From IMG/VR virus record IMGVR_UViG_3300025809_000062, positions 1 through 34,526 of that record: a stretch of 34,526 bases of DNA; one strand, given 5' to 3'. The notes below the pieces were generated by a model that was not told where the DNA came from, made no database searches, and was given only the letters and a program-made list of their open reading frames with translations. This stretch comes from a virus. This document shows positions 1-34,526 of this stretch, in pieces (within the stretch, counting starts at the first letter, position 1; every line of letters starts with the position of its first letter). Made by a program: the position numbers and the translations under genes.

Positions 1-297
1 TACTTCTCCATTAGCGGCTATAGAAAGGCCATCGCCAATCCTAATAACTCCTAAGTTATTTGCAGAGGCTACAACACTTGCATCTGCGGCATTGGTTCCG
101 TTGGCCGCACCAATGAGGTCTAGCTTGTCAGTAAAATCTTTACCACCGATTACATCTATGTCACCAGTACCGCCTCCAGGACGGCCAATGTATAGCTTTT
201 TATTTGCAGAGTTATTGAGGTAGGCTAACTCACCATTTGCAAGTGTTGAAGGTGCTGAAGAGCCTGTACTTCTTTTGATTTTAATCGTTTGTGCCAT
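1..297 (-). CDS. Tail-fibre-like virion protein, cut by the window edge
   Basis: The reading frame starts with ATG at 297 (MAQTIKIKRSTGSSAPS) and stays open to base 1, giving 99 codons. A GAGG stretch lies about ten bases upstream of the ATG. Phage fibre and fibre-associated proteins often have this kind of N-terminus: a basic start, then ANGELAYLNNS, then KKLYIGRPGGG, then a Gly/Asn-rich body with NNLGVIRIGDGLSI. If the window is a closed circle, the frame continues from base 34526 with TCA TGG CAG TAA, making a 102-residue protein whose end overlaps the ATG at 34524. It is the last gene of the structural block. The fibre assignment rests on sequence style and position; no receptor-binding domain is recognisable. 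Confidence 0.6.
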   Translation of the reverse strand, partial: MAQTIKIKRSTGSSAPSTLANGELAYLNNSANKKLYIGRPGGGTGDIDVIGGKDFTDKLDLIGAANGTNAADASVVASANNLGVIRIGDGLSIAANGEV

Positions 298-334
298 GGG
301 GGGAGAGCCTCATTTGGTGTTGTTGTATAAGTTA

Positions 335-862
335 TTAAAAGTTTCCTGCGTCTAAGGTGACGTTAGTAAGTTCGCCTGTAGGATCTAAAAAGGTAGTCCC
401 ACTTCGTTTGTAAGCCGTTGCATCCATGCTACCTGAAGCCTCAATAGTGCCTTCGACTTTTATAGCTGTGCCAGAGGAGGCTCTAGACTTTATGTAATAA
501 GTGTCTGTCGTAGAGTTTCCAAGCGACAAGTTGCTACGCGCAGTTTCTACACTTGCTACGTCAGACAGATTGTTAGATACCTGAAGAGAACCTGCCGCAG
601 TCAGTGATTCCCATCCGTTTGCTTTGTAAACCTTGATTTCGTTGGATACAGTGTTGAAGTACAAAGTGCCGACAACTAAAGTATCACCATCGTTATCTAC
701 AGTCGGATTAGATGACTTGTTGCCTAAGTACTTGTCGTCTAAGGAATCAAATGCACTTGCCGCAAGTTCTGCACTATTGGCAGCAGAGATAACTGATGAT
801 TCGATTACATTAGTATTGGTTGCAGTAATACCAGTAGTACTAAAGAAACTTGATTTAGCCAT
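335..862 (-). CDS. Putative tail fibre or fibre-associated protein
   Basis: This 175-residue protein has an AAGGAG ribosome binding site seven bases before its ATG. The middle segment reads PTVDNDGDTLVVGTLYFN followed by KVYKANGWESLTAAG, a wording common in podovirus fibre and structural proteins, where a small 'time-stepped text' domain describes a particle surface module. It is followed by LSDVASVETARSNLSLG, a recurrent phage fibre motif. The composition is rich in Ser, Thr, Asn and Ala, with no membrane segment. It lies between the adaptor gene and another fibre-like gene, as expected for distal tail parts made late. A role as a fibre subunit or an adaptor for a fibre is inferred; catalytic motifs are absent. 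Confidence 0.6.
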   Translation of the reverse strand: MAKSSFFSTTGITATNTNVIESSVISAANSAELAASAFDSLDDKYLGNKSSNPTVDNDGDTLVVGTLYFNTVSNEIKVYKANGWESLTAAGSLQVSNNLSDVASVETARSNLSLGNSTTDTYYIKSRASSGTAIKVEGTIEASGSMDATAYKRSGTTFLDPTGELTNVTLDAGNF

Positions 863-880
863 GAATAAGCTCCTTTTTTG

Positions 881-1483
881 TTATAGGGAATACGCAGGTC
901 TTATGCTTTGGAGAGACCCGGCTAACTCTTGGTCATCTGCCTGTACTTGTATCTCATCGAGGAATGCCTGGTATTTACTTTCAAACACTGGAGACCTTTC
1001 GTCTAAGTAATAGTCAGATGCATAAGTTAGAGCTGCATAAATGATTAAGTCTGGCGCAATAGCTGCTAATGCATTTTCATCAGAGTCAGAGACCATATCG
1101 ACAAATTGAGCATAGTAGTTAAGAGTTAGACTACCACTGCTTGGGTATGGGCTAACCAAGAACGTAGAGCCTTCCCTGGTAAAGTAATAAGGACTGCCTT
1201 GTGTGCCTGCTTTCTTTAGGTCCTGCATTTCAGCCATAGGAATTCTTACTAAGGTCCTATTGTCATAGTAGAGGTCAATCGCTTCTAGGAAGTTAGACGG
1301 CAGCACAATGCTTGTGATAGACGTAGAGATGTTATAAGTGTGCTTGGCTTCCATCGAGGGTATTCGTAGAGTCCTTTGGATTCTAGTGATGCCCTGGTCA
1401 ATAAAGGTATCAGCAAGGGTATCAGTGATATCGCTGCGGTTTAAGACAGCTTTAAATTGGGTTCTTAGACTACCCTTGTTCAT
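881..1483 (-). CDS. Head-tail adaptor protein, phiSU10-like
   Basis: The product has 200 residues and an AAGGT ribosome binding site eight bases before ATG. It begins MNKGSLRTQFKAVLNRSD, then DTFIDQGITRIQRTLRIP, then a beta-rich centre with YYFTREGSTFLVSPYP, and ends in a helical part (LIIYAALTYASDYYLDE). This order matches phage adaptor proteins (SU10-type adaptor, gp6-like connector), which form a ring under the portal and link it to the tail nozzle. Its place two genes after the capsid gene fits. The gene follows the 105-residue protein with only two bases between them. The family call is from memory of sequence style; the connector role is fairly secure from context. Confidence 0.65.
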   Translation of the reverse strand: MNKGSLRTQFKAVLNRSDITDTLADTFIDQGITRIQRTLRIPSMEAKHTYNISTSITSIVLPSNFLEAIDLYYDNRTLVRIPMAEMQDLKKAGTQGSPYYFTREGSTFLVSPYPSSGSLTLNYYAQFVDMVSDSDENALAAIAPDLIIYAALTYASDYYLDERSPVFESKYQAFLDEIQVQADDQELAGSLQSIRPAYSL

Positions 1484-1485
1484 AG

Positions 1486-1803
1486 TTATACCTTCTTTTT
1501 AGTTGTGATAAATGCGTCCAGGTCTTCTTGTTTTAACCTGGCAACTATCTTGAACGCAGGCTCCTTCATCATGTCAAAACCTTCGCGTAGCCACTTCTCA
1601 TGGACAGAAACAGGGACTGAAGCAACAGTCATGTAGTCTTTCTCTTTGAAGTCTAAGGAGCTTTCTTTTTGTCTCTTAAGAGTATCTAGGAAGCTCTGAG
1701 GAATGTGTTGTGTTTGCTTGATAGTAAAGTTGCTATCATCGTTGTCTCTAAGGACTCCTGTCTGCACATCGTGCATGGTGGTTTTTGTGTCTATGGTAGA
1801 CAT
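1486..1803 (-). CDS. Conserved phage protein of unknown function between capsid and adaptor
   Basis: This 105-residue, mostly hydrophilic protein contains HIPQSFLDTLKRQKESS, then DYMTVASVPVSVHEKWLREGF, and ends DLDAFITTKKKV. Proteins of this style occur next to capsid genes in marine podophages, but I know of no assigned function. No membrane segment or enzyme motif is visible. A GGAG ribosome binding site (AAAGGAGAAGCT) precedes its ATG. It sits directly downstream of the structured 115-base gap after the capsid gene and two bases before the adaptor gene, so it is probably translated together with the adaptor. A small head-completion or assembly role is plausible but not shown. Confidence 0.55.
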   Translation of the reverse strand: MSTIDTKTTMHDVQTGVLRDNDDSNFTIKQTQHIPQSFLDTLKRQKESSLDFKEKDYMTVASVPVSVHEKWLREGFDMMKEPAFKIVARLKQEDLDAFITTKKKV

Positions 1804-1838
1804 AGCTTCTCCTTTGAATAAATAAAATGCAGTGAGAC

Positions 1839-1877
1839 CCAGGCTCCAGTAAGGAGAGCGGAACCTGGATACCCAGG
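1839..1877 (-). promoter_or_regulatory. Stem-loop cluster after the capsid gene
   Basis: The gap after the capsid stop contains CCAGG (1839-1843), CTCC (1844-1847), GGAG (1853-1856), CCTGG (1864-1868) and CCAGG (1873-1877). CTCC pairs with GGAG in a small hairpin. CCTGG can pair either with the first CCAGG, enclosing that hairpin, or with the second through a four-base loop. The two pairings exclude each other. No U-run follows, so it is not a classical rho-independent terminator. It could act as a partial terminator, an RNA-processing site or a stabiliser of capsid mRNA. The pairing is seen; the role is inferred. Confidence 0.4.
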
Positions 1878-1918
1878 CCCCACCGCAAGTACTACAAGTT
1901 ACTAGCTATCTATGAAAC

Positions 1919-2800
1919 TTAAGACAGACCAGTAATCATTCCAGAATCGGAATAGTTGACATGCTTGTTACTGACCTCACCCACTACGAAATGAGTATCT
2001 GCATCGCCATTTTTCGCAAGCAAAGTACGAGTAAACGGACGCAGTACACACTGCTTAAACATGGATGGGTCAACCAAGAATGCGTGAGTTGACAATTGAT
2101 TTCTGTTGATGACAGTTCGTAACTCGCCAAAAGGCGTGAGTATTACGTCAATAACATTAACCAATGTCTTCGCATCGATTTCACGGTTACGACCAGTGGC
2201 TGTAGCAAACCCACTAATAATAGTGGCATCTGCAGGTTTAATCATAAGCACTGTTGGCTCAGAACCATTGGTGTAACAGGTCTGATGTAGCTCAATCAAC
2301 TTGGCCTCTGTAAGCGCGTCAGTTGAGTTGGAACCTGCATCTACAGTAGTAGAGATTTGCTGAGAGATGGAAGCCATCTTACGAGCAGCACTTGCACTAC
2401 CTGCAACAGCAGCTTGGTCAACACCGATTAGGGCCTTTTCTACGTCAAGCTTGATTGCTTTTAGTGTCTTGGCGAGGGCATAAGCTGTCTCTTTTGCACG
2501 TCCATGAGTTTTCACTGAATCAACAGTAGCAGCAACTTTAAATGCTTCACCGATGATTTGGGTCGTGTTAGAACGTACAGTAGGCTGACCAATAGCAGTA
2601 GTCGCAGCGTCAGCTCCTTCTACAAGCGCGTTAGTTCCTGCAGCACGAATTGAATCTTCAAGAAATTCAAATGTACGAGCAGATACTTTCTCGCTTTTAA
2701 TCATTGACTGGAATGGTGTAGAAGTAGGAGAGATATTAGCAATAGTTTGGCTAACGTCTTCTGCTAGTCCAACAGTGGCGTAACTTTGTAACATAGTCAT
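1919..2800 (-). CDS. Major capsid protein, SU10-like (DUF5309-type HK97 fold)
   Basis: The 293-residue product starts MTMLQSYATVGLAEDVSQ, then ISPTSTPFQSMIKSEKVSAR, then EGADAATTAIGQPTVRSN. It ends with a region holding ELRTVINRNQLSTHAFLVDP and a C-terminus of GMITGLS. This resembles the SU10-type capsid family, in which an early TPF segment is followed by an HK97-like core. The length is right for a capsid protein without a cleaved delta domain; the separate scaffold gene lies just upstream (2840-3886). An AAGG ribosome binding site precedes the start. The preceding scaffold and the following adaptor confirm the position. It should be the most abundant virion protein. Confidence 0.8.
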   Translation of the reverse strand: MTMLQSYATVGLAEDVSQTIANISPTSTPFQSMIKSEKVSARTFEFLEDSIRAAGTNALVEGADAATTAIGQPTVRSNTTQIIGEAFKVAATVDSVKTHGRAKETAYALAKTLKAIKLDVEKALIGVDQAAVAGSASAARKMASISQQISTTVDAGSNSTDALTEAKLIELHQTCYTNGSEPTVLMIKPADATIISGFATATGRNREIDAKTLVNVIDVILTPFGELRTVINRNQLSTHAFLVDPSMFKQCVLRPFTRTLLAKNGDADTHFVVGEVSNKHVNYSDSGMITGLS

Positions 2801-2839
2801 TATTTATTACCTTATTAAAAAATTGAGATTTAGGAAGCA

Positions 2840-3886
2840 TCATTCCCAATTTGACATGATTACATCTGCAATGTTGTCCAGGTCATTACTGTTACTTCGT
2901 AGACGGTCCACATTCTTTTGCTGACGGTTACGCTTAATGTCAGTTTTAGACGGTGGTGCCTTCTTAGTTCGTAGGACCTTTTTAGCTGCTTTGGCTTTTT
3001 TCACGGTGGCTACCTTAGTAGTTTGGTCAAACATGCGAGCCTTATTCAGTAACATAATTACATTAGGGTCGACATATTGATTGACGGCTTCCTCAGGTAA
3101 ACCGTTAGTAATGGCGTACTGACGAATGTCGTTATACATACTATTGTTCCAGTCAGGGATTTCTCTCTGGAGAACTTTGACACATTCCTTAGCTTGGTCT
3201 TGCATAGCTTGGGACTGTTGCTGTTTAACGTATCCGTAGAAACCATCGGCCTCTTCAGTTAGGAACTTGAGGTCATCTTCGGCTTGTTTAGCTTCTGCCC
3301 TTAGTTGGGTAAAATCCTCCGCACTCATGTTTTTAGACGCTACTAACATGTCTACTTCAGAGTAAGGCTTAAACCGTTCTTGGGCTCGACTAATCATTGC
3401 TTTTAATGACGCATCAGCTTTTTGCAGTTGCTCATCAGCCATCTTGCGCTGTGATGCTGTTTCTTGAGACTTTCTAGTTAAAGATGCTTCTTGACCATAC
3501 AATCTTTTGAGGTCTTTGATAGATGCCTGTTTGGATTCACCATCGACACTAATTTCTACCAGGGTATCATCGTCAAACGCAACGACTTCAGCTTCTTCAC
3601 TGTCTTCGTCTTGTTCTTCTGATTCTTCCTGGTCATCTTCAGTATCTTCAGGCTCCTCTTCTTCAGGGTCCTCATCGTCCTCATCAGTTTCTAGGTCTTC
3701 AGTTTCATCTTCAGTTTCGACAGATTCTTCTACTTCAGTCTCACTTGTAGTTTCATCTGTTGCCTCTTGTTCTTCTTCGGATACCGTTTCCGGGTCCTCC
3801 CAATTTCCAAGTATGGCTTCTGCAGCATCGTCTAATGTCAGTGCTGCTTCAGAAATGGAATTGCTATTGACGTTACCGTTAGGCAT
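2840..3886 (-). CDS. Putative capsid scaffolding protein, highly acidic
   Basis: The product has 348 residues. Residues 30-105 are almost entirely Glu, Asp, Ser and Thr. A short conserved part follows (VAFDDDTLVEISVDGESKQ, then YGQEASLTRKSQE), then long helical coiled-coil-like stretches and a basic end (KAKAAKKVLRTKKAPPSK) that probably contacts the capsid shell. That order is typical of podophage scaffolds, which fill the procapsid and leave during packaging. It lies between portal and capsid genes, and GAGGA precedes the ATG. Both ends carry a similar 13-residue motif: LDDAAEAILGNWE at 18-30 and LDNIADVIMSNWE as the last 13 residues. The function is inferred from architecture and position. 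Confidence 0.7.
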   Translation of the reverse strand: MPNGNVNSNSISEAALTLDDAAEAILGNWEDPETVSEEEQEATDETTSETEVEESVETEDETEDLETDEDDEDPEEEEPEDTEDDQEESEEQDEDSEEAEVVAFDDDTLVEISVDGESKQASIKDLKRLYGQEASLTRKSQETASQRKMADEQLQKADASLKAMISRAQERFKPYSEVDMLVASKNMSAEDFTQLRAEAKQAEDDLKFLTEEADGFYGYVKQQQSQAMQDQAKECVKVLQREIPDWNNSMYNDIRQYAITNGLPEEAVNQYVDPNVIMLLNKARMFDQTTKVATVKKAKAAKKVLRTKKAPPSKTDIKRNRQQKNVDRLRSNSNDLDNIADVIMSNWE

Positions 3887-3890
3887 GGTC

Positions 3891-4172
3891 TTATTCCTCT
3901 TCAGTAGTTACTTCTTCTTCATCGTTAGTTTCATTTACTTTGGCATCGATTTGGTCACGCACTTCGACTTGCTGACGCAGTGTATTAATAATGTCGACCA
4001 GGGCACGATAGTGTCCATAAGCTTCAGTTCTTTTGTCTGCCTCATCGGGTGCAGAACCTAAGAATGCCTGGACAGTAGCATCGACCATCGTGTTCATTGT
4101 TTTAGTAAAAGCTTCTGTGTTTAACAGTGCTTCCGCGTCATTACCAAGTAAAGTTAGTTCTTCTTCAGTCAT
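3891..4172 (-). CDS. Small acidic helical protein between portal and scaffold
   Basis: This 93-residue protein begins MTEEELTLLGNDAEALLN and ends in an acidic tail (NDEEEVTTEEE). The middle (HYRALVDIINTLRQQVEVRD) looks helical. A clear AAGGAG lies before the ATG. Four bases separate its stop from the scaffold start, so the two are probably co-translated. Similar short acidic proteins occur beside portals in marine podophages, but I do not recognise an assigned function. It may assist portal or scaffold assembly. There is no sign of a membrane segment or enzyme motif. Confidence 0.55.
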   Translation of the reverse strand: MTEEELTLLGNDAEALLNTEAFTKTMNTMVDATVQAFLGSAPDEADKRTEAYGHYRALVDIINTLRQQVEVRDQIDAKVNETNDEEEVTTEEE

Positions 4173-4222
4173 TTTTTGCTCTCCTTTAAGAACATAGGTT
4201 GGGGGGTTTAAAAGTCAATGCA

Positions 4223-6256
4223 TTAACCGTTAGGTGATGCAATGGCGGTAATCTCATCAGCTTGTTGAGCTAGTAACAGCTCTGCTGCAGCGATTAACTT
4301 CTTGTGCTTCAGCTGCTCTTCCTTAAGGTCGAGGTTGTCAGACTGAATAGCGTGTTGGTTCTCAGCTTTAGCTTTCTCAAGCTCTAGCTTCATTTGACTA
4401 ATCTGTGCTTCTACTTGAGCCTTAGTTTCTGCCATAGCCGTTTGCCGCTCTTGTATCTCAAGTTGCTTCTGTGCCATTTGCATCTGCATTTCTTCTGCAG
4501 GGTCTGGCTGCTCAGGTGGTAGGTTCTCAGGATTAGTGAGGTAGGCACTGACTTCTTTGATGCCTGTCAGCTCCATAATCTTTGATGCTAAAGCATACTG
4601 GTTAGGTGCCTGGTACATCTTTGATAGGTTAGGGTCAGCCGTTATCATGGAATGTAGTGCCAGGTACTTCTGAGACTCTTTCTCTTGCTCTCCATAGCCA
4701 AGGTTTAACTCAATGACGACATCGCGTTTCTCTTTCCAGTCGCGTGGATTACAAGGTACATACTTACCAGACAACTCGACAATACGTTCCTGCTGCTCAT
4801 TCTCACAGACCAGTTGGTAAACCTCTTGAAACAAAGGCTTAACAAATTGAGTAGCAAAGTTACGAGCAATAATCTTTTGACGCTGTTGAGACATGGTCGC
4901 AAGCTGTTCAACCATAGCGGCTGAGTTTTGCTTGCTTATAGCGTCTTTATTTAGCCCCTGAGACATCTTAGACACGCCTGTAGTGTCTTCTTTGTCTTCG
5001 TCTAACATCTGTATCGTGTTGAAGATAAAGGGGTTTAGAGGGGCTTGCATCATAGGTGAAATGGCATCTGCACGACTCACGTTAACAATGCCGCCTACTC
5101 TGTTATCTATTAACTCGCGAGGATTGGTGAGACCACCTTTTACCACTGTGTAACGTGGGTTATTAGTAATCATGGCGTGGTCTAAGATAGACCTAGTCAA
5201 TATAGTCCTAGCATTTTGAGTAGCAACTACTTTGTCTGCATAGTTGTTACCATAGAAGCTGTGAGGCACTGGCAGAGGTACAAAAGTAACAAATGGTTTT
5301 CTAGCGCACTTCTCTTTTAGTAGTAAGACGTTACCTGCCTTAATGACACGGTATAACTCAGCGACACCTGAGCCTTCTACGTCTAGCATAATGTACGCTT
5401 CGTAGACCATGACGTTACGGACCTGGTCCTGGTAACCGCCAGTCTTTGTGCCACGGAAGTTACCTACGTTGTCAAACCTAGCAAGTACCTCTGGGTCTGT
5501 ATCCATGTCGACATCGTGATGTTCACCAATCTTTTCTATAAGCTTTTCTGAGTAACCTTCGAGACGCAGGTCGGACAGTGTTTTCTTAGTTCTGTGAGCA
5601 CAGAAGTTAACGTCTTCTAGGCTTTTTGCTTGTGTTTCAATTAGAAACTCTTCAGGAGCTACGTTTTCAATGATTACCTGGCTAGTGTCTTGTTCAATAC
5701 TAATGGTGCCTGAAATAAGGCCTAACTCATCAGTAGAGCTTTCTGTTAACTCTACGCCTTCTTGTGCAAGCAGTAGGTTCAACTCACTATCGGTAATATC
5801 AGTGAACTCTTCATAGTCATACTCTACTGATTCCTCCCAGAACACCTTAACGACACCTGCTCTAGCAATAAGTCCATCATGTATAACCGTAGACATAGTC
5901 GTGTAGAGGTCATTCTGACGGTGGACAACGTAGTCTGTGTACTCTGTGCAGACTTTGGCTTTCTCTACGTCATCTTCATTCTGTGCAGCAAAGCGCACTG
6001 TCTTGTTGCCTGCGCTAAATGTCTCTAACAAAGCTGCCTTAAGGCTCTCAACTGCATCGTAGACATCTAAAGAAACATACTTAGAGTTACCCTCATGCAC
6101 TGGCTTAGGCAGCGTACCGTTGTAGTAGTCGACTATCTTAGCTCTTTCTGTGGATAGCTCTGAGTCTGCATATCCGACAGATAAGCCTACCTGCTCGTCT
6201 ACCAGGGCAACGATATTGCCGTCTGACAGTTTTTTCTCTTTTAGCTTCTTTGCCAT
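4223..6256 (-). CDS. Portal protein, SU10/BPP-1-like
   Basis: The 677-residue product has the size and layout of large podovirus portals. The N-terminal part includes DYYNGTLPKPVHEGNSKYVS, then DAVESLKAALLETFSAGNKT (the clip and wing region). A long middle part carries IENVAPEEFLIETQAKSLED and TRSILDHAMITNNPRYTV. A helical C-terminal half contains TTGVSKMSQGLNKDAISKQN, followed by a Gln/Lys/Glu-rich coiled coil. Portals form the dodecameric DNA gate at one capsid vertex and dock the terminase. The gene begins two bases after the terminase stop (the UAA is followed by AA and then ATG), suggesting translational coupling. There is no strong independent Shine-Dalgarno site. It is unlike T7 gp8 in length and text. 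Confidence 0.85.
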   Translation of the reverse strand: MAKKLKEKKLSDGNIVALVDEQVGLSVGYADSELSTERAKIVDYYNGTLPKPVHEGNSKYVSLDVYDAVESLKAALLETFSAGNKTVRFAAQNEDDVEKAKVCTEYTDYVVHRQNDLYTTMSTVIHDGLIARAGVVKVFWEESVEYDYEEFTDITDSELNLLLAQEGVELTESSTDELGLISGTISIEQDTSQVIIENVAPEEFLIETQAKSLEDVNFCAHRTKKTLSDLRLEGYSEKLIEKIGEHHDVDMDTDPEVLARFDNVGNFRGTKTGGYQDQVRNVMVYEAYIMLDVEGSGVAELYRVIKAGNVLLLKEKCARKPFVTFVPLPVPHSFYGNNYADKVVATQNARTILTRSILDHAMITNNPRYTVVKGGLTNPRELIDNRVGGIVNVSRADAISPMMQAPLNPFIFNTIQMLDEDKEDTTGVSKMSQGLNKDAISKQNSAAMVEQLATMSQQRQKIIARNFATQFVKPLFQEVYQLVCENEQQERIVELSGKYVPCNPRDWKEKRDVVIELNLGYGEQEKESQKYLALHSMITADPNLSKMYQAPNQYALASKIMELTGIKEVSAYLTNPENLPPEQPDPAEEMQMQMAQKQLEIQERQTAMAETKAQVEAQISQMKLELEKAKAENQHAIQSDNLDLKEEQLKHKKLIAAAELLLAQQADEITAIASPNG

Positions 6257-6258
6257 TT

Positions 6259-7848
6259 TTATACCATCTCTATGTAGTAGCTGTCTGAAGAATCAATAGG
6301 GTCCCAGGCACCCTCATGCACATAATTTGCTAAGGCCAAGGACATAACGCAGTCATCAAAACAACCAGATTCTGCTTGCATAGCACCTGACTCAGTGACT
6401 ATGTATGTCATCATTTCTCTAATAGTGACTTTGTCATTGAGTTCTATTTCATTCTCACGCATTGACGCTCTTAGTTTGTCAATGATTAGGGGTTTAGTTT
6501 TTGAGGTAGTAGAGAATCCAAGTTTTACAGTTTCTCTGTCAGTTACTTTGTCGTGTTGAACTTCTGTATAGAAGTTGCCATAAGCCATGTCTTTACCTAA
6601 GCGTGTACATGTCAGGATTCCATGACTGTTGTTTTCTACACAGATATGAGCTTCGTTGTAGTACTCACCAAGCTTATAAAGGATTGTCGCAAAGTAATCA
6701 GGGTGGACATGACCTCTCCAGATTGCTACCTGGCGTTTCTTTGAGTCCAATACTTGAGCGCAACTGTAGTCACCCCCACGAACACCCATAGCAACATCAG
6801 CCCCAATGACATACTGTTCACCAGGGACATGAGGTCTAAAGACAAAAAGCTCACCACGATGGTTGTTCTCGAACTCTTCGCCTTCTAAGGCAAGACGAGA
6901 CTCTAGGTCTCTTGTAACTGTCAATTGTTCTGCTAGTTGCTCAGGGTTGAACACAGGTCTACCAGTAGTCAGAAAGGCTTCATCGGCATACGATGGATAC
7001 TCCTGACGAAACAAGTCGATACCATTCTGGGCTATCTTCTTACGCCTAAACATTAGCTGCTCATTGTCTAGGTCATATTTGTCTACTAGGTCTTCTTCTT
7101 CAGGAGTCCTTTCAAATGTCTCTGGCACACTTTCACGGTACGCAGGGTCAATATACCAAGGGATAAACACAGGAACATAACCATTAGTACCATTAATAGC
7201 ACCACGCCAAAGGTCATAAAAAATACCATTGACACCGTTAGCCGTACTCTCGACAAAAATAGCTGTGCCGGGGGAGCTAGGAACTGCTTGAGTGAGTCCA
7301 TTCCAGTTGTCCAAGGCCGTAGATTTCTGCCAAAACGCAAGTTCTGAAGCGTGGACATGAGTAAGTGTTTCACCTCGACCAATGCTTTCACCACCTGCCG
7401 TTGCAACAACAAAAGATGAATCAAGAACATCAAAGCTTATCTCCCTTCGTGAACTGTATTTAGTGTGTGGCTTGAGAATATCTGGACAGTGTTCGTGGAA
7501 TCTCTTGGTCATATCAAAGAGAGCCCTGGTCGAATCTGCATGGTGCGTAATGACCATAGCTTTTCTAGCTGCTTGCTGACTCACTGAGTAATAAAGGTAT
7601 CCACCAGTGTAAGTACTAAGACCCTGCTGCCTAGCTTTAAGAATGATAATGCGTATCTTGCCTTCAGTAGACAATTGGTCTTCAACAGCTTTGTTAAGTA
7701 TTGTCTGTGCAGCGTTTAACTTGAGGGGGTGAATCTTGCCCTCTTTAGTTCTTATCTTGAGGGCAGACTTAGAGTAAAAATCGAAATCAGTCAGCAGTTT
7801 CTTCCGTACTTCCTTCAGCTGCTTGTTCATATGTTTGCTCTTCTTCAT
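6259..7848 (-). CDS. Terminase large subunit (DNA-packaging ATPase and nuclease)
   Basis: This 529-residue protein has an adenine-binding-type N-terminus and a deviant Walker A segment, ILKARQQGLSTYTGGY, with Arg near residue 73. Its Walker B-like stretch is THVHASELAFW. The RNase H-like nuclease domain opens with VIGADVAMGVRGGDYS, with Asp351 as a predicted metal ligand, and closes with ESGCFDDCVMSLALA. These parts define phage large terminases, which pump DNA into the procapsid through the portal and cut it. The gene overlaps the small-terminase-like gene by about 60 bases. The exact start is uncertain because an in-frame ATG at 7830 also exists. The domain order is complete. Confidence 0.88.
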   Translation of the reverse strand: MKKSKHMNKQLKEVRKKLLTDFDFYSKSALKIRTKEGKIHPLKLNAAQTILNKAVEDQLSTEGKIRIIILKARQQGLSTYTGGYLYYSVSQQAARKAMVITHHADSTRALFDMTKRFHEHCPDILKPHTKYSSRREISFDVLDSSFVVATAGGESIGRGETLTHVHASELAFWQKSTALDNWNGLTQAVPSSPGTAIFVESTANGVNGIFYDLWRGAINGTNGYVPVFIPWYIDPAYRESVPETFERTPEEEDLVDKYDLDNEQLMFRRKKIAQNGIDLFRQEYPSYADEAFLTTGRPVFNPEQLAEQLTVTRDLESRLALEGEEFENNHRGELFVFRPHVPGEQYVIGADVAMGVRGGDYSCAQVLDSKKRQVAIWRGHVHPDYFATILYKLGEYYNEAHICVENNSHGILTCTRLGKDMAYGNFYTEVQHDKVTDRETVKLGFSTTSKTKPLIIDKLRASMRENEIELNDKVTIREMMTYIVTESGAMQAESGCFDDCVMSLALANYVHEGAWDPIDSSDSYYIEMV

Positions 7849-8287
7849 CAGTTAACAGGGATGCTAGGAAATCTTCGGCTCTACTAATAGAGACATCAGA
7901 CTTTGACGCAGGCTTACTTTTAGTAAAATCTAAAACTAAACGTGCAGCTGCTAGTCTTTCTCTGGATTGTCCGTCTAACCGCATAACTTCTACTGCAGTG
8001 GTGAGAGCTTCCTTTTGATACTCATCTTCGATGTTGTATTTCTCAGTCATAATTTTTACTACCTTTTTAGCGTCTTTTTTGGCTTGTTCTCTGATAGGAG
8101 CAATTGTTTCTTTTGTATGTCCGTCAGGAACACCCACAGGTCTACCAGGGTTTTTCCTTGGCTTTGTCGACCATTGTCTTCTTAACTCTCGTCCTTCTGG
8201 TGTGGACATGAGTGTCTTGAAGTAACTATTTTTTCTCGCCATGTTTGGGTTTTTTACTTTTGGGGGCGACTTTTTTCTTGGGCTCAT
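7787..8287 (-). CDS. Putative terminase small subunit
   Basis: The product has 166 residues. A basic N-terminus (MSPRKKSPPKVKNPN) is followed by LRRQWSTKPRKNPGRPVGVP, then a helical middle part (YQKEALTTAVEVMRLDGQS, RERLAAARLVLDFTKSKPAS), and finally an acidic C-terminus. This layout, with helical DNA-binding and oligomerising parts next to the large terminase, suggests the small subunit that recognises packaging DNA. The ATG at 8287 has GGAG ten bases upstream, whereas the later ATG at 8242 has no ribosome binding site. Its start overlaps the end of the 86-residue gene and its end overlaps the large terminase start. The family match is weak, so the call rests on position and architecture. 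Confidence 0.55.
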   Translation of the reverse strand: MSPRKKSPPKVKNPNMARKNSYFKTLMSTPEGRELRRQWSTKPRKNPGRPVGVPDGHTKETIAPIREQAKKDAKKVVKIMTEKYNIEDEYQKEALTTAVEVMRLDGQSRERLAAARLVLDFTKSKPASKSDVSISRAEDFLASLLTDEEEQTYEQAAEGSTEETAD

Positions 8288-8486
8288 CTGGTTTTATCTC
8301 CTTCGTTAAAACGTCAGTTAGCACAGCTCTTGTATTCTTTTGACCGCTACAGAACATGTCCATAGGAAGGTCTGTCAGCATTTCCTTGAAGACATGCTGC
8401 TTTTGTTCTTGGGACAGTAACTTTGATGATTTAACTAGGTCTACCTGGCTCAAAATGTTGACCAGGTCATATGCTCTCACTTTCAT
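8226..8486 (-). CDS. Small hypothetical protein upstream of terminase
   Basis: The 86-residue product has a helical N-terminal part (YDLVNILSQVDLVKSSKLLS) and a middle part with MDMFCSGQKNTRAVLTDVLT. The end is strongly basic (PKKKVAPKSKKPKHGEKK), which suggests nucleic-acid or shell contact. AAGGA lies eight bases before the ATG. It overlaps the next gene (small terminase candidate) by 62 bases in another frame, so the basic tails of the two proteins share DNA. I do not recognise a family. A packaging or DNA-binding role is possible from position alone. Confidence 0.5.
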   Translation of the reverse strand: MKVRAYDLVNILSQVDLVKSSKLLSQEQKQHVFKEMLTDLPMDMFCSGQKNTRAVLTDVLTKEIKPDEPKKKVAPKSKKPKHGEKK

Positions 8487-8498
8487 GGGGGTTTCCTT

Positions 8499-11400
8499 TT
8501 AGGCTGACAACATCCCAGGTCCTGGGGTCAAGATGCCTGGGTTCTCTTCTTCTTCTTCTCCACCTATCATTCCTGCCATTAGAATAGCTACGATGGTCGC
8601 TAGTGGACTAGCGTATAACTTGATAGGAATGTTACTTTCGTTGAAATGCTTTTGGATAAACTTAAAGGTGTTAGGCATATCCTTCTTCATAGCTTTAGGA
8701 TTTATCAAATAGTACATAACTGGGTCTACAGCAAACTCAGCATCGCCTTTGATGTAACTTTGGTATTGTCTGAACTGAGGCACTACGTCACTAAAGATTT
8801 GAGCAACAGTAGCATCTGGGTTAGCAGCAGAGTATGTCTCGATAGAGTTGTCTACATTTAAACGTATAGGTCTACCTGGTAAATCAGGACGAGCTGCTAT
8901 AGATACAACAGTACCGTCCTGTAGAACTTCTATTTCATCTTTAACAGGTGTCTCATTGAATATTTCTTTTCTCATCTTTGACCGCAAGCTACCTAAATAG
9001 ACGCTAGACTTTTTGTCAGCTGCAGCTTGCTCATGTCTCTGAGATAGTTTTCTACCTAGCACAAGAGGAGACTCTTGATTACTTTGTGGACGAGACTCAA
9101 GTGCGTGGCTTACTTCGTGAGCTAAAGTCTGTATAAAGTCCTGCTCTTTGTTTCCTTTTATGAGCCCGACTTGACCTGAAACACCACCTTTCGCAACACC
9201 AAACACACCCAGGGTAGCTTCACCTACAGGGAAGTCACGCATGAAATCTTTTTGACTGTCGTAGACACCTATAGACACATCAAGTAGGTCTGCGAGTTGC
9301 TTGTAGTCTTCATAGCTAGACAAGCCTTTCTCAAACTTAGTGCCAGGCTTACCAATGACCATCTGCACTGCACCCTTGGCATCCTCAAGTTTATCCTTGA
9401 TTTGACCAACGGTAGGTGTAGTGAAGTCGAATGGTATTTGGGGTGACTCAGGTTGCGTTAATGCTCCTGAACCTGGTGCTGCAGATAGGTCTATTTCTTG
9501 GGGAGACTGTGGAACTCCTCCGGTAGATACGCTTCCGCTTCTGAGTTGATTCCCTCTGGATAAGCCAGACCCAGGTATGTTTCCTGTGTCATTTTGAAGG
9601 ACATTTCCTTCATTAATTGCAAAGTTGGGTCTGTCGTTTTCCCACTGGGCTGCTCTAATATTCCCTGCTGTTTCATATACTGTTTGCCTCGCTTTGTCTA
9701 AGCTAAGTTTACCATTTTTGTAGTCCTCCCAGATAGCTCTAATTGAGTCTACATTTTTCTTTTGGCTCTTCCAAGTGGCAGGGAATAAACCTCTAGCTGC
9801 CTCCCAAGTAATTGACTGCATCTCACGCGGAAGTATGCCTACTTCTTCAGCAGCTCTGCGATATGCCTCTGCATAAACTCCATAGGTACCGTAAGAACCA
9901 ATATTTTTACTGTCGGGTGTACCAAAGTTATTTACTACTTCAACAGACGTTTGTGCCAGTGGTAAAAACAATGCAGCTCCAACAGCATGTGTATCAATAG
10001 TTACATCGCCTTGGTCATTCATGGGGTCTAGTATATTGTTATAGAAATTACGTCTTTTATGACCTATGCCCATTAATGCACTAATGTTTTCAGTTGAAGG
10101 ATTAGCTAGGATTGCCATTGCAGTAGCGATAGGAGGAAAATCGGAAAATACTGCTGCCTTTTTTGAGCCATTTTTATTTAAGACAAAATCACCAAGTTCG
10201 CCTTCTGGTGTGACTATCCTATGTCCACGCTCCGTAGCGTTTGCAACATCATAAAATCTTACAAAGTATGCTTGTTTTGCAGGGCTTAGTTCAGAAAGAG
10301 TTTTACCTTGCATACTCTCTATAACAGCCTTGTGATTAGCCTTATTCACCTCTTGTCTTGGTGTCTTGACTTTTATGTTGTTAACAAATTTCATTGCAGA
10401 CTCAAACTCTGCATTTCCAAAAACAGTGTCTTGGTGATTTGTGTAAATGTCTAACAGTCTTACGCCAATATCGTAGTTTACATACCAATCTAGACCAGGA
10501 CTAAGTGCAGACATTACGCCTGCAACAGCCTCTAAAGTCTGCCCATAGGTATCTGCAGCACCTTGAGATAATTTATTTGCACCAACGTACCAAAGTTTTG
10601 ACCTATCTCTATATTCTGGAGAAACACTTCCGTACAGAGCCACCAAATTGTTTTTCATAAAGTCAACTGCTTGCTCTAAGAAACTTTGGTCATCAGACGG
10701 TGCCTCACGAAAAGGTACGTAAGGACGCATTTTGTCTACTATTCTTTTCGGCAGCGTTGGGTCTTGGTTAATAAGGGTTAAACTTACTGGGGTTTTTTCT
10801 ACATTTGCATCGAACAGTGGTGATTTACCTGTCGGCATAGCCGGACTAATTCTACCTGGGCTATTTGTAAACGAGGGTGCCCTAGACTCATCGATTTCCA
10901 TCACGTCATCTTGAGCTGCATCGCGTTCTTCTTTAGCTCCTTGCTGTGCCATAACTCGCTGTAAGTATTGACCAAGGTATTTCTCTACAGTAGGACCAGG
11001 AACTCCTTTCTCTTCCAAACGTCTTGCCATTGCCTGAAGACGAGAGACTGGGTTGAGACCTAGGTCTAGCTGCATTTCTTCAAGTGTGTTCAATAGCATT
11101 GCTTTTTGCTGTACAGGAATAGTACTGTCTGCGTTTACTGCTTCAGTAATACGAGCTGCTTCTGCACGGTTGTTCTCTATACCACGCTGATAGTTCTGTT
11201 CTTTTTGTGAGAGCTGCTGTTGAGCTTGTCCTTGGGCTGCTGACTGGGCATTACGAGGTCTAACCATCAGGTTTTGAAGTTGAGGGTATTGGTCAACAAG
11301 AGCATTTATGTCACGGTATAAACCAAAATCTACTTGACCTCCAGTAGCTACACTAGTTTCGTAAGCTTCGATAGCTCGTGTGGTAGCAGGAAGTGTATTT

Positions 11401-13262
11401 GGGTTTGCTTTCAGTATTCGGATTACTTGGGCAAGACCAGAGCGGTCTAACCCGGTTGCATCTCGCATAATGTCTTCTGGACTGCCTTGCTGCGGAGGGG
11501 CACCTTGCTGAACTCTTCTTAGGTTAGCTTGACGCTCTTCTTCAGTATATTGTTCCTGGCGTAGACGAGCTTCTTCTTCCTGGGCTGCAACTGCTTCCTG
11601 TGCTGCTATATTAGTTTCACGGAGACTTGCCGCATTAGAACCTGGGATGCCCTGGTTACCTGAGTTTTCTTTGACGTAATTAGCAACCTTAGAACGCTTG
11701 CCAGTTACCTTGTCAATTAATCTACCTGTACCTTGGGCTGCTGCTTGGGCTAACAGTGAGCTTCCACCAGTAGTAATAGCTGCACTTCCAGAGGCTAAGG
11801 GTCTTAATAGTCTTTCTGTAGCTACAGCACCTTTGTCATACCCAACAGAAGCACCAAAAGGAGCAAATTGGTCTGTAATCTGGGAGACACCACCTTGGTA
11901 GCCATCGTTGTGTACTTCAGTCAGTTGGTTCAGCTGCCTAAGAATAGACATTGCTTCCTGACCTTCGCGTGTGTCCCCGGTCAGTCTTTCTAAAGCAGCC
12001 ATCTCTTGGTTGCCGACAGTGTTCTTTGTTTTGTTGCGGCCTTCTCTATAGGCAGCAGCAGTCATAATCTTGTCTTCTACTTCTGCAAGACTGTCTTGGT
12101 CAGTTACTTTGACACGAGACTTTAAGTCTGCAAACTTTTGCTTGAGTTCTTCTGTGTATTGAACGTGTGCTTTGTCTACGGTCTCTCTAGCACCTTTCGT
12201 AGACATCTTGTCAATATCTTTAAGGTCATAGCCATTTGCATTTGCAATATTAGCCATACGTTGTGCAAAACTAGCTGCTGCTTTTACATCGCCTTCGTTC
12301 TTTATGCTCTTACTGTTACCACGGACCAGGTTGGCTGCAGATTTTGCAGTGCCTACGCCTACGTTCATAGTCCCAGAAGTAGCACCACCAAGTAAAAAAG
12401 CATCGGTTAGACGAGTCCTTACCTCTTCGGGGGTGTATTCACCTCCTAGAGAAGCTGTAGTGCCCATAGAAACGCCTTCTTGGGCTTGTTCTGTCAGACC
12501 TTCAACACCCATACGCTTCATGAACTCTTTAGCGGCTGCCCCTTTACCTTGTTTCTCTAAAGTTTCCTTTATTTGGTCTACAGTCATTGTTTTAAGAGCG
12601 TCTTTTGGTATAGCTCGCCCTGCACCGACAGTATCTAGGGCTCCTGCAATTATTCCTGCACCTGCTGCGTAGGCGGTATCAAAGTCACCTAACTTTTCTT
12701 TTTGTTCTAAGACGTTTTCGCCAGTGTTGAGGGCCACGTTATTGAGAGCAGTGGCACCACCTGCAGCTGCAACTAGCCAAGCAGGGGCACCGTACACTGC
12801 TGCTGCAGAAACACCTAAAGCTCCAACTAATGAAGCTCCAGTGGTCGCTGCGTTTTCAGCTACACCTTCGGCTGCCCATCCTAGTGCGCTAGAAATACCA
12901 CCTTTCTTGTAAGAGTCTTCAAACGTACTGTATTTGCTTTGGTAGCCGCCTTTGGCGATGTCTTTGTCTTGCTGTGCCTGGACGTTTTTACCGTATTGTT
13001 CAATACCAGGGCTTTTTACAGCTCGTCCTACTAATTCTGCAGCACCCCCATACATTTTCTGAGCCTGGTCTACTGAGAATGCCAATGCACCGTCTGTTTC
13101 TTTTGGCTGATTACGTCTATGAGGAGCAACGGCTGAAGGACTAGACATTTGCTGAGGTGCTACTTGTTTCTGCTGTTTTAGTAGCTGTCCTAATCGTTGA
13201 GCTGCAGCAACATCACCTGCGTTATGGGCGTTAATAATGGCTTGTTGCAGCTGTGCAGACAT
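8499..13262 (-). CDS. Giant polyvalent virion/ejection protein with glycosylase-like and zincin-like domains
   Basis: At 1587 residues this is the largest gene. The N-terminus (LQQAIINAHNAGDVAAAQRL) is typical of phage internal virion proteins. A hydrophobic Gly/Ala segment at about 139-178 could cross a membrane. Residues around 550-600 form a Glu/Arg/Gln coiled coil. Residues about 915-1170 contain VMSALSP (Ser918), then GIGHKRRNFYNN (Lys1069), then TIDTHAVG (Asp1090), which resembles the helix-hairpin-helix and Lys/Asp pair of endonuclease III-type glycosylases. Residues 1382-1386 read HEVSH, a zinc metallopeptidase signature inside TLAHEVSHALE. A hydrophobic C-terminal helix (ASPLATIVAILMAGMIGG) follows. 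It sits between ejection and terminase genes. Entry into the host with the DNA is inferred; both enzyme activities are hypotheses from motifs. Confidence 0.7.
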   Translation of the reverse strand: MSAQLQQAIINAHNAGDVAAAQRLGQLLKQQKQVAPQQMSSPSAVAPHRRNQPKETDGALAFSVDQAQKMYGGAAELVGRAVKSPGIEQYGKNVQAQQDKDIAKGGYQSKYSTFEDSYKKGGISSALGWAAEGVAENAATTGASLVGALGVSAAAVYGAPAWLVAAAGGATALNNVALNTGENVLEQKEKLGDFDTAYAAGAGIIAGALDTVGAGRAIPKDALKTMTVDQIKETLEKQGKGAAAKEFMKRMGVEGLTEQAQEGVSMGTTASLGGEYTPEEVRTRLTDAFLLGGATSGTMNVGVGTAKSAANLVRGNSKSIKNEGDVKAAASFAQRMANIANANGYDLKDIDKMSTKGARETVDKAHVQYTEELKQKFADLKSRVKVTDQDSLAEVEDKIMTAAAYREGRNKTKNTVGNQEMAALERLTGDTREGQEAMSILRQLNQLTEVHNDGYQGGVSQITDQFAPFGASVGYDKGAVATERLLRPLASGSAAITTGGSSLLAQAAAQGTGRLIDKVTGKRSKVANYVKENSGNQGIPGSNAASLRETNIAAQEAVAAQEEEARLRQEQYTEEERQANLRRVQQGAPPQQGSPEDIMRDATGLDRSGLAQVIRILKANPNTLPATTRAIEAYETSVATGGQVDFGLYRDINALVDQYPQLQNLMVRPRNAQSAAQGQAQQQLSQKEQNYQRGIENNRAEAARITEAVNADSTIPVQQKAMLLNTLEEMQLDLGLNPVSRLQAMARRLEEKGVPGPTVEKYLGQYLQRVMAQQGAKEERDAAQDDVMEIDESRAPSFTNSPGRISPAMPTGKSPLFDANVEKTPVSLTLINQDPTLPKRIVDKMRPYVPFREAPSDDQSFLEQAVDFMKNNLVALYGSVSPEYRDRSKLWYVGANKLSQGAADTYGQTLEAVAGVMSALSPGLDWYVNYDIGVRLLDIYTNHQDTVFGNAEFESAMKFVNNIKVKTPRQEVNKANHKAVIESMQGKTLSELSPAKQAYFVRFYDVANATERGHRIVTPEGELGDFVLNKNGSKKAAVFSDFPPIATAMAILANPSTENISALMGIGHKRRNFYNNILDPMNDQGDVTIDTHAVGAALFLPLAQTSVEVVNNFGTPDSKNIGSYGTYGVYAEAYRRAAEEVGILPREMQSITWEAARGLFPATWKSQKKNVDSIRAIWEDYKNGKLSLDKARQTVYETAGNIRAAQWENDRPNFAINEGNVLQNDTGNIPGSGLSRGNQLRSGSVSTGGVPQSPQEIDLSAAPGSGALTQPESPQIPFDFTTPTVGQIKDKLEDAKGAVQMVIGKPGTKFEKGLSSYEDYKQLADLLDVSIGVYDSQKDFMRDFPVGEATLGVFGVAKGGVSGQVGLIKGNKEQDFIQTLAHEVSHALESRPQSNQESPLVLGRKLSQRHEQAAADKKSSVYLGSLRSKMRKEIFNETPVKDEIEVLQDGTVVSIAARPDLPGRPIRLNVDNSIETYSAANPDATVAQIFSDVVPQFRQYQSYIKGDAEFAVDPVMYYLINPKAMKKDMPNTFKFIQKHFNESNIPIKLYASPLATIVAILMAGMIGGEEEEENPGILTPGPGMLSA

Positions 13263-13302
13263 AGAGATACCTTGAAAAAAATAGAGGGGACTAAGGACGT
13301 AC

Positions 13303-14505
13303 TTACTTAGAGTATTGGTCTATAAGAGCTTGGTCTTCAGGACTATAGTTAGAGGGACCACCGCCACCTTGCATGGCTCGTAGTTTATTCCTAACACTTA
13401 CTGCAGCTGCTCTCTTTTCGTGAATCCAATCTAACCAGACTTTTTCATCAGCCATCATGCTAGGCATAGGACGTTCAAAAGTAGCCATTTCTCTATCGGA
13501 GATTGCACCCTTCGTTTTTGCTACATTCTTTAGGATTTCATCGACTTTGAACTGGTCCATAGCTAGTCTGGTGTAAGCTTCAGGGTTGCCTTGTAAGGTG
13601 TCCCACCAAGCTCCTAAAGTTCCAGAGAATGGACCTGTTAAAGACCCTCCACCTGCTGCAACATCTCCATAAAGCGTATCCATCTGTGCTATTGCAGTAT
13701 CGTACTCGCCAATGATTCCATCAAATTCGGCTGACTTTTCCTGTTGAGCTTGCTGAACCGTTTGCTGTCTTTGTAGACGTAAGTTCTCTTGCTCTCTTTC
13801 TATGTCTTTGATTTCACCAGTAACAGTACCCATCGCTCCAACTTGAGCCATACCACCTTGGGAACCTGCGTTCATAATGGCACCACCGTAGCGACCCATT
13901 TTCTCTGCGAAAGACATACCTGAGTTTTTCTTAGCTGCAGCTAGTGTGGTTGAGTCTCTGCGTCCACCAGTCTGTGCTTCTGGGTCTCCGGTAACCGCCT
14001 GAGCTGCAAGTAGTCTTTGACCTGCAGGAGTCAGAGCAAAGGCTGCTCGTTCCTGGTCAGTCATTGGTCCTTGACCTACGCTATCTACAACAGGGGCAGG
14101 GACATAGCGTTCTGGACCTCTATGTTGGAGATTTTCTGGTGAAGTCATGTTGAATTCTTGGGTAGCAGCTTCTACTGGAGACTGTTGTCCATACTGGCCC
14201 ATCATCCTATCGTTAGGACCGCCAGTCATTTGACTTAAGATACCTGCTGCACCATCTTTAAACTGTTGCCACCTATTAGCACCACCAGGTGCTGCCGACC
14301 TATCAGGCTGACCTGCTGCGTATGATGGGGCACCTCTTGTCTGTAACACCGGACTGGGAGGGTTAGCTGCAGCATAAGCGTCTTGTGTCGCCTGTATTTG
14401 CTGCTGCGCTAGTATAGGGTCAGGGCTTTTGTGTGCGTTCTTGAGTCTTTCCATCTTCTCAAAGTAGGCAGGAGTACCGTAAGGGGGGTTGTTATAATCG
14501 TACAT
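13303..14505 (-). CDS. Putative ejection/internal virion protein
   Basis: With the ATG at 14505 the product has 400 residues. That start has GGAGG eight bases upstream, better than a TTG codon 15 bases earlier. The N-terminal half is rich in Pro, Gln, Gly and Ala (GTPAYFEKMERLKNAHKS, then AANPPSPVLQ). A helical Gln-rich segment (LRLQRQQTVQQAQQEKSAEF) follows, then DRMATFERPMPSMMADE-like text near the end: in the actual frame, GAISDREMATFERPMPSM. That last motif recurs in phage proteins delivered with the DNA. The gene lies directly after another ejection-like gene and before the giant protein, forming an internal-protein block. No enzyme motif is visible, and the function is assigned by context. 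Confidence 0.6.
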   Translation of the reverse strand: MYDYNNPPYGTPAYFEKMERLKNAHKSPDPILAQQQIQATQDAYAAANPPSPVLQTRGAPSYAAGQPDRSAAPGGANRWQQFKDGAAGILSQMTGGPNDRMMGQYGQQSPVEAATQEFNMTSPENLQHRGPERYVPAPVVDSVGQGPMTDQERAAFALTPAGQRLLAAQAVTGDPEAQTGGRRDSTTLAAAKKNSGMSFAEKMGRYGGAIMNAGSQGGMAQVGAMGTVTGEIKDIEREQENLRLQRQQTVQQAQQEKSAEFDGIIGEYDTAIAQMDTLYGDVAAGGGSLTGPFSGTLGAWWDTLQGNPEAYTRLAMDQFKVDEILKNVAKTKGAISDREMATFERPMPSMMADEKVWLDWIHEKRAAAVSVRNKLRAMQGGGGPSNYSPEDQALIDQYSK

Positions 14506-14506
14506 C

Positions 14507-15463
14507 TTAGGGACCTCCAAACAAGTTCATACCTGCAGAGAAACCAGAACCCATGCCACCCAAGGTTGACATTAAGGTATTGGGCTTCTCAGGAGTATCA
14601 CCTGGCGTAGTGTTGTAGACAGCATTATTTAAGATGCCACCTTGGTACTTAATGTTCTGGTCAAGAGCAAAGTCTCTCTGGTCTTCATAGCGGTTACGTT
14701 GGTCATTTAAGTAACCTTGCTGATAATTCATAAAGTTGTTTCCTGCACCTGTCATCATGTTGCCAAACTGGTTCATTGCATTAATGCCCTGCCCATAACT
14801 TTGCTGAAGACCTTGGTTAGCTCTCATTTGGTCAGCAAACTGTTGGTTCTGCTGATTTATAGACTGACCCATGAGGTCACGCTGTATTCCTGCAGTAACA
14901 TCGGCTTTTCTATCGTCATAACCACGGTTGGCAATAGCGTCTGCCATTCCTGCTCTTGAGGAATTGATATTCCCACCTCCAGAGGAAGCCATGTTGATTC
15001 CTGGAAGCGTCTGTTCTGTTAATTGTCTTCTGTCATCACGCATTGCTGCATTTACCAGACCATCGCTGTTTGCAATAGCATAATCCTGGGCTTTCTGCAT
15101 ACGGTCTGCACCGCCTTGTTGATAGAGGTCAGCGTAATTGTTAGCAAAACCTTGGCCTTGCTGCATAACATCGAATGCACCCTGGCCCCCCATAGCTCCC
15201 ATACCACCCATGTAGTGGTTACCTGCTTGAAAGTAGGGGTTTTGGTCTGCGTAGGTTTGTCCTTGATATGCTCCTTGCTCAAGAGAATCGTTTAAAGCAC
15301 CTTCAGCTCTGTCGTAGCTCCTCTGAATGTAGGGCTTGGAGAAATTGTAACCTTCCATCCTATCTGTACGGTCTTGTTCAATACTCGCCCTGCGCTCTTT
15401 AGCGGATTTGTTAGCTGAATAGCCACCTATTGCAGAGCCTATAATTGCTGCTTCAATACCCAT
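14507..15463 (-). CDS. Putative DNA-ejection protein, Gly/Gln/Asn-rich
   Basis: The 318-residue product starts MGIEAAIIGSAIGGYSANKS, a Gly-rich hydrophobic helix of the kind found at the start of P22-type injection proteins. A long low-complexity body follows, with many Gln, Asn, Met and Gly (GGMGAMGGQG, QSINQQNQQFADQM). It ends with LGGMGSGFSAGMNLFGG, a second Gly-rich hydrophobic stretch. Hydrophobic ends plus a soluble middle suit a protein released from the head that lines or crosses the envelope. Its start overlaps the preceding gene by 11 bases, and its stop is directly followed by the next gene. The call is by style and context. Confidence 0.6.
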   Translation of the reverse strand: MGIEAAIIGSAIGGYSANKSAKERRASIEQDRTDRMEGYNFSKPYIQRSYDRAEGALNDSLEQGAYQGQTYADQNPYFQAGNHYMGGMGAMGGQGAFDVMQQGQGFANNYADLYQQGGADRMQKAQDYAIANSDGLVNAAMRDDRRQLTEQTLPGINMASSGGGNINSSRAGMADAIANRGYDDRKADVTAGIQRDLMGQSINQQNQQFADQMRANQGLQQSYGQGINAMNQFGNMMTGAGNNFMNYQQGYLNDQRNRYEDQRDFALDQNIKYQGGILNNAVYNTTPGDTPEKPNTLMSTLGGMGSGFSAGMNLFGGP

Positions 15464-15755
15464 TGGTAATTTCCTCTGTTACATAGATGTCTCTTTTACA
15501 GTTGTCGAGACAAAGTCTGGTTTCTAGGTATTTAAAACCTAGCATTGTTATAAATTTAAGGTGCTTACTGTCGTGGAGTTCATGGATAGCAAACAGTGGT
15601 GATTTACGAATAGCTAACAAGAGTTTTAACCCTTGCTGCAGATCTGTTTTTACTGATTTGTTGTAGCGGTAGACATCACAATGTAAAAACGTGTGTTCTT
15701 CGTGTTGGTCGTAGTACGCTGTGAAATCATCGGTTTCTATGACTGGTGTTTTCAT
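15453..15755 (-). CDS. Small GNAT-like protein, possibly virion associated
   Basis: The 100-residue protein contains LHCDVYRYNKSVKTDLQQGL, then FAIHELHDSKHLKFITMLGF with KYLE, then DIYV. The segment of His-Leu-Lys-Phe followed by a Leu-Gly-Phe turn resembles the end of GNAT acetyltransferase folds and of short T7 gp13-like internal proteins. The expected acetyl-CoA-binding RxxGxG/A loop is not visible, so activity is doubtful. The ATG overlaps the stop of the preceding 92-residue gene by four bases, and its own end overlaps the ejection gene. Translational coupling within the tail and ejection operon is likely. Confidence 0.5.
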   Translation of the reverse strand: MKTPVIETDDFTAYYDQHEEHTFLHCDVYRYNKSVKTDLQQGLKLLLAIRKSPLFAIHELHDSKHLKFITMLGFKYLETRLCLDNCKRDIYVTEEITNGY

Positions 15756-16030
15756 ACCGCTACCCAGGCAGAACCGTTGTATACGACCATACCTTGAGAG
15801 CTATCACCTAATGCATCCCACGGTAGTACGTTAAAGCGTACTGTTCCTTTTCTTGGATTCGATGGGGCTTGGTCTGTTGCCTGTATAGATGCCTCAGAGA
15901 GACTGTTAATGGCGTTCTCTATGCGCTGTAGCTCGTCCGCGATATAGGTGTTGACGTTAGATTCAATGGTCGGAAAGTTCTTTCTGACGTACTGTCGTAA
16001 GACAAGGTCAGTCTGCTCATTAATTGGCAT
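15752..16030 (-). CDS. Small tail-associated protein
   Basis: The product has 92 residues. A helical N-terminal part (DLVLRQYVRKNFPTIESNV, then IADELQRIENAINSLSEAS) is followed by a short beta part (PRKGTVRFNVLPWDALGD, then GMVVYNGSAWVAV). The 'something-strip, then YNGSAW' ending is common to fibre and tail parts that present a small surface module. It overlaps the next gene by four bases and lies eight bases after the nozzle-like gene. A role joining a fibre to the tail, or completing the tail, is inferred. No enzyme motif is visible. Confidence 0.55.
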   Translation of the reverse strand: MPINEQTDLVLRQYVRKNFPTIESNVNTYIADELQRIENAINSLSEASIQATDQAPSNPRKGTVRFNVLPWDALGDSSQGMVVYNGSAWVAV

Positions 16031-16038
16031 ACTAGGAC

Positions 16039-17679
16039 CTACCTTCTGCCAGTGGCAGTGAGTTCTACATCAAAACCTAAGAATCTAAAGTCTTTTGTAT
16101 CAGACAAAGTCATTTTGTAACTGAGGTATCTACCTGCAGCTCTTGTATCTACCTTGTGACTAACTGAAGCATCAAAAGTTACTGTAGCCTCATACACTGT
16201 TGCGCTTGTGATGAGGTCAGCTGCACCAAAGTTAAAACTGAACTGCTTGTTACTATTATTTGTGTGTGCCTGGGGCACTACTTTAGTAATCACTTTGTAG
16301 CCACTAAGAGGGACACTATCGTCTAGGTCTATACCGACTCTTTCGATGAAAGGTGCTTTAGTAGCAACAGTATCTACCGGGAAACTTAGGAGCGTATTGT
16401 CTTCGCTACCGTCTAACCCATAGAGCTTGTCTGAGGTAATACCGTCACTAGCAGAGTCTTGACCTACGAATACATTGTGTAAGCTAAATCCTGCTTCTTG
16501 AGAGTGGTAGGTACCACCAATTGTTGCGTAGGTTCCCACTACGTTTTGATAGGTAGACGTAGACGCAAGACTAGCTAGAGTAGCTGATGAAACATTAGGT
16601 AAGTCTAAGAAAGACCAGGTGTTATTCTTGTAGTTATACACAGCTGCGCGGTTACAACGGTCACCATTAGTGAACTCAGACATGTCATCACCTGAGCTGT
16701 AGCAGAAGTATATCTCCTCAAGTAATGGATTGTGGTGTACAAAGCATCTCTCTAGCTTGTTTGTGTTTATACCATTGAATATGTATGACTTGACTCTTTC
16801 ATCTGCAATGGAGACCTTACTGTTACCATCGTGTGTATAGATGTCATCCGTACCAAAACAGAAATGCTTGTTCTGTACTTCTAATGCACAGTTAGCATTG
16901 ATAAGACCAGTTTCACTGAATAGTTTTCTAAAGTTAAATATAAAGGTGCCACCCACGAATTCCATGAGCCATACCTGGTCTTTACTGTAGATAATAAAGT
17001 TAGAACCTAGAGTTGCACCATCAACAATACCTGTCTTCATTTGTACTAAATCATTGAAGCCTGCTGACTTGGTTGTGTCAGCTGCATACCAACTGTCAGG
17101 TACATTGTTAGCTAATGCTAAGTTAGACCATCGGACCCTGGTAGGATAGCCTGAGCTTCCTTCTATCATGTTTAAGGCAATCAGGAAGTCACCATAGGAC
17201 CTGAGAGACTCTGTACGCCAGGAAGACACCCAGTTAGCTCCTGTAGCAGATGACTGGTTAGGTATGTCAGCAAAGTTAGTACCACCGTTGATGCGGTACA
17301 CTGGTATTCTGTCGTTTCTATTGAAGTAGGTAATGTTGGCTAGAGTAGAACCAGTGAAAGGTGCCTGGTTAGATGCCATTGCGGATATGGAACCACTGCG
17401 GTCTGTAGTAGTACCATTTGCATATTCTTTGATAACGTAGGTGTCAGACACCATTAAGACAGTGCCATGACCAGATGAGGGGATGGTTCCATAGGAGAAC
17501 CTGGGGTTAAACCCTAGTGATTCTTTTACTTTACGAAAGACTGGGGCTCTTACTACAGCACCTTCGTCAAACCTGACATTCTTTGCTCTAGTGAATGCCT
17601 GTGGAGGTAGGTTAGCCGGAGCAACATCTGTAAGAACACCTACGTCACCTACGCCTCTAATTGGTAACGTCTGTCCCAT
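16039..17679 (-). CDS. Tail nozzle or stabilisation-like protein
   Basis: The 546-residue product begins MGQTLPIRGVGDVGVLTDVA, then PPQAFTRAKNVRFDEGAVVR, a start shared by large beta-rich podovirus tail proteins. Repeated beta blades follow, including RSYGDFLIALNMIEG, RVRWSNLALANNVPDSWY, then NFIIYSKDQVWLMEF, then GTDDIYTHDGNSKVSI. This matches the propeller-like proteins that form the nozzle in SU10-like phages and the closing gp10-type protein of P22. It would cap the connector channel. The gene opens the tail-tube part of the structural operon after a strongly structured 105-base gap. There is no catalytic motif. The family call is good; the exact particle position is inferred. Confidence 0.65.
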   Translation of the reverse strand: MGQTLPIRGVGDVGVLTDVAPANLPPQAFTRAKNVRFDEGAVVRAPVFRKVKESLGFNPRFSYGTIPSSGHGTVLMVSDTYVIKEYANGTTTDRSGSISAMASNQAPFTGSTLANITYFNRNDRIPVYRINGGTNFADIPNQSSATGANWVSSWRTESLRSYGDFLIALNMIEGSSGYPTRVRWSNLALANNVPDSWYAADTTKSAGFNDLVQMKTGIVDGATLGSNFIIYSKDQVWLMEFVGGTFIFNFRKLFSETGLINANCALEVQNKHFCFGTDDIYTHDGNSKVSIADERVKSYIFNGINTNKLERCFVHHNPLLEEIYFCYSSGDDMSEFTNGDRCNRAAVYNYKNNTWSFLDLPNVSSATLASLASTSTYQNVVGTYATIGGTYHSQEAGFSLHNVFVGQDSASDGITSDKLYGLDGSEDNTLLSFPVDTVATKAPFIERVGIDLDDSVPLSGYKVITKVVPQAHTNNSNKQFSFNFGAADLITSATVYEATVTFDASVSHKVDTRAAGRYLSYKMTLSDTKDFRFLGFDVELTATGRR

Positions 17680-17712
17680 ACTTGTGTTCCTTATTGTGTT
17701 TACATTGTGTTT

Positions 17713-17783
17713 CTTATGCTTTAAGCGACCCAGTAAGCTTTAGTAGTACCTGGGTCTACCTGGGGTCTACTAAGAAGCATAAG
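17713..17783 (-). promoter_or_regulatory. Nested intergenic hairpin between two tail genes
   Basis: CTTATGCTT at 17713-17721 is exactly inverted at 17775-17783 (AAGCATAAG). Inside, GCTTTAGTAG (17737-17746) faces CTACTAAGAAGC (17767-17778) with a two-base bulge; the two inner arms share a few bases with the outer arm, so the pairings are partly alternative. The loop holds two near-copies of ACCTGGG. The outer arm ends two bases from the fibre stop. No U-run follows. It may be a processing or pausing site on the late transcript. The pairing is visible; the function is inferred. Confidence 0.4.
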
Positions 17784-17784
17784 G

Positions 17785-18621
17785 TTATGCTGTACGTTTC
17801 CACATGTAGACAACAACGTATGGCTGCAGAGTAGCCACTGCTGAAGTTGCTGAAGTAAATGTCCTATCACCAGAAGCGTGAGCTAATGATTCCATAGTCT
17901 CTCCAGACTCAGTGCTGCCATCACCAGTTATTAATCTCCCTGCTGTGTTAGGTTCAGCCATAGCATTACCTGCTTGCTCATTACCCCAACCATCTCTGGG
18001 TACTGTAGTTGATACAGTCACATCAGCAGTCTTAGCGCCACCTACGAGTACAGAACTACCGTCAGTAGAGGAAGCAACAAAGTCACTATCTGGCTCACTT
18101 GAGTCGTCATGTCCAACTAGGACTCTACCTTGTCCAAAGGATACCCAAGTACCACCAAAGACTGTCGCAGGGCTACCGCTAGTTATCGCTGTGTAGATAG
18201 CTCCTATAGGATAAGTAGAGTTAAGAGCTTCAGCTTTAATTAAGTTCCAAACTTCAGCTGCAGTGATACCTGTAGACAACGCAGGGGTTACTGCACCCTC
18301 GCTATCTGTAGATGTAGTAATCGCAGGGGCCACAGGTTCAGTGATACCAATGAGTGTCTTTATCTTTGCTGCAGTCATGCCTGTGTTAAAGGTGGCATTG
18401 GTACCATCGGATACTATGGCAGTCTTCTTGTTGAGTTCTGTAGCAGACAAAGTCACAGGTGCAGTTAGGCCTACATCGGAATTACTTGAGCCACCTGGAA
18501 AAGTATTCTTGATTGTACTTTTGATTATCTTTAGATGCTCATCGATCTCAGACAAGGCATCAGTCTCTGGAGGGAACTGTGCGTTGAGACTATTGATGTA
18601 AGTACCAGTTTCTACGGTCAT
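17785..18621 (-). CDS. Tail fibre with collar-like C-terminal domain
   Basis: The start is taken at ATG 18621 (MTVETGTYINSLNAQFPPET), which has AAGG ten bases upstream, giving 278 residues. The same frame stays open for 48 codons further upstream but lacks a ribosome site there. The middle contains short repeats of TAAxIKTLIGI and TAAEVWNLIKAE. The C-terminal part reads YPIGAIYTAITSGSPATVFG, then GTWVSFGQGRVLVGHDD, ending LQPYVVVYMWKRTA. That is the recognised pattern of phage collar/short-fibre ends that bind host surface sugars or fold the trimer. It is the first gene of the structural operon after the large noncoding region. Confidence 0.75.
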   Translation of the reverse strand: MTVETGTYINSLNAQFPPETDALSEIDEHLKIIKSTIKNTFPGGSSNSDVGLTAPVTLSATELNKKTAIVSDGTNATFNTGMTAAKIKTLIGITEPVAPAITTSTDSEGAVTPALSTGITAAEVWNLIKAEALNSTYPIGAIYTAITSGSPATVFGGTWVSFGQGRVLVGHDDSSEPDSDFVASSTDGSSVLVGGAKTADVTVSTTVPRDGWGNEQAGNAMAEPNTAGRLITGDGSTESGETMESLAHASGDRTFTSATSAVATLQPYVVVYMWKRTA

Positions 18622-18955
18622 GAGTTTTACCTTCTTTCTTGGATTCTTAGGTCCTTGGTTTCGTGGGGAGACTCTGGTTAAAAGAGACAGACAACAACAA
18701 CAACAAGTCGACCCTTTACCCTTGTTTTTGAAATCATTAGTACATTTGACCCATGGGGGTGACATTTGTCACTAGGAGTCCCTGGAATCATGAGACATTT
18801 GTCCATATGTAGCCTACAGCCTAGACAGACACGTCAATCGATATGTTATCGGCTGACCTTTAGTACTTTGGTTACTGAGTTAAATGACATTAGAAAAATT
18901 TATTGGTCTAAGGCTCTTTCTTTGTGTTGAAAATAGGGAATAGACCCAAGTACTA

Positions 18956-19037
18956 CTCAAGCTCACTCATGTAGACTCAAGCTCACCTATGTAGACTCAT
19001 GTAGACTCATGTAGACCTTGTCTGTCACTCATGTAGA
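18956..19037. repeat. Tandem decamer repeats (iteron-like)
   Basis: CTCATGTAGA occurs at 18966-18975, 18996-19005, 19006-19015 and 19028-19037, with a variant CCTATGTAGA at 18986-18995. The first part is also a 20-base tandem: CTCAAGCTCACTCATGTAGA at 18956-18975, repeated at 18976-18995 with two changes. The spacing is regular (20, 10, 10, 22 bases between copies). Such sets often bind an initiator, regulator or recombination protein, but no dedicated binding protein is visible here. Confidence 0.6.
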
Positions 19038-19057
19038 TACTAATGTTGTCATCAGGA

Positions 19058-19124
19058 GTTATCTCAGTAGTCACCTAAGCTCACTGTGAGGGAGACAAGA
19101 GTTGTCGGTGACTACTGAGTTAAC
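19058..19124. repeat. Inverted repeat able to form a three-way junction
   Basis: The 18-base arms at 19058-19075 and 19107-19124 match in inverse with one mismatch; 13 bases (CTCAGTAGTCACC and GGTGACTACTGAG) are exact. The 31-base centre holds two further perfect hairpins, CTCA-CTG-TGAG and GACAA-GAG-TTGTC. The whole can fold as a three-way junction in RNA, or as a cruciform in DNA. It lies about 100 bases after the late promoter, inside the predicted leader RNA. Confidence 0.55.
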
Positions 19125-19223
19125 AATGGGTATACACATGTACTTATGTAATACAGGTGTTTATTCGTGGGTATTGCATGGGTTCTTCGGTTCAACGTCT
19201 GTGACGCTCGTAACGTATGTGTA

Positions 19224-19245
19224 TCTCTAAAGGGTGGACACAACT
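19224..19245 (-). promoter_or_regulatory. Phage-RNAP promoter 1 (late promoter)
   Basis: On the minus strand it reads AGTTGTGTCCACC, then CTTTAGAGA. It shares GTGTCCACC and the AGAGA initiation region with four other sites. The layout, a conserved upstream block followed by a short AT step and a purine-rich start, resembles T7 promoters. It is the only copy before the whole structural block, so it probably drives about 19 kb of late genes. The polymerase would be the one encoded at 27587-30265. Confidence 0.6.
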
Positions 19246-19364
19246 GATTAATGGTCATTTATGTGACTTAATAGACTGAATGGTCATTCATTTGTTATGT
19301 CGATTGACTAGATTTATGGAAACTATGAGAGTAATCTTGAAATGATGTCGGGGGTTCAGTAAGC

Positions 19365-19416
19365 ACTCCACGTTAGTCATTGGCTCTAACACTCTACGTT
19401 AGTCCTTGTTACTAAC
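19365..19416. repeat. Adjacent 26-base direct duplication
   Basis: Two 26-base units lie head to tail (19365-19390 and 19391-19416) and agree at 21 positions. Each contains ACGTTAGTC and ends in CTAAC or CTAAC-like sequence. Together with the shorter repeated AATGGTCATT (near 19250 and 19279) they add to the repeat content of the gene-free region. No function is recognised; protein binding near the late promoter is possible. Confidence 0.45.
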
Positions 19417-19645
19417 ACACATGGAGGCTACTGTTCCTTCGGCATCCTCTTCTTCTTACCGATAGTAAGAGACCTTGAGCATACATGACTATTCTATAAG
19501 TGCATAGACTTGATAATCATAAGTCATTATGTTTGCCTTATATGTTCCTTTAAACTTACGTTTCTTAACTAATCGTAACCAAAGGAACCCAAGAACTTAA
19601 TGAACTACATGCTTGCCTTCACTGTCTTTACCCTCGTACTAATTG

Positions 19646-19984
19646 CTATTGATAACTTAACTTCAGTCTCTCCAGATACCACTGACTCTTCTCCAGGTCT
19701 TCCACGGAGTTATCCTTCGACTTCTTCTCGTACCTCCATAGGTACTTGAGTACATTACCCTTGCAGTAACCACGGAATGCTTCAGGGGTCATTGATGCTT
19801 CAATGGCCTCTATGCATTCTATGCCACCATCTGTAATGTAATGGTCTGGACTGTTAACCATATCTTTAGCTTCTTCTTCAGCTAACCTTTCATAGACATG
19901 TGATACCTTGTCTATCGCAGGTATTTCCTTGGCTATCCTGTCCCATTCGTTTGGTGTTACTGAGTTGATACCAAGGTAACTCAT
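19646..19984 (-). CDS. DUF3310 protein, T7 gp1.7-like
   Basis: The 112-residue protein has the DUF3310 core: VNSPDHYITDGGIECIEAIE, then MTPEAFRGYCKGNVLKYLWR and YEKK, then EDLEKSQWYLERL. T7 gp1.7, of the same family, is a nucleotide kinase acting on dGMP and dTMP, so a role in feeding DNA synthesis is likely. The key Pro-Asp-His and Gly-Asn-x-x-Lys-Tyr-x-x-Arg residues are present. The start codon overlaps the stop of a 34-residue membrane protein in ATGA style, so the two are probably coupled. It is the last gene of the replication block. Confidence 0.75.
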   Translation of the reverse strand: MSYLGINSVTPNEWDRIAKEIPAIDKVSHVYERLAEEEAKDMVNSPDHYITDGGIECIEAIEASMTPEAFRGYCKGNVLKYLWRYEKKSKDNSVEDLEKSQWYLERLKLSYQ

Positions 19985-20085
19985 TCCTTGTCACCCCCTT
20001 TTAATTCATAGAAACAATGGACCAATGTAGCTCCAATGAATAACAAGAAGAAACTGCTCATAAACAAATTAACTAATGTGTCCAT
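19981..20085 (-). CDS. 34-residue single-pass membrane protein
   Basis: This short gene has an AGGAG ribosome site nine bases before its ATG at 20085. The product starts MDTLVNLFMSSFFLLFIGAT and then reads LVHCFYELKGGDKE, a single hydrophobic helix with a charged C-terminus. Its stop overlaps the DUF3310 start by the ATGA pattern, and its start is one base from the previous stop. This tight packing on both sides argues strongly for a real gene. Small membrane proteins in T7-like early and middle operons often act against the host membrane or its defences; the role here is unknown. Confidence 0.6.
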   Translation of the reverse strand: MDTLVNLFMSSFFLLFIGATLVHCFYELKGGDKE

Positions 20086-20086
20086 G

Positions 20087-20293
20087 TCACTCGTCTCCTT
20101 TAGTTGGGTACATCAGCTCAATATGGTAGGCAGCCCTGGCTCTATCTAATGCACCGTCAGCTACCTTTAGTTTATCTAGTGCTACCTTACGATTAGCTCT
20201 AGCTATATCCACGTCTCTACCTAACTGGTTTAAGTCTTTACGCATGTCTCCAAAGTGGGACTTAGATAACAATGAATCTCCTAATGCATTCAT
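20087..20293 (-). CDS. Small hypothetical coiled-coil protein
   Basis: The product has 68 residues, from MNALGDSLLSKSHFGDMRKD to YHIELMYPTKGDE. The middle (IARANRKVALDKLKVADG) is helical and charged. AAAGGAG precedes the ATG, which overlaps the stop of the previous gene in ATGA style. It is followed after one base by the small membrane protein gene. No family is recognised. Its chain of overlaps places it in the replication operon. Confidence 0.5.
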   Translation of the reverse strand: MNALGDSLLSKSHFGDMRKDLNQLGRDVDIARANRKVALDKLKVADGALDRARAAYHIELMYPTKGDE

Positions 20294-20526
20294 GAGTTGT
20301 CTCCTTTATATAGAATCCTATCTTTAATATTTAGGTTGTTGATACCGTTAGTACGAGCCATGTTTTCTCTATAGAGTCCACGATGAGTTGTGTGTCGTCT
20401 TGGCTTGTACTGGATGCCATCCTCAAGACCTGCATAGTAATTAGTACAAGTCTCTGTACTCTGGGTCTCCTGCAGTAGCTTCCTTGGCTTAGTAAGCTGC
20501 AGGTTCTCTCTCCAAGTTAATATCAT
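20290..20526 (-). CDS. Small basic hypothetical protein
   Basis: The start is taken at ATG 20526 (MILTWRENLQLTKPRKLLQE), preceded by GAGGTG at good distance and four bases after the previous stop; an ATG 33 bases earlier would overlap the previous gene. The product has 78 residues. The C-terminal half reads DGIQYKPRRHTTHRGLYREN and ends IKDRILYKGDNS. It is rich in Arg, Lys and Thr and could bind nucleic acid. No family is recognised, and the function is unknown. Confidence 0.45.
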   Translation of the reverse strand: MILTWRENLQLTKPRKLLQETQSTETCTNYYAGLEDGIQYKPRRHTTHRGLYRENMARTNGINNLNIKDRILYKGDNS

Positions 20527-20530
20527 TTGT

Positions 20531-20740
20531 TTACACCTCGCATTCCTGACAAGCAGCAAACTTCTGCCACTCGTCCTGGGTAATCCCAGTCATTAGAAAC
20601 TCCCGGTCCTCTGCACTAAGGTCTGGACACACGTCTTGTATCAGCTCACCTTCTGCATGTCGGGTCAGTTGTTCACCAGTGACATCGATGTCTCGACTGT
20701 GTAGTACACCAGTCAATGAAGATACCTTGTGTACTATCAT
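20531..20740 (-). CDS. Conserved small phage protein of unknown function
   Basis: From ATG 20740 the product has 69 residues: MIVHKVSSLTGVLHSRDIDV, then TGEQLTRHAEGELIQDVCPD, then LSAEDREFLMTGITQDEWQK. This pattern (a regular beta start, 'EQL-R-x-x-x-GELIQDV', then 'EFLMTGIT-x-x-x-W') recurs in many phage genomes without a known role. The start overlaps the exonuclease stop by the ATGA pattern; an upstream extension of the frame would lie inside the exonuclease gene. It belongs to the replication operon. Confidence 0.6.
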   Translation of the reverse strand: MIVHKVSSLTGVLHSRDIDVTGEQLTRHAEGELIQDVCPDLSAEDREFLMTGITQDEWQKFAACQECEV

Positions 20741-21495
20741 CGTCCCGGCTCCCACATGTTTATCGTCTCTGTATCCCAATTCCAATCGCAGCTCCTAAGT
20801 ATCCTGGCACAGCGACTCTGGACTATTGCATCCTCCCTGGTTAACCCTGCTTTGATGTATGCCTGGGCAACCTGGTCCCAACTAGGGTGGTTACCTAAGA
20901 TACCTTCAGCTTTCTTTGGACCGATGCCAGGGATACCGTTGTATCCATCAGTAGCATCACCTGTAAGACACTGCGTTAGAAAGTAATAGTCAGCCTCTGC
21001 ATCTTTGACTTGCAGTAGCTCATCAGCCATAGGTCTATAGAGTTTGCCTGGGATAGTCTTCATGTCCTTATCATCAGACACGATACAAGTTGGGTGAGTC
21101 TTAGCAGACTGGAGGATGCCCATGATGTCATCAGCTTCCAGGGTGTCCTGCACATGACACATGAAGTTGTCTTTAGCCCATTCAACAAGATACTTGTAAC
21201 CGACTGGTTTCCTAGTCTTCTTGCGTCCACCCTTGTAGTCAGGGAACACAGTCTTTCTAAAGTTGTCACCCTCAGTGAAACAGACGAGCATATTGTCTGC
21301 CTGCAAACGCTCACAAAATGTCTGCAGTCTATTAGTAAACATACGTTTAGCTGCAGCCACGTCACACATGAGAGACCATATGTCGTCCCCCCAATCAGTC
21401 TCGTCTTCACATGCTGCAGCTGCCTGGTAGAGATACAAGTCACCATCGATGAGTAACGTGGTTTTGTCACTAGAGAAATTCTTTAATACGTTCAT
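20737..21495 (-). CDS. 5'-3' exonuclease, T7 gp6-like (FEN family)
   Basis: The 252-residue protein has the acidic metal-binding motifs of the flap-nuclease family: TTLLIDGDLYLYQAA near residue 17, then LEADDIMGIL, then CIVSDDKDMKTI. These are followed by the helix-hairpin-helix segment GDATDGYNGIPGIGPKKAEG. T7 gp6 (about 300 residues) removes RNA primers, degrades host DNA and helps recombination; this copy is slightly shorter but keeps all core motifs. A GGAG ribosome site precedes the ATG, which overlaps the upstream gene by 26 bases. The position right after the polymerase fits the T7-like replisome. Confidence 0.85.
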   Translation of the reverse strand: MNVLKNFSSDKTTLLIDGDLYLYQAAAACEDETDWGDDIWSLMCDVAAAKRMFTNRLQTFCERLQADNMLVCFTEGDNFRKTVFPDYKGGRKKTRKPVGYKYLVEWAKDNFMCHVQDTLEADDIMGILQSAKTHPTCIVSDDKDMKTIPGKLYRPMADELLQVKDAEADYYFLTQCLTGDATDGYNGIPGIGPKKAEGILGNHPSWDQVAQAYIKAGLTREDAIVQSRCARILRSCDWNWDTETINMWEPGR

Positions 21496-21841
21496 CTATA
21501 TTCTCCATAAACTCAAAGCCTTCCTCAGTAATCAGCCACTTCTTACCAAAGATGTCCTCTTCAATTTGTGTAGTGATTAGACCGACACTTGCACAAACAG
21601 CAACGTACCAAGCCCCAGTACGAGCAAAGTTACTCTTGACCGTAAAGGGCTCTCTAGCTGCTTTGTCCAAGATAATCCAAAATGAAATGAGCTGTTCAAC
21701 GTCATCGTTGAAATCAATAGACTCAGTGCGTGTCACACCAAGTTCGTCCCACGGCATAGTCTGCTTCGATTGGGAGTTTGGTTGTGATGCCGAAATAAGT
21801 TCCTGCCTCTTCCGCCATTCCTCTAAGTATGTCACCGACAT
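21470..21841 (-). CDS. Hypothetical protein overlapping the polymerase end
   Basis: The frame gives 123 residues from ATG 21841 (MSVTYLEEWRKRQELISASQ), which has AGAGG about nine bases upstream. That start lies 119 bases inside the DNA polymerase gene. A later ATG at 21757 (MPWDELGVTRTES) would shorten the overlap to 35 bases but has a weak ribosome site. The C-terminal half (SNFARTGAWYVAVCASVGLI, then FGKKWLITEEGFEFMENI) looks like a small winged-helix fold. The function is unknown. The gene is followed by the exonuclease with a 26-base overlap. Confidence 0.5.
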   Translation of the reverse strand: MSVTYLEEWRKRQELISASQPNSQSKQTMPWDELGVTRTESIDFNDDVEQLISFWIILDKAAREPFTVKSNFARTGAWYVAVCASVGLITTQIEEDIFGKKWLITEEGFEFMENIDERIKEFL

Positions 21842-23516
21842 TGTGTGCTACCTCTTCAGTTCTACAAGCAATCTGCAGTTCGTCATGTACCCATGCCAAA
21901 ATGAGTGCATCGTTCTGTAGTCCTTGTCTTGTAATCTCCTGGTCAACCAAGGCTAACCACTTCTTACACAGAAGGGCTCCTGCTGACTGGAGTAGTTGTG
22001 AAAGGCATTTATGCTCTGACCTTACGAACAGCTTTCTGCCGTCCAAACCTTTGAGGTATCCGCGCTTATATGCTTGATTAAGTTCGTTCTTTAATGATTT
22101 AAAACTAGGAATATTCTTGTCAAACTCTGACTTAAGTCTCTTGCCGTCTTTTGCAGACCCACCGACTAGCTTGCCGATAAGAGTGTCCCCACCCCCATAA
22201 GTCGTGGCATAGATGAAAGTCTTAGCTGCATCCCTGGTAGGCAAACCTGCTGCCTTCTGGTTAAAAGTATGAATGTCTCCTTCCATGATTTGCTTGGCAT
22301 ACTCACCGCCATCATCAAGAAAATAGGCGAGGCACCGTAGTTCCAATTGAGACAAGTCACCACCACAGAGGTGCCATCCTTTGGGCACAGTGAACAGCTC
22401 TCGCATGGGTTTACCATAGGCTGCCCTAGCAGACACAGTCTGGGCCACGTTAGGGTTACGATGGCTTGCTCTACCTGACACAGTGCCACCAGAAACAATG
22501 GTATGTCTTAGCTTGCCGTCAGTGTCCACCATCTTGAGCCAGGCTTGACGACCTTCAGCTAACTGAGCGATTCTCTTTTGTACTAACATGAACTTCGCTA
22601 GTTTCTTAGATTCAGGATATGGCAACTGAGACAAGACAGTCTCGTCTACCTTAGCCTCACCACTGGGGGTGAATGACTTAGGTTTCCAACCGTACTTTTT
22701 AACTAAGCAATAGTGAATGTGCTTACGACTGTTAGGGTTAAACTCAACGACCTTGACCTTCGTAAACGGCTCTCCTTTGACGTATCCACGAGTCTTGTTG
22801 TTAGCTTTAGGTATGAACTCTGTGTGTATCTCCCAAGGCTCAAACAGCTCATTTAGGTCCTTCTCAAGCTCTATCCTGGTGGTGGCTAAATCAGCGTATA
22901 AACTCTCTGCTGCTTTAACATCAAACGTCCACCCATTGTTGCCAACTCTGTAGCAAATCTCAGCTAACTCATGTTCTAACTCAAGTGACTGCTCAGAGAA
23001 ACCTTTAGCCATCTGCATCAGCTTCTTGTACAGCTTGTAGGTGACAACTACGTCTTGCTTACAATACTCAAGCATCTCAGGGTTACAGGTCTCCCACCCT
23101 CCATCGTAGTCGCCTTTCATTGTGCCCATTCGTAGGCCCCAGGCTTTCAATGCGTGACTGCCCCACATACGTTTCTTGAAGTCATCAGGGAGTCCAACGG
23201 AGGTTGCATCGTCATTCATTAAGTCAGCAGCGACCAGACGACTAATTACAAGTGTGTCTGTGACTTTGCCAGTTGGTTTCCAGTGGGGATAAACCTTTTG
23301 TATTGCAGGTATGTCAAAACCAATGACGTTGTGACCTATGATTTCATCAGCTGCAGCAAGTAGGTCCAGGGCTTCTTTGATTCCTGTGTCACCATGATAG
23401 ATAGATAAGGCATTGACTCTTCTGTCCTCACAGGCTGTATCGAGTATCGATATACAGTGGATTGTGTCTAATTCCTTGAGCAGACCGTTACTCTCAAGGT
23501 CAAACACCAGGCTCAT
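21723..23516 (-). CDS. Family A DNA polymerase, T7-like
   Basis: The 597-residue enzyme opens with the 3'-5' exonuclease motif LVFDLESNG (Asp6, Glu8). Further exonuclease motifs lie in IIGHNVIGFDIPA and YCKQDVVVTYKLY. The polymerase part holds GGDLSQLELRCLAYF (motif A, Asp387), then AAKTFIYATTYGGG (motif B, Lys432 and Tyr440), and AWVHDELQIA (motif C, Asp545). It is shorter than T7 gp5 (704 residues). A T7-type thioredoxin-binding insert is not evident in its thumb region, so processivity may be achieved differently. The start overlaps the HTH gene by four bases. Together with primase-helicase, SSB and exonuclease it forms the replication fork set. Confidence 0.92.
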   Translation of the reverse strand: MSLVFDLESNGLLKELDTIHCISILDTACEDRRVNALSIYHGDTGIKEALDLLAAADEIIGHNVIGFDIPAIQKVYPHWKPTGKVTDTLVISRLVAADLMNDDATSVGLPDDFKKRMWGSHALKAWGLRMGTMKGDYDGGWETCNPEMLEYCKQDVVVTYKLYKKLMQMAKGFSEQSLELEHELAEICYRVGNNGWTFDVKAAESLYADLATTRIELEKDLNELFEPWEIHTEFIPKANNKTRGYVKGEPFTKVKVVEFNPNSRKHIHYCLVKKYGWKPKSFTPSGEAKVDETVLSQLPYPESKKLAKFMLVQKRIAQLAEGRQAWLKMVDTDGKLRHTIVSGGTVSGRASHRNPNVAQTVSARAAYGKPMRELFTVPKGWHLCGGDLSQLELRCLAYFLDDGGEYAKQIMEGDIHTFNQKAAGLPTRDAAKTFIYATTYGGGDTLIGKLVGGSAKDGKRLKSEFDKNIPSFKSLKNELNQAYKRGYLKGLDGRKLFVRSEHKCLSQLLQSAGALLCKKWLALVDQEITRQGLQNDALILAWVHDELQIACRTEEVAHNVGDILRGMAEEAGTYFGITTKLPIEADYAVGRTWCDTH

Positions 23517-23767
23517 ACCTGCATCTCTATCTGCTGCACATAATCTAAGTTAGGTTCTTGCCCATGCAACCACCACTTCCCTATCGTCTTCTTTTTACCT
23601 TTGCGGTCAACGACAGCAACATCTGAACGTACTATGTTGTGACCGTCAGCCTTTAGTTTGTGGATAATTGATGAGATACGAGTGATGCCCATGTGACGAA
23701 TGGCATCCAGAGAGGTAATTGAGTGTCCTTCTTGAAGGTATAAAAGTAAATCGTGCTTCTGTGACAT
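23513..23767 (-). CDS. Small winged helix/HTH protein
   Basis: The product has 84 residues. The segment ITSLDAIRHMGITRISSIIH followed by KLKADGHNIV is a clear helix-turn-helix with a wing, as in small phage DNA-binding proteins. The end reads KKTIGKWWLHGQEPNLDY. It sits between primase-helicase and polymerase, overlapping the latter's ATG by four bases; GGAGACATACA precedes its own start. It could regulate transcription or assist the fork. It is not a convincing lysogeny repressor, since it lies inside the replication operon without a divergent promoter. Confidence 0.55.
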   Translation of the reverse strand: MSQKHDLLLYLQEGHSITSLDAIRHMGITRISSIIHKLKADGHNIVRSDVAVVDRKGKKKTIGKWWLHGQEPNLDYVQQIEMQV

Positions 23768-23794
23768 TGTATGTCTCCTTAGTTTGTCGATTTA

Positions 23795-25408
23795 TTAAAA
23801 GCGAGAGTTATCAGAATCGGCATCGATAAGCCTTCCTGATTCGCGGTTGTACTTAAGTCGTCCTGCCCAACCTACTTGACCAGTAAAACGGTTCTTGAGG
23901 ACCACCAAATCACGGCAATCATTGGTGGGGTCTTCAGCGTCCATTTGTAGACCAAGGCATTGGTCTGCTAGTTGGGCTATGGCGTGACTTCCTCTTAGCT
24001 GAGACAGCTCCACCTTGCCTCCTGCCTCATGCCCTTTACCTTGGGGACGAGTAAGGTGACTAACTAAAAACAAAGTAATGTCTAGCTCCTGAACCATCGT
24101 TCTTAAGCGAGTCATTGCGTCATCTATTAGTCTTCTCTCGTCTGTGACCTTTCCAGTCATCGAACTGACAACTATTGATAAATGGTCTAAAAACACATGG
24201 GTACAACCCATTGCTTTCGCCATGTATTGAATGCGATTGATGACAATGTCTAAACTGATGCTACCCTTGGAATCAAATAGCTGAATCTCTTGTGTTTCAA
24301 ACAGCTCGTCATGAGCTTCTAAGACCTCTTCTTTTGACGCAGCCTCATAGTCCTGGACAATGTTTTTATCGATGTGAAGGCCAATTAGACCCCTTACAGT
24401 GCGCTTGTTTTGCTCCTCTAACATGAGCATCCCAACCTTCTGGTCATGCCTATGCAAGTGGTAGGCAATCTCAGTGACTAAAGTAGATTTACCTACGCCA
24501 CTCCCGGCACATATTGTGACTAGAGTAGACGGACGGATACCTCTTGTAAGCTCATTGAGCTTTGGGTAGGGATAAGTAATCGTGGAATGTTCATCAGCAT
24601 CAGTGATACTGCTGCGGAGTTCTGTTGTGGAAACAATACCATCAGGTCTCCAGTCCTTCGCCCTCCATATGGCATTGACTATTTCAGCCTCACCTCCTGC
24701 CTGTAGAGCCTCGTTAGGGTCTTTGTAACCACTGAGCTTGGCTATCTTACATTTGCCAACAGGAAGGCTCTCAGCACACTCTAAGGCAGCCTTTTGCCCT
24801 GCCTCATCTGAGTCGAACATCAAGATGATTTCTTCAAAGCCACCTAGGAAGTCCCAGGCTTTCATCAGGGCTTTCTTAGCTGATTGCGCTCCATTTGGGA
24901 CAGACACTACAGGCCACTTGTTGTGTTGAGCCTGGGACACTGAGAGAGCATCTATGGCCCCTTCTGTAACCACAAGTTTTTTACCTGTAGTCCACAAATG
25001 CTGACCAAAGAGGCACATGTGTATTGAATCGCCTAGGACAGTAAAGTTCTTGTCTTTGTCTCTTGTCTTTTGGACTCTGATTTCACCATTGTCATCACGG
25101 TAGTTTTCAATCTGTACTGGTCTTCCTTGGTACTCTCCGACTTGATAGTCATACTTGCGGCATGTGTCTTCACGGATGCTTCTGGCAACCAAGTCAGCGT
25201 ATTCTCCTTGTATTAAATCTTTGTGTAGTTTCTTTGGTTTTGTGGCTGCGACAACTTCTACGTCATCACCTGGCGTAAACAATTGACACCCAAAACAATA
25301 GGTATGGCCATCGTCATAGATAGCAGCGTTATCCTTTGAGCCACAACTCTCGCAACTCACATGCATTACAAATGCAGACTCATTGTGAGTCTCTTGGATT
25401 GATAACAT
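23795..25408 (-). CDS. DNA primase-helicase, T7 gp4-like
   Basis: The product has 537 residues and three parts. Residues about 17-42 form a zinc ribbon (CESCGSKDNAAIYDDG, then YCFGCQ). The TOPRIM primase domain carries VVTEGAIDALSVSQ (Glu149), and further on LMFDSDEAGQKAALECA. The RecA-like helicase has Walker A TICAGSGVGKSTLVTE (Lys307) and downstream TLFLVSHLTRPQGKG. T7 gp4 has 566 residues and the same order. GAGGG lies eight bases before ATG 25408. An in-frame ATG 14 codons later lacks such a site, so a short form is not indicated. The first bases overlap the methyltransferase end. Confidence 0.9.
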   Translation of the reverse strand: MLSIQETHNESAFVMHVSCESCGSKDNAAIYDDGHTYCFGCQLFTPGDDVEVVAATKPKKLHKDLIQGEYADLVARSIREDTCRKYDYQVGEYQGRPVQIENYRDDNGEIRVQKTRDKDKNFTVLGDSIHMCLFGQHLWTTGKKLVVTEGAIDALSVSQAQHNKWPVVSVPNGAQSAKKALMKAWDFLGGFEEIILMFDSDEAGQKAALECAESLPVGKCKIAKLSGYKDPNEALQAGGEAEIVNAIWRAKDWRPDGIVSTTELRSSITDADEHSTITYPYPKLNELTRGIRPSTLVTICAGSGVGKSTLVTEIAYHLHRHDQKVGMLMLEEQNKRTVRGLIGLHIDKNIVQDYEAASKEEVLEAHDELFETQEIQLFDSKGSISLDIVINRIQYMAKAMGCTHVFLDHLSIVVSSMTGKVTDERRLIDDAMTRLRTMVQELDITLFLVSHLTRPQGKGHEAGGKVELSQLRGSHAIAQLADQCLGLQMDAEDPTNDCRDLVVLKNRFTGQVGWAGRLKYNRESGRLIDADSDNSRF

Positions 25409-26456
25409 TTGATTTCCCTCGATTTACTAAAGTCAGCCAAGCTTTTGCAGCTGTCTGCGGTACTACTCCGTTCCCCAAGAGCCTAATGCGGTCCACCCTG
25501 TCGGGACACCCATCAACCACTCGACCCAATTGGGGTTCAGGTGGCCAGGCACTATGTCGGTCCCAACTCCCCCTATCGCGGCATTTGGTAGCGAGTCGAA
25601 CCTCCTGCTCTTGCCATCCGCTCTTACTAGACTGGCCTCTTTGTATCCGCCCTTCCAATCCCTTGTTGTAGGAGTTGGCAGTGATTCCTGACTGAACACT
25701 ATTGCAGTCAAATTGTTCTGATGGTTCTTCCTTATCTTTTTTGTGGCTTTGTTGGCATCTTGTGTTGTTGGTGTCGGCCAAGATGTTGGCTCCTGATAAA
25801 TCGCTACCGCAGTTGGGTTGACTTGCTCTCTGAGATTTGCTGGCTTCGTTCTGCCCTTGCGTTGTGTTGTTGCTTGTCGAACTAGCGCCTCCTCTGATCT
25901 CTGAGGTAGATGATCCATAGTGTTCGGAGTTGCCCAAGATGTAGACTCTTTTTCTTTGGTGTGGTGCGCCAACTTCACGCGCTGAGAATATTCCCCACGT
26001 TGCTCCGTAACAGTCTTCTTCCAAGTTGCTGATGACTTCTCTAAGTCCAAGGCTGATGTGTCCTTCGACATTTTCAAAGAAGCATTGAATAGGTCTAATT
26101 GATTGGATGTGTTTTCTGATGTAAGGCCATAGGTGTCTTGGGTCTTCTGTCCCTTTGCGCTGTCCTGCTGCGCTAAAAGGTTGGCAGGGATAGCCTCCAG
26201 TGATAAGGCTAACTTTGTCTCGAAAGATTTCTGATGGGAAGGTTTTAAGATCCGTGTAAATAGGTGCGGCAGGTAACTGCCCTGTTTCCATCTTCGCAAC
26301 CAAGTTTGCAATGGCGAATGCTTCGATTTCAACGTAAGCGATGACTCGATGTTCAAACCCGGCAAGGTCAAGTCCTCTTTCGATGCCACCATATCCTGAG
26401 CAAAATGAAATGACAGTTGGTAATTCTTTGGTAATATCCACATTTGTTTTCCTCAT
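25380..26456 (-). CDS. DNA cytosine-5 methyltransferase
   Basis: All main C5 motifs are present: I (VISFCSGYGGIERGLDLAG), IV with the catalytic Cys91 (TGGYPCQPFSAAGQRKG), VI (FFENVEGH, Glu128), VIII (GAPHQRKRVYILGN) and the C-terminal X-type segment (RIRLLGNGVVPQTAAKAW). The region between VIII and IX is low in complexity (Asn, Ser, Thr, Gln). No cognate restriction enzyme is visible, so it probably protects phage DNA or alters its recognition. ATG 26456 lacks a ribosome site. The GTG at 26441 has AGGA nine bases upstream and gives a slightly shorter enzyme. An apparent ATG at 26480 lies in a terminator loop. A second long frame covers most of the gene. Confidence 0.85.
   Translation of the reverse strand: MRKTNVDITKELPTVISFCSGYGGIERGLDLAGFEHRVIAYVEIEAFAIANLVAKMETGQLPAAPIYTDLKTFPSEIFRDKVSLITGGYPCQPFSAAGQRKGTEDPRHLWPYIRKHIQSIRPIQCFFENVEGHISLGLREVISNLEEDCYGATWGIFSAREVGAPHQRKRVYILGNSEHYGSSTSEIRGGASSTSNNTTQGQNEASKSQRASQPNCGSDLSGANILADTNNTRCQQSHKKDKEEPSEQFDCNSVQSGITANSYNKGLEGRIQRGQSSKSGWQEQEVRLATKCRDRGSWDRHSAWPPEPQLGRVVDGCPDRVDRIRLLGNGVVPQTAAKAWLTLVNRGKSNVINPRDSQ
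25463..26443 (-). CDS. Overprinted frame within the methyltransferase gene, WPTP-repeat protein
   Basis: This 326-codon frame lies wholly inside the methyltransferase gene on the same strand. Its ATG is preceded by AGGA eight bases upstream. The product shows a Ser/Lys-rich N-terminal half with KDTSALDLEKSSATWKK and EQRGEYSQRVKLAHH, then three similar blocks (SWATP at 169-173, SWPTP at 221-225, SLPTP at 254-258). It ends with LNPNWVEWLMGVPTGWT at 302-318. Proteins with exactly these features are common in phage annotations beside or over C5 methylases. Whether it is expressed is not known; the motifs may also follow from selection on the other frame. Treat as possible dual coding. Confidence 0.45.
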   Translation of the reverse strand: MWILPKNYQLSFHFAQDMVASKEDLTLPGLNIESSLTLKSKHSPLQTWLRRWKQGSYLPHLFTRILKPSHQKSFETKLALSLEAIPANLLAQQDSAKGQKTQDTYGLTSENTSNQLDLFNASLKMSKDTSALDLEKSSATWKKTVTEQRGEYSQRVKLAHHTKEKESTSWATPNTMDHLPQRSEEALVRQATTQRKGRTKPANLREQVNPTAVAIYQEPTSWPTPTTQDANKATKKIRKNHQNNLTAIVFSQESLPTPTTRDWKGGYKEASLVRADGKSRRFDSLPNAAIGGVGTDIVPGHLNPNWVEWLMGVPTGWTALGSWGTE

Positions 26457-26460
26457 AAAC

Positions 26461-26497
26461 AAAAAAAGGGCCACCCCCATTTCTGAGGATGACCCTT
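26461..26497 (-). terminator. Rho-independent terminator after endonuclease I
   Basis: On the minus strand the arms AAGGGTCATCC and GGGTGGCCCTT form an 11-pair stem (G-U pairs allowed) with a ten-base loop, followed by seven T. It lies 13 bases after the endonuclease stop and just before the methyltransferase start. Host polymerase should stop here, while phage polymerase may read through. Confidence 0.75.
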
Positions 26498-26509
26498 AGC
26501 TCTCCTTAA

Positions 26510-26947
26510 CTACTCTCGTAGCCACTCATCAGGAATCGTTTTGTTGGCATAGACAAACCCCTGCTTATCGCAGAAGGATGCATATGTCGTTTTCGACCCC
26601 TTGTAGAGTTTTGAATTGCAATTACTAAATACAAACCTAATATCTAGGTCTGGTTGCTGCTCACGAATCAAGACGTGCTTCTGTCTATCCTTCGTGTCCC
26701 AGATACCTTTTGTCTCGACATAAAAAAAGCCACCTTTCTTGGGCAGCTTAAAGTCGGGGGTGTACTTGTGATTGCTTTCGGGTATTACATAGGTAATCTT
26801 GTCGGTCTCATAGATAACCTCAAGACCTGCAGCTTTTATCTGTTCTGCTGCCGTGTCTTCCAGACCACTTCGATAGCCATGCTTAATACCACGTTGTCGT
26901 TTAGAAACGGTCTGCTGATTGCGCTTCTTCCGTTGTTTCTGACTCAT
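26510..26947 (-). CDS. Endonuclease I, T7 gp3-like Holliday junction resolvase
   Basis: The 145-residue protein follows T7 endonuclease I closely: RGIKHGYRSGLEDTAAEQIK (Glu30), YVIPESNHKYTPDFKLP (Asp65), FFYVETKGIWDTKDRQK (Glu78, Lys80), then VLIREQQPDLDIRFVF and LYKGSKTTYASFC. The catalytic set known from T7 (Glu20, Glu35, Asp55, Glu65, Lys67) has counterparts here. T7 gp3 resolves branched DNA before packaging and degrades host DNA. The N-terminus is basic (QKQRKKRNQQTVSKRQR). Its first 47 bases overlap the SSB gene in another frame. Confidence 0.9.
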   Translation of the reverse strand: MSQKQRKKRNQQTVSKRQRGIKHGYRSGLEDTAAEQIKAAGLEVIYETDKITYVIPESNHKYTPDFKLPKKGGFFYVETKGIWDTKDRQKHVLIREQQPDLDIRFVFSNCNSKLYKGSKTTYASFCDKQGFVYANKTIPDEWLRE

Positions 26948-27455
26948 CGAAAGCTTCCTGTAGAATATCCTCTGCTACAAAACCGCCCTCAACGGAATCA
27001 AACCCATCACCACTAGACTCACCACTAGACACAGGGTCAATGACCTGGACCTTAGTGAGCTGCAGGGTGACACCCTTAGAACCACTGACTGAGTAGGCCG
27101 CAATGAAACCACCGACCTTAATCACTGATCCACCCCAAATCTTGGGGACTTGTGAACCAACTAGATTTTGACCAGAAGCGTCAAAGAAGTTAGGGACATA
27201 TTTACTTTTAGTGATAAACACAGTCTCACCAGTGTCCTCATCACTTTTGTATGGCATACGAGCTTTTTTCCAGTCTTTACCAAACTCTTTCTCTGCGACA
27301 TCCTCAATCATCTTTACTAAGGCAGAAGCATCGTCTGCAATGAGGTTTGTCTTATACTTTGGTTCATTACCAAAGGCAGTGTCAGGTTGGTTCAACCAAG
27401 GGTACTGAGCGCGACCCTTGCTGCTAGTGAATTTAACTCGATTGTTCTGAGCCAT
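26901..27455 (-). CDS. Single-stranded DNA-binding protein, T7 gp2.5-like (DUF2815)
   Basis: The 184-residue protein begins MAQNNRVKFTSSKGRAQYPW and contains KYKTNLIADDASALVKMIED, FGKDWKKARMPYKSDEDTG and KSKYVPNFFDASG, with an OB-fold-like core. The acidic C-terminus (FDESETTEEAQSADRF) ends in an aromatic residue, as in T7 gp2.5, where that tail contacts polymerase and helicase. A good GGAG site precedes the ATG. It is the first gene after a phage promoter and leads the replication block. Confidence 0.82.
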   Translation of the reverse strand: MAQNNRVKFTSSKGRAQYPWLNQPDTAFGNEPKYKTNLIADDASALVKMIEDVAEKEFGKDWKKARMPYKSDEDTGETVFITKSKYVPNFFDASGQNLVGSQVPKIWGGSVIKVGGFIAAYSVSGSKGVTLQLTKVQVIDPVSSGESSGDGFDSVEGGFVAEDILQEAFDESETTEEAQSADRF

Positions 27456-27552
27456 TTTGTTCTCCTTTCGTTTAAGTTTTAGTGTTTACAATAAGCAATA
27501 GAAAACGCTCTCCTAGAATTTCTAAGAAATCACGATTTAGGTTGACGATTGT

Positions 27553-27574
27553 TCTCTAATAGGTGGACACAACT
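27553..27574 (-). promoter_or_regulatory. Phage-RNAP promoter 2 (replication block)
   Basis: The minus strand carries AGTTGTGTCCACC and TATTAGAGA, the same pattern as the other four sites. It stands between the RNA polymerase stop and the SSB start, so it should drive SSB, endonuclease and the rest of the replication genes. The 24 bases around it are shared with the copy near 32179. Confidence 0.65.
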
Positions 27575-27586
27575 GTGACCAGGGGT

Positions 27587-30265
27587 CTAACTGAAGCAGT
27601 ACTCTGATTCTATTACTTTGTTTAAATCAAGATTACCTTTGGGTGGGACTTGTATGTCTAACTTTTCGATGCCTTCATGCGACAACTGTCTCTTGGCCTG
27701 CTTCCAAAACTCAGAGTAAAGACAATAGTCTGAGTACATCTCAGCAAACGTATGACGAACTGATTCATACATGACCTCACTTTCAGCAGGTGTAGTGCCA
27801 AAGGCATCGTGTATCAAAAAGAAATTAGTCACGCCTTGTCTCTTTGCATCTAAGACAGTCTTTAGCAAGTGAGAAGAATCCATTGAGTGGATGACGTTAG
27901 GTGCTACAGAACTCTTAGACTTCTTCTTGTCAACTTTAGACTTAGCACTCTTGGTCCTATAGGTTGCTTGCGTCCGTTTGTTGATTCCTGCCTCTCTGTC
28001 AAACAAGAAGATTTTCACTTTCTTAACATCCCAGTGAGTATACCGCTGACACATTGGAAACCCTATCGGAGTATCAAAGCGTAAATGTTTACCTTCGTGA
28101 GCTAAGGCTCCTGAAATCTTCTGAAAGAAAGACATGCCACCTGCAGCACTACTAATGACCTGCTTAACTGATGCATAGTTAATGGTAGCTAAGAACCTCG
28201 CAGCTTGCGTTTGTAACCATAGTTCATCACCAAATGGATGAACAAATGGTTTACCAGTAGCTGCATCAAGTTCTTTCTTGATGACTTTATCAGACAGCTT
28301 CTTCATGATGTCGTCAATCAACTGGTCACCAAAGCCCCAGGCATCACTAGAGTAACCATAGGTCATTGTGTTTCTTTTGACTGTGCTACGGTCAACACCA
28401 TAGTCTAACCATAGTTTTGCAAGAGTTATCCTGGAGGCTCTTACTTGAGCAACTGTCTTCAGTAGATTTCCTGTCTTTTTGTCTTTGATTTCTCTTAGGT
28501 TTGGTTCCTCAGTGGTTGGGTCAGCTATTTCCTTTAGACGTGCATTAGTCACTGCAGCTACTGCAGCATAAACATCTTGAGGTGTGTCGCTAGGCAATAA
28601 GTTAACCAGGGCACCATCGTCTTCATTGAGTGATGCTGCAGCATAGTGCTGTACGCCACTGTTGGTTCCATCTAAAGAACACGGTAGTCCACACATGTAC
28701 TCCTCTCCTGCCACACGACAGTCCATGTAGTTTGCATACTCATGACATGCAGCTAGGAACTGAAACGGTTTGTCAGCTTTAGACCAAATCTTGAAGGTAC
28801 CAACAAAGTCACGACCAATGGCATACACAAGACGTTCTCTTCGTTGAACAAACGACACTCTAGTATCCAGAGATTTCTTACTGAGCTTGTTGATGTCCCA
28901 GACGTTAGCTACATGCATGGCTAACCAGTACAAAGAGTCATCGTTAGTGACTATTGTCTTATCATGTAGCAAGAACAATGACTTGATGTGGTCATCTCTG
29001 TGGTAACTAAAGTTAGACACTGGATACACTCTGCCTCTAAAGTCTAGGTTCCACCCTAAGTAAAACTTTGTGTACATAGACATTTCATCAGCATCTGCTA
29101 GGTCTTGAGTCATCAAAGACACAGCACCGTCAATCTCACGGTTCTTAGTGTCTATCTCTTTGTCTATTGCAGTGAAGACCTTCTTGTCATCAACAGACAT
29201 AGAACTAAAGTCATCAGGTTTCTTTTGTTTAGCAACCTTCGTTTTAGACGGAAACTTACTAATTGATACATCGTTATCCCAAGCCCACTTAATGGCTTCT
29301 AATGTGTACTGATTGATTTCTAGAGGTGTCTCTTGTAATGCATTGAGGGCCTCTACGTAACCAGGTAATGACTTACCGTCCTTGAGTTGGTAATCAACGG
29401 CTTTCCTTTGTACATATGAACTCTTGCGGACCAATGGTACTTGCTTACAGGCTCTTTCCGTAAAGTAACAACCAGTGTCAAACTTAGTCCATGGTTGCGG
29501 TGGTACGACTAAAGGTCTAAACATGGGTTCTTGCCATGATGCAAGATAATCCATGTCAGCTATTTGGTCTCTAGCCTCTATAGTTAGACCAATCATCTTC
29601 CTAAAGTCAGAATACTTAGGTCCTTCTCTCTTGTCCCAACCTTCAAAGACACCACTTGCCTTCAAGACAGCACTAAGTATCAAGGTTCCTACCTTTATGT
29701 GTCTTTCGCATAGGTCTTTGTCTTGACCATTGACCTTGAGTTTTATGTCTTTAGGACCCCAGTCTTGTTGGCTGTAGTTCTTCTTAGAGGCAATTGCTTT
29801 AGCAGCTTTCACCTTGAAGAAATCTACAGACTCATCCTTAGTCACTCTAGTCTCTATAGACTTCGCTAGTTTACTGTCGAACTCTGTCAGACCGTCTGCC
29901 CATTGCTGTAGTTCAACCTTGTTTCCTATCATGTTCAATATGTTAGTCCTACAGCCATTAGTTGCTACAGCTTCGTAACATACAGCTAGACCAATGTAAG
30001 CAGCGACATCTGTGTCTATAGACTTAAGGTCTTTGTAACCACAGTGCTTTCTACCGTCTCCTTTGTTCTCCTGAGACGTTAGATACTCTTGTATGGCTTC
30101 AGATACTTTTGGTAGGGCTTGAGTTATTAACTTGTGAGGATTGTTCTGGGTGGATAACTTAGAGTTCCCTTCTAGTCTACTAAGGTATCTCTGTCTACCA
30201 TCGTCAAACATCTTGTCTTCACGCTGCATTTGTATTTCATATGTACCACTGATTAGCTCCTTCAT
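27587..30265 (-). CDS. T7-like single-subunit RNA polymerase
   Basis: The catalytic set of T7 RNA polymerase is present: motif A LPCSLDGTNSGVQHYAA (Asp532), motif B STVKRNTMTYGYSSDAWGFG (Lys630, Tyr638) and motif C FFLIHDAFGTTP (Asp820), with VAPNVIHSMDSSHLLKT just before. The region ahead of motif C (THWDVKKVKIFLFDREAGIN) corresponds to the promoter-specificity loop. The start is taken at 30265 (MKELISGTYEIQ) because GGGAG lies upstream; an earlier GTG at 30310 falls inside promoter 3. That gives 892 residues, against 883 in T7. It should transcribe the five GTGTCCACC promoters. The gene has its own copy directly upstream. Confidence 0.93.
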   Translation of the reverse strand: MKELISGTYEIQMQREDKMFDDGRQRYLSRLEGNSKLSTQNNPHKLITQALPKVSEAIQEYLTSQENKGDGRKHCGYKDLKSIDTDVAAYIGLAVCYEAVATNGCRTNILNMIGNKVELQQWADGLTEFDSKLAKSIETRVTKDESVDFFKVKAAKAIASKKNYSQQDWGPKDIKLKVNGQDKDLCERHIKVGTLILSAVLKASGVFEGWDKREGPKYSDFRKMIGLTIEARDQIADMDYLASWQEPMFRPLVVPPQPWTKFDTGCYFTERACKQVPLVRKSSYVQRKAVDYQLKDGKSLPGYVEALNALQETPLEINQYTLEAIKWAWDNDVSISKFPSKTKVAKQKKPDDFSSMSVDDKKVFTAIDKEIDTKNREIDGAVSLMTQDLADADEMSMYTKFYLGWNLDFRGRVYPVSNFSYHRDDHIKSLFLLHDKTIVTNDDSLYWLAMHVANVWDINKLSKKSLDTRVSFVQRRERLVYAIGRDFVGTFKIWSKADKPFQFLAACHEYANYMDCRVAGEEYMCGLPCSLDGTNSGVQHYAAASLNEDDGALVNLLPSDTPQDVYAAVAAVTNARLKEIADPTTEEPNLREIKDKKTGNLLKTVAQVRASRITLAKLWLDYGVDRSTVKRNTMTYGYSSDAWGFGDQLIDDIMKKLSDKVIKKELDAATGKPFVHPFGDELWLQTQAARFLATINYASVKQVISSAAGGMSFFQKISGALAHEGKHLRFDTPIGFPMCQRYTHWDVKKVKIFLFDREAGINKRTQATYRTKSAKSKVDKKKSKSSVAPNVIHSMDSSHLLKTVLDAKRQGVTNFFLIHDAFGTTPAESEVMYESVRHTFAEMYSDYCLYSEFWKQAKRQLSHEGIEKLDIQVPPKGNLDLNKVIESEYCFS

Positions 30266-30293
30266 GCTCCTTTGTCTCCCATGACATTTGTAT

Positions 30294-30314
30294 TCTCTAA
30301 AGGTGGACACAACT
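30294..30314 (-). promoter_or_regulatory. Phage-RNAP promoter 3, ahead of its own polymerase
   Basis: The minus strand reads AGTTGTGTCCACC followed by TTTAGAGA, one base shorter between the two blocks than sites 1, 2 and 5. It ends about 28 bases before the polymerase ATG. This would give positive feedback on the polymerase gene. Confidence 0.6.
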
Positions 30315-30376
30315 AAATGATAATGGCTATCACTAATAATGAATAGCTTTTATGTCTTATCACATAGGTGCAATCC

Positions 30377-30406
30377 AAAAAAAAAGCCTCCGTAGTGAAG
30401 GCTTTT
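30377..30406 (-). terminator. Rho-independent terminator between integrase operon and RNA polymerase
   Basis: AAAAGCCT (30382-30389) and AGGCTTTT (30399-30406) form an exact eight-pair stem with a nine-base loop; on the minus strand it runs into nine T. It lies 16 bases after the 45-residue gene. A short T-run on the plus strand could make it work both ways. Confidence 0.75.
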
Positions 30407-30421
30407 GTTTCTAATGCTTCA

Positions 30422-30559
30422 TTAGTGAAGCGTAATGTTTTCAAGTACTAACTCATACTGATGTGGCTTATCATCGTCTACCTCTAATACATCAGTAGCT
30501 AATGACCACGCTAAGTCCCAAGTATCTTTGGCTTCTTTAGCTTTATCTTCTTTGTTCAT
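30422..30559 (-). CDS. 45-residue acidic protein after integrase
   Basis: The short product reads MNKEDKAKEAKDTWDLAWSL, then ATDVLEVDDDKPHQYELVLE and NITLH. GGGAG lies six bases before the ATG, which overlaps the integrase stop by the ATGA pattern, and a terminator follows the stop. Both features support a genuine coupled gene. It looks helical and acidic, without an HTH. As the partner gene of the integrase it could be a directionality factor, but those are usually basic, so this is only a possibility. Confidence 0.5.
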   Translation of the reverse strand: MNKEDKAKEAKDTWDLAWSLATDVLEVDDDKPHQYELVLENITLH

Positions 30560-31410
30560 GCGACTCTCCCTTTAGGTGCTTCAAGTTTACTCATGATATT
30601 AGCCAAAGAATCTTTCTTGGCATGGACATACTTCTTTGTAGTAGCTATCGACCTGTGACCTAAGATAGTACCGACCACAATAGTGTCTACATTAAACTCC
30701 ATCGCTAACCTGGTGGCACATGTGTGTCTAAGCACATGAAACACAAAGTCATTGTCAAAAGGAGCTATAGACATCCTCGCAGCATCCCAAGTGTCATAGA
30801 ACTTTCTGTGCGAATAGACACCACTAGGACAGTACTCTAGGTTCTCTAAGGCAACCTTAGCTTCTTGGTTCAACGGTACAGTACGCTGCTCACCGTTCTT
30901 TGTCTGCGTAAGCTCAACAAAGCCGCCACAGTGACTTATAGTACCGACAGTCTTCTTACTGGTCACGTTGTTGATACTTAGGATTTCACCTAAGCGCATA
31001 CCAGTGTTCACACCCAGGCTAACAAAGTCAGCCATCCAGGGATGGTCTGAGTCCATGAAGAACTCTATGAGGTCGTTGACCTCTTGGTCAGAGAAGAACC
31101 TAGGTCTCCCTGGCTCTACAGGTTTCCATCGTACCTTGGGTACTCTGTCGACCAACTCAAAGTCAGCTGCTAGGTTAAACAGTGCACTGAATGCTGCCAG
31201 GTACCTGTTGACTGTGTTGTTCTTTAGACCTTGAGCAGACAAGTGGTCTATGAAAGCATAGAGGTCAGCAGCTTTATATTCGCCAATCTCTTTGTACTTG
31301 TTGTTTCTAAAGTCGCTGAGTCTTCTTACCATGAACCCACAGTCATGCAGGTACTTACCGCTCCAGAGTCTAGCTCCGTGTGCATCAAAAAAAGTTTCTA
31401 TAGTTGTCAT
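30556..31410 (-). CDS. Tyrosine-recombinase integrase
   Basis: The 284-residue protein has an N-terminal SAM-like core-binding domain (AADLYAFIDHLSAQGLKNNT, then VNRYLAAFSALFNLAADFEL). The catalytic domain shows NTGMRLGEIL (Arg139), a Lys-bearing beta turn (LTQTKNGEQRTVPL), HVLRHTCATRL (His225, Arg228) and GHRSIATTKKYVH (Tyr261). It lacks a long arm-binding N-terminal domain of lambda type, although its first 30 residues could contact DNA. The adjacent tRNA-half attP confirms its role: inserting the phage at a host tRNA-Met gene. A terminator and the attP lie between it and the upstream promoters. Confidence 0.9.
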   Translation of the reverse strand: MTTIETFFDAHGARLWSGKYLHDCGFMVRRLSDFRNNKYKEIGEYKAADLYAFIDHLSAQGLKNNTVNRYLAAFSALFNLAADFELVDRVPKVRWKPVEPGRPRFFSDQEVNDLIEFFMDSDHPWMADFVSLGVNTGMRLGEILSINNVTSKKTVGTISHCGGFVELTQTKNGEQRTVPLNQEAKVALENLEYCPSGVYSHRKFYDTWDAARMSIAPFDNDFVFHVLRHTCATRLAMEFNVDTIVVGTILGHRSIATTKKYVHAKKDSLANIMSKLEAPKGRVA

Positions 31411-31457
31411 CGTTGTATCCTCTTAGTTGTGACAGCATCAAGGCTGTCTGAAGACAT

Positions 31458-31480
31458 AAAAAAAGCACCCGGAGGCGCTT
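31458..31480 (-). terminator. Rho-independent terminator upstream of integrase
   Basis: On the minus strand AAGCGCC pairs with GGTGCTT (one G-U) around a four-base loop and runs into seven T. It lies about 50 bases before the integrase ATG and after attP, so transcripts from the upstream promoters must pass it to reach the integrase. Confidence 0.6.
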
Positions 31481-31511
31481 GTCGTTATCAATCGATTAAT
31501 TTAGGTTAAAT

Positions 31512-31530
31512 CTATTGCTATTCGTATGTA
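31512..31530. repeat. Left copy of 19-base direct repeat flanking attP
   Basis: CTATTGCTATTCGTATGTA matches the right copy at 31790-31808 at 16 of 19 positions, with the mismatches confined to the centre. Two conserved blocks, CTATTGC and CGTATGTA, flank the tRNA-derived core at 29 and 174 bases. They are candidate arm-type sites for the integrase. Confidence 0.5.
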
Positions 31531-31558
31531 GGAGACTATAGAACTGCTAGTTACGTTA

Positions 31559-31616
31559 GTAGAGCAGTCGACTCATAATCGATTGGTCGTAGGTTCAAGT
31601 CCTACTGGGCCCACCA
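31559..31616 (+). other. attP: attP core: 3' half of a tRNA-Met (CAT) gene
   Basis: The plus strand contains the anticodon stem-loop (GTCGA-CTCATAA-TCGAT, anticodon 31574-31576), a T-arm (GTAGG-TTCAAGT-CCTAC), the 3' acceptor strand TGGGCCC, a discriminator A and the encoded CCA at 31614-31616. The 5' acceptor strand and a proper D-arm are missing, so it is not a working tRNA gene. This is the usual attP of integrases that insert in tRNA genes: the phage copy restores the 3' half. The CTCATAA loop marks elongator tRNA-Met. It lies 150 bases upstream of the integrase gene. Confidence 0.85.
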
Positions 31617-31781
31617 TTTTACAAGACGTTTTAGCTATAGTTTCTACGTTAGAAAAGGCAATAGACCTTTGTAACGTATTACCCTCTTTGTCGATCCCCA
31701 ATTTGGAATGGGGGCATAAAGTAGCGTTTGTCTGGACTGCTGTAGGGAGCCACCCTATGGTCTACCTGCAACCACATTGAC

Positions 31782-31810
31782 AATATAGACTATTGCAAAA
31801 CGTATGTAAA
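31782..31810 (-). promoter_or_regulatory. Sigma70-like early promoter
   Basis: On the minus strand TTTACA (31805-31810) and TATATT (31782-31787) are separated by exactly 17 bases; each matches the consensus at five of six positions. It points through attP toward integrase and RNA polymerase, which a host polymerase must transcribe first. The right 19-base repeat fills the spacer, so integrase bound there could block the promoter. Confidence 0.55.
31790..31808. repeat. Right copy of 19-base direct repeat flanking attP
   Basis: CTATTGCAAAACGTATGTA repeats the left copy at 31512-31530 in the same orientation. It overlaps the spacer and part of the -35 element of the sigma70-like promoter, suggesting that a protein bound at this arm also controls early transcription. 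Confidence 0.5.
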
Positions 31811-31815
31811 GACCA

Positions 31816-31836
31816 TCAGTATAGGTGGACACAACT
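31816..31836 (-). promoter_or_regulatory. Phage-RNAP promoter 4, divergent initiation region
   Basis: AGTTGTGTCCACC is followed on the minus strand by TATACTGA rather than the TATTAGAGA type. The recognition half is intact, while the melting and start part differs, so the site may be weaker. It points to attP, integrase and RNA polymerase. Confidence 0.5.
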
Positions 31837-31837
31837 T

Positions 31838-31869
31838 AAAAAACACCAGTCAACTTACGTCAACTGATG
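31838..31869 (-). terminator. Rho-independent terminator with GTAA tetraloop
   Basis: On the minus strand CATCAGTTGAC and GTTGACTGGTG pair over 11 positions (G-U allowed) around a GTAA loop, a GNRA-type tetraloop, followed by six T. It ends the lysis/zinc-ribbon transcript just before promoter 4 and so separates late from early transcription. Confidence 0.72.
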
Positions 31870-31963
31870 CGGCCATAGGCCAGGTATGCTCTTGCCTTCA
31901 GGGGAAAAGGCGTAAGCATAAGTGAATGACCTGCAGGGGAGTACAGGCCACTCTTGTCTTAAG

Positions 31964-32146
31964 TTACATAAGTGTAAAACAAGGACACTCATGGTCTTTA
32001 CCAGAGTTTTCAGTCTCCCAGTAGTTACCACAGCGTCCACACTTTTTGTACTCAGGTTTCTTTTGGTTGCCAAAGATGGCATCGTAGTTTGATTCGTATT
32101 GTTCCCGGTTCGGGATAGGTCTTGGAGCTGAACCTTTGCCAGACAT
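31964..32146 (-). CDS. Small zinc-ribbon protein
   Basis: From ATG 32146 the product has 60 residues: MSGKGSAPRPIPNREQYESN, then YDAIFGNQKKPEYKKCGRCG, ending KDHECPCFTLM. GGAGGT lies five bases upstream; an in-frame ATG four codons earlier has no ribosome site. The CGRCG pair and the terminal HECPC could hold one zinc ion. Short phage proteins starting MSGKGS-x-x-RP and continuing to 'DAIFG' are widespread but without known function. It follows phage promoter 5 and precedes a strong terminator, forming its own unit. Confidence 0.6.
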   Translation of the reverse strand: MSGKGSAPRPIPNREQYESNYDAIFGNQKKPEYKKCGRCGNYWETENSGKDHECPCFTLM

Positions 32147-32178
32147 AGGCACCTCCATTGTTTATGATAAGAGATTGT

Positions 32179-32198
32179 TCTCTAATAGGTGGACACTT
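32179..32198 (-). promoter_or_regulatory. Phage-RNAP promoter 5
   Basis: The minus strand reads AAGTGTCCACC then TATTAGAGA. It begins right at the holin stop and points to the zinc-ribbon gene. The surrounding 24 bases are identical to those of promoter 2. Confidence 0.6.
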
Positions 32199-32570
32199 CT
32201 ATTTTTTAAGGTCCATTAGCTTGCTGACACCACGGATGCCAAAGCTGCTTGATATTGCTATAAAGAGTAGGTACTGGTACCACTCAGGTAATTCAGAGAG
32301 TGCAACAAAACCAAGTTGTACCCTTTCAATGACAGTCGTGTCATTAGCTGCAATCGCATAGCCAACCATAAAGATAGGTATAGCCAAGACAATCGTCCAG
32401 AACTCATCTTTCCAACTACTGCCAGACGCAGCAGCCATTGTCTGCTCCCAGTTAGCATCATTCTGGATGACATTGATTTTAGCCTGGTGCTTCGCTTGCT
32501 TCTCTTCTGCCTTGTTCTTCATGTAGCCGCCTACCAGATTAGTGATAGGACCAATGAGTGACTGTAGCAT
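32199..32570 (-). CDS. Holin-like membrane protein (3TM phage holin type)
   Basis: The 123-residue protein begins MLQSLIGPITNLVGGYMKNK, followed by a charged Lys/Glu/Gln helix, then a Trp-rich amphipathic linker (SSWKDEFWTIVLAIPIFMVG). Further hydrophobic helices lie at VLAIPIFMVGYAIAA and YQYLLFIAISSSFGIRG, and the end is basic. This is the layout of the GTA/3TM holin family, whose members open the inner membrane so that endolysin can reach the wall. It overlaps the lysozyme stop by one base, a common holin-endolysin arrangement. Confidence 0.72.
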   Translation of the reverse strand: MLQSLIGPITNLVGGYMKNKAEEKQAKHQAKINVIQNDANWEQTMAAASGSSWKDEFWTIVLAIPIFMVGYAIAANDTTVIERVQLGFVALSELPEWYQYLLFIAISSSFGIRGVSKLMDLKK

Positions 32571-32983
32571 TATGCTGCGCTCCTTATCATTTGGGCTACT
32601 TCGACAGCTCTATAGCCTACTTGGTTAGCATAGCGGCTATCTAAAAGTTCATTAGAAGCCTTCTTGTATTTACCTTCGCGGATATAAGCCAATGTCTTCT
32701 TGAACTGCAGTAACCTAGGTATACCCATGTTAAAACATAGGTTGACTAAAGCCTCTTGTACAGGCTCAGGCATATCTTCAAAGCCGCTAATGTTTTTCTC
32801 TAGGTCGACAATAGCATCCTGGATGTCTTCCTCTAACATCAGTGCAGCCACTGCAGGGGATATACCTTTAGCATCTAGGTTGTGTCCTACGCCTATAGTA
32901 TTTGCGTTGGCAGTACATTGGTATAAATCTAGACGTAGACCTTCGTGCTTAGTAAGAGTACTTTTGATATTTTCTAAATTCAT
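32570..32983 (-). CDS. Endolysin, T4-type lysozyme (GH24)
   Basis: The 137-residue enzyme has the GH24 active-site pattern: Glu14 in KHEGLRLDLYQCT, Cys23 at the place of T4 Asp20, and Thr29 in NTIGVGHNL. The E-(8)-C-(5)-T version is common in phage endolysins. Further conserved parts are EALVNLCFNMGIPRLLQFKK and the end RAVEVAQMIRSAA. No signal peptide is seen, so release depends on the holin. GGAG precedes the ATG. It cleaves the peptidoglycan sugar backbone at the end of infection. Confidence 0.88.
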   Translation of the reverse strand: MNLENIKSTLTKHEGLRLDLYQCTANANTIGVGHNLDAKGISPAVAALMLEEDIQDAIVDLEKNISGFEDMPEPVQEALVNLCFNMGIPRLLQFKKTLAYIREGKYKKASNELLDSRYANQVGYRAVEVAQMIRSAA

Positions 32984-33001
32984 TATTAATCTCCAGTGCA
33001 G

Positions 33002-33094
33002 CTAATTAATCCACAAAAGTGAACTAAACCCTACTGCAAAAAATACAACTGTAAAAGCCAACGCTTTCCAATCTTCTTTATCCTTCCAGTCCAT
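33002..33094 (-). CDS. 30-residue single-pass membrane protein in lysis cassette
   Basis: The frame from ATG 33094 encodes MDWKDKEDWKALAFTVVFFA followed by VGFSSLLWIN: a charged, Trp-bearing N-terminus and one hydrophobic helix running to the C-terminus. AGGA stands eight bases before the ATG. It fills the gap between the preceding gene and lysozyme exactly. Such tiny proteins in lysis cassettes often modulate holin timing or act as pinholins, but no function is shown. The size is below usual gene-calling limits. Confidence 0.55.
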   Translation of the reverse strand: MDWKDKEDWKALAFTVVFFAVGFSSLLWIN

Positions 33095-33103
33095 TTGTAT
33101 TTC

Positions 33104-33346
33104 CTATTCAAAAACAATTGTTTCTTTTGGGTCTATATATTTCGGCTTACAAAAAGCCCTCACTGGGACCTCATATATCTTACCGAACTTATTTTCACCT
33201 GACCCCTTGATACTCTGGAGGGTCAACTGCCTGGCAAAATAAATGCACGAATTGACATTTTTCCAGACACCATACTCAGCAGTGTCTTCAACTAGTCCGT
33301 CAGCGGTCAAAGTTTCAATTAGTAAAACGAACACTAGCGTCTTCAT
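33104..33346 (-). CDS. Small secreted protein with Cys pair, copy B
   Basis: From ATG 33346 the product has 80 residues, starting with a short secretion signal (MKTLVFVLLIETLTADGL). The mature part contains VWKNVNSCIYFARQLTLQS and ends VPVRAFCKPKYIDPKE. Two Cys could form a disulphide in the periplasm. The start overlaps the stop of the upstream copy by the ATGA pattern. Similar short secreted phage proteins with a 'CIYF' helix and a later Cys exist in marine phages. A periplasmic or spanin-like role is a guess. Confidence 0.5.
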   Translation of the reverse strand: MKTLVFVLLIETLTADGLVEDTAEYGVWKNVNSCIYFARQLTLQSIKGSGENKFGKIYEVPVRAFCKPKYIDPKETIVFE

Positions 33347-33540
33347 TTGATAACTCGCTCGGAATTGTCTACCCAGGTTAAACGACAGACACAATTAATT
33401 GCGTCCCAATGTCTCTCTGGTTTTGCAAGCTCTTGACACATGAAAATACAATGGTATTTGTTCTGGTAGAACCGCGTTTCTTTAGAAGAGTCAATCTCTC
33501 CGTTTGACAATAGGAACACCAGAGCAAAGACCATTCTCAT
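33343..33540 (-). CDS. Small secreted protein with four Cys, copy A
   Basis: The 65-residue protein starts MRMVFALVFLLSNGEIDSSK, a short signal, followed by YQNKYHCIFMCQELAKPERH and AINCVCRLTWVDNSE. The layout (signal, helix with CIF/CIYF, then a Cys near the end) is like its neighbour, so the two may be diverged tandem copies. It overlaps the genes on both sides by four bases. The function is unknown; an envelope role during lysis or exclusion is possible. Confidence 0.5.
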   Translation of the reverse strand: MRMVFALVFLLSNGEIDSSKETRFYQNKYHCIFMCQELAKPERHWDAINCVCRLTWVDNSERVIK

Positions 33541-33842
33541 TGGTTTTGCTTCAGCATTATCTCAATGAGGGTTTGTAGTTTTGCGTCTGATGCAGCAGCT
33601 AATTCGTTAGACTGTGACAAGGAATCTGCTAACGTCTTAATTGCCTGCTCGTTTAACGCAGTGCTTTTGGTATTGGCATCGGCTTTCTCAACTACCTTCT
33701 CAATTACCTTGGTCACTCTTTCCACATCTTCATCTGTTGCTTGTGCCTGGGCTTGCATTGAGCCCCATGCAACAAGGGCAGGTACAGCAGCCATTACAAT
33801 TGGCAGCATGTATGAGGGTAGTGAGATATTGTTGTTTGACAT
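33537..33842 (-). CDS. Membrane-anchored coiled-coil protein
   Basis: The 101-residue protein carries one hydrophobic segment near the start (SYMLPIVMAAVPALVAWGSM) and then a long helix with regular heptads (DEDVERVTKVIEKVVEKADA, then KTLADSLSQSNELAAASDAK). AAAAGGAT precedes the ATG. An N-terminal anchor with a coiled coil outside the membrane is the layout of inner-membrane spanins (Rz), though similar proteins are also structural or holin partners. No overlapping Rz1-like lipoprotein is seen, so the spanin call is only tentative. Confidence 0.5.
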   Translation of the reverse strand: MSNNNISLPSYMLPIVMAAVPALVAWGSMQAQAQATDEDVERVTKVIEKVVEKADANTKSTALNEQAIKTLADSLSQSNELAAASDAKLQTLIEIMLKQNQ

Positions 33843-33857
33843 GGTTTTATCCTTTTC

Positions 33858-34040
33858 TTATATAAACTTGGCAAGAGCAATTGCTCCCAGAATAAATGGG
33901 TAAATAGACCACAGCATTCGTTCCAACTTGTCGAACCTTTGAGACCCTTGCTCTAGTCTACGTTCAATTTCGCTGTAACGGAGAGAGCATTCAGCCTCAT
34001 GCTTCTCAATGCGAGATAAGCATTCCTTGATTGAAGCCAT
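33858..34040 (-). CDS. XhlA-like lysis-associated membrane protein
   Basis: The product has 60 residues. A charged coiled coil (CLSRIEKHEAECSLRYSEIE, then RRLEQGSQRFDKLERML) runs into a single C-terminal membrane helix (WSIYPFILGAIALAKFI). This is the layout of the haemolysin XhlA family, whose members work with a holin during lysis. GAGG lies eight bases before the ATG. It sits at the start of the lysis cassette after the small basic gene. Confidence 0.6.
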   Translation of the reverse strand: MASIKECLSRIEKHEAECSLRYSEIERRLEQGSQRFDKLERMLWSIYPFILGAIALAKFI

Positions 34041-34045
34041 CAGTG

Positions 34046-34195
34046 TTACCTCTTCTTAGCCGTCTTAGCTGCACGTTTAAAATTAGCTGTTGTAGGGGCT
34101 CCTTTTGAGCCCACCTTTCGCATCTTCTCGCCACTTCCTGCAGCTATGCGTTTCTTCTTTGCCGCAATGTTGGCATAAAGTCCCTTTTTAGCCAT
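34046..34195 (-). CDS. 49-residue highly basic conserved phage protein
   Basis: The product reads MAKKGLYANIAAKKKRIAAG, then SGEKMRKVGSKGAPTTANFK and RAAKTAKKR: over a quarter Lys or Arg, no hydrophobic core. The start overlaps the stop of the upstream gene by one base (TAATG). Short basic proteins opening 'KKGLYANI' are widespread in marine phages without known function. Binding to DNA or to the virion is possible. Confidence 0.6.
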   Translation of the reverse strand: MAKKGLYANIAAKKKRIAAGSGEKMRKVGSKGAPTTANFKRAAKTAKKR

Positions 34196-34524
34196 TACCA
34201 AGGAACCTCTGCAACAACTGAAGGAGCCTTTGACTCTGCAATCTGTGAGGCAATAGACTCTTCAATGGAAGTCACTTGCTCTTCTCCCATAGATTCTTTG
34301 ACCCATCCAACAGCCATCTCTTCTGTGATGTCGTCAAACGCTACAAAGTCATCTGCGTCTACGTCTGGAGTGAAACCAGTGGTTCCATAGGAACTACCAT
34401 AATGGTTCACTGCGTCATCGCCAGTGCCTACTTCCTCTGAGTCTGATACACGCCAATGAGCCACCACGACCCCATCGTCACTTGCATTTCGCTCTAGTTG
34501 TACTACTGTCCACGTTACTGCCAT
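34195..34524 (-). CDS. Conserved phage protein of unknown function
   Basis: The 109-residue protein begins MAVTWTVVQLERNASDDGVV, then VAHWRVSDSEEVGTGDDAVN, and has an acidic middle (DVDADDFVAFDDITEEMAVG) and a Gln/Glu-rich end. Proteins of this style lie beside fibre genes in many marine phages; I recall no known role. Its ATG is two bases from the window edge. On a closed circle it would overlap the end of the fibre-like gene at 1-297, so both would belong to one operon. Confidence 0.6.
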   Translation of the reverse strand: MAVTWTVVQLERNASDDGVVVAHWRVSDSEEVGTGDDAVNHYGSSYGTTGFTPDVDADDFVAFDDITEEMAVGWVKESMGEEQVTSIEESIASQIAESKAPSVVAEVPW

Positions 34525-34526
34525 GA

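What the first reader, a model, noticed from the sequence alone, without database searches (positions are those of the whole stretch)
31410..31836. attP sits between the early promoters and integrase/RNA polymerase: a possible repressor-free lysogeny switch
The sigma70-like promoter (31782-31810) and phage promoter 4 (31816-31836) both point through the tRNA-half attP (31559-31616) toward integrase and RNA polymerase. Recombination at attP would place integrase and RNA polymerase at the opposite prophage end from these promoters. Both genes would then be silent in the lysogen without any repressor, and no CI-like gene is visible. The terminator at 31458-31480 would also stop host read-through into integrase. 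Integration-dependent control is known in other phages through attP inside a repressor gene; here it would act by cutting the early operon from its promoter.
Basis: partly seen in the sequence, partly recalled or inferred. Interest (0 to 1): 0.85.

Follow-up and report, generated by a model that had tools for sequence, protein, structure and literature searches.

The report
Phage early operon split by attP
In a marine T7-like phage and its relatives, the site where the phage would splice itself into the host chromosome lies between the start signals (plus a newly recognised structured RNA leader) and the genes for integrase and phage RNA polymerase, so integration would by itself disconnect the genes that trigger the lytic cycle; a known mobile element, Tn916, is controlled this way, but nobody has shown it for a T7-like phage.

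Summary
The geometry is real. On the minus strand a phage promoter (31836), a sigma70-like promoter (31810-31782), a 56-bp tRNA-Ile(CAU) attP core (31561-31616), integrase and a T7-like RNA polymerase follow in that order, and the order is conserved in about eight related lineages. Additions: (1) a conserved, covarying ~77-nt leader (31758-31682), absent from Rfam, sits between promoter and attP; (2) intrinsic terminators lie between attP and integrase and before RNA polymerase, facing the phage's own early transcript as well as host read-through; (3) two arm-type repeats flank attP, one across the sigma70 promoter; (4) RNA polymerase keeps its own phage promoter; (5) a winged-HTH gene is present, so 'repressor-free' is unproven. 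In four Pseudomonadales T7-like prophages, integration also separates RNA polymerase from the upstream integrase (with MarR in three), but there attP lies between int and RNAP; here both are cut off. The nearest known architecture is Tn916 (promoter + antiterminator RNA | att | insulating terminator). No prophage of this group turned up in some 250 genomes of the two likely host families, so lysogeny is undemonstrated; silencing int also leaves excision unexplained. Verdict: geometry confirmed, the switch plausible but unproven, antitermination inferred.

The parts
31820..31836 (-). phage-type promoter AGTTGTGTCCACCTATA
   Evidence: conserved at this place in the related contigs
31782..31810 (-). 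sigma70-like early promoter TTTACA-17-TATATT
31790..31808 (.). arm-type repeat (promoter side) overlapping the sigma70 promoter
   Evidence: 19 nt, 84% to 31512-31530; the motif TACAT[AG]CG..CAATAG occurs exactly twice in the window
31682..31758 (-). conserved leader, candidate structured RNA of about 77 nt
   Evidence: no Rfam match
31561..31616 (+). attP core: 56-nt exact 3' part of host tRNA-Ile(CAU)
31512..31530 (.). arm-type repeat (integrase side)
31463..31480 (-). intrinsic terminator between attP and int, facing int
   Evidence: stem changes on both sides in relatives (GCGCC/GGTGC, AGACC/GGTCT)
31431..31448 (-). inverted repeat GACAGC-CTTGAT-GCTGTC before the int ribosome-binding site
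   Evidence: kept in L004, L101, L120 and L124, with paired stem changes
30556..31410 (-). tyrosine integrase, 284 aa
   Evidence: PF00589, 5.8e-20
30422..30559 (-). small ORF, 45 aa, overlapping the end of int
   Evidence: function unknown
30382..30406 (-). intrinsic terminator between int and RNAP
30298..30314 (-). phage-type promoter directly before RNAP
27587..30265 (-). T7-like single-subunit RNA polymerase, 892 aa from ATG
   Evidence: PF00940, 1.6e-79
23513..23767 (-). winged-HTH protein, 84 aa: repressor candidate, not a proven repressor
   Evidence: PF14090, 1.3e-9; relatives in the group

Best explanation
The attachment site splits the phage's early operon into a 'key' half and a 'lock' half. 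Key: phage promoter, sigma70 promoter and a structured leader RNA. Lock: one or more intrinsic terminators, then int, another terminator, a phage promoter and RNAP. In the incoming circular (or concatemeric) phage the host RNA polymerase starts at the sigma70 promoter, makes the leader RNA, reads through attP and, most likely because the leader makes it terminator-resistant (as HK022 put RNA or Tn916 canT do), passes the terminators and transcribes int and RNAP; RNAP then amplifies itself from 30314 and runs the lytic cycle. Recombination of attP with the tRNA-Ile gene moves the key to one end of the prophage, pointing outwards across the tRNA, and leaves the lock promoterless and terminator-insulated at the other end, so RNAP is not made. 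Shown: the order of the parts, its conservation, covariation in the leader, terminators between attP and int, and the separation of RNAP from upstream int in distant real prophages. Inferred: that this phage forms prophages, that the leader antiterminates, and that uncoupling rather than a repressor keeps the prophage silent.
For: Order and conservation in about eight lineages. Leader: a covariance model from five close sequences finds single copies in L099, L102-L107, L111, L112, L124, L125, L130 and others at E 3e-6 to 2e-4, each just after the promoter region and upstream of a tRNA-Ile-like core; 14 distinct rows, 5 pairs changed on both sides, covariation score 0.201 against 0.098 in shuffles (0/500), near zero when the partner is slid. 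Terminators between attP and int in nearly all lineages: two in L101, L103, L106 and L111, four in the early operon of L124. L131, which has no leader, has no terminator there either. Two arm-type repeats, exactly two copies per genome in the close group, flank attP and change in parallel (ATACG to ATGCG) in L120/L121/L161 (such a repeat in 3/400 shuffles). Real prophages G377, G290, G440 and G551: RNAP 0.3-1 kb inside one junction, int (with MarR in three) at the other end. Tn916 precedent for the same order of parts: promoter + canT | att | T1 (PMC11658703).
Against: No prophage of this group in 48 genomes carrying the exact attB, or in 112 + 140 genomes of two host families (the same RNAP profile does find the phages). 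Silencing int leaves excision unexplained; no excisionase was identified. Leader folds are not more stable than shuffles (z about 0), and the alignment used for pair counts was fitted to the structure. L004, a close relative, has unrelated sequence in place of the leader yet keeps terminators; L101 matches the model only at E 1.4. L103 has no terminator call between int and RNAP. Sigma70 matches are weak outside the close group. RNAP keeps a phage promoter in the lock half. No sequence similarity to HK022 put was found.
Confidence: 0.4

Rival explanations
1. Transient integration without lysogeny. Int and attP let the phage integrate now and then during lytic infection, as in T7-like cyanophages; the position of attP has no regulatory role, and the terminators merely tune int and RNAP expression.
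For: S-TIP37 and P-SSP7 integrate at low frequency, form no stable lysogens and have no identified repressor (PMC8776855). No prophage of this group in likely host genomes. Int off in the prophage would make stable, reversible lysogeny hard.
Against: Does not explain why attP is kept upstream of RNAP in every lineage, nor the conserved terminators and leader. Metagenome-assembled host genomes often lose prophages, so the absence is weak.
Confidence: 0.27
2. Ordinary repressor control. A phage repressor (the winged-HTH protein at 23513-23767 or another small protein) or a host factor keeps the phage promoters off, and the attP position is incidental.
For: A conserved winged-HTH protein; MarR regulators next to int in LUZ100, HTVC019P and three of the four prophages examined; MarR-based control is the published model for LUZ100 (PMC10134795).
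Against: No MarR next to int here. The winged-HTH gene lies in the replication operon, which phage RNAP should transcribe, not next to a clear host promoter; no operator was identified.
Confidence: 0.18
3. Integrase autoregulation. Integrase bound to its promoter-side arm site covers the sigma70 promoter and shuts it down, so Int limits its own and RNAP expression before integration.
For: The arm-type repeat 31790-31808 lies inside the promoter 31782-31810; exactly two copies flank attP in the close group, changing in parallel. Int-regulated int genes are known (KplE1 intS, PMC2951348; title and abstract only seen).
Against: The promoter-side copy is found only in the close group, not in L101, L103, L111 or L124. 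Integrase binding is not shown. It is compatible with the main model, so it may be an extra layer.
Confidence: 0.1

Closest known systems
Tn916 integrative and conjugative element (Porf7, canT antiterminator RNA, terminator T1; PMC11658703)
   Same: Promoter and downstream RNA element at one end, att junction, then an insulating terminator before the element's genes; the operon is joined only in the circular form.
   Different: A Gram-positive conjugative element; antitermination is shown there and only inferred here; [quoted passage not shown] no sequence relation was tested.
LUZ100 and related temperate T7-like phages and prophages (PMC10134795; G377, G290, G440, G551)
   Same: Tyrosine int upstream of a T7-like RNAP, terminator between them, phage promoter directly before RNAP; integration separates RNAP from the upstream int region.
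   Different: In the prophages att lies between int and RNAP, and sequence suggests the same for LUZ100 and HTVC019P; a MarR regulator stands next to int in most; the tRNA-Leu upstream of int in G440 looks like a replacement tRNA, not attP.
HK022 put RNA (PMC9378689)
   Same: A ~70-nt, two-stem RNA just downstream of an early promoter, in a phage of a gammaproteobacterium.
   Different: No similarity found with model R1 in the HK022 genome; antitermination not tested here; single copy per genome here, two in HK022.
T7-like cyanophages S-TIP37 and P-SSP7 (PMC8776855)
   Same: int, tRNA-derived attP, no recognised repressor.
   Different: attP is downstream of int there; integration occurs without stable lysogeny.
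Integration-dependent immunity
   Same: Integration itself changes gene expression.
   Different: There recombination changes the repressor; here it would separate promoter from operon.

Membership tests
Temperate T7-like (Autographiviridae-type) phage | single-subunit T7-like RNA polymerase | tested here: met
   PF00940 1.6e-79; about 28-30% identity to T7-like RNAPs
Temperate T7-like (Autographiviridae-type) phage | tyrosine integrase directly upstream of RNAP | tested here: met
   annotated order in LUZ100 and HTVC019P
Temperate T7-like (Autographiviridae-type) phage | T7-type head genes | tested here: not met
   The major capsid and adaptor proteins match SU10 families (PF17236, PF24175), so this is a mosaic, not filed as Autographiviridae
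Temperate T7-like (Autographiviridae-type) phage | MarR-like regulator next to int | tested here: not met
   No such ORF between promoter and int in the window
Temperate T7-like (Autographiviridae-type) phage | found as a prophage | tested here: inconclusive
   None of this group in the genomes searched
Tn916-type recombinational uncoupling | att site between main promoter and operon | tested here: met
Tn916-type recombinational uncoupling | insulating terminator between att and first gene | tested here: met
Tn916-type recombinational uncoupling | processive cis-acting antiterminator RNA after the promoter | not testable with these tools
   A conserved covarying leader is present; activity needs an experiment
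HK022 put antiterminator | homologous put sequence/structure | tested here: not met
   Model R1 has no match in HK022 at E up to 10
tRNA attP of a tyrosine integrase | exact tRNA 3'-end identity with flanking arm-type repeats | tested here: met

The most novel reading that the evidence does not exclude
A repressor-free lysogeny system in a T7-like phage: integration at attP separates a promoter plus a new class of antiterminator RNA (the key) from terminator-guarded integrase and RNA polymerase genes (the lock), so DNA topology alone holds the lysogenic state, as in Tn916.
Probability: 0.25. Interest if true: 0.85.

Novelty: new variant of a known kind. Interest (0 to 1): 0.6.

Why it matters
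How T7-like phages with integrases keep RNA polymerase silent, and whether they are truly temperate, is open: the LUZ100 authors propose MarR control but obtained no lysogens, and the cyanophage authors found integration without lysogeny. This arrangement gives a directly testable alternative, that the position of attP upstream of RNAP is itself the switch, and the four prophages examined suggest that separating RNAP from the upstream int region may hold more widely. It also adds a candidate RNA element that may be a new antiterminator, and extends the Tn916 termination/antitermination logic to a phage.

Tried and rejected
attP as a mere tRNA remnant: rejected because of the 56-nt exact identity and the two flanking arm repeats. 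Known RNA family for the leader: no Rfam match up to E 1. Leader homologous to HK022 put: no match. Leader stability as evidence: z about 0, not used. MFE consensus from a plain MAFFT alignment of all leaders: the 3' half was misaligned between clades, so a covariance model from the close group was used instead. Prophages by RNAP profile in exact-attB genomes and two families: none of this group; one hit, G074, is a siphovirus-like prophage with a divergent RNAP, int and RNAP next to tRNA-Arg/His, its far end not defined. Prophages by integrase profile: G047 and G132 hold integrases without the other phage genes tested in the fetched flanks. Exchange of the winged-HTH gene as an immunity cassette: rejected, its 98% identity to L101 lies in a 5.3-kb block of 87% identity. 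LUZ100 tRNA-Leu as attP: unlikely, see G440.

Full report
WHAT THE WINDOW IS. The window is a 34,526-base IMG/VR virus record, a marine podovirus-like mosaic: T7-like RNA polymerase, SSB, endonuclease I and primase/helicase, but SU10-type capsid and adaptor proteins. The main genes run on the minus strand. Its RNA polymerase is only about 28-30% identical to the listed T7-like relatives in GenBank phages, so it stands in a poorly sampled group; close and intermediate relatives come from IMG/VR.

THE OBSERVATION. Read on the minus strand, the order is: late terminators (31953-31924, 31870-31843), phage promoter (31836), sigma70-like promoter (31810-31782), attP core (31616-31561), terminator (31480-31463), integrase (31410-30556), a 45-aa ORF, terminator (30406-30382), phage promoter (30314), RNA polymerase (from 30265). 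The attP core is a 56-nt exact copy of the 3' part of tRNA-Ile(CAU), found in 92 stretches of genomes, mostly SAR92, Porticoccaceae, Halieaceae and Luminiphilus. The sigma70 match alone would not be significant (nine hits in the region against 10.7 expected), but it is the best of them, is unusual in its own segment (P 0.006) and is kept in the close relatives.

CONSERVATION. The same order occurs in L004-L006 (95% integrase identity), L120/L121/L161, L101, L103, L105/L106/L111/L112, L124/L125 and L131. Variation is informative. L105/L106/L111/L112 carry a complete tRNA-Ile gene and an additional phage promoter between it and int. L103 has the tRNA-like core in the opposite orientation. L124 has several early genes and four intrinsic terminators between attP and int. 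L130 keeps the leader followed by a different tRNA-Ile segment. L131 has the core directly after the promoter, no leader and no terminators.

A CONSERVED LEADER. Between promoter and attP lies a ~77-nt element (31758-31682). A covariance model built only from the five close sequences finds it at E 3e-6 to 2e-4 in the more distant contigs, one copy each, after the promoters and before the tRNA-like segment (contexts). Fourteen distinct sequences give 91% paired cells, five pairs with changes on both sides and a covariation score of 0.201 against 0.098 in shuffles (0/500); slid controls fall to at most 0.064. Caveats: the alignment was fitted to the structure, one of the fifteen pairs mostly fails, and minimum free energies are no better than shuffles. 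No Rfam family matches. In L004 the element is replaced by unrelated sequence although the flanks are nearly identical, which looks like the exchange of a module; L101 has a diverged copy (E 1.4).

TERMINATORS. An intrinsic terminator stands between attP and int in nearly all lineages, sometimes two, and another before RNAP in most (the automatic scan missed the shorter AAAGACC-TYCG-GGTCTTT hairpins of L004, L005 and L120, seen directly). They face transcription coming from the early promoters. Early expression of int and RNAP therefore needs read-through. The leader's position, directly after the early promoter and before a run of terminators, is that of HK022 put RNA (PMC9378689) and of Tn916 canT (PMC11658703). 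Antitermination is my inference; leader and terminators both being absent from L131 is weak support, and L004 (terminator, no leader) is weak evidence against. A rival is that the hairpins only tune expression.

ARM SITES. The motif TACAT[AG]CG..CAATAG occurs exactly twice in the window, at 31808-31790 and 31530-31512, on either side of attP; the close relatives also have two copies, and in L120/L121/L161 both copies carry the same A-to-G change. These look like integrase arm-type sites. One lies within the sigma70 promoter, so integrase may repress its own promoter.

PROPHAGES. No T7-like RNAP was found in 48 genomes with the exact attB or in 140 genomes of one host family; one of 112 in the other family has a divergent one in a siphovirus-like prophage. 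Across 392 Pseudomonadales genomes, seven carry one. Four were examined. G377 and G290 have perfect 203-bp and 179-bp repeats at the ends; G440 is in a tRNA-Leu gene; G551 has a 21-bp repeat. In all four RNAP lies 0.3-1 kb inside one junction while int lies at the other end, with a MarR match in G377, G440 and G551. So in these phages attP lies between int and RNAP and integration separates RNAP from the upstream region. LUZ100 and HTVC019P have tRNA anticodon-arm sequences between int and RNAP (read by eye), consistent with the same place. The common feature is that attP is upstream of RNAP; the special feature of the window's group is that it is also upstream of int. I found no paper in the held library stating this, but two key papers cited there (on Agrobacterium phage Pasto and on integrating pelagiphages) were not read, so priority is not established.

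REPRESSOR. A winged-HTH protein (23513-23767; PF14090, 1.3e-9) is conserved in the group. It lies in the replication operon and nothing shows that it is a repressor, but 'repressor-free' cannot be claimed. Not every ORF of the window was scanned with Pfam.

INTERPRETATION. The best-supported reading is a Tn916-like arrangement: promoter and leader on one side of attP, terminator-guarded int and RNAP on the other, joined only when the phage is circular or concatemeric. It predicts silence of RNAP after integration without a repressor. It does not explain excision, because int would be silent too, and RNAP keeps its own phage promoter, so a leak would be amplified. Transient integration without lysogeny, as in T7-like cyanophages (PMC8776855), is a serious rival. 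I give the main reading 0.4.

Noticed in passing
window 31431-31448: Inverted repeat GACAGC-CTTGAT-GCTGTC just before the int ribosome-binding site, kept with paired stem changes in L004, L101, L120 and L124; may be an RNA hairpin controlling int translation or an operator.
   Followed up: partly
L004 252-480 and 735-978: Two group I introns (RF00028, E about 1e-19) close together in a close relative of the window phage.
   Followed up: no
G440 phage tRNA-Leu upstream of int; LUZ100 (L113) 2658-2743: The G440 prophage disrupts a host tRNA-Leu and carries a full tRNA-Leu(TAG) upstream of int, so this tRNA looks like a replacement rather than attP; LUZ100's tRNA-Leu may be the same.
   Followed up: partly
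L034 3260 and 4436; L037 657 and 5205; L090/L094: Host genomes (SAR92, Luminiphilus) hold a second exact copy of the 56-nt tRNA-Ile core 1.2-10 kb from the intact gene, so this tRNA is used as an integration site by other, small elements.
   Followed up: no
L102 and L104, first bases: Two viral contigs begin 4-5 nt before the tRNA-Ile core, as expected if assembly breaks at sequence shared by phage attP and host tRNA.
   Followed up: no
window 31964-32158: Small CxxC protein conserved just upstream of the promoter region in most relatives; function unknown.
   Followed up: no
L101 3566, 5543, 8317: The phage promoter motif has changed to ACTTCTGTCGTCC in all three places, suggesting a shift in RNAP specificity.
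   Followed up: no
window 25380-26480: C-5 cytosine DNA methylase (PF00145, 6.5e-34) in the replication module.
   Followed up: no
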